Notes under the pieces: model-generated
Databases searched by the model: none
Seen by the model: only the letters and a program-made list of their open reading frames with translations
Told to the model about the DNA's origin: nothing
In this document: piece by piece, positions 1-64,000 of the stretch
Layout: every line of letters begins with the position of its first letter
How positions within the stretch are numbered: the first letter of the stretch is position 1
Translations under genes and position numbers: made by a program
From: a bacterium
GTDB lineage: Bacteria; Hydrothermota; DG-26; JAUXAN01
Length of the DNA: 64,000 nucleotides
Direction of reading: 5' to 3'
Assembly: GCA_030619885.1 (NCBI GenBank)
Contig: JAUXAN010000006.1
Span: forward strand, 1-64,000

Positions 1-293
1 CTCCTGCACCACCACAAGAAGCGGTCCCAAAGCCACCTGAGGGGGAAAGACTGTTCTCGGTAGATGAAATAGACAAGTTAATAGAAGAAAAGATATATCC
101 TACAGAAGAAGCGAAGATACCTGCAGAAGAAGCTAAAGAACCTGCGATATTAAAAGAACCCGAACTTGCACCAGAGGCGGATGAGGAGAAAAAGGGGTTA
201 CAATGTTCGAAATGTGGATTCACCAACAAACCCGATTCGTGGTATTGTGAAAAATGTGGCACAGAGCTTCTTGAGGGTGGAGGAATACTGTAG
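1..293 (+). CDS. C-terminal part of a zinc-ribbon protein (5' end outside window)
   Basis: The reading frame is open from the left edge (first full codon at base 3) to TAG at 291-293, giving 96 residues; the ORF track misses it because it has no start inside the window. The visible part is a Pro/Glu-rich low-complexity stretch followed by a C-terminal double-CxxC zinc ribbon ('CSKCGF...WYCEKCG'), the usual zinc-ribbon signature. Pro/Glu-rich linkers joined to terminal ribbons occur in many bacterial membrane or scaffold proteins. The N-terminal domain that would define its role is not in the window, so I assign no function. It converges on the minus-strand operon ending at 317. Confidence 0.7.
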   Translation, partial: PAPPQEAVPKPPEGERLFSVDEIDKLIEEKIYPTEEAKIPAEEAKEPAILKEPELAPEADEEKKGLQCSKCGFTNKPDSWYCEKCGTELLEGGGIL

Positions 294-316
294 ATTATCT
301 ACCTATATCTGCGTTT

Positions 317-1006
317 CTATTTTTGCAAAAGGAATTCTGCAATTTTTAAATCGAGTTCTGTGTCTATATCTACCGATTCAAACCTATCCATTACAATAAC
401 ACCCATCTTACCACCGAATATTTTTTTCTCTGCGAGAAGATAATCGGTTTTCACTATACAAATGACTCCATTCTCTCTATAAATTTTTGCCAGACTCTGC
501 CTCTGTTTCTCTGTAATATTAAAAAGAGGAACTGGTTCTCCGTTGACCAGTCTATGCATCCAATATGGATGGTGTTCAGCCTCACAGACTGAAAATAGAC
601 AATCATAGCCTTTTTTTAAAAACTTGTCTATACCCTTCTCTATATCCTGTTTTTTGCGAAATGGTGATGTTGGCTGAAGGGTGATAACCCCATAAGGTCT
701 ATACCCCTCTCTTTTCTTTAATTTCTTCAAAATATAAATCAAGGCATCACTTAGCTTTGAGCAATCCTTTGCCAGAGATTTGGGACGGGAGTCAATTTCT
801 ATATTATAGTTAGCCACCAGTTTTCTAATTTTTGGACTGTCCGTGGATAATATCAATCTATCTATCCTTTTGGTTTTTTTAGCCGTTTCTATCGTATAGA
901 ACAGAAGTGGTTTTCTAGCAAGTAGAGTTATGTTCTTATCTTTGATACCTTTTGACCCACCCCTTGCAGGAATTACCCCGAGTATTTTAACATCCTCCAT
1001 TCGCAT
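317..1006 (-). CDS. Acylneuraminate cytidylyltransferase family protein (CMP-nonulosonate synthetase)
   Basis: This cytoplasmic nucleotidyltransferase would charge a nonulosonic or related acid sugar with CMP for surface glycan assembly. It shows the family N-terminus 'IPARGGSKGIKDKNI' (about residues 10-25, CTP loop), 'LQPTSPFRKKQDI' in the middle, and the C-terminal 'ESVDIDTELDL', all hallmarks of the NeuA/PseF/SpsF group. The length of 229 aa is normal. The ATG at 1006 has AGGAG upstream and lies one base after the dprA stop, so it is the last gene of the operon. Two glycosyltransferases lie at the other end of the same operon, which fits a glycan role. The exact sugar (sialic, pseudaminic, legionaminic or KDO-like) cannot be read from the sequence. 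Confidence 0.85.
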   Translation of the reverse strand: MRMEDVKILGVIPARGGSKGIKDKNITLLARKPLLFYTIETAKKTKRIDRLILSTDSPKIRKLVANYNIEIDSRPKSLAKDCSKLSDALIYILKKLKKREGYRPYGVITLQPTSPFRKKQDIEKGIDKFLKKGYDCLFSVCEAEHHPYWMHRLVNGEPVPLFNITEKQRQSLAKIYRENGVICIVKTDYLLAEKKIFGGKMGVIVMDRFESVDIDTELDLKIAEFLLQK

Positions 1007-1007
1007 C

Positions 1008-2078
1008 TTACTCCTGTTTCACGAATAGCTTTCCTGCAGACTGTCTAACGAGTTCTTTCATTTCTAAATTGAAGAGTATGGAGAGGACCTTTGAGACAGG
1101 GTATCCAACCTCAGAGGAGATCTCATCTATATGTTTAGGTACAGCAGTCAATACATTGTAAACTGTTTCTTCATCCTGTGCAAGTTCAGGGATAACCCTC
1201 TCAGTTTCTTTTGCTCTCTCAAGATGGAGTTCCTCAAGGATGTCGTTCAAATCTAAAACGACCTTTGCACCCTCTTTTATAAGAATATTCGTTCCTACAC
1301 TCATTTTAGAAGAGACATTTCCTGGGACAGCGAAGACTTCTCTTCCCTGTTCTGCGGCGCATCGAGCAGTTGTGAAGACACCGCTATTTTTACCTGCTTC
1401 GACAACGACGACACCCATAGAGAGTCCACTTATTATTCTGTTCCTTGTTGGAAAATTTCCTGCGAGGGGTTTGGTCCCCATCGGAAATTCTGATACTACT
1501 GCACCATTTTCTATAATCTGTTCCTCGAGCCTTTTATTCTCAGGAGGATAGACCACATCCAATCCGCATCCTAAAACAGCGATAGTCCTGCCGCCCGCCT
1601 TCAATGCTGAAGTGTGAGCCACGGTGTCTATACCCCTCGCCATCCCACTCACGATGGCAAGCCCATTTTTGACCAATCCAGTTGCGAGTTTTTCTGTCAT
1701 AAGTTTCCCATAAACCGTAGCCTTCCTTGAACCGATGAGCGCTACCGCGAATTTATCGCTCTTTTTTATCTCACCCGAAACATAAAGTAAAGGTGGGGCA
1801 TCCTCAAGGGTGGTTAAATTTGCCGGATAGTTCTCATCGAGGAAGGTGATGAGTTTTATCTTGAATTTTTCAATCAAGGAAAGATGTCTGTTAACTGTGG
1901 AGGTATCTCTGAAATTTTTTATATTGCATGCAACTTCTCTGTTGATTCCAGCACTGGCGAGTTCTGTAACAGTTGCCTTGAAGACCCCCGAAGGTGAGCC
2001 GAAATGGTTTACTAACAGTTTCATTTTCCATTCACCAATTCCTCTTACCAGACTGAGTGCTATCCAATCTTCTATCAT
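1008..2078 (-). CDS. dprA: DNA-processing protein DprA/Smf
   Basis: DprA binds incoming single-stranded DNA and loads RecA during natural transformation. The 356-aa product has an N-terminal helix-hairpin-helix/SAM-like region (about 1-60), the Rossmann-like core with 'GSRKATVYG', '[12 protein letters not shown]', '[14 protein letters not shown]' and '[12 protein letters not shown]', and a C-terminal winged-helix domain (about 300-356). All three parts of the long family form are present. The start overlaps the obg stop by four bases (ATGA), so the two are translationally coupled. No other competence gene is in the window. Confidence 0.93.
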
Positions 2079-3028
2079 ATTTCAAGTGCCAGTCTATTGA
2101 CGAGCTCTCTTACCCCTTCTCCCTTAAAGGCAGAGATGTAGAAGGTTTGCAACTCTTCATCCAGTCGAAACCTGAAACCTCTGGAGAGAAGGTCAATTTT
2201 ATTGAAAACGACCAATCTTGGTTTTTTGAGCAACTTCGGGTTATATAAGTTGAGTTCATTCCTAAGCGAGTTATAGTCTCCTTTAGGATTTTTTCTTGAT
2301 ATATCTATCAGAAATAAGAGTAGTTTTGTCCGTTCTATATGTCTCAAAAACGTAAGTCCTAACCCCCTCCCCCTGTGTGCACCATCTATGACACCTGGTA
2401 TGTCTGCGACGACGAATTTTTTGAAATCCAGTTTTACTATTCCAAGATTTGGCGTCAAAGTAGTGAATGGATATTCTGCTACTTTGGGGCTGGCATCTGA
2501 GATACGGGAGAGCAGGGTTGATTTACCCGCATTCGGATAGCCAACGATCCCAACATCTGCGATGAGTTTAAGCACCAAGCGCAAGTTTTTTTCTTCACCT
2601 CTTGTGCCTTTTTCAAATTTCACAGGTGCCCTGTTTGTAGGTGTAGCAAAATGTGCGTTTCCCCTGCCTCCTCTACCACCCTTTGTGACTACTGCCCTCT
2701 CAGACTTGACGAAGTCGTAAAGAAGAGCATCATTCCAATATACAGCGGTTCCTAATGGAACTTTTATGATTATACTCTCCCCATCTCTTCCACTTTTCTT
2801 TTTACCCTGTCCATTTTTGCCATTCTCTGCTATGTAAGACTTTTTATACTTGAAATCCAACAGGGTACTCAGATTTTCATTCCCTTCAATTATCACATCT
2901 CCACCATTTCCACCGTCTCCACCATTAGGTCCACCTCTCGGGACATATTTTTCCCTTCTGAAAGAGGTGCATCCATCTCCACCATTGCCGGAATGGACGA
3001 CTATTTCTGCTTCATCTACGAAGTTCAT
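2075..3028 (-). CDS. obg: GTPase Obg
   Basis: Obg is an essential ribosome-assembly and stress GTPase associated with the 50S subunit. The glycine-rich Obg fold covers roughly residues 1-158 ('[19 protein letters not shown]', '[19 protein letters not shown]'). The G domain follows, with G1 'GYPNAGKST', the switch region '[10 protein letters not shown]', G3 'DIPGVIDGA' and G4 'NKID'. At 317 aa it lacks the C-terminal OCT extension of many Obg proteins, so it is the short form. It overlaps both coaD and dprA by four bases, inside the rsmD-coaD-obg-dprA operon. Confidence 0.95.
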
Positions 3029-3507
3029 AAAGTCCGAAATTTCCCCTTCAGTTTTTTCTGTACTGCACTAGGAACCAACTCACCCATCTCTCCACCCAAA
3101 GAGACGATTTCTTTTATTAAACTTGAAGAGAGATAAGAATATTGTTCAGTAGGCATCAAGAAGACCGTCTCGATTTCAGGGTGAAGTCTTCTGTTCATCA
3201 GTGCCATCTGAAATTCATATTCAAAATCCGAATATGCCCTTATACCTCTTATTATCACCGATGCTCTCTTCTTCTTTGCATATTCTACTAAAAGACAATC
3301 GAAGCTATCCACCTCTATCCTCTCCAGCGATTCTGTTGCATCTTTTACCATTTCTACCCTCTCTTTTAATGGAAAGAGCGTTCCTTTCTCACCATTTTTC
3401 GCTACAGCAAGTATAATTTTGTCGAATAACTTCAGACTTCGTTTTAAAATATCTAAATGACCATTGGTTATTGGATCGAATGTCCCTGGATAGATTGCAA
3501 TTCTCAT
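3025..3507 (-). CDS. coaD: Pantetheine-phosphate adenylyltransferase
   Basis: CoaD makes dephospho-CoA from 4'-phosphopantetheine and ATP, the penultimate step of CoA synthesis. The 160-aa protein begins with '[16 protein letters not shown]', which contains the TxGH nucleotidyltransferase motif, and carries '[20 protein letters not shown]' and the C-terminal '[12 protein letters not shown]' ATP-binding motif. Length and motifs are fully typical. Four-base overlaps with rsmD upstream and obg downstream place it in a coupled operon; the rsmD-coaD pair is a widely conserved neighbourhood. Confidence 0.96.
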
Positions 3508-4061
3508 ATCCCCTCCTTTATAAGTATAGTTACTAATATGTCGCCGAATTTCTTCTCTTTAAATAACACAAAGTTATTCCATTCAGAAACCAAATTTTCT
3601 TTCTTGTGATGTTCAATTATCAACCATCCATCTTCTTCCAGTATACCATACTCTGAAAGAAAAGCAAGTGTTTCACTTGCAAGATTACTCAGATAGGGTG
3701 GGTCGGCAAATATTATATCGAACTTTCGATTTTGGCTCGCACATCGCTTGATTGCTTTTAACACATCCATTTTCAAAAATTCTGCTCTATCAACAAAGTC
3801 AAATATCTCTACATTTTCTTTTATTTTTGCCAGTATTTTGTAAGACCTTTCAACAAAACAAACTCTATAAGCATTTCTCGAAAGCGATTCCAATCCAAGA
3901 CTTCCACCACCTGCAAATAGGTCGAGAACATACGCTCCCTCTATCTTCTTCCCAATAATATCAAAAATGGATTTTCGCACTACTCCAAGGGTAGGTCGGA
4001 GGTTTCTGCCTTTAAGGAGCTTTATCTTTCTTCCTTTTGCTTTACCTGTAAGTATTCTCAT
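3504..4061 (-). CDS. rsmD: 16S rRNA (guanine(966)-N2)-methyltransferase RsmD
   Basis: RsmD methylates G966 in 16S rRNA during 30S assembly. The 185-aa protein has the N-terminal 'ILTGKAKGRKIKLLKGRNLRPT', the SAM-binding 'VLDLFAGGGSLGLESLSR' and the catalytic (N/D)PPY motif as 'FADPPYLSN'. It overlaps coaD by four bases, and its own start lies 20 bases inside the end of the glycosyltransferase gene. Its initiation region (GATAAAAGGG) is only a weak Shine-Dalgarno, so coupling to the upstream gene probably matters. Confidence 0.94.
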   Translation of the reverse strand: MRILTGKAKGRKIKLLKGRNLRPTLGVVRKSIFDIIGKKIEGAYVLDLFAGGGSLGLESLSRNAYRVCFVERSYKILAKIKENVEIFDFVDRAEFLKMDVLKAIKRCASQNRKFDIIFADPPYLSNLASETLAFLSEYGILEEDGWLIIEHHKKENLVSEWNNFVLFKEKKFGDILVTILIKEGI

Positions 4062-4950
4062 GGTACCCTTTTATCAATGCATGCCCCATACAGAACTTTA
4101 TCAGATTGAATGCAATAGGAGGCGGCAGTTTATCATAAAAAGCCATACATAACCTGTAAATCCCTTCTTTTAAAAAAATCTTTTTCAACCAACCAGAGAA
4201 TAGCCTATCATTTAAAAACATTACCTTAGCCAGTTCTGGATGTTTATGTACAATATACCTCAGATTTGAGGAACCATACTTCTCAAGAATACGGCAGGTA
4301 TCTATAAAGGTTCGTGTATGGTTATGATAGGAGACTGCATCGGGATTGTAGTAGAAATTGCCTTCTTTCAAAGACTCGATTCTATAAGCGAACTCCATAT
4401 CTTCACCACCATACTCTTTAATTTTCTCATCGAAGGACCCTGCTTTGAATAATAATTCTCTACGCACGGAAGCATTGCTGAAGAGGAAATATTTGAAAGA
4501 TATTCTGTCGAACTTTTTATGCCTCTTTGCACCTCTATTTTTTCTGTTGAGATATTGCAAAAAAATGTCGTTTTTTACCCAAACAGTTTTCACTTCTCCT
4601 TTTATTCCTGCACAATCTCTGTTTTTATAACTATTTAAATGTTGTTCAATGAAATCTTCTTTCACCCCCATATCATCGTCTAAAAATATTACCACATCGC
4701 CCTTTGAAAGTCTTATACCGCTATTTCTGGCAGCAGCGCGTTTTTTAGAATCTTTATGAATAATAAACTTCAGATTTCCTTTAAAGTTCAACTTGCGTAG
4801 AAAATCTGCTGTCCCATCATTTGAACAGTCATCTACAACAACTACTTCATATCTATCTTTTTCAACTGTCTGGTGCTCAAGGGATTTCAGAGTCCGTTTC
4901 AGTAAATCAATCCTGTTATAAGTCGGAATGACTACACTCACTTCTGTCAT
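4042..4950 (-). CDS. Family 2 glycosyltransferase
   Basis: A GT-A fold glycosyltransferase of about 302 aa, shown by 'VVIPTYNRIDLLKRTL', 'VVDDCSNDGT' and the metal-binding DxD as 'VIFLDDDMG'. The conserved acceptor-side 'EYGGEDMEFAYRI' (ED motif) is also present. The ORF track extends it to 5220, but that extension lies wholly inside the neighbouring gene. I start at ATG 4950, which overlaps the upstream TGA (ATGA) and has AAGGA seven bases before it. It probably transfers a sugar in surface polysaccharide or protein glycan assembly; donor and acceptor are unknown. It sits second in the operon. Confidence 0.88.
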   Translation of the reverse strand: MTEVSVVIPTYNRIDLLKRTLKSLEHQTVEKDRYEVVVVDDCSNDGTADFLRKLNFKGNLKFIIHKDSKKRAAARNSGIRLSKGDVVIFLDDDMGVKEDFIEQHLNSYKNRDCAGIKGEVKTVWVKNDIFLQYLNRKNRGAKRHKKFDRISFKYFLFSNASVRRELLFKAGSFDEKIKEYGGEDMEFAYRIESLKEGNFYYNPDAVSYHNHTRTFIDTCRILEKYGSSNLRYIVHKHPELAKVMFLNDRLFSGWLKKIFLKEGIYRLCMAFYDKLPPPIAFNLIKFCMGHALIKGYHENTYR

Positions 4951-6026
4951 ATCCATCCTTCTCTTCTGTAAATCTGGTATAACTTTTTGAGAACCACTTT
5001 TACTTCGTGGTGATGTTCTACCCACCTTCTTCCTTCCAAACCTTTTTTTAGAATTATCTCTTTGTTGTGAATCAGTTCGGCCAGTTTTTCTTTCATATTG
5101 GAAGGTGTGATGTTTATAAAAGGATGGTCGGGAATGAACTTTTCGTAGGTCGGAACGAGATTGGTCAAGCAAGCCAGACCCATTGATAATGCCTCCACAG
5201 AGTTCATCCCATATCCCCATCCGCCTGTATTCGAGATCTGGTCTATATATACATCACAACGAGATTTCATTTGAAGCGATTCAGAGTGTGGTCTATTTTC
5301 AATGAGCACAAATTCTATATTATGCTCTCTTTCTAATTCTTCGCACACCTGAATTATCCTGTCAGAACCCTTAAAATAGCGATTTGTGGTCGCATGACAT
5401 ATTTTCAACTTTTTATTTAGATACGCCTTTGGTTTAAACTTCGATGTATCGAATGGCAGAAACAGGTATTCAATCTTGGGGTGTTTGCGGAGCAGATCAA
5501 GTTCAGAAGTCAAATTTACATCATTGAGTTCATCTATCTGTGGAATCACACCTCTTATCCTCAAATCCTGCCCGTGATAGAAACAGACTATCTTCTTGCC
5601 AAGAGATTTTAACTTTCTTATTACCCTTCCATCTCTATAGAAACCGAGTCCTGATTCGAGGTGGTAGATATCGAAATTTAAAAGGTCATACTTCTCTATC
5701 GCAGTCTCTATCTTTGCAGACCAGACCTCATCCCTTAATTTGAAAAATAGGTTTTCTATTGGGGTAGATGGTCTCCAGAGCGGTGGATAGCCGGGTAGTT
5801 CCCTATCGGTATTTTTGGTTTTGTAGATAAAGTCTCTTGCCTTAATAAGCCATTTTGATTTTGGGATGAAGGAAAGGTTCAATGAGACATCCTCATCGTA
5901 TCTACTTTTAGATTTGAATAGGGTGCAAAATCTGCAATAGGTGCCCATTTCAGTATGTCCTTTCTTAAAGGCTGACAGCGTTCCCGTAAGGTGTTCGGGT
6001 GATATATGAAGCACTTTCAATCTCAT
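4947..6026 (-). CDS. GT4-like glycosyltransferase (GT-B fold)
   Basis: The 359-aa product resembles group 1 glycosyltransferases. 'LKICHATTNRYFKGSDRIIQ' corresponds to the start of the C-terminal nucleotide-sugar domain, and 'GGWGYGMNSVEALSMGLACL' is the E-x7-E-like donor-binding region. The N-terminal half is divergent, with a short Cys pair ('YCRFC') near residue 35. No membrane segment is seen. It is the first gene of the operon and has no Shine-Dalgarno. A consensus promoter ends nine bases before ATG 6026, so the mRNA is probably nearly leaderless. The substrate is not deducible; the neighbours suggest surface glycan synthesis. Confidence 0.8.
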   Translation of the reverse strand: MRLKVLHISPEHLTGTLSAFKKGHTEMGTYCRFCTLFKSKSRYDEDVSLNLSFIPKSKWLIKARDFIYKTKNTDRELPGYPPLWRPSTPIENLFFKLRDEVWSAKIETAIEKYDLLNFDIYHLESGLGFYRDGRVIRKLKSLGKKIVCFYHGQDLRIRGVIPQIDELNDVNLTSELDLLRKHPKIEYLFLPFDTSKFKPKAYLNKKLKICHATTNRYFKGSDRIIQVCEELEREHNIEFVLIENRPHSESLQMKSRCDVYIDQISNTGGWGYGMNSVEALSMGLACLTNLVPTYEKFIPDHPFINITPSNMKEKLAELIHNKEIILKKGLEGRRWVEHHHEVKVVLKKLYQIYRREGWI

Positions 6027-6035
6027 ACTGTTAAT

Positions 6036-6064
6036 AGAATACTAAAAAAACCCGTTTCTGTCAA
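6036..6064 (-). promoter_or_regulatory. Promoter of the glycosyltransferase-dprA operon, near-leaderless
   Basis: On the minus strand TTGACA (6064-6059) is followed after 17 bases by TATTCT (6041-6036), with nine bases to the ATG at 6026. The spacing implies a transcript starting one to three bases before the start codon. No ribosome-binding site is present. Confidence 0.7.
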
Positions 6065-6112
6065 TAGAAAATGTGACAACTGTAATATGATTGCAGCTTT
6101 TCCTTGGCCACA

Positions 6113-6151
6113 AAAATCTGTCCATACGGATCCTGAGATGTTAATCTGTGC
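6113..6151. repeat. Dispersed repeat, family A long form (R1 copy 1)
   Basis: This copy carries the core 'CCATACGGATCCTGAGATG', shared with copies near 8.8, 42.2 and 54.4 kb. It sits between divergent genes, next to an 'AATCTGTG' family C element. Confidence 0.6.
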
Positions 6152-6171
6152 AATCTGTGGTTTCTTTTTAC

Positions 6172-6199
6172 TTGACAATGAGAAGGGTTTTTTTAAACT
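6172..6199 (+). promoter_or_regulatory. Candidate promoter of ctpA
   Basis: TTGACA at 6172-6177 follows a T-rich stretch, with TAAACT at 6194-6199 (16-base spacer) as a weak -10. The gene has a strong AAGGAGG site just before ATG 6240. Confidence 0.45.
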
Positions 6200-6239
6200 A
6201 TGATGTATTTTTGTTATCTAACCTAAAAAGGAGGTAATT

Positions 6240-7769
6240 ATGAAAAAAAGAGGTTTTATTCTATTCCCAATCTTTTTCTTGATCTTTATCGGTCTACTCG
6301 GCAACCATTCACAGGCAAGAAGGGATAATGTCTTTGTTGAACTTGAAAAGAGTATGGAATTGCTTACGAGTGTGCTCGATAAAGTGATGGAAAATTATGT
6401 TGAAGAACCTGTCCCTGCAGAGTTGATCGAATCTGCATTGAAGGGAATGGTCAGTTCACTCGACCCGCATTCTCAATTTTTGGTCCCTGATGAATACAAA
6501 GACCTGATGGTAGGAACGAGAGGTGAATTCGGTGGACTCGGGATTGAGATTGCCATAAAGGATAATGTATTGACTGTTATCTCTCCAATTGTTGGTACCC
6601 CTGCTTATCGAATAGGCATTCAAGCTGGTGACAGAATAATAAAAATAGAGGGTGAACCTACTGAGGGTATAACCACTCATGGGGCGGTGAAGAAGTTGAG
6701 AGGTAAACCAGGTACACAGGTCACCATAACGATTTCAAGGGAAGGTGAGGAAGAACCTATAGATTATACGATAACAAGAGAGATAATCAAGATAGATAAT
6801 GTTCCTTACTACGATATTATAGACACCGATATAGGATATATTAAACTCGTTACTTTTTCTCGAAATGCGGGTAGAAATGTGAGGAAGGCTGTTGAAGACT
6901 TGGAAAATAGGGGGGCAAAGAAGATACTATTGGATTTGAGATGGAATGCAGGTGGGTTACTTTCAGAGGCTGTGGATGTTGCGGACGAGTTCATATCAAA
7001 AGATAAAATGATTGTATATCAGAGGGGAAGGATCAAAGATGCGAATGAAGAATTCAAAGCGAGAAGAAATTCTAAATATGGAGAATATCCACTCGTCATT
7101 TTAGTAAATGAAGGAAGTGCCAGCGCATCCGAAATCGTGTCAGGTGCTGTTCAGGATTGGGATAGAGGTCTGATAGTTGGAACGAATACCTTTGGAAAAG
7201 GTTCTGTTCAGCGCATATATCCACTTCGGGGTGGCTATGCGATTAAACTCACTACCGCAAAATACCATGCGCCATCCGGGCGATCCATACATAAGGATGA
7301 ACTGAGTGCTGAAGAAGATACACTGAAAGAGATGATATTTCACACACTCGGCAGAATGCACAGAGATGTTAAGGGGAGTGGAGGTATAATACCCGATATA
7401 ATCGTTGAAGAGGAGAAACTGAAAGGATTCAAAACCGAACTCTGGAGAAAGAGAGTCTTTTTCGATTTCGCTGTAAAATACACCGCCTATCACAAAGATA
7501 TAAAGAGGTCATTCGAGGTAGACGACGACATACTGAAAGATTTTAAAAAACTGCTCGATGAGAAGAAGATTGAATATACGGATGAGGATTTCTCAAGTAG
7601 CATGGATTTCATAAAACGGAGACTTAGAGGTCAGATATTAGCGAATGTCTTTGGGAAGAAGGAACTCTTTGCTGCTACACTTGAGGGTGACCCTGTTGTT
7701 GAGCGTGCCATAGAATTACTATCAAAAGTTTCCGATACGGAGGGTCTTTTCTCACTACTTAAGGACTGA
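6240..7769 (+). CDS. ctpA: C-terminal processing peptidase, S41 family
   Basis: A periplasmic tail-specific serine protease that clips or degrades exported proteins by their C-termini. The 509 aa begin with a signal peptide ('RGFILFPIFFLIFIGLLG', cleavage near 'SQA'). A PDZ domain follows at about 90-175, then the S41 catalytic core. The serine is in 'NEGSASASEIVSGA' (near 295) and the lysine in 'FGKGSVQ' (near 320), the Ser-Lys dyad of the family. About 130 residues follow the core, longer than minimal CtpA proteins. AAAGGAGG lies six bases before the ATG. The TauE-like gene follows directly. Confidence 0.93.
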   Translation: MKKRGFILFPIFFLIFIGLLGNHSQARRDNVFVELEKSMELLTSVLDKVMENYVEEPVPAELIESALKGMVSSLDPHSQFLVPDEYKDLMVGTRGEFGGLGIEIAIKDNVLTVISPIVGTPAYRIGIQAGDRIIKIEGEPTEGITTHGAVKKLRGKPGTQVTITISREGEEEPIDYTITREIIKIDNVPYYDIIDTDIGYIKLVTFSRNAGRNVRKAVEDLENRGAKKILLDLRWNAGGLLSEAVDVADEFISKDKMIVYQRGRIKDANEEFKARRNSKYGEYPLVILVNEGSASASEIVSGAVQDWDRGLIVGTNTFGKGSVQRIYPLRGGYAIKLTTAKYHAPSGRSIHKDELSAEEDTLKEMIFHTLGRMHRDVKGSGGIIPDIIVEEEKLKGFKTELWRKRVFFDFAVKYTAYHKDIKRSFEVDDDILKDFKKLLDEKKIEYTDEDFSSSMDFIKRRLRGQILANVFGKKELFAATLEGDPVVERAIELLSKVSDTEGLFSLLKD

Positions 7770-7770
7770 A

Positions 7771-8544
7771 TTGCGCTATATATATTTATCCGCAGGCATC
7801 TTTCTTGCAGCTGTTATTGCATCGGGGATTGGAATAGGGGGTGGGGTATTCTATGTGCCCTTTTTACTCCGGGCATCATTTTCGTATTACAGAGCTTCTA
7901 CCGTTAGCCTTTTCATAATAATGGTGATGGGTACTACCGCTGCTCTTATGTATCACAGAGTGGGTTATGTGGATTGGCGGCTCGCTCTCCTTATCGACCC
8001 TCTGACCGATGGTTGCGCATTCTTGAGCGGATACTTCTCAGAATCTTTCGATGAGAGAATCTTGGAGTTCTTGCTTGGAGTAGTAATCATCATCGGGAGT
8101 TATTTTATGATAAGGCAAACAGAAGGTAGGAAGATAGTGAGAAAACGGTGGTTTCACTGGCAGAGGAGATGTAAAAACAAGGTCTACTCTGTAAATCTAC
8201 TTTTAGCCTTGCCGCTGACCGCTACAGCAGGATTCCTTGCAGGTCTTTTGGGAATAGGAGGGGGGATATTCAAAGTCCCTCTGATGGTCCTGCTGTGCAA
8301 TGTTCCAATGAAGACAGCAGTTGCAACTTCCTCACTTATGGTAGGCGTCACAGGAGCAACAGGATTTTTAGGACATCTTTTGAAAGGACACTTCGATGTA
8401 AGATGGGGAATGATACTTGGTTGCACTGCATTTTTAGGTGGGATGGTCGGGCCCAGAATATCAATCAGACTGAATAGAAGTTTGTTGAGAAAGATATTTG
8501 CAGTAGCGATATTGGGGATTGGGCTGTGGTTGATAGTAAAATGA
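7771..8544 (+). CDS. TauE/SafE family sulfite/anion exporter-like membrane protein
   Basis: A polytopic inner-membrane protein of the TauE/SafE (DUF81) family, thought to move sulfite, sulfoacetate or other small anions. The two half-repeats each begin with the family glycine motif: 'GIGIGGGVFYVPFLL' near residue 20 and 'GLLGIGGGIFKVPLMV' near residue 155. Hydrophobic segments fill most of the 257 aa. It starts with TTG one base after the ctpA stop, and AAGGA five bases upstream supports that start. The stop overlaps the ATG of the following small gene (ATGA). The substrate is unknown; linkage to a protease is not informative. Confidence 0.85.
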   Translation: MRYIYLSAGIFLAAVIASGIGIGGGVFYVPFLLRASFSYYRASTVSLFIIMVMGTTAALMYHRVGYVDWRLALLIDPLTDGCAFLSGYFSESFDERILEFLLGVVIIIGSYFMIRQTEGRKIVRKRWFHWQRRCKNKVYSVNLLLALPLTATAGFLAGLLGIGGGIFKVPLMVLLCNVPMKTAVATSSLMVGVTGATGFLGHLLKGHFDVRWGMILGCTAFLGGMVGPRISIRLNRSLLRKIFAVAILGIGLWLIVK

Positions 8545-8798
8545 AAAACTTCAAATCCTTATTTTTTGTGATTGTACCTGTGCTCTACACTGAAAACGCA
8601 GACGCTATAAGTTTTGGATTGAAATTTAAGGGGGGATGAGGAAAAAGACTTTTCCATACCATTCAAAATCCTCTACTTATTATTGCGGAAGGGACCTATA
8701 ACATTATACTGATAAGGGAAGAGGGAATTTGTGAGATAACGAGAGCGAGGGATTTTAAATTCTTGACCCTATGGGTCGGGTTAGGATATTATTTTTAA
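8541..8798 (+). pseudogene. Small exported protein gene interrupted by in-frame TGA
   Basis: This gene is too broken for the ORF track. It starts with ATG overlapping the tauE stop (ATGA) and reads 32 codons with a signal-like start ('MKNFKSLFFVIVPVLY') to TGA at 8637-8639. The same frame then stays open for 52 more codons to TAA at 8796-8798. The C-terminus 'TLWVGLGYYF' has the alternating pattern and final Phe seen in outer-membrane beta-barrel proteins, but 85 residues is short for a barrel, so it may be a remnant. The sense of the TGA codon is not determined, though 'KGG[TGA]GK' would suit Trp. I do not recognise the family. Confidence 0.5.
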
Positions 8799-8807
8799 AC
8801 AAACTTT

Positions 8808-8873
8808 AATTCAGACACTGATTATCATCTCAGGATCCGTTGCGCAGCATCCGTATGGAATGGACAGATATTT
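8808..8873. repeat. Dispersed repeat R1 copy 2, with internal insertion
   Basis: 'AATTCAGACACTGATTATCA' and the following 'TCTCAGGATCCGT' match the 54.35-kb copy at 31 of 33 positions. This copy then carries about 20 extra bases ('GCATCCGTATGGAA') before 'GGACAGATATTT'. The rest of 8874-8960 holds 'ATCTGCGG' and 'CTCTGTGG' family C words and no gene. Confidence 0.6.
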
Positions 8874-8961
8874 ACTGCTCGGATATTCTTTTTATAATCT
8901 GCGGTTATCTGCGGAAATCTGCGTCCTATTAAAACTCTGTTCTCTGTGGTTTCTTTTTATG

Positions 8962-8997
8962 AAAAAGGGGCGTCCTGATAAAATCGGGACGCCCCTC
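8962..8997 (-). terminator. Rho-independent terminator of the secreted cysteine protease gene
   Basis: Read on the minus strand, GGGGCGTCC pairs with GGACGCCCC and the stem extends by four more pairs around a three-base loop. It is followed by TTTTTC, about 22 bases after the stop codon at 9020. It is the clearest intrinsic terminator in the window. Confidence 0.85.
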
Positions 8998-9019
8998 AAT
9001 ACTGCCCTCAATGGTAGAG

Positions 9020-10927
9020 TTATTTGAGCAGAATTAGCTTCTTCGTTAGATTTGCCTTCTCTGTCTGGAGTCGGTAGAAATAGATTCCAGAAGGAACTTT
9101 CTTACCAAATTTATCTCTTCCATCCCATACAACTTCGGTAATCGGTGATCGGTTATCAGTTATCGATAATTTGCGGACCAATCTACCACTCGCATCATAG
9201 ATCTTTAGCACTGCGTGGCTTGGTTCGGACAACGAATAACGAATAACGGTGGACGCATGGAACGGATTGGGGAAATTCTGTAGAAGAGAGGTCGCTTTTG
9301 GTATGAATTTCGCATATGGCTCCTCTTCGACATTCACTAATGAGACAACAAATTTTACCGTTTCAAAGTAGAGGTTCTCGTCAGGGTCATGGGAAGCAAT
9401 TTGGAGACTATCGTAATAGGTTCCATCTGATAATCCTGCTGCCATTACCTTTACTACAACAGATTGAGAATCTCCTGCTGTTGTGACAAATGAGGTTGGA
9501 TTTATAGAAATAATCCATGACTGTGTCTTCGTTATATTAGTTACATTCAGTGCGCCGTTGCCAACATTCTTCACCCACATAGTGGCGGCATCGATCATGG
9601 CTGCTTCACAGTATAATTCAAGTGTATCAGGTTCTACAACGATATCAGGGATATCTGTTTCGGATATTGTGAGGTTCACATATATCTTGGGTCCGCCATC
9701 AGGAATATTCTTTGGTGTCTCGGTTGAACTGTTAGACGCACCCCATCCAAAATGGTGTGCATATAGATGTTCTACAGTGCCAGTATCACTATCTAATGCT
9801 GTATCTTCACATTGCATAAAGATGTTGGTTCCTGCTGGGTCGAACCATGACTCACCATCTGAAATATCGAACACTATATTGTGTCCAGCGAATGGGTAGT
9901 CTGCTTGCACAGGCATGTACCAGTCAAAGAAAGATTTTGTCCAATCAGGCGTCAGGGTATCACCAATCCCCATCTGGATGGCAACCCGCTGGCGAGTTGG
10001 ATGTGTTATCTTCCATCTGGTCTCCACAACAGGTGAATATGCGATACGGTCGGTCGTGTAATACGCCCACTGATGTGAGAGGCGTGGATGCTGTACAGCT
10101 TCGTATGACATCCAGAAATAGCCAAAATGACCCCAGTCAGTACCCCATGAGTTGACCAATCTGAATGCACCAGTGCCGTCATGTGTAACTAGGGTATCAT
10201 TATATCCGACTATCGTGACAGCATGTCCACCCCTGATGTAGCCCCCTCCTGTATCAGCTACGCAGTACATAGTGTCGTAATTCACGATGCGATCGAAATT
10301 TGTACTCCACACATCTATCCCTAAAACCACGACATTACTATCAGAGATTAACGCCTTGAGAACTTCAATACCACTAGAGTCCCCAACCCAGAGAAAATAC
10401 GCTGAATCGGAACGGTATGGAATGGCATTGGAATAGGCTGCTTCAGTTGGCCATGAGGTTGAATCAGCATCATTATACGGAGAGTCTACGAGATTTGCAC
10501 AGCCGTGGTCAATGAGACACTTCGTTGCATCTGTGAAATAAGCCCCATCGTCTACACCACCATTTATCTGGTTGTAGATGAAGGCAGGACTGAACTGATG
10601 ATCAGTAGTGTCCACGTCCCATCTCCGTTCATACCATTCCTGAAAAGTCTTATGGTAATAGCCCACTGCCCAGGCAACACAGGAACCCTGGTATTGCTGG
10701 TCACCGACTGGTGGCATGAAAGGTGTGAGATCAACCGAAAGTTGTTTAACAGGTTTTGCCTTCACAGGACTTTTATGCATCCATGGTCTCTGAGAAGGGT
10801 CCTCTGGCAGACAGCCCACCGGGTGGAGTTCCTTCGCTAATCCATTCGAGAATAAAATAAAGACCCCAACGACAACCAGGGCTATCCATACACTCTTCAC
10901 ATCGGTTGATGGATTTGCTTTAGACAT
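9020..10927 (-). CDS. Secreted papain-family (C1A) cysteine protease with FlgD/type-A sorting C-terminus
   Basis: I start at ATG 10927 (AGGAGG six bases upstream), giving 635 aa instead of the track's 664. An N-terminal hydrophobic segment ('WIALVVVGVFILF') serves as signal or anchor. The C1A core has Cys83 in 'GSCVAWAVGYY', the His in 'GGHAVTIVGYND' and the Asn in 'VNSWGTDWG'. A beta-rich middle region resembles Ig-like repeats. The end ('LLQNFPNPFHASTVIRYSL...SGIYFYRL') is the FlgD-Ig/T9SS type-A-like domain, implying export to the cell surface or medium. The stretch encoding 'SITDNRSPITEV' reads as a run of ATAACTGATAACCGAT-type repeats, so a dispersed repeat appears to lie inside the coding sequence. 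Confidence 0.88.
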   Translation of the reverse strand: MSKANPSTDVKSVWIALVVVGVFILFSNGLAKELHPVGCLPEDPSQRPWMHKSPVKAKPVKQLSVDLTPFMPPVGDQQYQGSCVAWAVGYYHKTFQEWYERRWDVDTTDHQFSPAFIYNQINGGVDDGAYFTDATKCLIDHGCANLVDSPYNDADSTSWPTEAAYSNAIPYRSDSAYFLWVGDSSGIEVLKALISDSNVVVLGIDVWSTNFDRIVNYDTMYCVADTGGGYIRGGHAVTIVGYNDTLVTHDGTGAFRLVNSWGTDWGHFGYFWMSYEAVQHPRLSHQWAYYTTDRIAYSPVVETRWKITHPTRQRVAIQMGIGDTLTPDWTKSFFDWYMPVQADYPFAGHNIVFDISDGESWFDPAGTNIFMQCEDTALDSDTGTVEHLYAHHFGWGASNSSTETPKNIPDGGPKIYVNLTISETDIPDIVVEPDTLELYCEAAMIDAATMWVKNVGNGALNVTNITKTQSWIISINPTSFVTTAGDSQSVVVKVMAAGLSDGTYYDSLQIASHDPDENLYFETVKFVVSLVNVEEEPYAKFIPKATSLLQNFPNPFHASTVIRYSLSEPSHAVLKIYDASGRLVRKLSITDNRSPITEVVWDGRDKFGKKVPSGIYFYRLQTEKANLTKKLILLK

Positions 10928-11308
10928 AGATACCTCCTTTTTAAAACACACGGAATACAACGGATTTCGACACAGATAAACACAGGAAAATAGTGATAAC
11001 CGAAGATCCCGCATTCAGTTATTTTTTGCTGCCTACTTTTCCTTTTGGGCAACCACGGCTCGACTGAGCTCGCCGAAGTCAAGGGTTTGCCCTTACTGCT
11101 CTCTTTTTCCACCCCCTTCTAAAATTAGTTATTAGTCATTAGAGCCCTTATTATATACAGAACGCTACAGAAAGTTTAATATTTATATTTTAAGGTTTTT
11201 GAATTCCTTGTCAAGGAAAAAAAGAAAAACCGCAGAGGTGCAGAGAACACAGAGAGAAGAAAAATCATAAGAGGAGAATGTATAGGTTCCTATACAATCA
11301 AGGGAAGA
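10928..11308. other. Intergenic region with promoter and repeat words, no gene
   Basis: On the minus strand TTGACA (11224-11219) with TAAAAT after 16 bases is a plausible promoter for the protease, leaving a leader of over 250 bases. The region also holds 'CTCGACTGAGCTCGCCGAAG' (similar to an insertion in the 23S gene) and 'CCGCAGAGGTGCAGAGAACA' (family C). I see no ORF of interest. Confidence 0.5.
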
Positions 11309-12145
11309 TTAACCACAGTCGCCCCTACGGGTTACATTAGATTTTATCTCCTTTAAATCTTCCAGCACAGAGTATGGAACCTTAAGTTTTCCTAGCATAG
11401 GTCTTTTGATATTACCGTGACAGTCTGAACCACCAGTCGCCACGAGATTTTTCTTCCTTGCATATTCTGTATAGTATTCAATCGCCTCTTTATTGTGTTC
11501 AGGATGCCACGCCTCAATCCCGAGCAGACCGTATTCGATAAACTTTGGTATAAAGTCAGCAACCTTCAACTTCAAAGGATGGGCGAGTACAGGTATTCCA
11601 TTTGCATCCCTTATTATCTGTATCGCCTCTTTTTGCCCAAGTTCGTATCTTGGCACATAACACGGTGCATTATCGGCAAGAAAGCGTCGAAAAGCGCCCC
11701 TGTAGGAAGCAACATATCCCTCTTTTAAAAGCATCCTTGCAATATGAGGTCTGCCAATGGAACCTTTACCCACAATTTGAAGGATATGTTCAAAATTTAT
11801 TTCAATATTGAAATTGCGCAATTTTCTTATGATTTCTTTTGCCCTATCCACTCTCAATGTTTTGAACCTCTTTAGAATCTGTAGCAGATTTTTCTCTTCG
11901 TAATCTATAAAATATCCAAGAAAATGTATATCTTTGCCGTTCTCTATCGAAGAGAGTTCAATTCCGGGAATGACTTCTATTCTCTTATCCGCTACTTTTA
12001 TGGCAGGTTCTATCCCATCGACTGAATCGTGGTCTGTAATTGCAACGGCACTCAAATCGGATTTGAGTGATTGTTCTATCACCTCTTGTGGCGTAAAGGA
12101 ACTATCAGAGTAGGTTGTGTGGATGTGTAAATCTACATATCTCAT
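11309..12145 (-). CDS. PHP-domain phosphoesterase
   Basis: A cytoplasmic metal-dependent phosphatase or nuclease of the PHP superfamily (278 aa). Metal-binding motifs are in order: 'DLHIHTTYSD' (residues 4-13), 'AITDHDSVDG' (about 36), 'ELSSIENGKDIHFLGY', 'PVLAHP' and 'GGSDCHG'. The single-domain layout resembles nucleoside 3',5'-bisphosphate phosphatases (YciV/RnaAM type). The last residues ('NVTRRGDCG') and the stop are encoded by a dispersed 'GTCGCCCCTACGGGT' repeat, so the native C-terminus may have been replaced. There is no clear Shine-Dalgarno. It lies 101 bases after the ExeA-like gene and may be cotranscribed with it. Confidence 0.85.
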   Translation of the reverse strand: MRYVDLHIHTTYSDSSFTPQEVIEQSLKSDLSAVAITDHDSVDGIEPAIKVADKRIEVIPGIELSSIENGKDIHFLGYFIDYEEKNLLQILKRFKTLRVDRAKEIIRKLRNFNIEINFEHILQIVGKGSIGRPHIARMLLKEGYVASYRGAFRRFLADNAPCYVPRYELGQKEAIQIIRDANGIPVLAHPLKLKVADFIPKFIEYGLLGIEAWHPEHNKEAIEYYTEYARKKNLVATGGSDCHGNIKRPMLGKLKVPYSVLEDLKEIKSNVTRRGDCG

Positions 12146-12246
12146 TCAAAAAAGGTGATGAGCGTGGATGTAAACACGGATTAATCCACTTTAGACAGGT
12201 CTTTACCCTGCATAATGCACTCGAGTTCAGTAATATGGAATGTGGT

Positions 12247-13068
12247 TCACATTATCCCCAGGTCTCCTACGACTTCTTCGACAACCGCTTCATCTATAAT
12301 ATTCTTTTTTGTAAGAAAACCTTCAAGTAGAGCGTTATCACATATCGTGTTTATCAATCTCGGTTTTCCTTTCGAGAACTTGTATATAACTCTGACTGCA
12401 GGGTCGGTAAAGATGTTATCACTCCTACCAACCACGCTTAATCTATGCTGGATATAGCCTTTTGTAGACTCTGCGGTGAGGGTTTCAAGACGACATTTCA
12501 TGCCAATCCTTTCATACAGTGGCATATCGAGTTTCAAATTGTTATCCAGTTCTGGCAGCCCGAAGAGGAGAAAGGTGATCAAATGACCTTCTGGAAATTC
12601 TATATTGAGCAGCCCCCTCATCTCTTCCATTATATCTTTTCTCTCAAGCATATTTGCTTCGTCTATCATCACCACCGCTTTTTTATTCTGTTCGTATATA
12701 TCTACAAGCCTTTCGTACAACTTTGAAATCAGCGTATCCTTGTCCACATTTCCTTTTATATCTTCTACCCCGAGTTTCTCTGCAACTTTTTTAATCAACC
12801 AGAGTGGCTGAAGTGCGGAATGTATTATGACCAGCATAGCAACCTCAAACTCCTCTTTTGCACTCATTATATCGAGCATCCTCCTCGCAATCGTTGTCTT
12901 TCCAGTCCCGATGTCTCCTAACAATATACCCAGTCCCCTCATCGCCTCCGCCACATGGATAAGTTTTACTATTACCTTACTATGCTGGGGAGAATCATAA
13001 TAAAACCTCTCATCGGGCGAACTACCAAAAGGCGCGTCGCTCAAATTGAAGAATTTCTCATAATCCAT
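12247..13068 (-). CDS. ExeA/GspA-like AAA ATPase
   Basis: A P-loop ATPase of the ExeA/MshM group (273 aa), related to ATPases of type II secretion assembly and of some transposition systems. The family start 'YEKFFNLSDAPFGSSPDERF' is present, with Walker A 'GDIGTGKTT' (about 51-59), Walker B 'AVVMIDEAN' and sensor-type 'ITFLLFGLPELDNNL'. The C-terminal lid ('GKPRLINTICDNALLEG') is typical. No peptidoglycan-binding or membrane segment follows, so only the cytoplasmic ATPase part exists. Its mRNA appears leaderless. Confidence 0.85.
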   Translation of the reverse strand: MDYEKFFNLSDAPFGSSPDERFYYDSPQHSKVIVKLIHVAEAMRGLGILLGDIGTGKTTIARRMLDIMSAKEEFEVAMLVIIHSALQPLWLIKKVAEKLGVEDIKGNVDKDTLISKLYERLVDIYEQNKKAVVMIDEANMLERKDIMEEMRGLLNIEFPEGHLITFLLFGLPELDNNLKLDMPLYERIGMKCRLETLTAESTKGYIQHRLSVVGRSDNIFTDPAVRVIYKFSKGKPRLINTICDNALLEGFLTKKNIIDEAVVEEVVGDLGIM

Positions 13069-13075
13069 ATAAATT

Positions 13076-13103
13076 ATTATATGAAATAAAAAATCTTTGT
13101 CAA
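13076..13103 (-). promoter_or_regulatory. Leaderless promoter of the ExeA-like ATPase gene
   Basis: On the minus strand TTGACA (13103-13098), a 16-base spacer, then a perfect TATAAT (13081-13076) and seven bases to ATG 13068. Transcription should start at or next to the start codon. No Shine-Dalgarno is present. Confidence 0.8.
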
Positions 13104-13147
13104 GATGCTAACTGAAAAAATTTAAAATGGGGGGTCCCAGATTGTAT

Positions 13148-15541
13148 TCAATGGGCAAAAACTCTCTCCTGCTTATACTCCATAACCTGTTGGGGTCGCA
13201 ATTTCTTCGTTAACGTAATCTCCAGAACCTCATCCATACTTTTAACCAGTTTTATATCCAATCCTTTCTTTGCATAGGTTGGAATTTCTTTCAAGTCTTT
13301 CTCGTTCTTTATGGGTATTATCACAGTCTTCACGCCTGCTCTCTGTGCCGCAACCAGTTTTTCTGCAAGCCCACCGATTGGAAGCACTCTCCCACGAAGG
13401 GTTATCTCACCACTCATCGCAACATTTCTAAAGGTTGGTATTTTTGTCAGTGCCGAGAGCATCGCTGTTGCTATGGTTATACCTGCAGAAGGTCCATCTT
13501 TTGGTATGGCACCTTCTGGCACATGGACATGGATATCTATCTTCCTTGAAAAATCATCTGGCAGCCCAAATGAAGTTGCCCTGGATCGGGCGTATGTCAA
13601 GGCAGCCTGCGCGGATTCTTTCATAATATCACCTAACTGTCCTGTCAGTATTAACTTTCCCTTACCCTTCACAATCTCGACTTCCAGCTGAATAAGTTCA
13701 CCACCAAGCTCTGTCCATGAAAGGCCTGTGGCAACACCTATCTCATTCTCCTCGTCGAGTTCTTTCCCAAGAAATTTAGGCGCGCCGAGATACTTCTCAA
13801 GACTACTCTTCTTAATGGTCACTCCCTTCTTCTTTTTTGTAGCCACCAATCTGGCGACCTTACGCGAGATAGCAGCAATTTCTCTTTCTAAATTTCTTAC
13901 CCCAACTTCCTTTGTATAATTTCTTATTATCGAGACTATCGCTTCATTCGTGAACTTCAAATTTCTCTCTCGGAGTCCATGTGATTTTAACTGTTTTGGA
14001 ATTAGAAATCCCTTTGCAATCTGTAATTTTTCATGTTCTAAGTAACCCGGGAGTCTTATCACTTCCATTCTGTCCTTCAATGCAGGTGGAATAGTGTGGA
14101 GCACATTGGCAGTACATATGAAGAAAATTTCAGAAAGATCGAAATCTACCTCAAGATAATGGTCATTAAAAGAGTAGTTCACCTCTGGGTCGAGTACTTC
14201 TATTAAAGCAGCTGCAGGATCTCCTCTGTAATCGAGCCCTATCTTGTCCACTTCATCTAAGAGAAAGACGGGATTCTTTGTCTCTGCTTTCTTCACATTT
14301 TGTATTATCCTTCCTGGAAGGGCACCGATGTATGTTCTTCTATGTCCTCTTATCTCTGCCTCATCTCTCACTCCACCGAGTGACATCCTCACAAATTTCC
14401 TCCCGAGGGCACGGGCAATCGATTTCCCCAAGGAAGTCTTTCCAACCCCGGGCGCACCGACGAAACAGATTATAGGACCTTTCATCTTTTTTATCAATTT
14501 CAGCACCGATAGAAATTCTATTATCCTCTCTTTTGGTTTTTCCAGACCATAGTGGTCTTCATTCAGAATTCGCTCGGCATGTTTGATGCTCAAATTATCT
14601 TTCGTCCGTTTTTCCCATGGGAGCGATATGAACCAGTCGAGGTAATTCCTTATTACAGTTGCCTCAGGTGACATGGGTGGCATCTTTTTTAACCTTTCAA
14701 GTTCCTTATTCGCCTTCTTTTCAACCTCTTCGGGTAGCTTTGTCGACTCTATCGCCTTCCTCAGTTCTAATATCTCCTCTGTTTCATTCTCTTCCTGTCC
14801 AAGTTCTCTCTTTATAGCCCTCATCTGCTCAGCAAGATAGAACTGCTTCTGGCTCTTCATCACCTGCGATTTTACATCCTCCTCGAGTTTTTTGCCAAGT
14901 TTGAGTATATCTATCTCAGAAGCCAGGGCTATAGAGAGAAATCTCAGTCGAGATTCAATACTTGCACATTCTAATAGTTTCTGTTTTGTCTCCAACCCAA
15001 CAGAGAAGTGGGATGATATGGCATCGATGAGTTTCTCAGGGGATTGGATATGCGATATTGATAAGAGCACTTCATTAGGAATCTTCTTATTCAATCTCAC
15101 ATACTCCTCAAATTGAGACCTCACATTTCTGAGGAGTGCTTCTGTATGCATGGTTTCTTCCTCTTCCCCTTTAATAATCGAAAATTTGACCGAGAAGTGT
15201 TTCCTGTTATGAAGAAATTTTTCTATTTTTGCCCTGACAATCCCTTCTACCAGTACCTTCACCGTTCCATCGGGCAGTTTCAACATATGGGTGATCTTCG
15301 AAATTGTCCCTATTTGATGTATATCTTTAGAAGTTGGGGAAGAGAGTATCGGGTCTTTCTGCGCCGATAAGAATATCATTCTGTCTCTGTTATGAGCAGA
15401 TTCTATTGCATCTATAGATTGTTTGCGTCCGATCAGAAGGGATACTGTCATATACGGGAAAACGACCACATCCCTCAATGGAACGAGTGGAAGTTCAGAA
15501 CTGAATCCTAAAACCTCTCCGTCCTTAATTATACGAACCAT
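13148..15541 (-). CDS. lon: ATP-dependent Lon protease
   Basis: Lon degrades damaged and regulatory proteins in the cytoplasm. The 797-aa product contains the N-terminal substrate domain ('[15 protein letters not shown]'), a long helical region, the AAA module ('[20 protein letters not shown]', '[10 protein letters not shown]') and the protease domain. The catalytic Ser lies in 'PKDGPSAG' (near 685) and the Lys in '[14 protein letters not shown]' (near 727). Length and order are those of LonA. The start lies 17 bases inside clpX with AAGGA eight bases upstream, making it the last gene of tig-clpP-clpX-lon. Confidence 0.97.
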
Positions 15542-16748
15542 TCTTCATCCTTCTCTGTCTATATATATAGACAGGTCCTGCCTTTTTGGTAATTACCTCT
15601 TTTGTTATTATACATTTCTTTATCCTTCTATCTGATGGGAGATGGAACATTATGTCGAGCATAGATGATTCCAGAATAGCCCTAAGACCTCTGGCACCTG
15701 TCTTTATATGGATCGCACAAGTCGCTATAGCATCGAGTGCATCCTCTTCAAATATGAGTTCAACACCTTCGAGTCCAAATATCTTCTTATACTGTTTGCA
15801 TAGCGCATTCTTCGGTTTAGTCAAGATATCTATGAGGGAATTTTTATCGAGTTCATGTAGAGTGTAAATTGTGTGCATCCTACCCACAAATTCGGGTATC
15901 ATTCCATATTGAATTAAGTCTTCGGGTTCAACTTCAAAAATAGAGTTGGTTCTTCTTTTCTTCAAAGCCACTGTAAATCCAATGTTACCACTGCCCCTTC
16001 TTTTTTCAACTATCTTATCCAGTCCGTCGAATGTTCCACCACAGATAAAAAGTATATTTTTGCTATTTATCTGCACAAAAGACTGTTCTGGATGCTTGCG
16101 TCCTCCCTGTGGAGGCACATTGACAATATCCCCTTCGATTATTTTTAAAAGTGCCTGTTGAACGCCTTCACCTGAGACATCACGTGTTATACTTGGACTA
16201 TCACTCTTCCTCGCTATCTTATCAATCTCGTCTATATACAAGATGCCAGTCTCGGCTGAATTCACCTCGTAATCTGCTGACTGCAACAGTCTTACTAAAA
16301 TATTTTCCACATCCTCACCCACATAGCCTGCCTCGGTTAAAGCAGTTGCATCTGCAATTGCAAAAGGAACCCTCAATATCTTCGCCATAGTCTGGGCAAG
16401 GAGGGTTTTTCCGATACCTGTTGGTCCAATCAATAAGACATTGCTCTTCTCTAATTCTACACCCTCATCTTTGGTGCATATCCTTTTATAGTGATTATAT
16501 ACCGCTACCGATAGCACCTTCTTTGCCCTTTCCTGTCCAATTACATACTCATCTAAACTGGACTTTATCCTCTGGGGGGATGGCAGTTTGAAGTCGATCG
16601 GCTCTTGTGACAATGTTCCATTCTTTACTATTTCGGAACAGATTTTGATACAGTCATTGCATATATATCCGGATGTGCCAGAAATCAATCTATGAACCCG
16701 CTCCTGCGGTCTATTACAGAAAGAGCATCTTGGAACTCTACTTCGCAT
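15525..16748 (-). CDS. clpX: ATP-dependent Clp protease ATP-binding subunit ClpX
   Basis: ClpX unfolds tagged proteins and feeds them to ClpP. The 407 aa contain the N-terminal C4 zinc domain ('CSFCN' and 'CNDCIKIC', using Cys 8, 11, 30 and 33), Walker A '[12 protein letters not shown]', pore-loop '[10 protein letters not shown]', Walker B '[11 protein letters not shown]' and the ClpP-docking tripeptide IGF in 'GSGNIGFTV'. The gene overlaps clpP by 11 bases upstream and lon by 17 bases downstream, so all are coupled. Confidence 0.97.
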
Positions 16749-17340
16749 TCTTTATCTCACTTTTTGTTTTTATAACCTCATCTACAAGCCCATAATTTTT
16801 GGCTTCCAATGCAGACATCCAGAAATTTCTGTCCGTATCCTTTGTTATCTTCTCAAGAGATTGGCCTGTATGGTGTGAGAGGATTTGATTCAACCGTTCC
16901 CTGATGGTAACGATCTCTTTGGCGTGAATTTCTATATCTACAGCCTGTCCTGTGACACCACCCATTGGCTGATGAAGAAGAATCCTCGTATGGGGGAGGC
17001 AGAATCTTTTGCCTTTGGCACCAGATGAAAGTAAGACCGCTGCCAGACTGGCTGCCATTCCCATACATATAGTAGAAACATCAGGTTTTATATACTGTAT
17101 CGTGTCATAGATAGCGAGTCCGCAGGAGATGACGCCCCCGGGACTATTTATGTAAATACTTATATCCTTCTCAGGATCATCGGCCTCAAGGAAAAGAAGC
17201 TGGGCTATGACAAGATTCGATACAGTGTCTTCTATAGGAGACCCTATGAATATTATTCTCTCTTTCAGAAGTCGGGAAAATATGTCATAAGCTCGTTCTC
17301 CCCTCGCACTCTGTTCAACAACTATTGGAACTAATCCCAT
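16738..17340 (-). CDS. clpP: ATP-dependent Clp protease proteolytic subunit ClpP
   Basis: The serine peptidase chamber of ClpXP. The 200-aa protein carries the catalytic serine in '[14 protein letters not shown]' (near 98), histidine in '[14 protein letters not shown]' (near 123) and aspartate near 172 in the '[13 protein letters not shown]' region. '[18 protein letters not shown]' is the conserved handle strand region. AGGAGG precedes its ATG, which lies inside the end of tig. Confidence 0.97.
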
Positions 17341-18548
17341 AAATTCCTCCTTACCTTCTTTATTTTTATCTTTGAATTTGCAATCAGAAAATCGAATGTC
17401 TTATTTCTTCTGATCTGTTCTTTTAAATTTTCGTATCGACCGCTCTTTTTAAGTTGTAATTTTACAAACTTCGAATCCTTTTTTTCAGCAGAGGAAAAAT
17501 CGTTTATCTGCCTGTCAACTTCATCATCTGTAGCAACTATCTCTTCTCTTTCGGCAATTTTATCAAGAATTACATGCAGTTTCACCGCTCTTATAGCGGC
17601 GGGTCTCATCTCAGCCTTTAGACTGCTCACATCCCCTTCTTTCCCTTTTCTCATTTCAGAGAGATAAAGTTCAACTAAAGAATCAGGAGGTTCAAATGCA
17701 TTCTGAGCAAGAAGGTATTCACTTATATCCCTTTCAAGTTCTTTCCCGGCAATTTTTTCATCCTCTTTTATTAGATTCATTTTGAGCTCTCTCTTCAATG
17801 CTTTCAGGTTTTCAAATCCAAGGTCCTTTGCAAACTTATCATCCATTTGGGGGAACGAGGGTTCTTTTATCTCTTTTATTCTCACCTTAGTTTTTGAATC
17901 CTTACTTTCTATTTCAAACTCGTCGTTCACTCCCTTTGCCAGAAATTTTTCAAACATATCTTTTGTTAATTTTTTCTCTTTCACTACAAGATTTACATTC
18001 TCTTTCTTATCGTTTTCATCCGCATGTCCATCTTTTATCACCTCAATATCTACTGTAACCAGATCGCCAACACAGATAGGACGATTGACAGGGTTATACA
18101 CGGCATTCTCTTCTCTGAGTTTGTGCAATACACTTTTGATTTCTTTCCTCCCTATTTTGTCAACTCTTTTAGTGAAGCGTAGATTTTTATAATCTTTCAA
18201 TTCTATATCAGGTATGATTTCAAAGGATGCCTTGAAATGTAGTCTCTTTTTTGGTTTAAAAGAGAGGTCGTGTATCTTCGCAGTTGTGATTGGTTGAAAT
18301 TTTTTTTCTTTTATTATTTCCTGATATATTTTAGGAACGAGTCTATTTATCGCTTCTGTTTCAAGGCTCGATGCATATTTCATTTTTACGATTTCCTTTG
18401 GGACTTTGCCTTTTCTAAATCCTTTCAGTTTTATTTCTTTACTGTAGTTTGCAGAGAGTTCATCGATTTCATCTTCAACCCGATAAGCGGGCACAGAGAC
18501 ATCCAGTGTTCTCTGCCATTCATTAGGTTTTAAAACATTCAGTTCCAT
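17331..18548 (-). CDS. tig: Trigger factor
   Basis: The ribosome-bound chaperone that meets nascent chains. The 405-aa protein has the N-terminal ribosome-binding signature '[17 protein letters not shown]' (about 42-58; GFRxGKxP), a shortened and divergent FKBP-like middle domain ('[15 protein letters not shown]') and the long helical C-terminal domain. It is the first gene of the proteostasis operon tig-clpP-clpX-lon, a classic arrangement. Its start abuts an AT-rich stretch that belongs to a repeat also present at 55.48 kb, and no Shine-Dalgarno is visible. Confidence 0.93.
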
Positions 18549-18550
18549 TT

Positions 18551-18751
18551 TAAAAACATAAATTTAAACCACAGATTACACAGATTATCACAAGATTTTT
18601 CTTTTTACTTCTAATGCTGCCCCCATAATTTTTTCCATACGGATTCTGCCATACGGTTCGTATGGGCGGACAGTTCTTTATATAATCATTTTTCATTATC
18701 CTCTTGTGTAAATCTTGTGAAATCTCGTGGTTCCATTTTTTGAAATCACTA
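18551..18751. repeat. Long dispersed repeat (R3 copy 1) carrying a nested family A element
   Basis: The sequence matches 55482-55626 over both flanks ('AAAAACATAAATTTAAACCA' on the left, 'TCGTGGTTCCATTTTTT' on the right). It contains an extra block around 18616-18671 with 'CCATACGGATTCTGCCATAC', absent from the other copy. The outer arms form an imperfect inverted repeat. Confidence 0.7.
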
Positions 18752-18771
18752 ATATATTACCATAATATTTT

Positions 18772-18853
18772 GCGAGAGGAGGGATTTGAACCCTCATCCC
18801 TTTCAGGACTGGATCCTAAATCCAGCGCGTCTACCAAGTTCCGCCACCCTCGC
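18772..18853 (-). tRNA. tRNA-Leu (anticodon UAG)
   Basis: The minus strand folds as a class II tRNA. The acceptor is GCGAGGG paired with CTCTCGC, the anticodon stem-loop is CTGGA-TTTAGGA-TCCAG giving anticodon UAG, a long variable arm follows, and the T-arm contains GGTTCAAATCC. CCA is not encoded; the next base (18771) supplies discriminator A. It decodes CUN leucine codons. Confidence 0.95.
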
Positions 18854-18861
18854 TTAAATTT

Positions 18862-18889
18862 ATAATACAAGATTTTCTTAAAATGTCAA
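18862..18889 (-). promoter_or_regulatory. tRNA-Leu promoter
   Basis: TTGACA (18889-18884), a 16-base spacer and TATTAT (18867-18862) on the minus strand. The tRNA 5' end lies eight bases after the -10, so transcription may start at the mature end or within a base or two of it. Confidence 0.75.
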
Positions 18890-19265
18890 GGAAAATCGAT
18901 ACGCTTAAAGCGTATCAGATTTTCCTGACCCCACGTCTTATAGTTCTTTGATGGGGTCAAGGAAAAAAGAAAACCGCAGAGGCGTAGAATTCACTGAGAG
19001 TACACAGATAACCGCAGATTAAGTCCTGTAGGGAACAGGCATGCCTGTTCCCTACAGGACTTTGCAATTTCCCAAGTGACATTACGAGCCCGTCCCTACG
19101 GATCCGTATGGATACGGGCGAAGCAATCTTAAATTATATTACGAGATTGCCAAGCGAGAATACGTAATGAAACTATAAAAGTAGGGTCTATCGCAGACCC
19201 GTATGGGAAGACCCTGCACTACCTTCTTTTACACTTTTGAAGCGTTGACCCCAAACACAAACAGA
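18890..19265. repeat. Gene-free repeat block with a perfect 42-bp palindrome
   Basis: About 375 bases without a gene. In order: an inverted repeat 'GAAAATC...GATTTTC' at 18892-18925; a TGACCCCA/TGGGGTCA pair; family C words ('CCGCAGAGGCG', 'AACCGCAGATTAA'); a perfect palindrome at 19021-19062 (half-site 'AAGTCCTGTAGGGAACAGGC'); a family A copy at 19092-19113 ('GTCCCTACGGATCCGTATGG') inside CCCGT/ACGGG arms; and 'GGGTCTATCGCAGACCC' near 19184. It lies between the cyclic-nucleotide-binding gene and tRNA-Leu. Confidence 0.75.
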
Positions 19266-19955
19266 CTATTTATCTACCTTTTTAGATTTTGCGATGTATC
19301 TTTTCAATTTGGCATCAGTATCTCTCATCCTTCTTGAAAGGATTGTCGCAATGTTTTTTATGACTACGGCTTCTATGTGCGGACTCACCTTGACCATAGA
19401 ATTGAAATCAGATTTTTTGAGCACTACGACGTCCGAACGGTGAACACACTTTATCGTTGCCGAACGGGGAGCTCTATCAATGAATGCCAATTCACCAAAA
19501 ACTTCCTTCGGTTTGAGGGTATGAATGGATGCTGGTTCTTTTATTCCTCTCATCTTTATTAAAACATCTGCTTTTCCATCCAGCACTGCATACAACTCAT
19601 CTGCCTTATCTCCCTGAGAGAAGATGACCTCGTCTTTTTTGTAATATTCTTTCCTACAGCAAGTTGCAAGAAGTTCAAATTCTTCTTTTTTGAGACCTTT
19701 TAAAATAGGGATACCTTCGAGTTCTTGCACGGTTACGACCTTCCTTGCCTCCTCTGCTTGGATCTCCATCGCTTCTTGAATCTGTTTTTTTGTGACCAGT
19801 TTCTCTTCAAGTAGCACCTCTCCCAATTTCCTCCAGCGCCCCCACTCTAACATCTCTGCTGAACGCTGCCTCTCCAGCGCCAGATTGAGTCCTTCAACAC
19901 CAATAATACCCCTATCTACTAATATCTCACCTAATAAACGTTTTCTGAAAAGCAT
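19266..19955 (-). CDS. Cyclic-nucleotide-binding protein with N-terminal MshEN/T2SSE_N-like repeats
   Basis: The 229-aa protein starts with two short repeats ('LLGEILVDRGIIGVEGLNLAL', 'LGEVLLEEKLVTKKQIQEAM') that resemble the N-terminal module of GspE/MshE ATPases, a fold able to bind c-di-GMP in MshE. A CRP-type cNMP-binding domain follows at about 75-210. Its phosphate-binding cassette reads 'FGELAFIDRAPRSATI', with the Glu and Arg that contact cyclic nucleotide in the family. No DNA-binding domain follows, so it is probably a sensor or adaptor. AAGGAGG precedes the ATG. It is a possible receiver for a nucleotide made by the cyclase-like pair at 33.6-38.7 kb; that link is inference. Confidence 0.82.
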   Translation of the reverse strand: MLFRKRLLGEILVDRGIIGVEGLNLALERQRSAEMLEWGRWRKLGEVLLEEKLVTKKQIQEAMEIQAEEARKVVTVQELEGIPILKGLKKEEFELLATCCRKEYYKKDEVIFSQGDKADELYAVLDGKADVLIKMRGIKEPASIHTLKPKEVFGELAFIDRAPRSATIKCVHRSDVVVLKKSDFNSMVKVSPHIEAVVIKNIATILSRRMRDTDAKLKRYIAKSKKVDK

Positions 19956-20216
19956 AATTGCCTCCTTTTTTCAAAATCTCCAAAATTATTGTAAAAATGT
20001 CAAGGAAAAAGACCCACGAGTCATAGTCCACTGATTTCACGGATTTGCACGGATTTTAATAGATTATCAGAACACCACCCCGCACATAACTTATGTGCGG
20101 GGAGAATGAGAAGGTCATAGATCAGAATATCAGAGCCTGTGTTTAGTCTTACCCATAAATCTGACCCTCTGATATCTGAATTCTCCATCTAGTACTCTGA
20201 TAATCTGATATTCTTT
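19956..20216. repeat. Repeat block: family B hairpin, family C and 'ATCAGA' repeats
   Basis: 'CACGGATTTGCACGGATT' (family C) lies at 20038-20056. A 12-bp perfect inverted repeat with a one-base loop is at 20078-20102 (CCCCGCACATAA / TTATGTGCGGGG). 'AGAATATCAGAG' and 'CTCTGATAATCTGATATTC' form a long-range inverted pair at about 20121-20214. No gene is present. Confidence 0.75.
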
Positions 20217-20840
20217 TTAATTAGTGTCAGAAATCTGTGATAATCCGTGAAATCCGTGGCTCTCTTCAATCAATTTCATTCCGGCTTCGTAAGCCTCTTG
20301 CAAAATGTCTTTCCTTTTAAAAATGTCATCGATTTTGGAAACTTTGTCTGCAATGATCTCGTCTATTACTTCAACTCCTAAATCTTTAAGGAACAAATTC
20401 ATTACCCTTGTGGTATGTTCAAAATCTTTTAGGGGACTTAGATGCCCTACACAGATTATGACCCCCTTTTTATGGTCTTTGAATCTGCTTCTAAAGATAT
20501 ATCTGTCGTTTTTAAATTCCAAAATCACCTGACTAGAATCTGTGCGGTCTATCAGGGCCTTTAGCTGTGCTGTGACCGTTGCACAGTATATCGGTGAACC
20601 GACAACGATGCAATCTGTTTCTCTAATCTTTTGCAGAAGGGGTTGGAAATCGTCTGAAACTGCACATACTCCACTTTGTGAACATCGTTCGCAACTAACG
20701 CAAGGTCTGATGTTCAAATCATTTAGATAAATTTTTTCTATCTTCGTGCCTTTAGTCTTTGTTCCTTCTAATACCTTATCTACAAGAACATCTGTATTCC
20801 CACCCTTTCGTGGACTGCCAACAATCCCTAAAATTTTCAT
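20217..20840 (-). CDS. Iron-sulfur flavoprotein-like NAD(P)H-dependent FMN reductase
   Basis: A flavodoxin-fold redox protein (207 aa). 'IVGSPRKGGNTDVL' is the FMN phosphate loop and 'VGSPIYCATVTAQLKALIDR' the second flavin loop. Between them is the compact cysteine motif 'CVSCERCSQSGVC' (CX2CX2CX4C) typical of iron-sulfur flavoproteins, which bind a 4Fe-4S cluster and suit anaerobes. The last 14 residues ('SHGFHGLSQISDTN') are encoded by a dispersed 'CACGGATTTCACGGATT' repeat, so the C-terminus looks acquired. It is 12 bases downstream of the amidohydrolase gene. Confidence 0.85.
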   Translation of the reverse strand: MKILGIVGSPRKGGNTDVLVDKVLEGTKTKGTKIEKIYLNDLNIRPCVSCERCSQSGVCAVSDDFQPLLQKIRETDCIVVGSPIYCATVTAQLKALIDRTDSSQVILEFKNDRYIFRSRFKDHKKGVIICVGHLSPLKDFEHTTRVMNLFLKDLGVEVIDEIIADKVSKIDDIFKRKDILQEAYEAGMKLIEESHGFHGLSQISDTN

Positions 20841-20852
20841 AATAGATGTAAA

Positions 20853-22031
20853 TTAAAAAGGCGTCTTTTCCTTTTTAATATCAAATACGACTTTTCCATT
20901 TATGAACGTTAGTTCTACCTTGCTTCTCGCATCTAAAGGATCCGAAGATAAAATTATTATGTCTGCATCCTTACCGACTTCTATACTTCCTATCCTATCA
21001 CCAAGCCCGAGGATCTCGGCAGGATTCTGTGTGACTGCACGCAGAGCATCTTCCGGGTCCAGTCCCTCTTTAGTTGCCATAATTGCACACAGAATGAGCG
21101 AGTTTATCGGTACTACATTGTGGTCTGTGGTGATTGTAAATTTTATCCCGGCATCCTTCAATATTTTGGGAGACTTGAATGTTACATTTTGGGTCTCTAT
21201 CTTCGTTGGAGTCCCGAAAGCAGGCCCAGTGATGACAGGAACCTTTTTCTTTGAGAGCCAATCTGCTATCTTGTAGGCTTCTGTCCCATGTTCTATAATC
21301 AGATCGATATCGAACTCTTCCGCTATCCTCACAGCAGTGGCTATGTCATCACTGCGATGGGCATGTGCACGGAGCGGTATCTCTTTTCTCAATACATAAG
21401 TTAGGTTTTCCAATTTCAAATTTCGTTCGGGTGGTTTTTCCTTTTTCTTCTTTGCCCATTTCTGAATCTCAATATAGTTCTGTGCTTGCACCAGAGCATC
21501 TCTCAAGAGTGCCGCAACGCCCATTCTGGTTAAGGGGTCCCTCTTCTTTTCAGCGGCAACCCGTTTTGGATTCTCTCCAAAGGCGACTTTTAATCCAACC
21601 CGCTCTTTTATGACCATCTCATCAACGACATTACCACAAGTTTTTATTGCGCAGGCAATACCCCCAATGACATTAGCACTCCCGGGTGTTGATACGACCG
21701 TTGTTATCCCTCCTGCCCGTGCATATAGAAACCCCTTTTCGAGTGGATTTATACCATCTATTGCTCTCATCTGGGCAGTAACAGGGGAAGATATCTCATT
21801 ATAGTCCCTTCCCTCCTCACCTATTCCTACTTCCCCTATTCCTAAATGTGTATGTGCATCTATCAGGCCTGGCATAACCACTCTGTCTGTTGCATCTATG
21901 ATTTCACATCCTTTTGGAATGCTAATCTCTTTACCAATCGCTTCAATTTTTCCATTTTTTATCAGGATAGTTCCTCTTTCTACTCTCTTTTTCGTTACTG
22001 GTATTATCTCTCCATCTTTTATAGCAATCAT
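20853..22031 (-). CDS. Amidohydrolase family protein (imidazolonepropionase-like)
   Basis: A metal-dependent hydrolase of 392 aa with the N-terminal composite beta-domain ('MIAIKDGEIIPVTKKRVERG') and the barrel metal motif 'VMPGLIDAHTHLGIG' (about 53-67). Later come 'PLRAHAHRSDDIATAVRI', a barrel histidine pair, and 'FTITTDHNVVPINSL', where the catalytic Asp is expected. The C-terminal 'GSIEVGKDADIIILSSDPL' is typical of the superfamily. The substrate is unknown; many such proteins act on cyclic amides or dipeptides. It is probably cotranscribed with the iron-sulfur flavoprotein gene downstream. Confidence 0.87.
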   Translation of the reverse strand: MIAIKDGEIIPVTKKRVERGTILIKNGKIEAIGKEISIPKGCEIIDATDRVVMPGLIDAHTHLGIGEVGIGEEGRDYNEISSPVTAQMRAIDGINPLEKGFLYARAGGITTVVSTPGSANVIGGIACAIKTCGNVVDEMVIKERVGLKVAFGENPKRVAAEKKRDPLTRMGVAALLRDALVQAQNYIEIQKWAKKKKEKPPERNLKLENLTYVLRKEIPLRAHAHRSDDIATAVRIAEEFDIDLIIEHGTEAYKIADWLSKKKVPVITGPAFGTPTKIETQNVTFKSPKILKDAGIKFTITTDHNVVPINSLILCAIMATKEGLDPEDALRAVTQNPAEILGLGDRIGSIEVGKDADIIILSSDPLDARSKVELTFINGKVVFDIKKEKTPF

Positions 22032-22335
22032 ATTCCCTCCAGTTCAATTAAACCCAGATTACGCATTAAACACCGAAAATCACTGAAAAACAAGAAGTAT
22101 ATTAGACGCAGATTATCACAGATGTTCACTGATTGAATATTCTTTTTATAATCTACGGCCATCAGTGTAAATCAGTGTCTATTATCTGAATCACAATTTT
22201 TACAATTTTCTGTTATTTCGGTAGTCTCGGTGTCATTCGGTCACACGACCCGTATGGGTGTTTTCACACATTGAGTTAAATTTTAATTTCAAATTCTTCA
22301 AAACTCTCTCCATTTTATCCAGATCTGTCTGAATT
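22032..22335. repeat. Intergenic repeat region, no gene
   Basis: It contains 'CGCAGATTATCACAGATG' and a partly inverted 'ATCAGTGTAAATCAGTG' (family C), then 'CACGACCCGTATGGGTG' (family A fragment). I see no ORF, RNA or clear promoter. Confidence 0.5.
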
Positions 22336-23694
22336 TTATATTTTATACTCTTTTATCTTCTCTAACAAGGTCTTGTAACTCACATTTAATGCTTTTGCTA
22401 CCTTTGTCTTATTTCCTCTATACTCTATAAGTGCATCCTTTATTACCTGAGATTCTGTAACTCTTGCGCCCCATCTGCCTGCTGCTCGTAAATTATCTTT
22501 TGGAATGTTTGAAAGCGAGATACTAGGGGTAGGTGTTACAGGTAAGATGACGATATGTTTTGAAAGAATTTTTCTACCATCGCAGAGTATTATCGCCCTC
22601 TCTACAGTATTTTCAAGTTCCCTCACATTACCTGGCCAATCGTAGGATAGGAGAACCTTTTTTGCTTCGTCAGAAAGCTCAAAAGGACCCTTCTTTATCT
22701 CTTTTGTATATTTCTGTATGAAGTATGATGCGAGCAAAGGTATATCTTCTTTTCTCTCTCTCAAAGGTGGAAGAAGTATAGGGAATACGCTCAGCCTGTA
22801 ATAAAGGTCATCTCTGAAATTTCCTTTTCCAATCGCTGCTTTTAAGTCCTTATTACTCGCTGCAATTATTCGCAGATCAACATTTATGTTTTTTGTTCCT
22901 CCAAGTCTCTCAAAACTTTTTTCCTGAATCACCCTCAGTATCTTTGCCTGTAGGGAGAGGTTCAGGTCTCCAATCTCATCGAGAAATACTGTGCCTCTAT
23001 CTGCGAATTCAAACTTTCCTATTTTTTTTCTCACGGCACCTGTGAATGCACCTCGTTCTGAACCGAAGAGTTCATTCTCGAGGAGGTCCTTCGGGATAGC
23101 TGCACAATTTATTGGAACGAATGGATAATCCTTTCTTGGACTTATGGAATGGATAGACCTTGCAAAAAGTTCTTTTCCTGTTCCACTCTCGCCAAGAATA
23201 AGAACATTGGATGTGCTCGCAGCAACCCTTTGAGCCAGGGCAGCTACTTCGACCATACTTTTAGATTTGCTTATTATCTCTGTTGGCTGGAATCTATCCG
23301 CGAACTCTGTCTTCAGTAATATATTCTCCCTAACTATGCGTTTTTGCTCCAGTGCCCTTCTTATCAAGAGAATGATATGGTCAAGATCCACAGGTTTAGA
23401 AATGAAATCGAAAGCACCTAACTTCATAGCCTCCACTGCTGTCTCTATTGTTCCGTAAGCAGTCATTATGATGGTTGTCACTTCTTCACTACTCGATTCT
23501 TTTAAAACCTGCATGCCGTTGACTTTAGGAATCTTCAAGTCTAAAAGCATAACACTGAATCGCCCATCTCGTAATTTTTCGATCGCCTCCTTTCCATCTT
23601 TTGCGCTCCCAACCTCAAACCCCTCCTTCTTTAAAAAATCTATGAGCATTTCACGGAGGCTGTCTTTGTCTTCAACTACAAGAATACTATCCAT
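22336..23694 (-). CDS. Sigma-54-dependent NtrC-family response regulator
   Basis: A transcription activator of 452 aa. The receiver domain (1-120) has the acidic pair 'VVEDKD', the phospho-acceptor in 'VMLLDLKIP' and 'ISKPVD' with the conserved Lys. The AAA domain (about 140-375) has '[16 protein letters not shown]', the sigma-54-contact loop 'GAFTGA' and '[16 protein letters not shown]'. The C-terminal Fis helix-turn-helix is '[19 protein letters not shown]'. A sigma-54 gene must therefore exist elsewhere. No histidine kinase is adjacent. It follows recJ by four bases and is probably cotranscribed. Confidence 0.93.
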
Positions 23695-23698
23695 AACT

Positions 23699-25390
23699 CT
23701 ATATATTAAACTTTTTAAAACTTGGCCTCGAATCGAAGAGAGAAATTTTTCTTTTGTTTAAAGAGAAGATACAGTCCAACCGTATAGGTTCACCAGAAAG
23801 CGAAACCCATTTCGTTTGAGGATAATTAGCATGTAATAGCTTTGTTGTGCCATTTCTATCGATACAAATATATCCATCTTCGGACCTTTTGAGTTCAACA
23901 TCTTTCACAAGTATCAATGGTTGACGGTTGCCTTTGCCAAATGGTGCAAATAACCCTGTCTCATCTAAAACCTTATCTGTAATTGAATTTAAACTGGTCT
24001 CAACATCAATTTCTATCTTTTTGGTGAGATCATTCCAGTCTATGTTTATATTTGCATAGTGTTTAACTCTCTGTTTAAATTCGGAGATGTTTTTTACATT
24101 TATAGAAAAACCCGCCGCTTGTTTATGTCCCCCATAGTCGAGAAGTATGTCATCACAGGTTTTGAGACATTCCACAAGATTAAAACTTTTGATTCCCCTT
24201 CCTTCACCTGTAGCGGAGTTCTTTCTTAATCCAATTACAAACGTAGGCCTTGAAAACTCTTCCCTCAATCGATTTGCAAAGTATCCCAATAAATAAGGAG
24301 AAGTTTGGAAATCTACTGCTACAATTAGCTTTGAATGGATAGAACTCTTTGCATTTTCCTTTATTCTATCATAAAGAACCTTCGATTCTTTATGCCAATT
24401 TTTGCTTATATTCAGGAGTTGGTTATAAATTTTCGATGCTTTCCGACCATCGTTGGTCAGCAAAAATTCGCACCCAGGGTTCAGACCTCGTTTAGAACGA
24501 GCGGAAGATAGAATTGGGACGATATTTCGGGGAATTACAGTGTCTTTCTGGTTTGGGTCGTTCATTCTCAAAGTCTTTACCCATACCCTATTAGATTCCT
24601 GTAAAGATTTGCTGCCGAGTACATAGAACGATCTATTTTCTTCTAAAAGTGGTACCCTATCCGCCATTACCCCCAATAAAACGAGTGAAGTCAAGTCTTT
24701 TTTGACACTCAAGAATTGAGACGGCGTTATTTTCATCCTTTTCATAGAAACTGCCTGTGCTAACTTGAAAGATATCCCAACCCCTGGAAGGGTATCTATA
24801 GGATAAGTATCATCTTCTCTTTTGGGGTCAATACACGCAACCGCATCTGGAAGGGTTTTTGGTATTTCGTGATGGTCTGAAATGATAACATCTATTCCCT
24901 TACTTTTAGCATATTCTATATCTTTGACATTTGAAATACCACAGTCAACAGTGATGATCAATTTCACACCATTTTTAAAAAGAGTATCTACAATATTTTT
25001 CACAAGTCCCTGCCCTTCTTCCTTCTTGCTCGGTATATAATATATGAGATATGCTCCCATATCTTTCAAGGTTTCAAATAGAACACAGGTTGCAGTGATT
25101 CCATCAACATCTTCATGTCCACATATACAGATCTTTTCTTTTTTTTCTATTGCCTCACATATCCTTCTCACTGCTTCTTCCATGTCTTTTAAAAGGAATG
25201 GATCGTGTAGATATTTGGGAGATGGGTACAGAAATTCCTTTGCTTTTTGAACGCTATCTATGGTACGCGCAATTAAGAAAGAAGCAGACAGATCTGATAT
25301 GTTTAAACCGGATGCCAGAGACCTAACCTTTTCCCTGGATACTTCTTCTATCTCCCATGAAGTTTCCATAAGAATGATATGGTCGACCAT
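23699..25390 (-). CDS. recJ: Single-stranded-DNA-specific exonuclease RecJ
   Basis: A 5'-3' ssDNA exonuclease of recombination and mismatch repair. The 563-aa protein has DHH-phosphoesterase motifs 'GHEDVDGITATCVL', 'IITVDCGISN' and 'VIISDHHEIP', the DHHA1 domain with 'DYGGHKQAAGFSI', and a C-terminal OB-fold ('FAPFGKGNRQPLILVKDVEL'). The start is uncertain: the first ATG abuts AAAGGA with no spacing, while Met8 ('METSWEIEEV') fits the family start better but lacks a ribosome-binding site. Confidence 0.92.
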   Translation of the reverse strand: MVDHIILMETSWEIEEVSREKVRSLASGLNISDLSASFLIARTIDSVQKAKEFLYPSPKYLHDPFLLKDMEEAVRRICEAIEKKEKICICGHEDVDGITATCVLFETLKDMGAYLIYYIPSKKEEGQGLVKNIVDTLFKNGVKLIITVDCGISNVKDIEYAKSKGIDVIISDHHEIPKTLPDAVACIDPKREDDTYPIDTLPGVGISFKLAQAVSMKRMKITPSQFLSVKKDLTSLVLLGVMADRVPLLEENRSFYVLGSKSLQESNRVWVKTLRMNDPNQKDTVIPRNIVPILSSARSKRGLNPGCEFLLTNDGRKASKIYNQLLNISKNWHKESKVLYDRIKENAKSSIHSKLIVAVDFQTSPYLLGYFANRLREEFSRPTFVIGLRKNSATGEGRGIKSFNLVECLKTCDDILLDYGGHKQAAGFSINVKNISEFKQRVKHYANINIDWNDLTKKIEIDVETSLNSITDKVLDETGLFAPFGKGNRQPLILVKDVELKRSEDGYICIDRNGTTKLLHANYPQTKWVSLSGEPIRLDCIFSLNKRKISLFDSRPSFKKFNI

Positions 25391-25472
25391 TCCTTTATAG
25401 CAGCTAATAGATTACTAAAAGACTGGAATGAAAGGGATTTTTAGGTTAATAAGGAACGGTCGACCAGACGGT

Positions 25473-25826
25473 TTAAAACATTGCTATCAGAGTAGCAATG
25501 ATAGTTACGATTCCTACTGGAACCTGGAAAGGGGTCAGTACTTTCGAAATCTTCTCCGAACTTTCAGGTGTTTTCGCAGCAAGTTTGAGCAGGTTGACCA
25601 GAAGCATCACCCCTGCTATCAATCCCATTATCCCAGCGAAGGCACGTTCACCCCCTGTTAGGGCGAAGGGATAAGTTCCAACGAGTGTAGAAATCCCAAC
25701 GACGAAAACAACAATACCTATAGGGATCTGCAGACCGGTCAGCGCCTTTTCCGCATCAGCCATAGCGGGAATTTTCCTCATAAGGCTCATTATAAGAACC
25801 ATACCACCTAACAGTAAAAATTCCAT
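25473..25826 (-). CDS. Small four-helix membrane protein with internal duplication
   Basis: A 117-aa hydrophobic protein I do not recognise. It appears to have four membrane segments in two related halves: 'AEKALTGLQIPIGIVVFVVG' and 'SEKISKVLTPFQVPVGIVTI' share the pattern EKxLTxxQxPxGIV. The gene has its own Shine-Dalgarno (AAAGGAGG) and a candidate promoter (TTGACA near 25902, TAAAGT after 16 bases). It stands alone between recJ and the divergent degP operon. The LTxxQxPxGI motif could mark a helical hairpin; no function is inferred. Confidence 0.7.
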   Translation of the reverse strand: MEFLLLGGMVLIMSLMRKIPAMADAEKALTGLQIPIGIVVFVVGISTLVGTYPFALTGGERAFAGIMGLIAGVMLLVNLLKLAAKTPESSEKISKVLTPFQVPVGIVTIIATLIAMF

Positions 25827-26011
25827 TACCTCACACCTCCTTTTTTTTTAAAAGATTTTTGAACTATGTTAACTTTAAAAGAAAAAAATTAAATGTCAAG
25901 GGAAAAATTAGCCAGAGTTCGCAGTCGCCCATACGGGCCGTATGACAGACCCGTAGTGGAAGGGTTTTTCTTTTTTATGCGTTCTCTATGTTCTCTGTGG
26001 TTGATTTTTTC

Positions 26012-26040
26012 TTGACAAAAAATTTCCTTTAATATAAGAT
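26012..26040 (+). promoter_or_regulatory. Promoter of the degP-sigma-nnr operon
   Basis: TTTTTTC-TTGACA (26012-26017), a 17-base spacer and TAAGAT (26035-26040). The predicted start near 26047 gives a leader of about 17 bases carrying AAGGAGGT before ATG 26064. Confidence 0.75.
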
Positions 26041-26063
26041 ATTATTGACATAAGGAGGTAGTT

Positions 26064-27530
26064 ATGAAAAAAACAAAATATTTATTTTTTGGAACGATAG
26101 GCTTCTTCTTTGGGCTCATAATTGCATGTAATATAGATATAGCCCCATCTCCCGAAGCAAAGAAGACCCCCGAAGCAACAGAATCAATCTCAATCGAAGA
26201 GAGCCCATTTGCAAAGGTAGCAGAAGAAGTGCTTCCTACCGTTGTTAATATCTCTGCGGAAAAGATATATAGATATGAAAGAGAGTTCGAATTCGAGGGG
26301 CCTTTTAAAGATTTTTTTAAGGATTTTGAAAAGTTCTTCAAAAGATCTCCTTACCGAGGAGGTAAGGAGAGGAGTCTTGGCTCCGGCTTGATAATAGATG
26401 AACGGGGTTATATCCTCACTAACAATCATGTGATAAAAGGTGCGGATAAGATAGTGGTGAAACTGAAGGATAAGAGTGTCTTTAGGGGGGACGATGTGGA
26501 AGTAGTGGGAACGGATGCACGAACAGATATTGCAGTCTTAAAGGTTAAAACAGAAAAAGTTTTTCCCGTAGCAAGGATAGGTGACTCAGATAAAGTAAAG
26601 ATTGGCGATTGGGCAATTGCCATTGGAAATCCATTCGGATTCGAAGGAACTGTTACTGTAGGTGTAATCAGTGCCAAAGGGAGAACCGGACTCTACCTTC
26701 CAGAGGGACCCCAACAGCAAAACTTCATTCAGACCGATGCTTCGATAAACCCAGGGAATAGCGGTGGCCCGCTGATAAATATAAAAGGCGAAGTAATAGG
26801 TATAAACACCGCAATTGCTACCCCCACAGGTAGATGGACAGGAGTTGGTTTTGCCATACCAATAAATCTGGCAAAAGGTGTTTTTGAACAACTGATAGAA
26901 AAAGGCAAAGTCGTGAGGGGATGGCTCGGTGTCTTCATTGGTGAAGTGACCCAGGAACTTCAGAAAGTACTTGGAGTTAAAGAAGGGGTTCTGGTTAATG
27001 AAGTAATCGAAGGTCAACCTGCATCAAAAGCAGGACTTAAAGAGGGGGATGTGATAACCGAATTCGATGGTAAGAAGATAACATCTGTGCCGCAACTTCA
27101 ACAGATTGTATCTGAAACCCAACTGGGAAAGAAAGTGAAACTTGTAGTCGTTAGAAATAAGAGGGGAAAGACACTTACATTAAAGATAGAAGAAATGCCA
27201 GAGGAGTATGTAGGGGGCGAAGTTAAAAAAGAGAAAGTGGAAGAAAAATTCTGGTTGGGATTGAAAGTGAAATCTTTGAAAAGTGAGGAAGCGGAGAGGT
27301 TAAGTGTAAGGGAAAAAGAAGGGGTGCTCGTTTTCGATGTTGGGCCTGGAAGCCCTGCAGATGAAGCAGGAATGATGAGAGGAGACATCATCAAGAGAAT
27401 AAATAAAGAGACCATAAAAGACCTCGATGATTATTATGAGATTGCAGAGAAATTGGAGGATAAAAAGGAGCCGGTTCTTTTCTGGATAAAACGGGGCGAA
27501 AGGATGCAATATGTAGCCGTAAAGCCATGA
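26064..27530 (+). CDS. degP: DegP/HtrA-type periplasmic serine protease, lipoprotein
   Basis: A protein-quality-control protease or chaperone of 488 aa. The N-terminus 'FFGLIIAC' is a lipobox with Cys at about residue 21, so it should be membrane-anchored rather than soluble. The trypsin-like triad is visible: His in 'LTNNHVIKGAD' (near 122), Asp in 'DARTDIAVLKV' and Ser in 'INPGNSGGPL' (near 233). Two PDZ domains follow (about 285-375 and 390-485). It is the first gene of an operon and overlaps the sigma-factor gene by four bases. Confidence 0.94.
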   Translation: MKKTKYLFFGTIGFFFGLIIACNIDIAPSPEAKKTPEATESISIEESPFAKVAEEVLPTVVNISAEKIYRYEREFEFEGPFKDFFKDFEKFFKRSPYRGGKERSLGSGLIIDERGYILTNNHVIKGADKIVVKLKDKSVFRGDDVEVVGTDARTDIAVLKVKTEKVFPVARIGDSDKVKIGDWAIAIGNPFGFEGTVTVGVISAKGRTGLYLPEGPQQQNFIQTDASINPGNSGGPLINIKGEVIGINTAIATPTGRWTGVGFAIPINLAKGVFEQLIEKGKVVRGWLGVFIGEVTQELQKVLGVKEGVLVNEVIEGQPASKAGLKEGDVITEFDGKKITSVPQLQQIVSETQLGKKVKLVVVRNKRGKTLTLKIEEMPEEYVGGEVKKEKVEEKFWLGLKVKSLKSEEAERLSVREKEGVLVFDVGPGSPADEAGMMRGDIIKRINKETIKDLDDYYEIAEKLEDKKEPVLFWIKRGERMQYVAVKP

Positions 27531-28372
27531 AGATAGGAAAAAGGATAACAGATAAGTCTCTCAGTATCTATTTGAACGAGATTGCCAAAATCCCCATACT
27601 CACATACGAAGGTGAACTTGCTCTATTTCTAAAGATAAAAAAGGGGAACAAGGAAGCGCTCGACAGGCTCATTTCTTCCAATCTTAAATTTGTAGTTCGA
27701 GTAGCCAATGAATATAGATACATTGGAATACCTGCATCTGATTTAATAAACGAAGGAAATCTTGGACTTCTGCGGGCTGTTAAAAGCTACAATCCAGATA
27801 GAGGCATAAGGTTCATGTCATACGCAGTATGGTGGGTCAGACAGTATATACTAAAAGCAATATCTGAACAGAAAAAGGTGGTTCGTCTTCCAATGTCCGA
27901 AAATCTGAGAATAAAAAAGGTGACTGCCCTCTCTTCAAAGTTGTTAAAAATGGATGGGAGAGAACCGACCGTGATGGAACTCTGCAAAAAGTTACATCTC
28001 AATAAAGAACAGGTTCTACGGGCATTGAATGAAGTAAAGAGCGACCTTTCAATAGATACCCCTATTGGCGAAGGTGAAAGATCTACTATTTCAGATATGC
28101 TCACCTCGGAATTCTACCCTCCACCTGATGAAGAGATGGACTGGAAAATGGCAAGGGCAGAGCTGGAGAAGACTATTAGAGAACTCCCGAAAAGAGAAGC
28201 AAAAATCGTGGCCCTATACTTTGGAGTCTGCGGAGAATTCCCCCATACCCTCCAGGAAATTGGAGATGAACTCAAAATCTCACGGGAAGGGGTGAGACAG
28301 ATTAAAGAAAAAGCCCTCCAGAAATTGAGAAAACTTCCGGATTCAAAAAAGTTGAGATTATACCTAAAATGA
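27527..28372 (+). CDS. RNA polymerase sigma-70 factor, primary (RpoD/SigA) type
   Basis: The 281-aa protein has regions 1.2-2.4 ('SLSIYLNEIAKIPILTYEGE', 'DLINEGNLGLLRAVKSYNPD', 'FMSYAVWWVRQYILKAI'), region 3 and region 4 ('TLQEIGDELKISREGVRQIKEKALQKL'). These are group 1/2 sigma signatures, but region 1.1 is missing, so it is a short RpoD-like factor. The region 2.4 sequence is compatible with the TATAAT-like -10 boxes seen throughout the window. It may be the housekeeping factor or a close alternative. Coupling to degP by an ATGA overlap is unusual, since rpoD is commonly next to dnaG. Confidence 0.9.
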   Translation: MKIGKRITDKSLSIYLNEIAKIPILTYEGELALFLKIKKGNKEALDRLISSNLKFVVRVANEYRYIGIPASDLINEGNLGLLRAVKSYNPDRGIRFMSYAVWWVRQYILKAISEQKKVVRLPMSENLRIKKVTALSSKLLKMDGREPTVMELCKKLHLNKEQVLRALNEVKSDLSIDTPIGEGERSTISDMLTSEFYPPPDEEMDWKMARAELEKTIRELPKREAKIVALYFGVCGEFPHTLQEIGDELKISREGVRQIKEKALQKLRKLPDSKKLRLYLK

Positions 28373-28376
28373 AAAT

Positions 28377-29951
28377 ATGATTGTCTGTACCTCAGAACAG
28401 ATGCGCAATATAGACAGAAGGACTATTGTAGATTTCGGTGTTCCTGGTTGTGTGCTTATGGAAAATGCTGGAAGGTCCGTTGTAACCGTTATTAAAACTC
28501 GTTTTAAAAACCTTAAAAACTTGAAAGTCGTCATAGTAACTGGAAAAGGTAATAATGGAGGGGATGGGTTTGTGGTGGCAAGATGGCTCAGAAATTTAGG
28601 AACATCACCAGAATGTTTTATCCTCGGAAAAGAAGAAGAACTTAAAGGAGACGCAAAACTGAATTTCGAAATCATAAAGAGGACAGAAGAGTGTATAATT
28701 GAAATCGAAGATGGGAAACTTGAACTCTTATCTGAAAGTGTAAGGAATGCAGACCTCGTCGTGGATGCAATCTTTGGGACTGGATTTAAAGGGAGACCAG
28801 AAGGGATTGTTTCTAAAGTTATTGAGATAGTTAACAGAGCCAGAAGAATTTTATCCATAGACTGCCCTTCTGGATTGGATGTTACAAACGGTAGTGTAGA
28901 AGGAGTGTGTGTTAAAGCGGACATTACGGTCTCTATGTGTCTGCCTAAATTAGGATTATTTTTCTATCCAGGCAAAAAATTCGTCGGCGAGCTGTGGGTA
29001 GTTGATATAGGTGCACCAAAAGAGGCAATAGAAAAGGAGAATATTAGAAACTGGGTGCTCGATGTGGATGAAATTGCAAATGCAATCCCCCAAAGGCAAG
29101 AAGATGGGCATAAGGGAGATTTTGGGTACTGTGTTGTGGTAGCAGGTTCTGTTGGGATGACCGGTGCTGCCGCCTTGACTTCGACTTCTGTATTGAAATC
29201 AGGGGCAGGACTCGTCACTCTATGCCTACCAGAGAGTATGAATAGCGCGATGGAGTCGAAACTGACAGAGGTGATGACCTACCCACTACCAGAGACTAAA
29301 GAGAAGACTATATCGAAGAATGCGCTAAAATCACTCAGGAGTTTTCTTAAAAAAGCCGATGTAGTTACCATAGGACCTGGTATCTCTACCAATATAGAGA
29401 CCAGAGATTTTGTAAGAAAATTGATAAAGATAGATCTTCCATTGGTGATCGATGCCGATGGATTGAACTGTATCAAATTAGAACATTTGAAAAAGAGACT
29501 GAATCAAACCATAATAACGCCCCATCCTGGCGAACTATCTGAATTGACGGGTATGAGTATTGAGAAGATAGAAAAAGGGAGGGTTGAAATTGCAAGAGAT
29601 GTAGCGACAGAGTACAAAACCGTGGTGGCACTCAAGGGCGCCCCAACAGTGATTGCTGCTCATAACGGCGATATTTTTATCAATCCTACTGGCAATTCAG
29701 GTCTGGCAACCGCTGGTTCGGGTGATGTGCTCACAGGCATCATCTCATCGTTCCTTGCTCAAGGAGCAAGTCCTGTAGACGCAGCAAAGATAGGCGTATA
29801 CCTCCATGGAGTCGCTGGGGACCTTGCCGCAAAGGAGAAGACAGAATATGGAATGATGGCACAGGATATAGTTGATAAAATCCCATCTGCAGTCAAAAGA
29901 GTTTTGATGAGAAAAATTGAGGGGCGCATATTCAGAACTACGAGTGAATGA
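28377..29951 (+). CDS. nnr: Bifunctional NAD(P)HX epimerase/dehydratase
   Basis: Nnr repairs hydrated NAD(P)H. The 524 aa fuse an N-terminal YjeF epimerase domain ('VTGKGNNGGDGFVVARWL', 'DAIFGTGFKGRP', 'DCPSGLDVTNG') with a C-terminal ribokinase-like dehydratase domain ('KGAPTVIAAHNGDIFINPTG', 'ATAGSGDVLTGIISSFLAQG'). The start is four bases after the sigma gene, with no clear Shine-Dalgarno. The stop overlaps the beta-propeller gene by four bases. Confidence 0.94.
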   Translation: MIVCTSEQMRNIDRRTIVDFGVPGCVLMENAGRSVVTVIKTRFKNLKNLKVVIVTGKGNNGGDGFVVARWLRNLGTSPECFILGKEEELKGDAKLNFEIIKRTEECIIEIEDGKLELLSESVRNADLVVDAIFGTGFKGRPEGIVSKVIEIVNRARRILSIDCPSGLDVTNGSVEGVCVKADITVSMCLPKLGLFFYPGKKFVGELWVVDIGAPKEAIEKENIRNWVLDVDEIANAIPQRQEDGHKGDFGYCVVVAGSVGMTGAAALTSTSVLKSGAGLVTLCLPESMNSAMESKLTEVMTYPLPETKEKTISKNALKSLRSFLKKADVVTIGPGISTNIETRDFVRKLIKIDLPLVIDADGLNCIKLEHLKKRLNQTIITPHPGELSELTGMSIEKIEKGRVEIARDVATEYKTVVALKGAPTVIAAHNGDIFINPTGNSGLATAGSGDVLTGIISSFLAQGASPVDAAKIGVYLHGVAGDLAAKEKTEYGMMAQDIVDKIPSAVKRVLMRKIEGRIFRTTSE

Positions 29952-31345
29952 TAAATATAATTTTTTTTCTACCTCTCCTCCTGCCTTTCAAACCTTCTAT
30001 CGTGAGGGAAGGGGATATCGTGAGTTATACAGAGCAGAAGTATATTACTTCCATCTGTATTGATTTGAGATATGTATACATCGGCACAAAAGGCGGGGTT
30101 GCGAGGTATGACAAGTTAAAAGATGAGTGGATATCGCCTCTGACAGATATATGGGGGTTATCTGACAACTTCGTAACCGATTGCAGAGTTGTCAGGGATG
30201 AAGTATGGTTTTTGACCCCGAAAGGTATCTCAAAATATAATCAGGGAATACAGAGATGGACAACGAGCAGCAATACAACCGACTTTCCTACAAAAGATAC
30301 TAATTTAAATCTTGATGACCCAAAATACTCATTTCTGGTGCCTTTCTATTTTCAGGACGAAAAATTTAGAAGATATGAAATAACCGCTCTTGCAGAAGAA
30401 GACAGGAACTTATGGGTAGGGAGTTCAGGATACGGTCTTTTCGTATACAATCTATTAACATGGAACTATACGCATTATCTCTTTGGACTTGCTAAAAATC
30501 CAGTTAACTATGTATATAAAGATGGTAATATACTCTGGATTGGAGGGATAGGTAGAGACGGTGAATCTGATGGGATTACACGGTGGGATAGAAAAAAGTG
30601 TGAATCTAAATTTTATGAGATGCCTCATACTTTAGGAATATTATCCAATGATGTATATACAATAGAAGCCAATCAGGATTTTGTATGGTTTGGGACAAAA
30701 GAAGGGCTGTGTCAGTATGATAAAAAGAGAGACCGTTTTGATACCTACACCATCTTCGATGGTCTGCCTGGTAGGGCTGTTCTATCTTTAGAACTGTATG
30801 GGGACAAACTTTTCTGCGGAACCGATTTCGGACTGTCATATCTCGATTTGAATAATAAGAAAATAAAACGAATTAAACCAGTTGGTGAGAGTATAAATGA
30901 TATAACTACTATAAAAGACAGAATATACTATGCAACACCAAAGGGTGTCTTCTATTTTCAAAGAGGAAAGTTTGAACTTCTCGAAGACCCATTCAGTTCG
31001 CTTGCTGTGGGCACAAACTGTATAACTGGTGATGAAAATACGGTATGGTTCGGCACAAGGGTTGGAGTTATATTCTATTGTGAAAAGACTGGTGAATGGA
31101 AACAGTATCTTGCCCCCACCTATTTCAGTAATGGGAATGTGCAAGACATTGCACTTGATGAGCACAATCTATGGCTTGCCACACCTGTATCGTTGGTGAA
31201 ATACAACAGAGAAAAAAATATCTGGAGAGAATATGACCCCGATTTTAAAGTAAATTCGATTTTAATAGAAGGTGACTATCTTTGGCTCGGAACGCCTCGC
31301 GGACTTGTAAGGTTTTACTGGAACAACCCATTCCTTCCTAAGTAA
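29948..31345 (+). CDS. Exported beta-propeller (two-component-regulator-propeller-like) protein
   Basis: A 465-aa protein with a short hydrophobic N-terminal signal ('INIIFFLPLLLPF'). Repeated blades carry the pattern W-x-G-[ST]-x-x-G-[LV]-x-x-[YF], for example 'YIGTKGGVARYD', 'LWVGSSGYGLFVYN', 'VWFGTKEGLCQYD', 'VWFGTRVGVIFY' and 'LWLGTPRGLVRFY'. These match Reg_prop propeller repeats, which form the periplasmic sensor part of hybrid kinases and also occur in free-standing surface proteins. No kinase or membrane segment follows, so it is likely a periplasmic or lipid-side binding protein. It is coupled to nnr by an ATGA overlap. Confidence 0.75.
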   Translation: MINIIFFLPLLLPFKPSIVREGDIVSYTEQKYITSICIDLRYVYIGTKGGVARYDKLKDEWISPLTDIWGLSDNFVTDCRVVRDEVWFLTPKGISKYNQGIQRWTTSSNTTDFPTKDTNLNLDDPKYSFLVPFYFQDEKFRRYEITALAEEDRNLWVGSSGYGLFVYNLLTWNYTHYLFGLAKNPVNYVYKDGNILWIGGIGRDGESDGITRWDRKKCESKFYEMPHTLGILSNDVYTIEANQDFVWFGTKEGLCQYDKKRDRFDTYTIFDGLPGRAVLSLELYGDKLFCGTDFGLSYLDLNNKKIKRIKPVGESINDITTIKDRIYYATPKGVFYFQRGKFELLEDPFSSLAVGTNCITGDENTVWFGTRVGVIFYCEKTGEWKQYLAPTYFSNGNVQDIALDEHNLWLATPVSLVKYNREKNIWREYDPDFKVNSILIEGDYLWLGTPRGLVRFYWNNPFLPK

Positions 31346-31389
31346 AATAGTATTGTTTTGAATCCGATTAAAACAGATTCTTTGCGAGG

Positions 31390-32442
31390 CTACATTTCTA
31401 TAAATTCTTTTGATGCGGTGGTGAGGACTTCACATCTATCTTTGTTTATTAAAACCGTATCTTCTATTCTGACCCCCCCGAAATTGGGGATGTAAATACC
31501 CGGCTCTATGGTTAAGACCATACCTTCTTCGATTTTATCTTTACTTTTAGAAGAAATGCGAGGCGCTTCATGGACATCCAGGCCAACCCCATGCCCCAGT
31601 CCATGAATGAATCTTTCACCATAGCCACGATTTGTTATCAAACTCCTTGCAGCATCGTCGAGTTCTTTGGTGCTTATCGAATCGCGGGCGAATTTTACTG
31701 CCCGCTTCTGTGCCTCGAGTACAATCTCATATATATCTTTCTGGCGCCTATTTGGCTTTCCAATACAGAGAGTCCTTGTCATATCGGACGCATAACCTCT
31801 GTAGGAAGCACCTAAATCTATTATCAGTAAATCGCCTTTTTTAAGCCTTCGTCTTGAAGGTTCGGCGTGCGGCATAGATGAGTTACGCCCGAATGCGACA
31901 ATGGGAGGAAAAGCAGGCACTCCACCTCTTTTCCTTATGTTGTAGTCTATCTCGGCAGCAATGTCAATTTCCCTCACCCCAACTTTAAGCAATGACAAAA
32001 TCGACTTCAGAACCTCCACAGTCAATTTTGATGCCTTCCTAATCAATTTTATCTCAACGGCCTCTTTCTTCTTGCGAAGTCCTTCCACGATGCCAACCTT
32101 CGGCACAAACTTGACTTTGATCGATTTCTTGAAACTTTTAGCTTGTGAAACAGTCACTACATCAGATTCAAATCCAAGTCTCTTCATTCTTTTAAGTTCT
32201 CTGGATTTAGAAAACAAAACCAACGGATTTTTATCTCCACTTCTAATTTCACATCCAGATATTTTCTTTTCCATCTGCTCTCTATTCATATAATGCATAA
32301 ACAATATAGCCTTCTTTCTTGAAAGAAAGAGAATGCCATCATCACATCCCACAAGATATTTAATATTGATGGGATTTGTCACAAGTAGACCATCTATATT
32401 TTCTTTTCTGAATTGTTGCTGTATGCGGTGTACTCTATTCAC
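31390..32442 (-). CDS. M24 family Xaa-Pro aminopeptidase
   Basis: A creatinase/prolidase-type metallopeptidase. The metal ligands appear in order: 'IIDLGASYRGYASDMTRTL' (two Asp), 'IHGLGHGVGLDVHEAP' (His), 'GMVLTIEPGIYIP' (Glu) and 'GVRIEDTVLI' (Glu). An N-terminal creatinase-type domain precedes them. The track begins at TTG 32460; I prefer GTG 32442 because GAAGGG lies six bases upstream and it makes a GTGA overlap with the TPR gene stop, giving 350 aa. It is coupled to the upstream TPR gene and convergent with the propeller gene. Confidence 0.9.
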   Translation of the reverse strand: MNRVHRIQQQFRKENIDGLLVTNPINIKYLVGCDDGILFLSRKKAILFMHYMNREQMEKKISGCEIRSGDKNPLVLFSKSRELKRMKRLGFESDVVTVSQAKSFKKSIKVKFVPKVGIVEGLRKKKEAVEIKLIRKASKLTVEVLKSILSLLKVGVREIDIAAEIDYNIRKRGGVPAFPPIVAFGRNSSMPHAEPSRRRLKKGDLLIIDLGASYRGYASDMTRTLCIGKPNRRQKDIYEIVLEAQKRAVKFARDSISTKELDDAARSLITNRGYGERFIHGLGHGVGLDVHEAPRISSKSKDKIEEGMVLTIEPGIYIPNFGGVRIEDTVLINKDRCEVLTTASKEFIEM

Positions 32443-33380
32443 TTGAGCCCTTCTAACCAATCTTTGAAGGATTTCATATCTTTTTTTGGCTTTTGCTCTT
32501 CCTCTTTTTTCTCGGCAAAAATATCGGTAAGCTTTTCTGGTTTTTCTTTGGGCGATTCTTTCCCAGAAAGTTTAGATTCCAGTTCAGCTACCTTTGCTTT
32601 TATCTTCTCATTGTCAGGAGAAGATTGCAGGACCTCTTTATAAACCTCCAATGCCTTATCTAAGAATCCCTGATTCTCATATATCTCCGCTAGAGTAGGT
32701 GTTGCTACAGGCTTCTTAGGTTCAGATGGCGGTGCTTCAATAAGGGTTGTTTTCTCTTTTTCAATATGTTTAACAGGTGGTTCCTCTGCAGAAGGTTCAG
32801 CAGCCGATGGGGGTTCTTCACTCGGTACAATTGGTTTGACAGGGACTTCGGGTTTTTTAGTTTCAGCAATTGGTGTTGGTTCGATAGGTTGGGTTTCTTC
32901 AAAACCATGCTTTATAGGTGGAGGCTCAGCTCCAGGTGGCATCTCTGCTGCGGGAAGTGCAGTAACACCGGGTACCATAGCCTCGAGTTTTTCCCGGACT
33001 TCGGTGTTCGTAGTATCTATCTCAAGAATTTGCTTATAGGTCTCTATCGCCTCATCCTTGTTTCCAGTATTTGCAAGAATATCCCCGAGAAAATTGAGTG
33101 CAACCAGGTTTTGCTGGTCCAATTGTAGCACCTTTTCAAATTCGTCCTTTGCCAGTTGATACATATTCTTCTCGTAGTAGCATCTCCCAAGTACCAGATG
33201 AGCACTCACATAATTGGGATACAATTCCAATCCCTTTTTCAATATGTTAATCGCCTCGTCGTAAAGTTTACTCCTGCGATAGGCATCTCCAAGTGGAGCG
33301 AATACCCTTGATTTTGGGTCCTTCGCATACTTTTCAGACAATTTTTCGATCTCTGGATCTAATTGCGTATCCTCAGCCAC
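32439..33380 (-). CDS. TPR protein with Pro/Glu-rich linker
   Basis: I start at GTG 33380 (AGGAGG seven bases upstream), giving 313 aa. N-terminal TPR repeats occupy about 1-140 ('AINILKKGLELYPNYVSAHL', 'AKDEFEKVLQLDQQNLVAL', 'AIETYKQILEIDTTNTEV'). A low-complexity Pro/Glu/Ala linker follows (about 150-225), then one more TPR ('ALEVYKEVLQSSPDNEKIK') and a charged C-terminal tail. There is no signal peptide, so it is probably a cytoplasmic scaffold. A TTGACA-TATTTT promoter lies just upstream (33437-33409). Confidence 0.8.
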   Translation of the reverse strand: MAEDTQLDPEIEKLSEKYAKDPKSRVFAPLGDAYRRSKLYDEAINILKKGLELYPNYVSAHLVLGRCYYEKNMYQLAKDEFEKVLQLDQQNLVALNFLGDILANTGNKDEAIETYKQILEIDTTNTEVREKLEAMVPGVTALPAAEMPPGAEPPPIKHGFEETQPIEPTPIAETKKPEVPVKPIVPSEEPPSAAEPSAEEPPVKHIEKEKTTLIEAPPSEPKKPVATPTLAEIYENQGFLDKALEVYKEVLQSSPDNEKIKAKVAELESKLSGKESPKEKPEKLTDIFAEKKEEEQKPKKDMKSFKDWLEGLK

Positions 33381-33408
33381 AATAAAACCTCCTTTTGCCT
33401 TTTCAAAT

Positions 33409-33437
33409 AAAATATAATATAAATAAAAATTTGTCAA
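33409..33437 (-). promoter_or_regulatory. Promoter of the TPR/M24 peptidase operon
   Basis: On the minus strand TTTTTTCC-TTGACA (33437-33432) with TATTTT (33414-33409) after 17 bases, or TATATT two bases closer. A leader of about 20 bases contains the AGGAGG site. Confidence 0.65.
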
Positions 33438-33555
33438 GGAAAAAATTAGTGTATGTCATTTAAAAATTTAAAGTGAACCGTTTTGAAGTGATTTAAAGAT
33501 TGAAAATGAACTTCTAAAATATGTTAAAAAGTAGGAGCAAAAGTGGATTTTTTTC

Positions 33556-33584
33556 TTGACTAAAATCCTTTTAAAATATATTAT
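33556..33584 (+). promoter_or_regulatory. Leaderless promoter of the cyclase-like gene pair
   Basis: TTTTTTTC-TTGACT (33556-33561), a 17-base spacer and TATTAT (33579-33584), with eight bases to ATG 33593. No Shine-Dalgarno is present, so transcription probably starts one or two bases before the ATG. Confidence 0.75.
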
Positions 33585-33592
33585 ATATAAAC

Positions 33593-36199
33593 ATGGCTTC
33601 CACAATGGAAATAGAAAGGTCTGCTGAAGAAAAGAACAGGTATTTGCAAGAGATGAGAAACCTTTATTCAAAGGAAGAGTTTTACAATGGATGTGTAACT
33701 GAAATCGTAAATTTTTTAAAAGAGAAAAATCTGCCCCGTGAATCAATAAATGAGTTATTAAAAAATGATGGTATAATATATGTACAGATAGATAAATCCC
33801 TCAGGGACATGGTTCATAAATTGGTGCTATATCTATTGACAGCCATTCAAAAAGGCAAAGAGAATATAGATCTGTCATCTTATAAAAATGATTTAATCGA
33901 GATTTTTTCAAAATTCCTTGATAAGAAAAAAGACGCTGCTCTGATCTGTGACATAGCATTGAGAAACCTTCTCGTAGAAGAAGTAGGTGAATGTCTGAAA
34001 AGAACCTTGATGAGTGATGTCGAAAGAAAAGAACTGCTCAAGGTTTTTTCAACTGTTATAAATAATTTCCAGACGAGTATGAGACTTCGGTTGGCAAAAA
34101 AATATAAATTTGATGTCTTCTTGGCTGCCGAGACACTTTCGATGGCTCCTTTATATCCTGGTTCTCTATCAGATATATCCATTCACGATCTGGAACAATA
34201 TATCGTTGAAGCAGGTCTTTCCCTCAATCTCTTTGAGAATGTCCATAACTTACTTCACCACCTTGTCCAAAATCGCATTGAAGAAAATTTACTCGAAGAG
34301 ATAAAAAGAAAAAATTTGACCTCAAAGGCTGAAATCCCTAAAATTATAAATCTTCCTGTTCCGTTTATATCCTCTGAAACTTTGAAAATTTTAAAAGAGA
34401 CAATAAGAAAGAAATCTAAAGATTCAATGACTACTCTGACAGAAAATCTCCATAGAGTAGAGAGTGAAATTGAGCAGAAAAAAAATAACCTGGATAGCAT
34501 CTTATCAAGTCAATTCCTCAAGATTAAAGATGCGTTCTCTGTAAGCGATAATTCCCTTTCTATGGAAAGACAGTTCGATTATGCAAGAAGAAATATTACA
34601 AAACTCGGATCTGCTTTGAGGAATTTACAGAGAGAAAGAAATGTTCATGAGACAAAGTTGAAGAACTTGCGTAGTCTCTCCGACATCTCAGAGGCCGGGA
34701 TAGAGGGACTTCTCACTAAGACAAGAACCTCCAGATTGGAAGATTATCTACTTGTCTTTTCGTTACTTCAGCAAACCTTTGGCAAAAAACTCACAGACTT
34801 ACCTTCCGATGTTCTCGCCTCTTTTGACTCATTGATTAAAGATGAGATATTAAGACTCGAAGCAAATTTGAAAGAAAAGTTTGATAAGATTAGAGATAGA
34901 GAACTTGCCCAGATTAAAGGATTGATAAGAGAGAAAAGATTTTTCAAAAAAACTTACGACTCAGAAGGATTGAAAAATAGATATATTAAAATATTTGAAA
35001 ATGTCATAGCCCCTTCAGTAGTCACAAAAAGGCTTGAAGCACTCGTTCGTATCTGGCCACCAATGGTTGCTGATTTGAGTAATAAAGGCTCCCTGCTCGA
35101 TGAGGCAAGATATATAGGTGAAGAACTGGAGTTCAATGACAGACTATACCATCTCGATCTAAAAGATAATGAAGAATTTAATATAGAAGAACCTTCTGAA
35201 GAATTACGACGTTGTATCGTTGATAACTTCACCGAGCTCGTATCCGTCTTGATCTACGATATAAGGGGCTCAAGTTTTATGGGAAACAAGTTGAAAGATG
35301 CTTCTGTGGAGAGTGAAATAAGAAATAAATTTAACATAAAAATGTTGGATGTAGCAAGTGACTATGGTGCCTTTGCTTTGAAAGATACAGGAGACGGAGG
35401 AATAATATTTTTCTCCGCAAATTCTAATGACCTGTTCAATAACTGTTTCGATTTTGACGATAGCTCTCACTTGAGAGTAGGTAAGACTGCGAAAGAAAGT
35501 GTATTGGTACCATCTGCGGATGCTGCTAAAAGAGCGATTGGTTGTGCCTGTGATATGGTTAAAATGGCTGAACATTTCGTCCATGAAAATCTTAAAGAGT
35601 ATGCCAGGTGGTTCAAAGAAGAGAAAGACCGCAAACTCATATATGCTGGTGTCACTTATGCGGAACTCCCTCCTGAATATAAGAAGATATTCCAAATAGG
35701 AGTTGGAATTTCAAGTGGCAAACCACATAGAGATGTATACTTTGATATAAATTCTTATGGTGAATTCGATCTGACGGGCAATCTCGTTAGAGAAGCGAAT
35801 TTCTATTCGAGGGCAAAGGATCCGCAACATTCTGTTATACTATGCGACAGCGCAACTTTATTGAACTTCCTTTTGAATATAGAAAAATTTGAACCCGAAG
35901 AAGAAGAGACAGGAACTTTTTCTGAATTGGCAACCGATCGTCTCGACGAGATGTTGCGAAGTGAGGTTAAAAAATTTGCCGTTTTGAAAAAAGAGAAGAA
36001 GGGCTATAAATTTAAAACTATGGGCGTTTATATAGAGAAAATCGGCTTAGCGATTGTTTATGATAAAAAGAGATACGAACCACTTACTCTTCAACTTGAA
36101 AATCCTAATGTAAAGATTACAGACTCGGGTGAATTTATAGTTGAAAAGATCGGTCAGGTCAAATTTCTCTATGAAGTATTACCAGAAGGAGTAAGGTGA
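33593..36199 (+). CDS. Large helical protein with divergent class III nucleotidyl-cyclase-like C-terminal domain (paralogue 1)
   Basis: An 868-aa protein. Residues 1 to about 540 are predicted almost wholly helical, with coiled-coil stretches near 270-360 and 440-480. The C-terminal part resembles a class III adenylate/guanylate cyclase homology domain. 'LIYDIRGSSFMGNKL' holds the first metal Asp (D556) and 'LKDTGDGGIIFF' the second (D601); the spacing of 45 matches known cyclases (about 44). 'IGVGISSGK...GEFDLTGNLVREAN' corresponds to the conserved end, but Arg stands where the transition-state Asn is expected. An insert of about 80 residues separates these parts. No membrane segment is seen. 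The start is leaderless. The stop overlaps the second paralogue by one base. Confidence 0.65.
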   Translation: MASTMEIERSAEEKNRYLQEMRNLYSKEEFYNGCVTEIVNFLKEKNLPRESINELLKNDGIIYVQIDKSLRDMVHKLVLYLLTAIQKGKENIDLSSYKNDLIEIFSKFLDKKKDAALICDIALRNLLVEEVGECLKRTLMSDVERKELLKVFSTVINNFQTSMRLRLAKKYKFDVFLAAETLSMAPLYPGSLSDISIHDLEQYIVEAGLSLNLFENVHNLLHHLVQNRIEENLLEEIKRKNLTSKAEIPKIINLPVPFISSETLKILKETIRKKSKDSMTTLTENLHRVESEIEQKKNNLDSILSSQFLKIKDAFSVSDNSLSMERQFDYARRNITKLGSALRNLQRERNVHETKLKNLRSLSDISEAGIEGLLTKTRTSRLEDYLLVFSLLQQTFGKKLTDLPSDVLASFDSLIKDEILRLEANLKEKFDKIRDRELAQIKGLIREKRFFKKTYDSEGLKNRYIKIFENVIAPSVVTKRLEALVRIWPPMVADLSNKGSLLDEARYIGEELEFNDRLYHLDLKDNEEFNIEEPSEELRRCIVDNFTELVSVLIYDIRGSSFMGNKLKDASVESEIRNKFNIKMLDVASDYGAFALKDTGDGGIIFFSANSNDLFNNCFDFDDSSHLRVGKTAKESVLVPSADAAKRAIGCACDMVKMAEHFVHENLKEYARWFKEEKDRKLIYAGVTYAELPPEYKKIFQIGVGISSGKPHRDVYFDINSYGEFDLTGNLVREANFYSRAKDPQHSVILCDSATLLNFLLNIEKFEPEEEETGTFSELATDRLDEMLRSEVKKFAVLKKEKKGYKFKTMGVYIEKIGLAIVYDKKRYEPLTLQLENPNVKITDSGEFIVEKIGQVKFLYEVLPEGVR

Positions 36200-38739
36200 T
36201 GGAGGTTACCCAATCTAATCTCGAAACTTTGTATGAATCCCAGAGTAAATATTATCAAAGACTCAGGGATGTATTCGGGGCGAAAGAAGTTTATAATCAC
36301 AACTTAAAGCTACTCCTCGAACTTTTAAAAAAAGAGAATATTCCTGCCGATTCTATGGGTATCTTTATGCTCCACAAACGCTATGGGCGGATATATATTG
36401 AGTTTGCTAAGACTTGTTGTAGGACTTTAAACGAAGCTATCACAACTTTCAAAAATCATATAAGAAAAGGAGATGGGAAAAAGTTCAAAAACGGTGAACT
36501 CAAGACGACATTGACCAAATTATATGAAAATACTATCAAGGCCGATCCATCATTGAACCTCGTATTAGAAATCGGCATTAGAAAATTCCTCCTGCCTCAT
36601 CTTATTCAAGAAGATAAGAAGACAAGGAGAATCTTTCATTCTGCGTTTAGAACTTTATTGGAGGATATTAGGGGTGGATTGAAAAGTAAATATAAACTTC
36701 ACCTCTCTCTATGCGAACTCATGCAAAAGGCTCCAATCAAAGAGTTCTCTGGTCTCGCTGAATTTAAAGATGAGGCATTAGAGCACTCTGTGCCCGGGTC
36801 TCTACTCGAAGCCATTCATAACCTACTGAAAACGACCTTTTTAAAAAAAACAGAAGAATTACATCCGAGTGAAATAAGGGTCACTTCGTTAAAAGATCTT
36901 TCTGAAATCCGTATTGCAGGTGATTCCTATAAACAGGTCTATAAACACGCAAGGCGCCAATTTGAGACGCTCCTTTTTTCGTATAAAAAGGAGTTGAAAG
37001 AGATTGAAATAGTAGACAATAAAGTAAAAAAGGAGACGAGAAGTATTTTCAATGAAAAGATAAATGAATTACAATCTTTCACAAAAAAGAAATTGAGTGC
37101 TAAAGAATTGAAGAACATAACTGAAAGAACAGGGGAAATATTGAAGGAAATTCAAAGGACACTATACTCACATCTATGGCATATTAGTGAATGCGAACGA
37201 AAGAGAAGTGAAGTGTCGGAAGAAATTGAAAAAATAAAAAAGATAAGAAACCCCGAAGACCTGCATGAACTTATCAAGAGGGAAGAGAAAGATGATATAG
37301 TAAATCGTATCTTGGAATATTACACTCTGAGGTCTGTTGCATCAGACAAGTTGCCTAACAAACTGAAAAAAGAGTTGGCGAGGATGCTTTATGAAAAAGA
37401 AAAAGAGATGAGGAAAACAAAAACAGCAGGAAATGATAAAGAATTGGAAATTCTGCAAAGGTTAAGAGTGAAGAGCGGGTATGATGTGGATTTGTTAATA
37501 AATAACTATTTCCATCTGTTTGAAGAAGTGATCAAACCTTCGATATTTATGAAGAAGTTATCGGAAATGGTCAAAATATGGATGCCTGAAGCAGATAAAT
37601 CTCTCGCCCCTTACCGTGAGAAAGAACTTTGTGATGTAGCAAACTTTATAGGAGGCGATTTAATTCCAAATCAACTGTTTTATAGATTCTCATTCGAGGG
37701 GAATATTAAACCAAAATTGAACATAATGGTTAAAGAAAGGGAGAAAATAGAGGATATGCTGCGGAAAATGAATTTAAAGACCATAACTGTCTTTACCTAC
37801 GACATAAGAGGTTCTACATTTATGGGGAGTAAACTTCAAAATGCAGCAAAGGAGAGGATGATAAAGAATAAATTCAATCAGGAAATGGCAAAGATTGCAA
37901 AAAGGTATGGTTCTTTTTTGGTCAAGGATACAGGTGATGGAGGCATTATCTTCTTTGCAGAGAATTCGAAAGAACTGTATAATATAACCTACAAAGAAGT
38001 TCATACATCGGATGGAATAAAGTTAAGATATTCTTTTACGCCCGGGACAAAAATCTCTCTATCACCATCAACAACGAGTGGGCTGAAGGCACTGTTGTGC
38101 GCATCCGAGATGGTTAAAGGAGCGAAAAAATTTGTCAAGGACAACTTCATCTATTACAGAGACTGGTTCAAAGAGGCAAAAGAGATGGAACTTCTTCACG
38201 AAGGGGTAACATACGCACTCCTGCCTCCGGAGTTCAAGAGCCTATTTCGGATCGGTATTGGTGTCACCTCAGGTCGTTTGAACAGAGATATCATTTTTGG
38301 ATTAAATGCTTTTGGAGACCCTGATTTGATAGGACCGTTAGCCAATGAAGCAAGTCTTCTTTCAGGTGGAAGAGACCCTATGAGATCAACTATACTGACC
38401 GATGGCAACACGGTATTCAATCTGATTTTGAATGCAAAAAGATTTAATATATCCTTTGAGGAAAAGGAGAATATTGAAAAAGATATCAGAAAGATTTTAA
38501 ATAAAAAGATAACGGAAACAGCCCAGTCGAAAAATCAGGAGAGAACATATATATTCGATGGACTTGGATTCAAGGTAAGAAGAATAGGGAGGTACAACTT
38601 GATTGAAGAAGATAAAAGAAATGCTCCTATTTTTGATTGCGCTGATTTTGATTTTAATATTGATGAAGAAGGGGAATTCTATGATTCCAATAACATACCA
38701 TTTAAATTTATATACGAAGTGGAACCTTTAAAATTATAG
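36199..38739 (+). CDS. Large helical protein with divergent class III nucleotidyl-cyclase-like C-terminal domain (paralogue 2)
   Basis: The 846-aa partner of the preceding gene, with the same architecture and clear local similarity ('YDIRGSTFMGSKL', 'VKDTGDGGIIFF', 'GVTYALLPPEFKSLFRIGIGV'). Metal-site aspartates are D535 and D580, again 45 apart. In the conserved end 'DLIGPLANEASLL' the transition-state Asn is kept (N716), but the Arg four residues later is Leu. Both proteins end with a matching C-terminal block ('GEF...KF(L/I)YEV'). ATG 36199 overlaps the upstream stop (TGATG) with AAGGAG seven bases before it; GTG 36196 is the alternative. Strict coupling suggests 1:1 synthesis and perhaps a heterodimer; function is inference. 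Confidence 0.65.
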   Translation: MEVTQSNLETLYESQSKYYQRLRDVFGAKEVYNHNLKLLLELLKKENIPADSMGIFMLHKRYGRIYIEFAKTCCRTLNEAITTFKNHIRKGDGKKFKNGELKTTLTKLYENTIKADPSLNLVLEIGIRKFLLPHLIQEDKKTRRIFHSAFRTLLEDIRGGLKSKYKLHLSLCELMQKAPIKEFSGLAEFKDEALEHSVPGSLLEAIHNLLKTTFLKKTEELHPSEIRVTSLKDLSEIRIAGDSYKQVYKHARRQFETLLFSYKKELKEIEIVDNKVKKETRSIFNEKINELQSFTKKKLSAKELKNITERTGEILKEIQRTLYSHLWHISECERKRSEVSEEIEKIKKIRNPEDLHELIKREEKDDIVNRILEYYTLRSVASDKLPNKLKKELARMLYEKEKEMRKTKTAGNDKELEILQRLRVKSGYDVDLLINNYFHLFEEVIKPSIFMKKLSEMVKIWMPEADKSLAPYREKELCDVANFIGGDLIPNQLFYRFSFEGNIKPKLNIMVKEREKIEDMLRKMNLKTITVFTYDIRGSTFMGSKLQNAAKERMIKNKFNQEMAKIAKRYGSFLVKDTGDGGIIFFAENSKELYNITYKEVHTSDGIKLRYSFTPGTKISLSPSTTSGLKALLCASEMVKGAKKFVKDNFIYYRDWFKEAKEMELLHEGVTYALLPPEFKSLFRIGIGVTSGRLNRDIIFGLNAFGDPDLIGPLANEASLLSGGRDPMRSTILTDGNTVFNLILNAKRFNISFEEKENIEKDIRKILNKKITETAQSKNQERTYIFDGLGFKVRRIGRYNLIEEDKRNAPIFDCADFDFNIDEEGEFYDSNNIPFKFIYEVEPLKL

Positions 38740-38792
38740 TTACACAAGCTGATTTTCAGGTGCATTTTTTTCTAAAAAAGGCGTTTTTTTAC

Positions 38793-38822
38793 TTGACAAA
38801 AAGTTTAAATTCATTATATTAT
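38793..38822 (+). promoter_or_regulatory. 23S rRNA promoter
   Basis: TTTTTTTA-CTTGACA with TTGACA at 38793-38798, followed by TATATT (38815-38820, 16-base spacer) or TATTAT (38817-38822, 18-base spacer). It lies about 66 bases before the mature 23S 5' end, directly after the cyclase-like genes. Confidence 0.7.
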
Positions 38823-38843
38823 TAATGTAATTAATGTAGAGAC

Positions 38844-38855
38844 GTTCTTTGAAAA
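38844..38855 (+). promoter_or_regulatory. BoxA-like antitermination element
   Basis: 'GTTCTTTGAAAA' in the pre-rRNA leader resembles boxA of ribosomal operons (TGCTCTTTGA-type). Its position between promoter and 23S supports an independent rRNA transcription unit. Confidence 0.5.
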
Positions 38856-38887
38856 TTGAAAGTCCAAGGGGATTGATGGAAATTTGC

Positions 38888-41982
<3,095 letters not shown>

Positions 41983-42304
41983 TTTCATCAGTCCCCTTTT
42001 ATTATTTAGAATCCCCCCTTGACAACCATTTTGATTTTCCTATATTTATCTATAATGAAAGTATAGACACGAATGTTCATTCACCCCGCACTTACCTGCC
42101 CGCCGCTTTGCTTTGGCAGGCGGGTGCATAAGTGCGGGGCGGGTTGGACAAATTGCACGAATTTCTTTTATTCTTCTGTGATTTAGACAGTACGGATCCT
42201 GAGATGGTAATCAGTGTCTGAATCTCATTCGATTAACCTGTCCCGTTAGATGCTTGCTATCTAACGGGGTTCGTGTGATTCGTGGTTGTTTTTTCTTAAC
42301 TGAT
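41983..42304 (+). other. Intergenic region after 23S: promoter, nested hairpin and R1 repeat; no 5S rRNA
   Basis: The 3' strand of the 23S processing stem comes first (to about 41998). A promoter follows: TTGACA 42019-42024, 16 bases, TATATT 42041-42046. Next is a family B hairpin with arms CCCCGCACTTA/TAAGTGCGGGG (42084-42139) that holds a second GC-rich palindrome in its loop. An R1 copy spans 42180-42226, and an inverted 'CCCGTTAGAT...ATCTAACGGG' lies near 42241-42268. These fill the leader of the gene at 42305. I searched for 5S-like sequence and saw none. Confidence 0.65.
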
Positions 42305-43177
42305 ATGATTTTGCATAGGATCAGAACCTTTTTTCTGAAAAAAAAGGAGAGGAAAAAGGAAGTTTTCTTTGGAGAAAGTATAGTAGATGGACTGTTTAAG
42401 ATAGTAAAAGACCTGCCAACTCTAACCGTCGACACTGATTTTTTGAAAGTCCTTTCAACTACCATCGAACCCATCCGCAAGAGAAAGGTAGACAATATGG
42501 TAAATAGATGGAGAAGCAGAAAAGAGAAGGAAGGATTCAAATTTGAAGATGAGGGTGCTGATGTTCTGATTACATATTACAACGAGTGCAAAAGAACACT
42601 ATCACCGGTCTACAATGTCCACCTCAAGGATAAGAATATGGAAGCATCTTTGAGGTGCAATAGCCTTTCGGAATTTAAAAGAAAAATATCGAAGATAAAG
42701 GGAGGGAATGTCTACTCTATAGAATTTGAGTTCACTGCCGATGACTTCTATTTAAGAATAAATATGAAAGATAGTTTGATCTTCACTCCATCAATAGTTG
42801 CTGGCGGGAAAAACAGGAAGGAAATCTTGAATATATCACAAAAGATTTATGATGGTCTTACCCCTTTTTATAATTTAAACTTCCTTTTCACGAATTTTTT
42901 CTCCTTCTTTGCAATTCCTTTTGCATTTGTCATGCCAGTTTTAGCAATCATATTTGATCACATAAGAGGAATTTCTCTTGGCACTGGGGTGATAATTGCA
43001 TTGGCGGTCAATCTTCCTGTTTTCATATTTACAACTTACATTATAAGAAAGGGTTTTCCTGTCGTTGAGTTTAGACTATTTGAAAGAAAAGAAAATATCT
43101 CTCTTTACAGAAGGCTCCTCGGTGGTATTGCAGTTTTTGTAGCCTTTCTAACTATATTTAATTTCATCCTCTTCTAA
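42305..43177 (+). CDS. Membrane protein with N-terminal soluble domain, unknown function
   Basis: I start at ATG 42305; the track's extra 17 residues are encoded by intergenic repeats. The product is about 290 aa. The first 185 residues are soluble and basic, with a predicted alpha/beta domain ('KIKGGNVYSIEFEFTADDFY'). Three hydrophobic segments close it: 'NFFSFFAIPFAFVMPVLAII', 'GVIIALAVNLPVFIFTTYI' and 'GGIAVFVAFLTIFNFILF'. I do not recognise the family. The stop overlaps the next ATG by one base (TAATG), so it is coupled to a beta-barrel-like gene, which suggests an envelope role. There is no clear Shine-Dalgarno. Confidence 0.65.
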   Translation: MILHRIRTFFLKKKERKKEVFFGESIVDGLFKIVKDLPTLTVDTDFLKVLSTTIEPIRKRKVDNMVNRWRSRKEKEGFKFEDEGADVLITYYNECKRTLSPVYNVHLKDKNMEASLRCNSLSEFKRKISKIKGGNVYSIEFEFTADDFYLRINMKDSLIFTPSIVAGGKNRKEILNISQKIYDGLTPFYNLNFLFTNFFSFFAIPFAFVMPVLAIIFDHIRGISLGTGVIIALAVNLPVFIFTTYIIRKGFPVVEFRLFERKENISLYRRLLGGIAVFVAFLTIFNFILF

Positions 43178-43917
43178 TGAACCACCATATTCTGTGTGTT
43201 ATTTTGCTCTTTATCTCATTCGGGACTCAACTTCACTGTTCATTTGAATCCTTGCATCCAGAAAACCCTGCTCGATTTTCAGAAATTACTAACTTTGAAA
43301 TTTCGAGTTCTTTTTTACAACTTTACGGGCTTGAAGAACTTACTCTCTCTTCCATAGACTATATGCAAAAATTCAGATTCGTATGTCTGGGTTTTGGGGT
43401 CACATCTTTTGGCTATAACAAATACCGTGAGAATACATTCGCAGTTTCCTTTACCACAAGGTCTGAAGATATTGATTTGGGATTGAATTTAAAAATTTTG
43501 AGGCTGGAAATTCCTGAACATATTAAGGATACAGGATTCGGATTCGACATAGGGGTTCTGTTTGAACCTGCAGATAGACTGAAACTTGGTTTCGTTACAT
43601 ATAACATCAACAGACCTAAAATCGGATTCGACTACCTATCCAGGGCCATCTTTTCTTATACATCCTTCTGTGTCAATGAGGACCTTACTCTAAATTTAGA
43701 GATATACAAAGAGATCCAATTTCCATTAGAAGTTAAACTGTATGAAACGATGGGAATAAACAGAATACTTACCCAGAGTCTGGGTATAAGGTTGTCCCCA
43801 TCAACTTTCTATTTTGGTCTTGGGTTCAGACAGGGGTCTTTGATATTCTGTTATGACGGAGAATTCCATTCTGTTTTGGGCGTTACGCATATTTTTTCTC
43901 TGGTATACAAAAAATAG
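43177..43917 (+). CDS. Probable outer-membrane beta-barrel protein (PorV/UPF0164-like)
   Basis: A 246-aa exported protein with a signal peptide ('ILCVILLFISFGTQLHC'; the Cys could be a lipobox, less likely). The rest is made of short alternating strands ('FAVSFTTRSEDIDLGLNLKI', 'LKLGFVTYNINRP', 'FYFGLGFRQGSLIFCYDGEF') and glycine turns. The layout, from 'ENPARFSEITNF' near the N-terminus to 'FSLVYKK' at the end, recalls PorV/UPF0164-type barrels of the FCB group, but it is shorter than usual. It is coupled to the preceding membrane-protein gene. Confidence 0.6.
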   Translation: MNHHILCVILLFISFGTQLHCSFESLHPENPARFSEITNFEISSSFLQLYGLEELTLSSIDYMQKFRFVCLGFGVTSFGYNKYRENTFAVSFTTRSEDIDLGLNLKILRLEIPEHIKDTGFGFDIGVLFEPADRLKLGFVTYNINRPKIGFDYLSRAIFSYTSFCVNEDLTLNLEIYKEIQFPLEVKLYETMGINRILTQSLGIRLSPSTFYFGLGFRQGSLIFCYDGEFHSVLGVTHIFSLVYKK

Positions 43918-44142
43918 GAAAATGTGGAAAAACTCCAATTTTTCCTTGATGGATAGGAATTTAGTAGGAGGGCTCTTTCTCCAAAATGCACATAAGTCTT
44001 TGTGTACCATATAGTTAGATGGTGCAGAAAATTATTGACTTTTCAAAGTCATCTGGAATCCTTAATTTGTTGAAGGTTATCCCGAACAAGTTCGGGACTC
44101 CAAGTTCGTGTATTTCGTGTGTTTCGTGGGCTCGATTTTTCC
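43918..44142. other. Intergenic region with short inverted repeats, no gene
   Basis: 'GGAAAAACTCCAATTTTTCC' just after the stop could act as a weak terminator. 'TCCCGAACAAGTTCGGGA' near 44079-44096 is a perfect short hairpin, followed by 'TCGTGTATTTCGTGTGTTTC' (family C type). Confidence 0.45.
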
Positions 44143-44170
44143 TTGACATTAAATATTGACTTCATATGTT
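44143..44170 (+). promoter_or_regulatory. Leaderless promoter of glnA
   Basis: TTTTTCC-TTGACA (44143-44148), a 16-base spacer and TATGTT (44165-44170), with six bases to ATG 44177. No Shine-Dalgarno is present, so the mRNA should begin at the start codon. Confidence 0.8.
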
Positions 44171-44176
44171 TGATTT

Positions 44177-45508
44177 ATGAAAGTTCCTAAAAGCCCAGAT
44201 GCAATTTTAAAATTTGTAAAAGATTCTAAAATTAAGATAATAAGACTCTGGTTTACAGACATCCTTGGTCAACTGAAAGGGTTTGCCATTCCCCAAGATG
44301 AACTTGAAAAGGCATTCTATGAAGGGATGGGATTCGATGGTTCATCCATTGAAGGGTTTGTCAGGATATATGAGAGCGACCTTCTTGCTAAACCCGACCC
44401 CAGAACTTTCTCGATCTTGCCATGGACGATAGATGGAGAGAAAACAGCGTGTGTATTCTGTGATATTATGACCCCCGATGGTAAGCCTTATGAGGGCGAC
44501 CCGAGATATGTGCTCCGGATGAACTTGAAAATTGCGAAGGAACTTGGGTATACCTATTTTGTAGGACCTGAACTTGAATATTTCTATGTAAATGGACCCG
44601 ATAATCCAGCCACACTTGATAAAGGCGGATATTTCGATGTGACTCCAACTGATGTAGGGACGAAGCTTCGCAAAAAGACGATATTCGTATTGGAGAAGAT
44701 GGGAATAAATGTGGAATATACCCATCATGAGGTATCCCATTCCCAGCACGAGATAGATTTACGTTACAGGGATGCACTCACGATGGCTGATTACACGATG
44801 ATATACAGGCTCATCGTCAAAGAGATTGCGAGAGAGGACGGGGTATATGCTACTTTTATGCCGAAGCCCATCTTTGGAATAAATGGCAGTGGAATGCATA
44901 CTCACCAGTCTTTGTTCGAAGGCAAAAAGAATGCCTTTTATGACCCTGATGATGAATACAGCCTTTCTGATATTGCGAAATATTTTATAGCAGGACTCCT
45001 GAAGCATTCAGAAGAGATTACCGCCGTTACGAATCAGTGGGTCAACTCCTATAAGAGATTGGTCCCAGGATACGAAGCACCTGCCTATATCTCATGGGGG
45101 AGGAAGAATCGTTCTGCACTCGTTCGGGTCCCTTTCTACAAGCCCAAAAAAGAGGAATCTATCAGGGTGGAATACAGGGCACCAGACCCTGCATGTAACC
45201 CTTATTTAGCTTTTTCCTGTATGTTGAGAGCAGGTCTGCGTGGCATAGAAAAAAAATATCCACTCCCTGAGCCAATTGAGGAAGATATTTACACGATGAG
45301 TGAAAATGAGAGAAAAAAAAGGGGAATAAAATCACTTCCTGACAGCCTCTACACTGCTATCTTAAATACCGAGAAAAGTGATGTCGTGAAAGATGCACTC
45401 GGTGAGAATGTATTTAAAAAATTCATTGCAAATAGAAAGAGAGAATGGGAGGAGTATAGAATACAGGTGACAGATTATGAGATAAAAAAATACCTCCCAA
45501 TTTTGTAG
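44177..45508 (+). CDS. glnA: Glutamine synthetase, type I (alpha-like)
   Basis: It makes glutamine from glutamate, ammonia and ATP. The 443 aa show the N-terminal 'RLWFTDILGQLKGFAIP' and 'GMGFDGSSIEGF' (the Asp of the subunit-interface active site), the metal motif 'YFVGPELEYF', 'THHEVSHSQHEIDL', 'NGSGMHTHQS', 'KRLVPGYEAPAYISW' and 'IRVEYRAPDPACNPYLAF'. Length and the C-terminal 'YTMSENERKKRGI' match GSI-alpha, which lacks the adenylylation loop. Control is therefore probably feedback or transcriptional. dapB follows after two bases. Confidence 0.96.
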   Translation: MKVPKSPDAILKFVKDSKIKIIRLWFTDILGQLKGFAIPQDELEKAFYEGMGFDGSSIEGFVRIYESDLLAKPDPRTFSILPWTIDGEKTACVFCDIMTPDGKPYEGDPRYVLRMNLKIAKELGYTYFVGPELEYFYVNGPDNPATLDKGGYFDVTPTDVGTKLRKKTIFVLEKMGINVEYTHHEVSHSQHEIDLRYRDALTMADYTMIYRLIVKEIAREDGVYATFMPKPIFGINGSGMHTHQSLFEGKKNAFYDPDDEYSLSDIAKYFIAGLLKHSEEITAVTNQWVNSYKRLVPGYEAPAYISWGRKNRSALVRVPFYKPKKEESIRVEYRAPDPACNPYLAFSCMLRAGLRGIEKKYPLPEPIEEDIYTMSENERKKRGIKSLPDSLYTAILNTEKSDVVKDALGENVFKKFIANRKREWEEYRIQVTDYEIKKYLPIL

Positions 45509-45510
45509 AT

Positions 45511-46230
45511 ATGATAAAGGTAATCGTTTGTGGTGCACTCGGAAGGATGGGTTCTTGCCTGATTAAAAATATGTTAAAAGAAAAAGACCTTGAACTCGTA
45601 TGTGGGATTGAGAAGAAAGACCATCCTGAATTGAGAGAAGAATGGAATTTCCAAATCTCATCCGATTTGATGAGCGTGATAAAAAGGACTGACTGCATAG
45701 TGGAGTTTACAAACCCGAAAGCTACATGTGAGCATCTAAAAGTTGCTGCGAATAATTGTAAACCTTGTCTCATCGGCACAACGGGGTTTACTGAAGGTCA
45801 ACTGAAAGAGATAAGAAATGCTGCTAAACGGATACCGGTCTTGTTATCGCCGAATATGTCTGTGGGTGTGAATCTTCTTTTCAAACTTGTCTCCGATGCA
45901 GTGAAGGTATTAAAGGGTTATGATATAGAGATAATAGAATCTCATCACAGGTACAAGAAGGATGCCCCAAGTGGAACCGCAAAAAACCTTGCAGATATAA
46001 TTAAGGATATAAAAGGGGAAAAAATCCCAGTCTCTTCGATCAGAGCAGGCGATATAGTTGGTGACCATACAATTCTATTTGCAGGTGGAGGAGAGAGGAT
46101 AGAACTGACCCATCGTGCCCATTCGAGAGACAGCTTCGCACAGGGAACGATACAGGCAATAAGGTTCGTAACAGAAGCAAGTGCAGGGTTATACAATATG
46201 TTCGATGTATTATTCCCAAACATCAAATAG
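45511..46230 (+). CDS. dapB: 4-hydroxy-tetrahydrodipicolinate reductase
   Basis: DapB catalyses the second dedicated step of diaminopimelate/lysine synthesis. The 239-aa protein has the dinucleotide loop 'VCGALGRMGSCLIKNM', 'VEFTNPKATCEHL', 'NMSVGVNLLFKLV', and the signature 'ESHHRYKKDAPSGTAKNLA' with catalytic His and Lys. 'THRAHSRDSFAQGTIQAI' closes it. It starts two bases after glnA, so nitrogen assimilation and cell-wall amino-acid synthesis share a transcript. Confidence 0.95.
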   Translation: MIKVIVCGALGRMGSCLIKNMLKEKDLELVCGIEKKDHPELREEWNFQISSDLMSVIKRTDCIVEFTNPKATCEHLKVAANNCKPCLIGTTGFTEGQLKEIRNAAKRIPVLLSPNMSVGVNLLFKLVSDAVKVLKGYDIEIIESHHRYKKDAPSGTAKNLADIIKDIKGEKIPVSSIRAGDIVGDHTILFAGGGERIELTHRAHSRDSFAQGTIQAIRFVTEASAGLYNMFDVLFPNIK

Positions 46231-46427
46231 TAATTGACAATTAGTAATTAATCCCGCACTTATCCTCAGGATTTCTATCCCTGAATTTAAGGATAAGTGC
46301 GGGACAAAATCATCCAATTAGCTAATTGCTAATTTTAATTTGTTTTCTCTTTATTCTGTGCTTTAATCTGTGTAATCTGTGGCTTCTTTTTTCTTGACAT
46401 TTTCACAGAGTTATTAAAAATAATTTT
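46231..46427. repeat. Intergenic region with family B hairpin
   Basis: 'TAATTGACAATTAGTAATTA' and 'CCAATTAGCTAATTGC' flank a hairpin with 14-bp arms (TCCCGCACTTATCC 46252-46265 and GGATAAGTGCGGGA 46291-46304). Its loop contains a further 'TCAGG/CCTGA' pair. 'AATCTGTGTAATCTGTGG' (family C) and TTGACA (46394-46399) precede the next gene, whose ATG lies 28 bases later without a ribosome-binding site. Confidence 0.65.
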
Positions 46428-47126
46428 ATGTTTCTTTTTTGGAGATTGGTGCTTGCACACTTCATTGCAGATTTTCCACTACAGACGGATAAGATTTTTG
46501 CATTGAAGAGTAAATATTCATGGGGGGTCATTGTGCATGGGTCGATTGCAGGAATTCTTGGTTTTGTTTTCGCTGCAAGGTATCTGAAATATCCTGATAT
46601 CGTAGGCTACCTCTTTCTACTGTGGGCTACTCACATCATAATAGACAGAGTGAAACTGATTCTGAATAAGAGAATGGGGAAAGAAAATGTCTACCTATTC
46701 CTTTCAGATCAGGTAATTCACCTCTTTTTGATCTTCTCTGTCTGCCAGACCCCAAATGCAAAGATCCCTCTCCCACTGAATATTCCTATCATTGGTAAAT
46801 TATGCAACAGTGATCTCTTTGTTCAATATTTGATTGGATACATAATCGTGACCTATGTGGTGATGATACTCATATTCTCATTAAAAAGCACTTTCAAAAA
46901 ACCCGCATCTATACCCGGCGTCAAAAAGAAACTGTTCGAATTTACTGAACGTGGATTGATTACTACATTTGTTATTTTAGGTGGGATTTTTTATTGGCTT
47001 ATTTTAATCTGTGCTGTACCAAGATTTGTTCTCTCTTTTAAAAAGGAGCCAACTTTCGAATTCTACGATGTAGTTTTAAGTTTAGTACTTACACTTCCTG
47101 TAGGGTTTATACTCAAAATTATTTAA
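46428..47126 (+). CDS. DUF3307 family membrane protein
   Basis: A 232-aa polytopic membrane protein of unknown function. The N-terminal part 'LVLAHFIADFPLQTDKIFALK' followed by 'VIVHGSIAGILGF' and 'ATHIIIDRVKLIL' is the DUF3307 signature, with conserved His and Asp residues in membrane helices. About six membrane segments are predicted. There is no Shine-Dalgarno, and TTGACA lies 28 bases before the ATG, so the mRNA is probably short-leadered or leaderless. The bifunctional-nuclease gene follows after nine bases. Confidence 0.8.
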   Translation: MFLFWRLVLAHFIADFPLQTDKIFALKSKYSWGVIVHGSIAGILGFVFAARYLKYPDIVGYLFLLWATHIIIDRVKLILNKRMGKENVYLFLSDQVIHLFLIFSVCQTPNAKIPLPLNIPIIGKLCNSDLFVQYLIGYIIVTYVVMILIFSLKSTFKKPASIPGVKKKLFEFTERGLITTFVILGGIFYWLILICAVPRFVLSFKKEPTFEFYDVVLSLVLTLPVGFILKII

Positions 47127-47135
47127 GGAGGAAAA

Positions 47136-47630
47136 ATGATTGAGGTAAAAGTCACTGGGTTAGCTCTCGATTCACAAAAGGTCCCGGTCGTATTATTGAA
47201 AGAAATCGGTGGAGAAAGGGTGTTGCCAATATGGATCGGTCCTGCAGAAGCAAATGCAATAGCATTATCACTCGATGGGATTAAAACTGAAAGGCCCCTC
47301 ACCCATGACCTTTTGAAAAATTTGATAGATGCATTCAAAACCCGGGTGAGTAAGGTAATCATATCCGAACTGAAACACAATACATTTTTTGCCAGAATCT
47401 TCCTTGAAAGAGATGGAACGATCATATCTATAGATGCCAGACCAAGTGATTCAATCGCACTGGCGATGCGCTCCCAATCCCCCATATTTGTTTCAGAAGA
47501 AGTTATGAGTACGAGTTCTGGCTTGTTTCAACCCAACCAAGAAGAAAAGGCGAAGTCTTTAAGAGATTATTTGAAACGCCTGAATCTCGAAGACTTCGGT
47601 AAATATGATCTAAACACAAATAATGCATGA
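47136..47630 (+). CDS. Bifunctional nuclease family protein (BFN/DUF151)
   Basis: A 164-aa protein of the BFN domain family, linked in plants to DNase/RNase activity and in bacteria mostly uncharacterised. Family hallmarks are 'VVLLKEIGGERVLPIWIGPAEANAIAL', the central 'RPLTHDLLKNLIDAF', and 'ISIDARPSDSIALAMRSQSPIFV'. A UVR-type C-terminal motif is absent, though the tail is charged. AAGGAGG precedes the ATG. Confidence 0.9.
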   Translation: MIEVKVTGLALDSQKVPVVLLKEIGGERVLPIWIGPAEANAIALSLDGIKTERPLTHDLLKNLIDAFKTRVSKVIISELKHNTFFARIFLERDGTIISIDARPSDSIALAMRSQSPIFVSEEVMSTSSGLFQPNQEEKAKSLRDYLKRLNLEDFGKYDLNTNNA

Positions 47631-47692
47631 AAACACCGAATGAGACTGAAACTACCGAAATGCCATGAAATTATAAAAATAGCATACGCCCC

Positions 47693-47714
47693 GTCCATAC
47701 GGATCCGTAGGGAT
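47693..47714. repeat. Family A repeat abutting a start codon
   Basis: 'GTCCATACGGATCCGTAGGG' plus two bases ends immediately before ATG 47715, so the palindrome forms the translation-initiation region of the TPR gene. Confidence 0.65.
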
Positions 47715-49349
47715 ATGTGGTGGGTTTCCATATCCTTCTCGGTTTTTCTTCTCTTTTTCATCTCTACAAGCGATGCTTCCCAGAACTGCGATGCACTTTT
47801 CCATTTCTCAATGGCAAACCTTTATGAAGAGAGGGGTATGTTCGATGAGGCGATTGAAGAATATAAAAAGGCGCTGAGGTATGCACCGCATTCATCTCGA
47901 ATGAATCTAAAATTAGGAAAACTCTATCACTTGAGGGGGAATTATGCTGCATCCATTAAATCATTGAAGAATGCTATTGAATCCGATTCTTCAAATTATG
48001 AAGCATATACAATTTTAGGACATTGCCTTCTGAAAATAAATGAGATTGACTCCGCTATCAGTGCATACGAAAAAGCATTGGCTTTAGATATTGAAAATAC
48101 AGAACTCCACTATATCTTGGCAAACCTCTACGAGACAAGAGGAGAGTTTGAGAACTCTGTACTGGAGCTTGAAAAAGTTGCTCAAATGGTGCCTCTTTCG
48201 ACTGAAATTCAGATTCGACTCGGCTCGGTTTATAGGAAACTGAAAAGATATAACGAGTCAATCTCCTCGTATAAGCAAGCCCTTTTAATAGATCCATTAT
48301 CATACGATGCAAGATTTGGTTTAGCCATCACATACGAATTTATGGAAGAGTATGATAAGGCGATTTCTGAATACAGAAAGATAGAGAAAGAAGACCCCGC
48401 GATTAAGCGGAGAATAATAGATATTTTACTCACTTTAAAAGAGTATGAAGATGCGAATACCGAATGCGGTCAACTTATTGAGTCTCTACCGTTCGATAAA
48501 CAACTGAGGTTTAAAAAAGCGTTGATCTCTTATGAACAGAAAAAATATTCTGAATCGCTTGATGAGTTGTTGATATGCAGGTCATTAGACCCTTCCAATA
48601 AATATGTTCACTATTACCTGTCAAAGGTATGTTTCAAAAAAGGGATGCTCGATGAGGCAAAGAGGTCAATTGATGAAGCGTTGAGGCTCGACCCAGAATT
48701 TGGTGATGCATTGATTTTTTCAGCCTTTTTGTATATAGAGGAAGGAATGGAAAAAAAGGCAGTGAGATACTTCAAAGAGGCGATAAAACTGGGATTCGAT
48801 CATGCCAATGCCTATTACCTGTTGGGCTATTCTTATGCAAAGTTAGAAGAATTCGGTCGTGCTATATCTGCATATAAATTGTCCCTTGATAAGAACCCTT
48901 CTGACCCTGAGGTCTGGTTCAGTCTTGGGGTCGCCTATGATAATTCAGGTAGATGGGAAGATGCTATCGTTTCTTTTAAAAAAGTGATTTCCCTCGATTC
49001 GACAAACTCTTCTGCCTATAACTATATGGGGTATCTTATGGCAGATAAGGGAATAAATTTGGACGAATCTTTAAATCTGATTGAGAAAGCTCTAAAGTTT
49101 GAGCCAGATAACGGGTATTACATCGATTCCCTTGGTTGGGTATATTTTCGACTTGGTAGATTCGATGATGCACTACGTGAACTCAAGAGGGCAGTAGCTC
49201 TCTCTAAAGATCCCGTGATATATGAACATCTTGGTGATATCTATTATGAGCTCGGAATGAAAGAAGAAGCGAGGGACCAATGGGAAAAATCGCTCCAACT
49301 CGACCCTAAAAATGAGACATTGAAGAAAAAAGTCATGTGGTTAAAATGA
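47715..49349 (+). CDS. Exported TPR protein
   Basis: I start at ATG 47715, which places a signal peptide at the N-terminus ('WWVSISFSVFLLFFISTSDA') and gives 544 aa. The track's extra 25 residues come partly from a dispersed repeat. About fourteen TPR units follow, e.g. 'AIEEYKKALRYAPHSSRMNL', 'AISAYEKALALDIENTELHY' and 'AIVSFKKVISLDSTNSSAYN', ending 'ARDQWEKSLQLDPKNETLKK'. It is probably a periplasmic scaffold for protein complexes. The last units ('YNYMGYLMADKG', 'YYIDSLGWVYFRLG') resemble those of BTAD/YfgC-like TPR proteins. Confidence 0.8.
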   Translation: MWWVSISFSVFLLFFISTSDASQNCDALFHFSMANLYEERGMFDEAIEEYKKALRYAPHSSRMNLKLGKLYHLRGNYAASIKSLKNAIESDSSNYEAYTILGHCLLKINEIDSAISAYEKALALDIENTELHYILANLYETRGEFENSVLELEKVAQMVPLSTEIQIRLGSVYRKLKRYNESISSYKQALLIDPLSYDARFGLAITYEFMEEYDKAISEYRKIEKEDPAIKRRIIDILLTLKEYEDANTECGQLIESLPFDKQLRFKKALISYEQKKYSESLDELLICRSLDPSNKYVHYYLSKVCFKKGMLDEAKRSIDEALRLDPEFGDALIFSAFLYIEEGMEKKAVRYFKEAIKLGFDHANAYYLLGYSYAKLEEFGRAISAYKLSLDKNPSDPEVWFSLGVAYDNSGRWEDAIVSFKKVISLDSTNSSAYNYMGYLMADKGINLDESLNLIEKALKFEPDNGYYIDSLGWVYFRLGRFDDALRELKRAVALSKDPVIYEHLGDIYYELGMKEEARDQWEKSLQLDPKNETLKKKVMWLK

Positions 49350-49651
49350 ATTCAACTTTTCTTCATTTCCTTTCCATACGAATCCGTAAGGACTTTCCCT
49401 CTTTCTCCTTAAAATCTACACTCTGGGGGTATTGACAAAATTTAGAAAGTTTACAAAATAAATTATGGACTTGGCATACGGAGTTTATCCCGTTCCGCAC
49501 TTATACATAAGTGCGGGGTGCAGAGTGTCTCTGCGGTGGAACAAACGAACGCTTGCCCCATCACACATCTATCACACCAGACTTGGGAGAAGAGATAGAG
49601 ATAGTTTTCGATAAAAAGAAGTTGCATTTTTTCGATGCAAAGACAGAGGAT
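49350..49651. other. Repeat-rich region with an in-frame transporter-like remnant before ptb
   Basis: A family A copy ('TTTCCATACGAATCCGTAAG') lies at 49371-49398 and a family B hairpin (CCGCACTTAT/ATAAGTGCGG) at 49495-49516. From about 49560 to 49651 the ptb reading frame stays open and encodes 'DLGEEIEIVFDKKKLHFFDA', which resembles the C-terminal TOBE end of MalK/UgpC-type ABC ATPases ('G..v.v.fd..klHlFD..T'). The rest of that gene is absent. Confidence 0.45.
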
Positions 49652-50542
49652 ATGATAAGAAATTTTTCCGAGCTTTTGTCCAAAGCGAAAAAAAGTGGCC
49701 CTAAAAGGATTTCTGTTGCAGCTGCTGAAGACAGGGTAGTTGTTGAGGCGATGAGCATTGCTAAAAAAGAGGGAGTTGCGTCCGGTATCCTTGTAGGAAA
49801 TAAAAATAAAATTGAGAAAATCGCAAAAGGGATTCAACTTCGAGATTTTGAGATTGTGGATGTGAAGGACGAAACTGAAGCGGTGAGGGAGGCAGTTTCC
49901 CTTGTCAGGAATGGTTCTGCTGACATATTGATGAAAGGTTTCGTCCCAACTAATCTCTTTCTGAAGGGCGTACTCGATAAAGAGAATGGGTTGAGGACAG
50001 ACCGCGTTCTTTCACACTGTGCTGTATTGGAAGTTCCAAGTTATCCGAAACTGCTATTTCTCACAGATGGAGGGATGTGCATCCGACCCGACCTTCAAAC
50101 CAAGCTCGACATAATAAAGAATGCTGCAGACCTTGCTCATTCTCTGGGAATTAAGAGACCGAAAGTAGCGATTCTGGCTGCTGTTGAAACGGTATCTGAA
50201 AAAATGGAAGAGACAGTTCACGCTGCCGAAATATGCAAACTATGGGAGAGAAATCAGTTGCGTAATATGGTTGTTGATGGCCCACTCGCTCTCGATATTG
50301 CCATATCAAAGGAGGCGGCAGAGCATAAAAAGATTAAGAGTTTAGTTGCTGGTGATGCAGACATATTGGTTGTACCAGATGTTGCTACTGGCAACATATT
50401 TGCAAAAGGGATGATATGGCTTGCAGGGGCAAAGGCATCGGGTCTGGTATTGGGTGCCTCTTCTCCGTGTGTGCTCCTATCGAGAGCGGATACTCCTGAA
50501 ACCAAATTGTACTCAATCGCATTGGGTGTGGTAAATAGTTAG
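49652..50542 (+). CDS. ptb: Phosphate butyryl/acetyltransferase family protein
   Basis: It interconverts acyl-CoA and acyl phosphate in fermentative energy metabolism. From ATG 49652 the product is 296 aa, the usual Ptb length. It shows 'KRISVAAAEDRVVVEAM', 'LMKGFVPTNLFLKGVLDK', 'DGGMCIRPDLQTKLDIIKNA', 'VDGPLALDIAISKEAA' and 'VLVVPDVATGN'-type 'ADILVVPDVATGNI'. The closest type is phosphate butyryltransferase, though short phosphate acetyltransferases look alike. The track start at GTG 49511 adds residues encoded by repeat and remnant sequence. No butyrate or acetate kinase is adjacent. Confidence 0.85.
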   Translation: MIRNFSELLSKAKKSGPKRISVAAAEDRVVVEAMSIAKKEGVASGILVGNKNKIEKIAKGIQLRDFEIVDVKDETEAVREAVSLVRNGSADILMKGFVPTNLFLKGVLDKENGLRTDRVLSHCAVLEVPSYPKLLFLTDGGMCIRPDLQTKLDIIKNAADLAHSLGIKRPKVAILAAVETVSEKMEETVHAAEICKLWERNQLRNMVVDGPLALDIAISKEAAEHKKIKSLVAGDADILVVPDVATGNIFAKGMIWLAGAKASGLVLGASSPCVLLSRADTPETKLYSIALGVVNS

Positions 50543-50748
50543 AAAGTTGGTAAACCAGCAGAATAAAGAATATCAGAGCATCAGATTATCAGAGTATCAG
50601 AAGGAAATTGTTAAGAGTTTAACGGTGACGAAACCCGTATCGTTTAGCGTCAGTCGGTTACGTCAAAAAAACGATTTACGTAACCATTAGACGAAACGGG
50701 CATCGTAACCGATTAACATAACCGAGTAACTGTAATTTGGCTTGAATT
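50543..50748. repeat. Intergenic repeat region before purF
   Basis: 'AGAATATCAGAGCATCAGAT' repeats (as at 20.1 kb) come first. A complex inverted block follows at about 50632-50712, with GGTTACGT/ACGTAACC and 'GAAACCCGTATCGTTT'/'AAACGGGCATCG' pairs. No gene is seen and no purine riboswitch is recognisable. Confidence 0.55.
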
Positions 50749-52158
50749 ATGTGTGGAATAATCGGTGTATACGGTAATGAAGGTAGTGTAAAAGAAACCA
50801 TTCTCTTAGGGCTCATATCCATTCAACACCGTGGACAAGACGCCTGCGGTATAGCAACATTCTCTCAAAGGATGCATCTGGAGAAAGGGTTGGGGCTCGT
50901 TGGGCAATTTCTCACCCCCGGGCGGTTGAAAAACCTGCATGGGAACGTGGGGATTGGACATGTGAGGTATCCGACCATAGGAAAGGGCGCACCAGAAGAT
51001 GCACAGCCCTTCTGTCTTTTAGCACCGAGAGGGATCGCCATAGCCCATAACGGTAATGTGATTAACTATAAAGAATTGCGAAAGAAACTGTCAAAGAAAG
51101 TCAAATTTAAATCCAAATGTGATATCGAGGTCATACTCTATACCCTTGCGGAAGAACTGAAGAAAGCAGATAGGCTCAATCCACAGACCATCTTTAGGAG
51201 TGTCGAAAGAATATTCAATCTCGTCTGTGGAAGTTACTCCGTAGTTTCGGTGATAGAGGGTGCAGGACTGCTCGCTTTCAGAGACCCGTATGGAATAAAA
51301 CCTTTGGTGTTTGGGATGAAGGATAATTCTTATATGTTCGCATCGGAAAGTGTTGCTTTGGAGGTTTTGGGTTATAAGATGGTTAGGGATGTCGCTCCAG
51401 GGGAAGCAATTCTCATCACAAAGGGGGGTAAATTCCTATCGAAAACCATAGTTAAAGGGAATCTTCATCCATGTATCTTCGAGTGGGTATATTTTGCTCG
51501 TCCAGATTCTGTCATCGACAACATATCGGTTTATGAAGCGCGATTAAGACTTGGAAAATCATTGGCAAAAGAGATAAAAAAGACTAAAACTAAAGCTGAT
51601 GTAGTAATTCCAATTCCTGACACCGCACGTGCCAGTGCTCTGTCAGTTGCACAACAGTTGTCTGTAAAATACAGAGAAGGACTCATAAAGAACAGATATA
51701 TTGGACGAACATTCATTATGCCTGAAGACGATGAAAGAAAGAGAAAGGTGCGAAGTAAACTGAATCCAATAAGGAGCGAAATAAATAATAGGAAGGTGCT
51801 ACTAATAGATGATTCGATCGTAAGAGGTAATACATCAAGAGAAATAATAAACCTTGTACGGAATGCAGGGGCAAAGGAGGTCTATTTTGCTTCATCCTCA
51901 CCTCCACTAAAATATCCCTGTGTTTACGGGATAGATATGCAGACAAGGAGTGAATTTATAGCACGGGGCAAGAAGATAGAAGATGTGGAGAAAGAGATAG
52001 GTGCAGACCGTCTGGTGTATCAGACACTTGAAGGGCTCATCAACTCTATTGGAAGGGACAGAAATTTTTGCACAGCTTGCTTCAATGGTGTCTATCCAAC
52101 AAAAGTTTCCAAAGAGACATTTAGAATTATTGAGAAAGAGAGGAGAAGTAGGCACTAA
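50749..52158 (+). CDS. purF: Amidophosphoribosyltransferase
   Basis: It catalyses the first step of purine synthesis, PRPP plus glutamine to phosphoribosylamine. The 469 aa start with 'MCGIIGVYGNEG', where Cys2 is the glutaminase nucleophile without a propeptide. 'SIQHRGQDACGIAT' and 'IAHNGNVINYKEL' belong to the glutaminase domain. The PRTase domain has the PRPP loop 'VLLIDDSIVRGNTSREI'. C-terminal cysteines ('FCTACFNGVYP') with earlier Cys could hold the Fe-S cluster of the Bacillus type. No other pur gene is adjacent and no Shine-Dalgarno is seen. Confidence 0.96.
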   Translation: MCGIIGVYGNEGSVKETILLGLISIQHRGQDACGIATFSQRMHLEKGLGLVGQFLTPGRLKNLHGNVGIGHVRYPTIGKGAPEDAQPFCLLAPRGIAIAHNGNVINYKELRKKLSKKVKFKSKCDIEVILYTLAEELKKADRLNPQTIFRSVERIFNLVCGSYSVVSVIEGAGLLAFRDPYGIKPLVFGMKDNSYMFASESVALEVLGYKMVRDVAPGEAILITKGGKFLSKTIVKGNLHPCIFEWVYFARPDSVIDNISVYEARLRLGKSLAKEIKKTKTKADVVIPIPDTARASALSVAQQLSVKYREGLIKNRYIGRTFIMPEDDERKRKVRSKLNPIRSEINNRKVLLIDDSIVRGNTSREIINLVRNAGAKEVYFASSSPPLKYPCVYGIDMQTRSEFIARGKKIEDVEKEIGADRLVYQTLEGLINSIGRDRNFCTACFNGVYPTKVSKETFRIIEKERRSRH

Positions 52159-52196
52159 TTGGTGTTTATAATTTTTTCTCATGCAAAGCTCAGACC

Positions 52197-53132
52197 TCAT
52201 CTCCCGGCAGAAATGGCGCAACGAAACCCTACATCGTAGTCACTGAACGTAGGCGTGCCGCTGAGCCGAGTGGCGCAACGACAGTCGTACGCACTGAGGC
52301 TCCACGAACCGCCGCGAACAACCCGGGAGGTGCCATATATCGGTCCCTTTGGATTGTTATCCGGACCACTCCCATAGTAAGTTTCATCATACCAGTCAGA
52401 GCACCACTCCCATACATTGCCCGCCATATCCATAACCCCATAAGGCGATGCACCACGAGGAAAACTACCTGCCGGTGCAGTATATTTATAACCATCTTGC
52501 TTCCACACTTTGTGATCACTCCCTTCTCCCCAATTTGCTCTGTAGAATCCTCCAGAATCTGGCTCGCTATTACCCCATGGGTATTTCCTCCCATCCGTCC
52601 CTCTCGCTGCTTTCTCCCATTCTGCCTCTGTAGGAAGCCTTTTACCTACTCATCTACAGTATACAACCGCATCATTCCAAGAGATTCCTACTACCGGATG
52701 AGCCGGTACAGTAAGTGCATCACCAAGTTTCTTATAATAGTCGTCACTGCCTGTCCTAATGTTGTACTTACTCCCGGGTTTCATCCATTCCGGGTAATGG
52801 TCCCCAGTTGCTTCTACAAATTTCATATACTCCCTATTTGTCACTTCATATTTATCTATATAAAATGCATCAAGATATACTCCGGGTTGTGGATATTCAT
52901 CATCACTACCTTCCCCTAATGGAGAACCCATTATGAATGAGCTTGCTGGGATGAAAATCATAATAGAGCCATCTTTTTCGAACTTGTATTCTTTATATTT
53001 CTGCTCGTTCGTGCGAAAGAAGGTAATCTTCTTTGGGTTTGGGTTCTCGGGAGATTTTTTGTCAGCAAAGACGAAAGAGAAAAATACAAAAATAAGAAGC
53101 AATGTCAAAATGATGCTAAATTTAACTTTCAT
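52197..53132 (-). pseudogene. Formylglycine-generating-enzyme-like (SUMF1) protein interrupted by in-frame TGA
   Basis: The track splits it into two ORFs, but both lie in one 312-codon frame broken only by TGA at 52652-52650. The N-terminal half has a signal peptide ('IILTLLLIFVFFSFVFA'), 'FIPASSFIMGSPLGEGSDDE' and 'YIDKYEVTNREYMKFVEATG'. The TGA falls in 'SWNDAVVYCR[TGA]VGKRLP', where the family has Trp. After it come '[14 protein letters not shown]', '[14 protein letters not shown]' and 'RVVRGGSW...VGFRCAIS'. Everything else is intact, so it is a very recent nonsense mutation or a read-through gene. The family includes enzymes converting Cys to formylglycine and many sugar- or peptide-binding relatives. 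Confidence 0.8.
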
Positions 53133-53349
53133 TTCAACTCCTTAATTTCATCTATACTATACTTTGCCAATTCTAATACAGTTTCTCTCTCAGTCAAGAT
53201 ATTTTTAAAAACCTCTGGGGTCAGTCTTACAAATTATAAATTCTTTATATTGAACCATTGCACTTGCCTTATAGCTTCCGAATTGAGGTAGTGTCCGCCC
53301 CTACAGGTCGTATGACAGGATCCATATGGAAAGACCGTTCGCTACCTTT
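53133..53349. other. Intergenic region with family A repeat fragments, no gene
   Basis: 'CCGCCCCTACAGGTCGTATG' and 'GGATCCATATGGAAAGACC' at about 53288-53334 are family A relatives. Nothing else is recognised. Confidence 0.45.
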
Positions 53350-54399
53350 TCAGCAAGTTCGTGTAGTCTCGTTTTTTGCCCTGCTCAATTTAACTGCCAG
53401 TCTGATCGCCTCAATCATACTCGATGGGTCTGCAATCCCTTTCCCTGCTATGTCGAAAGCCGTGCCGTGGTCAGGCGAAGTTCTTATAAATGGTAATCCT
53501 AATGTGAAATTTACCCCCTTTCCAAAAGAAAGCAGCTTGAAAGGTATTAACCCCTGGTCATGATACATCGTGATGTAACAATCATAATCTCTATTTAAAA
53601 AAGCGGTATCAGGGGAGAGCGGACCATCAACTCTTATGCCCTTCGCTTTCGCATCCAAAATAGCAGGTATTATCTCTTTCTCTTCCTCTGTTCCAAACAG
53701 TCCCCCTTCACCGCAATGAGGATTTAAAGCAAGAACCCCAATCTTCGGTTCAGGAATTCTAAAATACTTAATCAAAGCCATATATGCAAGTTCTATCTTT
53801 TTTTCAATCTCGTCTCTCTTAATTTTCCTGTTAATTTCCTTCACAGGTATATGGGTGGTGACCAATACGATCTTGAGTTTTTCTGATAGAAGCATCATTG
53901 CGAAGTTCTTCGTTTTTGTGGTTTTTGCGAAGAGTTCTGTATGTCCAGGATAATTGAACCCCGCTAAATTCAATGATGCCTTGTTTATCGGTGCTGTTAC
54001 TATAGCGTCTATCTTTTTAGTAGTGCATAACCGGATTGCATGAAGGATAGATTTGTATGCAACCCTTCCTGCTTCCCTGCTCAACTTCCCATAAGTGATC
54101 TTCCTGAAATCACACTCTACACAATTGAAGACATTTACACCTTCTGATAGGTTTTCCAAAGAGGTAACCTCACTTATTTTAAAATTTTCTTTGAGAATCT
54201 GTTTGGTCTTCTCTACGACTTTGAGAGAACCTATCAGAATTGGAATATAGTCTCTTTCAACCTTTTTCTCGGGATGTAAAATCGATTTTAAAACAACTTC
54301 GCAGCCAATTCCTGCAGGATCACCGAGAGTGATCCCTATTTTGGGATTATAATTCAGACACTGATTACCATCTCTGGATCCGTATTGACAGATACTCAC
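53350..54399 (-). CDS. pdxA: 4-hydroxythreonine-4-phosphate dehydrogenase family protein PdxA
   Basis: PdxA oxidises 4-phosphohydroxythreonine in DXP-dependent pyridoxal phosphate synthesis; PdxA2 relatives act on sugar-acid phosphates. The core starts 'PKIGITLGDPAGIGCEVVLK' and shows 'DAIVTAPINKASLNLAGFNYPGHTE', 'LNPHCGEGGLFGTEEEKEI', 'GPLSPDTAFL' and 'YHDQGLIPFKLL', with metal-binding His and Asp in the usual places. The first 16 or so residues ('SICQYGSRDGNQCLN') are encoded by an R1 repeat, starting at GTG without a ribosome-binding site. The native start has thus been overwritten or lies elsewhere. It stands alone between repeat regions. Confidence 0.9.
   Translation of the reverse strand: MSICQYGSRDGNQCLNYNPKIGITLGDPAGIGCEVVLKSILHPEKKVERDYIPILIGSLKVVEKTKQILKENFKISEVTSLENLSEGVNVFNCVECDFRKITYGKLSREAGRVAYKSILHAIRLCTTKKIDAIVTAPINKASLNLAGFNYPGHTELFAKTTKTKNFAMMLLSEKLKIVLVTTHIPVKEINRKIKRDEIEKKIELAYMALIKYFRIPEPKIGVLALNPHCGEGGLFGTEEEKEIIPAILDAKAKGIRVDGPLSPDTAFLNRDYDCYITMYHDQGLIPFKLLSFGKGVNFTLGLPFIRTSPDHGTAFDIAGKGIADPSSMIEAIRLAVKLSRAKNETTRTC
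54351..54397. repeat. Dispersed repeat R1 copy 4, inside the pdxA 5' end
   Basis: 'AATTCAGACACTGATTACCA' followed by 'TCTCTGGATCCGTATTGACA' matches copies at 8808 and (inverted) 42180. It overlaps the annotated pdxA start. Confidence 0.65.
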
Positions 54400-54526
54400 A
54401 GGATACTAAAGAGAAATTAAGAAAATGGAAATTGTGAAACTGAACGGATAAATTTCTTAATTTCAGATTTCTATTTTCTGATGTTAGTCTCTCTGTGTTT
54501 ACTGTTAAAATCACAGATTTTGGGAA

Positions 54527-55345
54527 TTATTTTTTCAGCGCTTCCTCATAAATTTCTATCTTCGCTCCCTTCCGTAATCTTGTTAAAAGATTGTTGTACA
54601 CCTCGTTCTGGTGCATCATAGTGAGTGATTTCTCGATATCGTCTTCTACATCTTCAAATTTAATCTTCTCTTTTATCTTTTTCTTGTCCACCAATTTTAT
54701 GATGTAGTATCCATAGTTTGTCTTAATCACATCGGTTACTTTTCCAACATTTAGAGAAAAAGCAACTTCTTCAAGTTTGGGTGAGAGGAGCATCTCGGAT
54801 GAATGTCTTCTAAAGTAGTCTGTTTCACCACCTCTATCAGCCATAGGTCCCCTTGAATGCTGTTTTGCAAGTTCGGCGAAATCATGCCCCTCCTTAATTT
54901 TTTTGAAAATTTCCTGCGCTTCTTTTCCCTCATCCAAGAAAATCGTTGCAATTTTTATTTCATAGTCATATTCTTTTTTATGTGTTTCATAATAAGATTT
55001 TACTTCTTGTTCGGTAACTTTGGATTTTTCTATCTCCCTCACCAGAAGTTCATTTTTAAGAATTTCCTTCTTCAGAGTTTCAAGTTGTGTGAGCACCTTC
55101 TCATCCTTGTCTATACCTCTGCGCACTGCTTCTCTGTAAAAGAGTTCTGTATCTACCCAGTCGCTCACAAAGTTGGACTTTTCCTCAAAAGAAAGTTTAT
55201 CTTTCCATCCTGGTGGAATCTGGTTGTAGAACTTTTCTAAAGTGAGAACTGAATCATCAACCCTTGCAACTATCTCACCTTTCTCTGCTTTTTCAACACA
55301 ACCAATGGAGAGGACGATAATTGATGCGAGCAAAATCTTTTTCAT
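54527..55345 (-). CDS. Parvulin-type peptidyl-prolyl isomerase, lipoprotein (SurA/PrsA-like)
   Basis: A 272-aa periplasmic folding factor. 'LLASIIVLSIGC' is a lipobox with Cys at residue 16, so it is membrane-anchored. An N-terminal SurA-like helical domain follows (about 25-120), then the parvulin domain ('FAELAKQHSRGPMADRGGETDYF', 'LNVGKVTDVIKTNYGYYIIKLVDKK'). A C-terminal helix returns to the chaperone domain, as in SurA and PrsA. It likely helps outer-membrane protein folding. Confidence 0.9.
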   Translation of the reverse strand: MKKILLASIIVLSIGCVEKAEKGEIVARVDDSVLTLEKFYNQIPPGWKDKLSFEEKSNFVSDWVDTELFYREAVRRGIDKDEKVLTQLETLKKEILKNELLVREIEKSKVTEQEVKSYYETHKKEYDYEIKIATIFLDEGKEAQEIFKKIKEGHDFAELAKQHSRGPMADRGGETDYFRRHSSEMLLSPKLEEVAFSLNVGKVTDVIKTNYGYYIIKLVDKKKIKEKIKFEDVEDDIEKSLTMMHQNEVYNNLLTRLRKGAKIEIYEEALKK

Positions 55346-55671
55346 TTTTTACCTCCTTTCTGGATCCTGGATGCTCGATCCTGGGACATTTGGATTTTTG
55401 CTAACTACTAAATACTAACTACTATCTACTGTTTTTTCCCACCTCCTTATCCATTGTTTGTAATATGTAAGCCTTGTTAAAAACATAAATTTAAACCACA
55501 GATTACACAGATTATCACAAGAATTTTCTTTTTATCTCTAATGATACTTTCTGTCAATTCTTTATGTAACCATTTTTTATTACCTTCTTGTGTAAATCTT
55601 ATGAAATCTTGTGGTTCCATTTTTTTAACAGAAATTATTTTAAAAAATAAAAAATAGATGTCAATAGTCTT
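55346..55671. repeat. Gene-free region with long repeat R3 copy 2
   Basis: 'GGATCCTGGATGCTCGATCC' and 'AACTACTAAATACTAACTAC' short repeats (55360-55425) come first. R3 copy 2 follows at 55482-55626, about 145 bases with imperfectly inverted ends ('CCACAGATTACACAGATTAT' and 'TCTTATGAAATCTTGTGG'). It lacks the nested block of the 18.55-kb copy. Confidence 0.7.
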
Positions 55672-56967
55672 TTACACAATTATCTTCCCATCTTTCAGGA
55701 CTATTCTTCCAGATACGATGACATACTCCACTCTTCCCTTCATTTTCCATCCCTTAAAAGGTGTGTTTTTTGACTTCGATTCGAACTCGTTCGGATTGCA
55801 CTCCCATTCGAATTCAGGGTCGAAGATGGTTATATCAGCCATTTCACCAAGTTTTATTATGCCGCCCTTTATCTTTAATATTGAGGATGGGTTCAAAGTG
55901 ATTTTGGAGATTGCTTTAGGTAGTGTGAGATGCGATTTCTCTATTAATTGGGTGAGGATAAGTCCGAGTGCAATCTCGAGTCCAATCATCCCTGTCGGAG
56001 CCGCATCAAATTCCACTTCTTTTTCTGCCTTCGTATGCGGGGCATGGTCCGTTGCGATTACATCTATCGTTCCATCCTTTAACCCTTCAACTATTGCAGA
56101 AAGGTCTTCTTTTGACCTCAATGGTGGATTGACTCGCAAATTTGTATCAAAACTCTCGACTAACTCATCTGTGAGTGTGAAATAATGTGGAGCAGTTTCT
56201 GCTGTAACCTTCACCTTTCTCTTTTTGGCATCCCGTATCAAGTTCACAGATTCTGCAGTGGATACATGTGCAATGTGAACCCTCCCTTTTGTATATTCTG
56301 CCAGAATGATATTCCTTGCTACCATTATGACTTCTGAAACAGAGGGTATTCCTTCCAACCCTAAACGGGTTGAAGTATAACCTTCATTCATCACTCCTCT
56401 TTCACAGAGAAATCTATCTTCGCAATGAGAGATTACAGGTATGTCGAACATATTGGTATATTCTAATGCCCTTCTCATAATCTCTGAATTGGTAACTGGC
56501 ATCCCGTCATCCGATACTGCAACGATGCCTGCTCTATAGAGGTCTCCGATTTCGGCGAGTTCTTCACCCTTCAGCCCTTTGGAAACAGCACCTACAGGAT
56601 AGACCTTTGCAAATCCTGCCTCCTCAGCGCAGCGGAATATGAGACGAACAATCCCAACGTCGTCTATTGGTGGATCGGTATTTGCCATACAGACTACAGA
56701 TGTGAACCCCCCTTTGCATGCTGCCTTTGTTCCTGTGAGTATGGTCTCCTCATCCTCTCTACCCGGTTCACGAAGGTGAGTATGCATATCTATGAAACCA
56801 GGGGTAACTATTTTTTTTCTTGCATCTATCGCTTCGTATGAAGGTTTCTTTACGATGTTTTTCTTTATCTCTTTCACCACTCCGTCTACTATCAGAATAT
56901 CCGCAATTCTATCTAAATTGGAGCCAGGGTCGATCACCCTCCCATTTTTTATCAAAATAGTCTTCAT
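55672..56967 (-). CDS. pyrC: Dihydroorotase
   Basis: It forms dihydroorotate from carbamoyl-aspartate in pyrimidine synthesis. The 431-aa class I enzyme has the metal motif '[22 protein letters not shown]' (about 53-74), '[11 protein letters not shown]', 'ISHCEDRFL', '[13 protein letters not shown]' and the C-terminal catalytic '[20 protein letters not shown]'. It overlaps pyrB by four bases, the last gene of pyrRBC. Confidence 0.95.
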
Positions 56968-57890
56968 TTATGCGTTATCAATAGATACAAAATTGCCATT
57001 CTAATTGCAAGACCGTTCGTCACCTGCTCCAGAATGACAGAAGAAATCCCATCTGCAACATCGGGGTCGAGTTCGACGCCTCTGTTTATTGGGCCAGGAT
57101 GCATTATGAGAACATCAGATTTTGCAAGCTGTAGTCTATCTTTTGTTATTCTGTAAAGTTCTTTATATTCTCTTATAGAAGGGAATAGCTCCTTACCCTG
57201 TCGTTCAAGTTGGATTCTCAAGACATTTATCACATCTGCATGGGGCAATGCTTCATTGAGATTATAGAATATCTTCACACCGAGTCTCTCTATATAGTAA
57301 GGAATGAAAGTCGGAGGAGCGCAGATAGAGACATTTGCGCCCATCTTTTTTAACCCGAAGATATTCGACCTTGCTACCCTCGAATGGGCTATATCTCCTA
57401 CTATGAGGACATTTATATTTTCAAGTCTTTTCAATTTTTCTCTTATGGTGAGCATATCTAAGAGTCCCTGGGTTGGATGTTCATGTGAACCGTCTCCTGC
57501 ATTGATTACCGATGCCTTTAATCTCTGTGCTAAAAAGTGGGCTGCGCCAGCAGACGAGTGTCTAACAACAGCCGCATCTATTCGCATGGCCTCCAGATTT
57601 CTTGCTGTATCCAGTAAAGTTTCCCCCTTCAATATACTTGAGGAACTGCTCGATACAGTCACTGTATCGGCAGATAGTCTCTTTGCTGCCAGATCAAAAG
57701 ACGACGATGTTCTGGTACTCGGTTCCAAAAACAGATTCACTATAGTCTTCCCTCTGAGAGTCGGGACTTTCTTTATGGGCCTCTCTGAAATCTCCTTTAA
57801 CGAAACCGCTGTGTTTAAAATGAGTTCTATCTCTTCAGCGGATATATCTTCGAGACCGAGTAAATCCTTCCTATGAAGTTTTTTCCTCAA
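56964..57890 (-). CDS. pyrB: Aspartate carbamoyltransferase catalytic subunit
   Basis: It catalyses carbamoyl phosphate plus aspartate to carbamoyl-aspartate. The 308-aa protein shows the carbamoyl-phosphate motif '[19 protein letters not shown]', '[13 protein letters not shown]', '[17 protein letters not shown]', '[15 protein letters not shown]' and '[17 protein letters not shown]'. No regulatory PyrI gene is present. It overlaps pyrR by 20 bases and pyrC by four. Confidence 0.96.
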
Positions 57891-58416
57891 TCGTTACCTC
57901 ATCTATTCCATCGACTTCCTTAATTCGCACGACTACGACCTCATTACCTTTAGTCGAAACCTCTTTCCCCACATAGTCTGGACGGATGGGAAGTTCTCTA
58001 TGCCCTCTATCAACTAAAACTGCAAGTTGTATACTCTTTGGTCTTCCAAAATCAACGATGGCGTCGAGGGCAGAACGGATAGTCCTGCCTGTATAGAGAA
58101 CATCATCTATCAGAACAACTGTCTTATCATCTACATTAAATGGTATTTCTGTCGAGTGAACCACAGGTTTCTCACCGATTGCCGAAAGGTCGTCTCTATA
58201 CAGAGTTATGTCCAGAATTCCAATGAGGGGTCTTTTCTTTTCAATGCCTTCGATTATATCTACAATTCTCTCTGCCAAAGGTGCGCCCCTTGCTCTGATA
58301 CCAACTATGGCGAGATTATCTATTCCCTTATTTTTCTCCAGTATTTCGTATGCGATTCTTGTTACTGTCCTTCTCACCCCATCGGCATCCAGGACTATTA
58401 TTTTTTTCTTACGCAT
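57871..58416 (-). CDS. pyrR: PyrR bifunctional uracil phosphoribosyltransferase/regulator
   Basis: PyrR senses UMP/PRPP and in many bacteria binds pyr mRNA to cause attenuation; it also has weak UPRTase activity. The 181 aa contain the PRPP loop '[20 protein letters not shown]', '[15 protein letters not shown]', '[12 protein letters not shown]' and '[18 protein letters not shown]'. I prefer ATG 58416 to the track's TTG 58422. The promoter leaves a leader of roughly nine bases, with no room for a PyrR attenuator upstream of this operon. Regulation must act elsewhere or differently. Confidence 0.93.
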
Positions 58417-58431
58417 TGGCAAATTTCAAAC

Positions 58432-58460
58432 AGAATAAGAAACACACCAAATCTTGTCAA
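58432..58460 (-). promoter_or_regulatory. pyrRBC promoter, very short leader
   Basis: On the minus strand TTTTTC-TTGACA (58460-58455), a 17-base spacer and TATTCT (58437-58432). The expected start near 58425 gives a leader of about nine bases before ATG 58416, or almost none if TTG 58422 is used. Confidence 0.75.
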
Positions 58461-58486
58461 GAAAAATCGACCTACAAAATTCCTCC

Positions 58487-58514
58487 TTGACATTTTTAAT
58501 TTTTTCTAAATGAT
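58487..58514 (+). promoter_or_regulatory. Promoter of the GNAT gene
   Basis: CTCC-TTGACA (58487-58492) with AATGAT (58509-58514) after 16 bases. It is divergent from the pyr promoter, with the two -35 boxes about 26 bases apart. Confidence 0.55.
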
Positions 58515-58551
58515 TCTGTCGAATGAGAGCAAAAATGCAAGGAGTTTTCAC

Positions 58552-59016
58552 ATGAATAATATTCGCATCAGAGAAGCAGACGAATCCGATTTGTCAATGA
58601 TTGAAAAATTGATGATAGAACTCATTTACTCTCTATATAGCAAAGAAGGCATTGATGCACATAGAATAGTTGAGAATTGTCGAACTGCCTTAAGTGATGC
58701 TAATTATTATCTTTTGATTGCAGAGATGAACGAAGCTGTAATAGGATCCATCAATTTTACAATCCGCAAAACACTTTTGCACTCTGGGCCATCTGGTCTA
58801 ATTGACGAACTCGTTGTTAGTAAAAGTTATCGCGGCAAAGGGGTAGGTAAACAGTTGATATATGTAGCTATTGAAAAGTGTAGACAACTTGGATGTTGTG
58901 AAGTCGAAGTAAGCACTGAATTTACAAATACTAATGCGAGAGAATTCTACAAGAACTGCGGTTTTGAGGAGAGGGGTGTGATTCTTGAAAAAGATTTGTT
59001 ACAGGACAAAAAGTAA
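58552..59016 (+). CDS. GNAT family N-acetyltransferase
   Basis: A 154-aa acetyltransferase. I start at ATG 58552 because AAGGAG lies eight bases upstream; the track adds 14 residues. Motif A for acetyl-CoA is 'VVSKSYRGKGVGKQLIYVAI' (R/Q-x-x-G-x-G/A), and 'VSTEFTNTNAREFYKNCGF' is the conserved motif B. The substrate is unknown (amino acid, peptide, antibiotic or polyamine). It is the only plus-strand gene in this part. Confidence 0.88.
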   Translation: MNNIRIREADESDLSMIEKLMIELIYSLYSKEGIDAHRIVENCRTALSDANYYLLIAEMNEAVIGSINFTIRKTLLHSGPSGLIDELVVSKSYRGKGVGKQLIYVAIEKCRQLGCCEVEVSTEFTNTNAREFYKNCGFEERGVILEKDLLQDKK

Positions 59017-59033
59017 GGCAAGGTTTCAGCCTT

Positions 59034-59055
59034 GTCCATACGGATCCGTAGGGAC
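59034..59055. repeat. Family A repeat
   Basis: 'GTCCATACGGATCCGTAGGG' plus AC, flanked by CAAGG and AAAAT, is one of the cleanest copies of the palindromic core. Confidence 0.65.
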
Positions 59056-59077
59056 AAAATAACTTTTTCAGAAGCTT

Positions 59078-59182
59078 CTATCCGAAGTTTTGACAAAATT
59101 GAAAGGTTGACCCCAACTGGTTCCCAACTGGTTCACCTATCCGAAGTTTTGACAAAATTGAAAGGTTGACCCCAACTGGTTC
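59078..59182. repeat. 46-bp direct repeat, two copies
   Basis: Copies at 59078-59123 and 59137-59182 are identical and begin 'CTATCCGAAGTTTTGACAAA'. The spacer repeats 'CCAACTGGTTC'. The second copy ends in the stop codon of the HD-GYP gene. Only two copies exist, so it is not a CRISPR array. Confidence 0.85.
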
Positions 59183-59894
59183 ATTCGAACTTGAACCCTT
59201 TCTCTGTGAAGAGTCTCAAACAAGCATCTACTACATCACTATCGTAAAGGATATCTCTGTTTTGTTTGATTTCCTCGAGGGCTTGGTCTATACCTCGAGT
59301 CGGTCTGTAAGATCGATGAGATGCCATAGCTTCGACAACATCAGCTACACCAAGAATTCTTGCTTCCAGGAGAATGTCTTCACCTATTAGACCTGAAGGA
59401 TATCCAGAACCATCCATCCTTTCGTGATGTTGCAGTATGATTTTGGCAACAGGCCATGGGAATTCTACCGTCTTCATTATATCGTGACCGACTTGTGGGT
59501 GATTTTTAATTATATCGAATTCGGCTTCGGTTATCCGACCGGGCTTACTGAGAATCTCGGCTGGTATATATATTTTGCCGATATCATGAATAGATGAAGC
59601 CATGCGGAGTCCTTCAATCTTCTGTTCTGGAAGACCCATCTCTTTGGCTATAGCGGAGGAAAGATTGGTTACCCGCTCCTGATGGCCAGCCGTGAAGGGG
59701 TCTCTCTTTTCGGCTGTTGATGCAAGGACGTGGATAGAGCCTTCTAAAGTTCTTCTCAGCATCTCAAAACTTTGTTCAAGTTCTTTCTCCTCCCGCTTGC
59801 GCTCGGTTTCTGATGTTTCTAATTTGTCGATTTGTTGATGCAGTTCTGCTAATTCATCTATAAGTTGCTCTTTTGTCTTGTTTTGGTCTTTCAT
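59181..59894 (-). CDS. HD-GYP domain protein
   Basis: A likely c-di-GMP phosphodiesterase of 237 aa. A short N-terminal coiled coil ('LIDELAELHQQIDKLETSET') precedes the HD-GYP domain (about 50-230) with 'RDPFTAGHQERVTNLS', 'SSIHDIGKIYIPAEILSKPG', 'NHPQVGHDI' and 'LQHHERMDGSGYPSGL', so both HD and GYP motifs are intact. It has no receiver domain, unlike the related gene at 60469. The two share near-identical C-termini. Confidence 0.92.
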   Translation of the reverse strand: MKDQNKTKEQLIDELAELHQQIDKLETSETERKREEKELEQSFEMLRRTLEGSIHVLASTAEKRDPFTAGHQERVTNLSSAIAKEMGLPEQKIEGLRMASSIHDIGKIYIPAEILSKPGRITEAEFDIIKNHPQVGHDIMKTVEFPWPVAKIILQHHERMDGSGYPSGLIGEDILLEARILGVADVVEAMASHRSYRPTRGIDQALEEIKQNRDILYDSDVVDACLRLFTEKGFKFE

Positions 59895-59980
59895 CTTGTG
59901 TACCTCTTGAAACAGTATAAATTTCGTCTAATTGCAAGATGTGTGAATACTCGTTGCATTATCTTTTATATTTATTTGTT

Positions 59981-60009
59981 ATCATAAGGAAAGAAGATGA
60001 AAATGTCAA
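59981..60009 (-). promoter_or_regulatory. Promoter of the HD-GYP gene
   Basis: On the minus strand TTTTCTC-TTGACA (60009-60004), a 17-base spacer and TATGAT (59986-59981). A leader of about 80 bases precedes ATG 59894. Confidence 0.7.
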
Positions 60010-60050
60010 GAGAAAACAGAAACCACAGTGACCGATACAGGCTTAATTAT

Positions 60051-60240
60051 TTATCTTTTCAGCCACTCCAAAGTCTGTTTCAAAACTTCCTTGGGTACAG
60101 TATGGTTTCCTTCAAAATCACAAAATGTGATATCATAACCATAGCTCATGAGAACATCTCTTGCCTTAACACCTGCTTTATATGGCACCGAACAATCTTC
60201 TTTGCCATGGGCTATGAATACTCTTAAATCCCTTGCAGCT
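60051..60240 (-). pseudogene. C-terminal fragment of an alpha/beta hydrolase (dienelactone-hydrolase-like)
   Basis: The minus-strand frame from 60240 to TAA at 60053-60051 encodes 62 residues ('AARDLRVFIAHGKEDCSVPY...FEGNHTVPKEVLKQTLEWLK'). This matches the end of alpha/beta hydrolases, with the acidic residue in 'HGKEDCSVP' and the catalytic His in 'EGNHTVP'. In-frame TAA lies just upstream and no nucleophile elbow is present, so the first two thirds are lost. It is absent from the ORF track. Confidence 0.7.
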
Positions 60241-60468
60241 TAAAAGATAAAAAAATTATCTCTATTTTTTATCTTTTTGCTTGACATTTTAAATGGGAAG
60301 TTCGGGTCTCATTTTTTGCAGAGAAAATCTTTGAGGAATTTGATGAGAATAGGAATATGTTAAAATACATAATGTAGAATTACATAAAATAAGGGTCAGA
60401 CACAAATATTATAGCGAAAGCAAACCTGTCCGTACGGATTCATAGGGAAAGGTTTGCCCTACTTCAGA
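60241..60468. other. Intergenic region with family A fragment, no gene
   Basis: An isolated TTTTTGC-TTGACA near 60281-60287 and 'GTCCGTACGGATTCATAGGG' at 60428-60449 are the only recognisable elements. Confidence 0.45.
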
Positions 60469-61596
60469 TCATTCGAACTTGAACCCTTTCTCTGTGAAGA
60501 CTCTCAAACAAGCATCTACCACCTTGGGATCGTAAAGGGCGCCTCTACTCTTTGAGATTTCCTCAAGAGCTTTATCTATACCGCGAGCTGGTCGGTAAGG
60601 TCGGTGAGAGGACATAGCCTCGACAATATCAGCGACACTCAAGATTCTTCCTTCTAAAGAAACGTCTTCACCCGATAGACCTTGAGGATATCCTGAACCA
60701 TCTAACTGCTCATGGTGCTGAAGAACTATGTCAGCAATCGGCCATGGAAATTCTATCGACTTCAATATTTCATAACCAACTTGTGGGTGAGTTTTAATCA
60801 GACTGAATTCGGTTTCGTTTAATCGACCGGGCTTACTGAGAACCTCAGCAGGTACATGTATCTTGCCGATATCATGGAGCAGCGCAGCCAGACGGATTCC
60901 ACTAGTCTGTTCCTCTGAAAGGTCCATCTCCCTGGCGATGGCACAGGCCAGTTGAGCCACTCGCCGTTGATGACCAGAAGTATAGGGATCTCTCATTTCG
61001 AGTGCTGATGCCAGGGCATCGGCCGTTTCATCCAGGATTCTTCGTAATTTCTCAAAACTTTGTTCAAGTTCTCTCTCCGCCCGCTTGCGCTCAGTGATTT
61101 CTCCCTCCAATCTGGCATTGGCTTCTGAAAGATCGACAGTCCGCTCCTCAACCCGTCGTTCTAACTCATCGTGCGCTTTTCGCAGCGCCTCCTCTATCTT
61201 CTGTTTTTCTCTGTGTTTTTGGTAACGGTCGAGAGCGAAATCTATGGCCGCTAATAGAGCCTTCTCTTCTCCCTTGTTGATGAAGTCATCTACGTTTTGA
61301 AGTATGGCCTCCCTGGTCACCTCCTCGGTACCGAAAGCAGTCATCAATATGAAATAGGTATCGTCGCCGCATTTCTTCATCGCTCTTATGAGGTCAATAC
61401 CTTTCTTGTCCGGCAAATACTGGTCTATGAAAGCAACATCTGGGACATTGTCGGCTGTAACAGCCAGAGCCTCCCTGACATCTGCCGCAGGAATGACCTC
61501 AGTGGGGATCTCGGCAGACTCGATATAGCGGGTTATCGCCAACCTCTGAGGTTCTGAATCCTCGACCACCAGAATTTTTATGGGTGTCGTGTCCAT
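60469..61596 (-). CDS. Response regulator with HD-GYP output domain
   Basis: A 375-aa two-component output protein that probably hydrolyses c-di-GMP. The receiver domain (about 8-125) has 'VVEDSE', the phospho-acceptor in 'VAFIDQYLPDKKG' and the conserved Thr in 'ILMTAFG', but the usual K-P pair near the end is 'FINKGEEK'. A coiled coil of about 60 residues leads to the HD-GYP domain with 'LLHDIGKIHVPAEVLSKPG' and 'LQHHEQLDGSGYPQGL'. Its ATG overlaps the stop of the small truncated receiver upstream (TAATG). Confidence 0.93.
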   Translation of the reverse strand: MDTTPIKILVVEDSEPQRLAITRYIESAEIPTEVIPAADVREALAVTADNVPDVAFIDQYLPDKKGIDLIRAMKKCGDDTYFILMTAFGTEEVTREAILQNVDDFINKGEEKALLAAIDFALDRYQKHREKQKIEEALRKAHDELERRVEERTVDLSEANARLEGEITERKRAERELEQSFEKLRRILDETADALASALEMRDPYTSGHQRRVAQLACAIAREMDLSEEQTSGIRLAALLHDIGKIHVPAEVLSKPGRLNETEFSLIKTHPQVGYEILKSIEFPWPIADIVLQHHEQLDGSGYPQGLSGEDVSLEGRILSVADIVEAMSSHRPYRPARGIDKALEEISKSRGALYDPKVVDACLRVFTEKGFKFE

Positions 61597-61721
61597 TATC
61601 TATCACCCGGGGCTAATTTAACGATGGTCAGCCAGAAGTTTTCGATAAGCAGACGGACATCTTTTGGGTTGTCTTCCGCTAAAAGAATTTCTATGGGTTT
61701 TGGATTTAGTTTTCCATTCAT
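61596..61721 (-). pseudogene. Internally deleted response-regulator remnant (41 codons)
   Basis: Too short for the track. From ATG 61721 (GAGGG upstream) it reads 'PIEILLAEDNPKDVRLLIEN' and then directly 'FWLTIVKLAPGDR' to TAA at 61598-61596. The first part is the start of an Rcp1-type receiver ('PIEILLVEDNPGDVRL'); the second matches the end of such receivers ('I..FWL..V.LP'). The central 90-100 residues with the phospho-acceptor are missing. It overlaps the HD-GYP regulator start by one base and may now serve only translational coupling. Confidence 0.7.
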
Positions 61722-61908
61722 CTCTATTCCCTCTCTTCTTCATCGTATCTGCAAAGCAGACAATGCTATAAATGCAAAGAGTATAGCAATAATTCAGAAT
61801 CGAACCACAACCTTTGGCTATTTCCATCCTTTCAATTCATAGTGATTTTGTCTATCTTTTCGCTCATGCAACTTTTCCATCATATTAGATTTTGACATAG
61901 GACCTTTT

Positions 61909-62295
61909 TTAGTTCCCAAGCAATTGCCTAACTTTTTCAATCAAATCATCCATTTTAAATGGTTTCTTTAAGAAATCGACCGCGCCCATACGTTTAGCAG
62001 TCATCTTGGCCTTTTCTTCCTTCCTCTTGTCACTCATTAAGATTACAGAGATGTGTTCGAGTTCTGGCGATCCTTTAATGCGTCTTAAAAGATGGTAACC
62101 TGTTTGTGCCTCCTTGCTTCCGAGAAGAATATCGCTGACTACCAAATCTATGTTAGAAGTTGTTAGTATCTTCCATGCCTCACCTGGGGTTTCGGCTGTT
62201 TGAACACAATAGCCTGCTTTTTCTAAAGAGCGTTTTAACATTTCAAGTAAGGTAGAACTATCCTCAACTACCAATATGTTGTGTTTATCATTCAT
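61909..62295 (-). CDS. Single-domain response regulator
   Basis: A 128-aa receiver with no output domain, in the CheY/PilG style. The acidic pocket is 'LVVEDSSTL', the phospho-acceptor Asp lies in 'DLVVSDILLGSKEAQTGYHL', 'ILMSDKRK' supplies the Ser/Thr position and 'FLKKPFKMDDL' the conserved Lys. It overlaps the cheB stop by one base, so it belongs to the cheX-cheB-receiver operon and likely carries phosphate within that chemosensory system. Confidence 0.92.
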   Translation of the reverse strand: MNDKHNILVVEDSSTLLEMLKRSLEKAGYCVQTAETPGEAWKILTTSNIDLVVSDILLGSKEAQTGYHLLRRIKGSPELEHISVILMSDKRKEEKAKMTAKRMGAVDFLKKPFKMDDLIEKVRQLLGN

Positions 62296-63359
62296 TACAA
62301 ACCACCCCCTTTTGTAGTCTGCTTCTTGATACCTTTTTTTGAAAGTATAGTGATGATTGTCTGGGCAATATGTGGTAGGGGAACGACCTTATCTGCGGCT
62401 CCAATTTTTATTGCCTCTTTAGGCATGCCAAAGACTATGGAAGTCTGCTCATCCTGTGCAAGGGTGTGCGCACCGCTTTTACGCATTGCCAGCAGCCCTT
62501 TTGCCCCGTCTGATCCCATCCCTGTGAGCAGCACACCGATGGCGTCGCGCCCTGCACTGCGTGCCACGGATTGGAACAATACATCTGCACTGGGCCTTTG
62601 GTAGTGGACAAGAGGACCATCCTTTATCTTCACCTGGTAACTTTCTCCGCTTTGCTGGAGGAGCATATGTTTGTCACCTGGTGCTACCAGTGCAACTCCA
62701 GGCACTACATTATCGTTGTCACTTGCTTCTCGCACCTCCATCTTACAGATTTGATTGAGCCTCTCGGCAAAACTTGCAGTGAAGTATTCCGGCATATGCT
62801 GAACGATCACTGTACCTGGCGCCTTAGCTGGCAGGCTACTGAGTACGATTTCAATGGCTTTGGTACCACCAGTCGAAGCTCCGATGGCAAGTACCTTATC
62901 TGTTGTCTGGAGTTGGGTCTGGGATGTTGGTTGTACAGCTAACGGCTCCTCGGGTTTCTGCCGCCTGATCCGTGCTGATGCGGCTGCACGGATGGCATGC
63001 ACCAGCTGCCCGGAAATATCGGTTGAAACAGATACCGAGCCCGGTTTGCATATAACCTCTACAGCCCCCATCTCCAATGCCTTTATGGCAGATTTACTGT
63101 TTTTGGGCGTTAAAGAGCTCACTATGACAACAGGAATCGGGTAATATTTCATCAACTTCTGTAGGAACGACAGTCCATCCATCCTCGGCATCACGATGTC
63201 AAGCGTGATCACATCGGGATGAAGTCTCACGATTTTATTGCGCGCTATATAGGGGTCAATAGCGCTGCCGACTACATCGATATCCTTGTATTTGGAGAGT
63301 TCATCGGTCAGTATCTTACGAACCACTGCCGAGTCATCTACAATCAGAACCCGAATCAC
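62295..63359 (-). CDS. cheB: Chemotaxis protein-glutamate methylesterase CheB
   Basis: CheB demethylates (and deamidates) chemoreceptors for adaptation. The 354 aa have an N-terminal receiver ('VLIVDDSAVVRKIL', 'DVITLDIVMPRMDGLSFL', 'VICKPG') and the C-terminal esterase domain, with catalytic Ser in 'AIGASTGGTKAIEIV', His in 'VIVQHMPEYFTASFAERL' and Asp in 'LLTGMGSDGAKGL'. It overlaps the upstream receiver-CheX gene by four bases. No CheA, CheW, CheR or receptor is in the window; they may lie beyond the right edge. Confidence 0.95.
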   Translation of the reverse strand: MIRVLIVDDSAVVRKILTDELSKYKDIDVVGSAIDPYIARNKIVRLHPDVITLDIVMPRMDGLSFLQKLMKYYPIPVVIVSSLTPKNSKSAIKALEMGAVEVICKPGSVSVSTDISGQLVHAIRAAASARIRRQKPEEPLAVQPTSQTQLQTTDKVLAIGASTGGTKAIEIVLSSLPAKAPGTVIVQHMPEYFTASFAERLNQICKMEVREASDNDNVVPGVALVAPGDKHMLLQQSGESYQVKIKDGPLVHYQRPSADVLFQSVARSAGRDAIGVLLTGMGSDGAKGLLAMRKSGAHTLAQDEQTSIVFGMPKEAIKIGAADKVVPLPHIAQTIITILSKKGIKKQTTKGGGL

Positions 63360-64000
63360 TCTTGTCGCTCCTTGAAATAGGAGGTCGCATCGTTATCGAC
63401 GAATAGCAGAACATCGGCACGGCCCTTCTCCAGACCCAGTCGAACCATTGCTTTGGACTCGGCATTGTTAACGGATGATTCTACATTCTCAATTATCTCG
63501 GGCGCACCGATGTTGAATATCTTTTCAGAGCCAGCAAGGGTGGGCAGCAAGTTGCCACATATGACATTGGCGACCTCTCCCAGTGCATCGAACTGCTCTT
63601 TTTTTGAAGTAGATTCTTTACCCTTTATATTGGTTGCCATGGTGGCTAATAGACCCCCGCATATAGTTACCACCAGTCTGCCGCTGAACGGCCCCTGGAA
63701 CCCCACACTCCCCGCTGCTTCAAACCGGGCGTTCTGCTGGCATTCTCCGAGTTCTGACGACGGCAGCATAAGGCAGAGTTCCTCAAAAACCAGGGCTACC
63801 GCCTTGTAAAGTTTCTTTTCCAGATTGTCGCCTTTTGAAACTTCGTCTCCAACTTGCTGCTCATCTAATCCTCCTATCATACTTATAACAGTTTCACGAA
63901 GGGTCTCAGGTGTGAATGGCTTATGGATGTAACCAGTCCCTTTTTTGATAAGCATCTCTATGTCTTTATCAATACTTTTAGCAGTAATGATGATTACCGA
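63356..64000 (-). CDS. Receiver-CheX fusion protein (N-terminus outside window)
   Basis: The frame is open to the right edge; the track's Met at 63955 is internal. The visible N-terminal part ('VIIITAKSIDKDIEML', 'GYIHKPFTPETLRETV') is the last third of a receiver domain with its conserved Thr and Lys-Pro. A CheX/CheC-like phosphatase domain follows ('LGECQQNARFEAAGSVGF...FDALGEVANVICGNLLP'); the Glu and Asn of 'GEVANVICGN' are the catalytic pair of that family. It probably removes phosphate from CheY-type receivers in this operon. Confidence 0.85.
   Translation of the reverse strand, partial: SVIIITAKSIDKDIEMLIKKGTGYIHKPFTPETLRETVISMIGGLDEQQVGDEVSKGDNLEKKLYKAVALVFEELCLMLPSSELGECQQNARFEAAGSVGFQGPFSGRLVVTICGGLLATMATNIKGKESTSKKEQFDALGEVANVICGNLLPTLAGSEKIFNIGAPEIIENVESSVNNAESKAMVRLGLEKGRADVLLFVDNDATSYFKERQE

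Follow-up and report, generated by a model that had tools for sequence, protein, structure and literature searches.

A 42-bp perfect palindrome in a bacterial metagenome-assembled genome is probably a solo double-foot GTAG REP with extended arms

Among described systems, the REPs of the TnpA-Y1 subclass 2.4 transposases stand closest to the element reported here: they are double-foot REPs of the form GT[AG]G...C[TC]AC, they also occur inside the tnpA genes themselves, with the frame kept, between the HuH and Y motifs, and the patchy distribution of tnpA-REP is consistent with loss (Quentin et al. 2018, PMC6006769). Since that study already describes REPs within transposase genes, we rejected this arrangement as a novelty. 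The present locus lies in a stretch of 64,000 nucleotides (the window) from a metagenome-assembled genome (MAG; 2.46 Mb, 86 contigs, 97% complete), and the palindrome in it is very likely a solo double-foot GTAG REP, which, judging from sequence, would be mobilised in trans by a RAYT/TnpA-REP transposase of Y1 subclass 2.4. We assign it to the class of Quentin et al. because both the double-foot REP and the in-gene arrangement were already described there (PMC6006769).

The palindrome (AAGTCCTGTAGGGAACAGGCATGCCTGTTCCCTACAGGACTT) was its own reverse complement over 42 bp, with arms of 21+21 bp and a spacer of 0, which agrees with the perfect, spacer-free palindrome claimed in a preliminary description. 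No perfect palindrome in the window was longer, the runners-up having arms of 13 and 12 bp, and the chance expectation for perfect 21-bp arms in 64 kb at 40.7% GC was approximately 3e-8. Folded as RNA, the region reached −38.2 kcal/mol, compared with −13.2 (sd 2.7) for shuffles. The symmetry ended abruptly (gatt/AAGT... and ...ACTT/tgca), without a longer inverted flank, and only the inner 28 bp, with the halves GTAGGGAACAGGCA/TGCCTGTTCCCTAC, were common to other copies; a half-site with the adjoining CCT (CCTGTAGGGAACAGGC) had no second exact occurrence in a genome-wide search. The coordinates of the palindrome, its parts and its neighbours are listed in Table 1.

Table 1. Features at and around the palindrome, in window coordinates
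Feature	Position	Strand	Basis
tRNA-Leu gene (neighbour)	18771..18853	-	tRNA identification
Perfect palindrome, no spacer	19021..19062	.	Self-complementarity; RNA fold vs shuffles
Left private arm extension AAGTCCT	19021..19027	.	Absent from other copies
Probable double-foot REP core, 28 bp, GTAGGGAACAGGCATGCCTGTTCCCTAC	19028..19055	.	GTAG foot on both strands; genome copies
Right private arm extension AGGACTT	19056..19062	.	Absent from other copies
Cyclic-nucleotide-binding-domain protein gene	19266..19955	-	PF00027, E 5.4e-19

A search for further copies, which the preliminary description had proposed, recovered 33 copies of the 28-mer in the host genome at ≤3 mismatches, the window copy included (16 exact; reversed control, 0), and the flanks of these copies were unrelated to one another. 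The family has the anatomy of the REP class, being a dispersed palindrome within 20-65 nt that carries GT[AG]G at the 5' foot of the hairpin (GTAG on both strands), and the core terminates in CCCTAC, which supplies the C[TC]AC of a double foot at the 3' end. The arms of the window copy correspond to the family norm plus 7 bases per side, and the window palindrome is thus one of approximately 33 copies of a small, apparently mobile hairpin (REP), fairly ordinary save for its longer arms. These data also bear on an assembly inversion artefact, which had been raised as one explanation: chimeric reads can generate perfect palindromes, and the assembly is in 86 contigs, but the 32 other copies in unrelated contexts, the occurrence of exact copies in separately assembled genomes from many phyla and a symmetry that does not continue past 21 bp into the flanks make an assembly or fold-back artefact highly improbable. 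The suggestion of a recent origin was upheld in part, as recent spread, because the arms of this copy match perfectly and its repeat family has expanded. A length of 42 bp would lie under the range of strong SbcCD-dependent instability. The earlier argument that such a palindrome should be unstable because of SbcCD fails at 42 bp, given that instability studies in E. coli use far longer palindromes, for example of 460 bp (PMC4245961). The proposed check for sbcCD in the host genome was positive, in that an SbcD-like phosphoesterase gene adjoins one for a Rad50-type ATPase (an SbcCD/Mre11-Rad50-like pair), so a nuclease of the SbcCD kind is probably present, the SbcD score being 39.5 bits, under the curated cut-off of 77.65.

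The palindrome sits between the tRNA-Leu and cyclic-nucleotide-binding protein genes, approximately 204 nt beyond the stop codon of the latter. This position and the very stable fold would suit a hairpin retained by selection as an RNA element, a 3'-end stabiliser or terminator-like structure of that gene, as REPs elsewhere are thought to be (PMC3733652), and such a role would be compatible with a REP origin. However, the palindrome was not among the terminator-like matches of a scan for a stem with a T run, though other nearby hairpins were, and Rfam gave no match at it. Three host copies lie within apparently intact genes, for a glycerate kinase (L045), a GltD/NfnA-like oxidoreductase (L003) and a YkuD-like protein (L048), and are read through in frame; since copies occur inside coding genes (glycerate kinase, GltD/NfnA-like), a terminator function does not account for the family at large, and we regard selection as an RNA element as an improbable explanation of the window copy. 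Relative to distant solved homologues, the copies in the glycerate kinase and the GltD/NfnA-like protein corresponded to approximately 5 and 7 extra residues, a comparison that is weak because the loops vary, and the alignment of the YkuD-like protein with its solved homologue covered only parts outside the insertion. Two other repeats were observed in this neighbourhood. Another palindromic repeat (CATACGGATCCGTAGGGA or its complement) has three copies in the window at ≤1 mismatch (19093-19110, 47696-47713 and 59037-59054), one of which is 31 bp from the window REP, and comparable fragments are found close to several REP copies elsewhere in the genome. An intergenic phrase, ACCGCAGATT, often with ACAGATTA, is found in the window at 18568-18577, 19011-19020 and eight other places, and stands shortly before several REP copies in the host genome.

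Beyond the host, one genome per species was scanned, and the exact 28-mer turned up in at least 110 contig stretches from a wide range of phyla, including Omnitrophota, Goldiibacteriota, FCPU426, Firestonebacteria, Desulfobacteraceae, Chloroherpeton, Ignavibacteria, Spirochaetia, Cloacimonadota, Patescibacteria and others, and several of these genomes carried 13-48 copies each at ≤2 mismatches. Most of the records are MAGs, so lone odd taxon assignments could be binning errors; the overall cross-phylum spread is hardly a product of such errors. The 28-mer was absent from 2.9 million viral contigs, and viral contigs were accordingly rejected as a transfer vehicle. Some Y1/HUH transposase genes of other genomes contained the 28-mer or a variant between the HUH and Tyr motifs, with the reading frame kept, and sometimes the repeat lay beside the gene; inside genes the 28-mer is translated as VGNRHACSL, and the variant GTAGGGAAAAGGC as VGKRHAFSL. 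The transposases carry NH[IFV]H, WQ and YIxNNP motifs, in agreement with subclass 2.4, their nearest NCBIfam model is the REP-associated tyrosine transposase (with a score under its cut-off), and the sole solved relative found was E. coli TnpA-REP (4ER8). Among 36 distinct genes with HUH and WQ motifs, 22 had a perfect palindrome (arms ≥9 bp) between the motifs. The cores of these internal palindromes vary by gene, and a flanking palindrome had the same core in 7 of the 11 genes possessing one, compared with a mean of 1.3 and a maximum of 5 in shuffling; at many transposase loci the internal copy was found without a matching flanking one. Short perfect palindromes are typical of operators, and a dimeric-regulator site repeated across a regulon was therefore considered, but copies in coding frames, the 28-mer inside transposase genes and an identity over 28 bp in unrelated phyla, which is rare for operators, leave very little room for it.

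When the host's phylum was searched with a profile of these transposases, 25 of 147 genomes contained relatives. In the host MAG, at 97% completeness, no full-length cognate transposase was found, just a weak match of 35 residues in another Y1 gene, and the same REP flanking and/or inside a tnpA-REP gene, the arrangement of subclass 2.4, was seen in other genomes only. A cognate tnpA-REP within one genome with its REPs is the common state in this subclass but does not strictly define it. The host copies look like orphans because a full-length cognate transposase is undetectable, and an Omnitrophota genome with 48 copies (nzgw329) likewise lacked one. The host genome encodes 14 Y1 proteins, and none of the host Y1 genes examined had the 28-mer palindrome nearby. 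Palindromes of other sequence flank some of these genes (L056, 1452-1474 and 2278-2306; L015, 743-764 and 1253-1274), which suggests that several REP or TIR systems probably coexist in the host. Dinucleotide YY preceded GTAG on the 5' side in 58% of flanks in other genomes, with a weaker preference in the host at 28% (P = 0.002). Across 191 copies, direct repeats of 3-8 bp were no more frequent than expected, the count at 2 bp being 16 against 9.8 expected, and a classical MITE of a DDE transposon was rejected, as no target-site duplication was apparent in these copies. In the mechanism we propose, a REP that becomes single-stranded, for example on the lagging strand, would fold into a hairpin with a GTAG foot, which an HUH enzyme would recognise and cut, joining the REP elsewhere without target-site duplication; as the palindrome is perfect, both strands would be equivalent substrates. 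The orphan status of the host copies may possibly be due to loss of the transposase gene or to its being missing from the assembly, or another of the 14 Y1 proteins may act on them.

The length of the window copy was evaluated against the 191 distinct perfect double-foot copies, 9 of which had arms extended by ≥6 bp compared with 0.2 expected from flank permutations, so that chance was rejected as the source of long arms; three of the nine come from a single Leptospiraceae locus (L164), which could inflate the count, and without it 6 remain against 0.2 expected. The extension sequences vary between copies. The arms of the family stay symmetric: symmetric double changes were present in 11 of 25 two-mismatch copies, compared with approximately 0.3 expected (3 of the 11 being one G150 variant), which also fits arm-to-arm copying; descent from variant source copies would yield an equal picture. 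Such copying has been described for inverted repeats generally (PMC8604942, PMC8794818). As for how the REPs land, an extended copy (9 bp) in a glycosyltransferase gene of MAG CSMAG_1921 occupies, palindrome included, 14 residues where relatives have a length-conserved 17, and in the endonuclease IV gene of the same MAG the palindrome lies in a shortened loop of approximately 10 residues, compared with approximately 15 in several relatives. The picture in these two genes, in which approximately 45-50 nt appear to have given way to a palindrome that most relatives lack at this place, is suggestive only, because selection for an open frame biases coding cases. The nearest endonuclease IV relative (L252) has a degenerate GTAG...CTAC palindrome with another core in the same loop, as if such elements landed there repeatedly. 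Another possible source of the extra 7 bp alone is a 14-bp palindrome, AAGTCCT/AGGACTT (AAGTCCTAGGACTT), that already existed and received the REP in its centre. Single-strand transposition could favour hairpin targets, and the window copy has no empty site for comparison, but at the only strongly extended copy with close relatives, the 9-bp one in the glycosyltransferase gene, a palindrome at the site was absent from 11 of 11 aligned relatives (74-86% identical), and we consider this origin possible but rather doubtful. As a best guess, the additional 7 bp on each side stem from fold-back (template-switch) copying, in which one flank would have served as template for the other during or after insertion. 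We tentatively extend this to a broader scheme, held with low confidence, in which double-foot REPs arrive by replacing a short target stretch instead of by clean insertion, and a minority then lengthen in place by copying a flank to the opposite arm, the window 42-mer being one such copy.

Collectively, these results place a striking palindrome in a transposase-linked hairpin family that spans phyla and make an assembly artefact unlikely, and the arm-extension statistic together with the replacement in two genes bears on the open question of how REP sequences disseminate. Like the present copies, Rickettsia palindromic elements are palindromic, repeated and able to insert into coding frames, where they are translated as part of the protein; they are longer than the present REP, confined to one clade and not known to be linked to a transposase. 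The GTAG REP families 1-24 (Di Nocera et al. 2013, PMC3733652) resemble the present family in being 20-40 bp long, dispersed and terminated by GTAG, with some copies in genes, repair genes among them (here endonuclease IV and a putative RecJ), whereas their GTAG is unpaired and at one end only and the present one pairs with CTAC, a distinction drawn from their published description. With the subclass-2.4 REPs of Quentin et al. (2018) the present element shares the double-foot anatomy and the transposase motifs, and it differs from them in being a perfect 28-bp palindrome with a core identical across phyla, in the orphan state of the host copies and in the 7-bp private arm extensions of the window copy.

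Follow-up and report, generated by a model that had tools for sequence, protein, structure and literature searches.

A two-paralogue family of class III cyclase-like proteins without the transition-state arginine, and its GGDEF partner, in WOR-3 bacteria

Introduction

Class III adenylyl cyclases, among them CyaB of P. aeruginosa (3r5g), CyaC (1wc1) and the mammalian C1/C2 pair (1azs), form their active site at a dimer interface. In the mammalian enzyme, loss of the transition-state Asn or Arg strongly lowers turnover but does not abolish substrate binding. The fold is a known one, and changes in the transition-state residues have been described in other cyclase-like families as well: the DUF2652 proteins, which are uncharacterised and class III-like, are about 250 residues long on average and keep the metal aspartates with an altered transition-state pair, the mycobacterial ones having Lys-Glu and a retained Arg (PMC4886424). 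The Pycsar cyclases (PycC) are divergent class III cyclases as well. Among GGDEF enzymes, the Hypr enzymes accept ATP and GTP alike; a Ser at position 348 of GacA is their signature difference, and natural enzymes with Ser or Thr at that position have exclusively GGDE[F/Y] (eLife, PMC6456294).

Here we describe two adjoining genes, A and B, found in a 64,000-nucleotide stretch of DNA (the window) from an uncultured WOR-3 bacterium. Their products share with class III adenylyl cyclases the fold, the strand order, the D-x44-D spacing, the Lys before the GD motif and the Asp seven residues before the Asn column, and their active site is likewise expected at a dimer interface. Unlike these cyclases, no member of the family has the transition-state Arg, clade A has also lost the Asn, about 50-70 residues are inserted between strands 3 and 4, the N-terminus is a unique helical region of 400-530 residues, and A and B score below the curated cut-off of Pfam PF00211 (Guanylate_cyc). 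The kept metal aspartates and the altered transition-state pair are features in common with DUF2652, which is absent from the Pfam matches listed for members of the A/B family. Like the Pycsar cyclases, A and B are divergent class III proteins, but they differ from them by their chromosomal housekeeping contexts and by an adenine-type Lys/Asp pair. A PycC model was matched weakly by 6 of 40 family members (best E 1.5e-4); as these matches were weak and no effector was recognised nearby (the neighbours being pyr, ribosomal and GGDEF genes), we rejected a role in Pycsar defence.

By keeping the metal and the presumed adenine contacts while the transition-state Arg is missing throughout, this natural family provides a clean test of what such residues are for, and it bears on how cyclases become sensors or other synthases. 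Its pairing with a GGDEF enzyme without guanine selectivity joins two signalling systems, class III and GGDEF, that are usually separate. The host phylum is nearly uncultured (a cultured WOR-3 isolate is strain sy37, PMC12285271), and the module leads us to expect cyclic dinucleotide signals with adenine in a group in which such signalling has not been studied so far. The A/B family, its two-paralogue structure and its Hypr-like GGDEF link appear to be new: we did not find them in the open-access literature, and the open-access WOR-3 papers that we found do not treat cyclases.

Results

Two overlapping paralogous genes

The original prediction of two coupled paralogues was borne out: both ORFs are intact (Table 1) and their products are 32% identical end to end. 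Gene B has an alternative in-frame start, ATG 36199, which would yield a protein of 846 residues. The promoter-like site in front of A came from a consensus scan that returned no more sites than in shuffled sequence; given its distance from the ATG, the mRNA of gene A could be leaderless. Downstream of B we found a 23S rRNA gene and not a GGDEF gene. As no match to 16S or 5S rRNA was obtained within the 64 kb window, the rRNA genes are unlinked. The 23S rRNA gene has a promoter-like site of its own in the consensus scan (38793-38820) and is followed on the plus strand by two adjoining ORFs of 307 and 246 residues (42254-43917) without Pfam match.

Table 1. Position of the features of the A-B locus in the window
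Feature	Position	Strand	Description
Promoter-like site TTGACT-17-TATTAT	33556..33584	+	Ends 9 nt before the ATG of A; consensus scan alone
Gene A	33593..36199	+	868 aa, intact ORF; about 530 helical residues and a divergent class III cyclase domain
Cyclase-like domain of A	35210..36196	+	AlphaFold2 secondary structure, Foldseek
Gene B	36196..38739	+	Intact ORF, 847 aa from GTG 36196; overlaps the stop codon of A
Cyclase-like domain of B	37738..38736	+	AlphaFold2 model, Foldseek, hhalign
23S rRNA gene	38888-41983		Complete, alone, after B

Fold of the two halves

A class III cyclase-like region had been predicted at the C-terminus of both proteins, and structure prediction returned this fold for each. 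The AlphaFold2 models had a mean pLDDT of 83.9 (A) and 84.5 (B), and the 50 matches listed by Foldseek against the PDB were class III cyclases in all 50 cases, for A as well as for B. The best match among those listed was CyaB (3r5g), with an E-value of about 1e-6, a probability of 1.00 and a target-normalised TM of about 0.69; the query-normalised TM is low because the cyclase domain makes up one third of the chain, and the large rmsd is probably due to the insertion between strands 3 and 4. In the model of A, the C-terminal part comprises strand 549-557, helices 560-590, strands 594-598 and 602-607, helix 644-665, strand 702-709, hairpin 715-728, helix 730-739, strand 748-752, helix 753-762 and C-terminal strands, an order of elements that, as modelled, is the class III cyclase topology. 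At the sequence level, a search with the family profile placed CyaB first (E 1e-4), and hhalign of this profile against the canonical cyclases of the same genomes gave a probability of 97.2 and an E-value of 4.6e-11. We also considered a GGDEF fold and rejected it, since there was no PF00990 match and the best folds found by Foldseek were class III. The helical N-terminal part (about 500 residues) had been described as belonging to no recognisable family; consistent with this, no Pfam family matched it above cut-off in A or B, and the PDB yielded weak matches to coiled-coil or designed helical structures only.

Active-site residues

In the AlphaFold2 model of A, the metal aspartates D556 and D601 lie at the end of strand 549-557 and between strands 594-598 and 602-607, respectively; strand 725-728 contains D726, and helix 730-739 contains R733. 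The metal aspartates of B are D536 and D581 when counted from the GTG start (D535 and D580 from the ATG). Their spacing of 45 residues compares with 44 in a canonical cyclase of the same genome, in line with the canonical spacing originally claimed. To follow these positions through the family, we used 82 sequences (35 A-type, 47 B-type or single-copy) from which duplicates and two fragments had been removed. Both metal aspartates, Lys597 and Asp726 (A numbering) were invariant in 82/82 non-redundant relatives; the corresponding residues are D556, K597, D601 and D726 in A and D536, K577, D581 and D710 in B. Lys597 and Asp726 align with what we take to be the adenine-reading Lys and Asp of class IIIa adenylyl cyclases. 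In the same alignment, the canonical cyclases of these genomes mostly have Thr at the position of this Asp.

In A, the transition-state Asn is replaced by Arg733 and the Arg by Phe737, while B retains the Asn and has Leu instead of the Arg. The predicted breakage of the pair, complementary in the two proteins, recurs in the relatives: the Arg column contained Arg in none of the 82 sequences; in the Asn column, each of the 35 A proteins had Arg, and the 47 others had Asn (22), Ala (12), or else Ser, Asp or Gly. Recurrence in 82 non-redundant relatives puts this pattern far above chance. The register at the Asn/Arg end, originally given as less secure, was reproduced by the family alignment, by the alignment with canonical cyclases from the same genomes and by hhalign of the two profiles. 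These canonical cyclases keep both Asn and Arg in the alignment, except for one degenerate domain of a tandem pair, indicating that the loss in A and B is not part of a general drift of the cyclases in these lineages. From the behaviour of the mammalian enzyme upon loss of these residues, we read A and B as proteins that would bind their nucleotide but cyclise it poorly or not at all.

Distribution of the family and pairing of A with B

A protein search of 60 relatives found the family in 26 genomes, usually with two copies each. When 84,980 species genomes were scanned with a profile, by means of degenerate peptide patterns that more distant relatives elsewhere could escape, we obtained 59 loci, essentially all in WOR-3/Stahlbacteria/Hydrothermus, TA06, UBP2 and Edwardsbacteria MAGs. 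The few loci labelled Cloacimonadota or Acetofilamentum include at least some contigs of GTDB relatives of the window. These loci were obtained with the family alignment as query; the scan of species genomes with A alone returned nothing.

B was the next gene after 18 of the 32 A genes not situated at a contig edge, and the overlap was 4 nt in each of these 18 tandems, window included, confirming the tight coupling of the two genes. In non-tandem families, A was found behind rplQ and before valS, and B behind pyrR-pyrB-pyrC. The original prediction had raised the question whether the pair always co-occurs. It does not, as some genomes carry only A or only B. The suggestion of a heterodimer is plausible. 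The Asn column was non-Asn in just two B clades (Ala/Ser, Asp/Gly), both in lineages that also have an A protein, while all single-copy B types kept the Asn. This pattern, made up of two independent events, is plausibly explained by hetero-oligomers in A-containing lineages. A heteromer would not be universal, since single-copy B-type or A-type genomes occur.

The GGDEF partner

In 34 of 46 informative loci, a GGDEF gene directly followed B (or whichever gene ends the A-B tandem) on the same strand, with a gap of -61 to +7 nt; this conserved neighbour of B in the relatives is outside the 64 kb window. The context upstream of B-GGDEF varied (pyrC, mltG/YceG, pilB/pilT-like genes and others), so that the B-GGDEF link is the conserved part. 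Since the partners were REC-GAF-GGDEF or GAF-GAF-GGDEF proteins, or consisted of an N-terminus of about 150 residues of no family followed by GGDEF, the link is not with one fixed sensory domain.

We compared 35 partners, i.e. the 34 encoded behind B and a single A-linked case. All 35 contained RYGGDE[YF], in most cases with GGDEY, and none had the guanine-selecting Asp, which was replaced by Ser (23), Gly (11) or Ala (1). By contrast, this Asp was kept in 31/31 other GGDEF domains of the phylum, a control set that leans canonical because it consists mostly of top-scoring PF00990 matches. The sole exception in the control set was the partner orthologue that the genome of the window encodes at an unlinked site; the other five GGDEF domains of this genome in the set all retained the Asp. 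The 23 partners with Ser at the position of GacA Ser348 resemble this Hypr enzyme (PMC6456294) in also having GGDE[F/Y]. The 35 partners as a group differ from it by the 12 with Gly or Ala, by an Asp at the Asn position in 18/35, and by their association with a cyclase-like pair, which is not known for GacA.

A close orthologue of the partner was present in 15 of the 26 genomes with the family versus 1 of the 34 without it (Fisher p 1.8e-6, with no correction for phylogeny). The genome of the window has this orthologue as an unlinked GAF-GAF-GGDEY protein (G000:C22, L161:1549-3072); it has Cys/Gly at the base-selecting positions, and its gene adjoins EF-Tu and nusG-like ribosomal-operon genes. 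In the five genomes of family f11, B had neither an adjoining GGDEF gene nor a close partner orthologue.

Some further features of the loci were recorded. In tandem lineages (L071:12374-14045 and its equivalents in L072-L074, L076, L081, L089, L092, L094), A-B-GGDEF is followed by a gene for a CBS-domain protein and by one or two Na/H-exchanger genes, whose products are possible outputs. c-di-GMP-I (GEMM) riboswitches (L202-L208) occurred in 6 of the 60 relatives, all of which carry the cyclase-like family; one of them (L204) has A for G beside the CAAA motif and, judging from this substitution, could have an altered ligand preference. In Hydrothermus-like lineages (L065:6663-8747, L064, L067, L123), the gene of the single-copy relative comes immediately after a series of pilB/pilT-like ATPase genes, which suggests a link to type IV pili.

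Interpretation

The explanation that we favour, tentatively and with a confidence somewhat short of even, is that A and B form a class III pair which binds an adenine nucleotide, probably without cyclising it, and which regulates an adenine-using GGDEF enzyme. The fold, the conserved residues, the pairing of the genes and the altered GGDEF partner are established here; nucleotide binding, low or absent cyclase activity, the heteromer, the control of the partner and the partner's product are inferred. The two proteins would be subunits from a phylum-level family of divergent class III nucleotidyl cyclase homologues. Each C-terminal domain would still bind metal and an adenine nucleotide through the two Asp and the adenine-reading Lys/Asp, with little or no cyclase activity, ring-closing transition-state stabilisation having presumably been lost with the Arg in both proteins and also the Asn in A. 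The class III dimer interface of the A-B complex would take up the adenine nucleotide, the long helical region at the N-terminus would change its conformation in response, and this change would control the cognate GGDEF enzyme, encoded next door in most relatives and elsewhere in this genome. Because it lacks the guanine-selecting Asp, this enzyme probably makes an adenine-containing cyclic dinucleotide, e.g. cGAMP. The perfect retention of both metal aspartates counts against this explanation, since a non-catalytic sensor is not strictly in need of them. So do the B proteins of family f11 without GGDEF, the A-only and B-only genomes, the 23S rRNA gene after B at the present locus, the variable sensory domains of the partners, and the 12/35 partners with Gly or Ala instead of the Hypr Ser.

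The invariant metal aspartates and adenine-reading Lys/Asp would be readily understood if A-B were an active, though unusual, cyclase, a heterodimer with one or two working sites in which Arg733 of A, one helical turn away, substitutes for the absent Arg. The partner, through its GAF domain, or CRP-like proteins would then read the product, cAMP or another cNMP. The presence of this Arg, on helix 730-739, in each of the 35 A proteins, the obligate-looking coupling of the genes in 18 tandems, the GAF domains of many partners and the presence of cNMP-binding proteins in the genome all favour such an enzyme. We nevertheless hold it to be rather unlikely: B-only genomes have the Asn but the Arg in no partner, making the Arg733 device impossible there, canonical cyclases are already present in the same genome, and the partners of the Hydrothermus lineage have no GAF domain. 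Loss of the ring-closing residues with retention of metals and base recognition could also point to an intermolecular polymerase that, with the GGDEF enzyme, synthesises another product, e.g. a linear or cyclic adenine-containing di- or oligonucleotide. The residue pattern of the A/B family and its conserved neighbour, a palm-fold enzyme of relaxed base selectivity, are in keeping with this proposal, which we find very unlikely, as no effector gene is common to all loci. It is unlikely, too, that the module is a new second-messenger system in which a heteromeric A-B, an adenine-reading palm pair without ring-closing residues, and the GGDEF enzyme, a relaxed palm enzyme without guanine selectivity, jointly make or control an adenine-containing signal made by neither classic enzyme.

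Two other explanations dispense with synthesis by A and B. In one, the C-terminal domain is not an ATP sensor but a receptor for the partner's cyclic dinucleotide (or for AMP/ADP), with the helical region as output. This would account for co-transcription with the synthase, as suggested by gene order, for the retention of adenine-reading residues with loss of transition-state residues, and for the CBS-domain and Na/H-exchanger genes after the module in tandem lineages. To our knowledge, however, class III domains are not established as receptors of cyclic dinucleotides, and we judge this quite unlikely. In the other, the gene order reflects generic operon packing, and A and B are structural or housekeeping proteins unrelated to second messengers. 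A indeed often belongs to the rpsM-rpsK-rpsD-rpoA-rplQ operon, ahead of valS, and B often lies behind pyrR-pyrB-pyrC, but the B-GGDEF adjacency holds across unrelated upstream contexts and involves only the altered GGDEF subtype, which makes simple packing decidedly unlikely.

Other genes of the window and of the genome

The protein encoded at 19266-19955, originally put forward as a candidate partner of the pair, does contain a cNMP-binding domain. The same genome, however, encodes nine such domains, together with seven PF00211 matches, and on its contig C9 a canonical cyclase adjoins a cNMP-binding gene. There is thus no ground to single out the protein at 19.3 kb, and we rejected it as a dedicated partner. 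Elsewhere in the window we noted a papain-like protease with a Por-type secretion tail (9020-11014, minus strand) and a PorZ-like beta-propeller protein (29948-31345, plus strand), sequence features that hint at a type IX-like secretion system.
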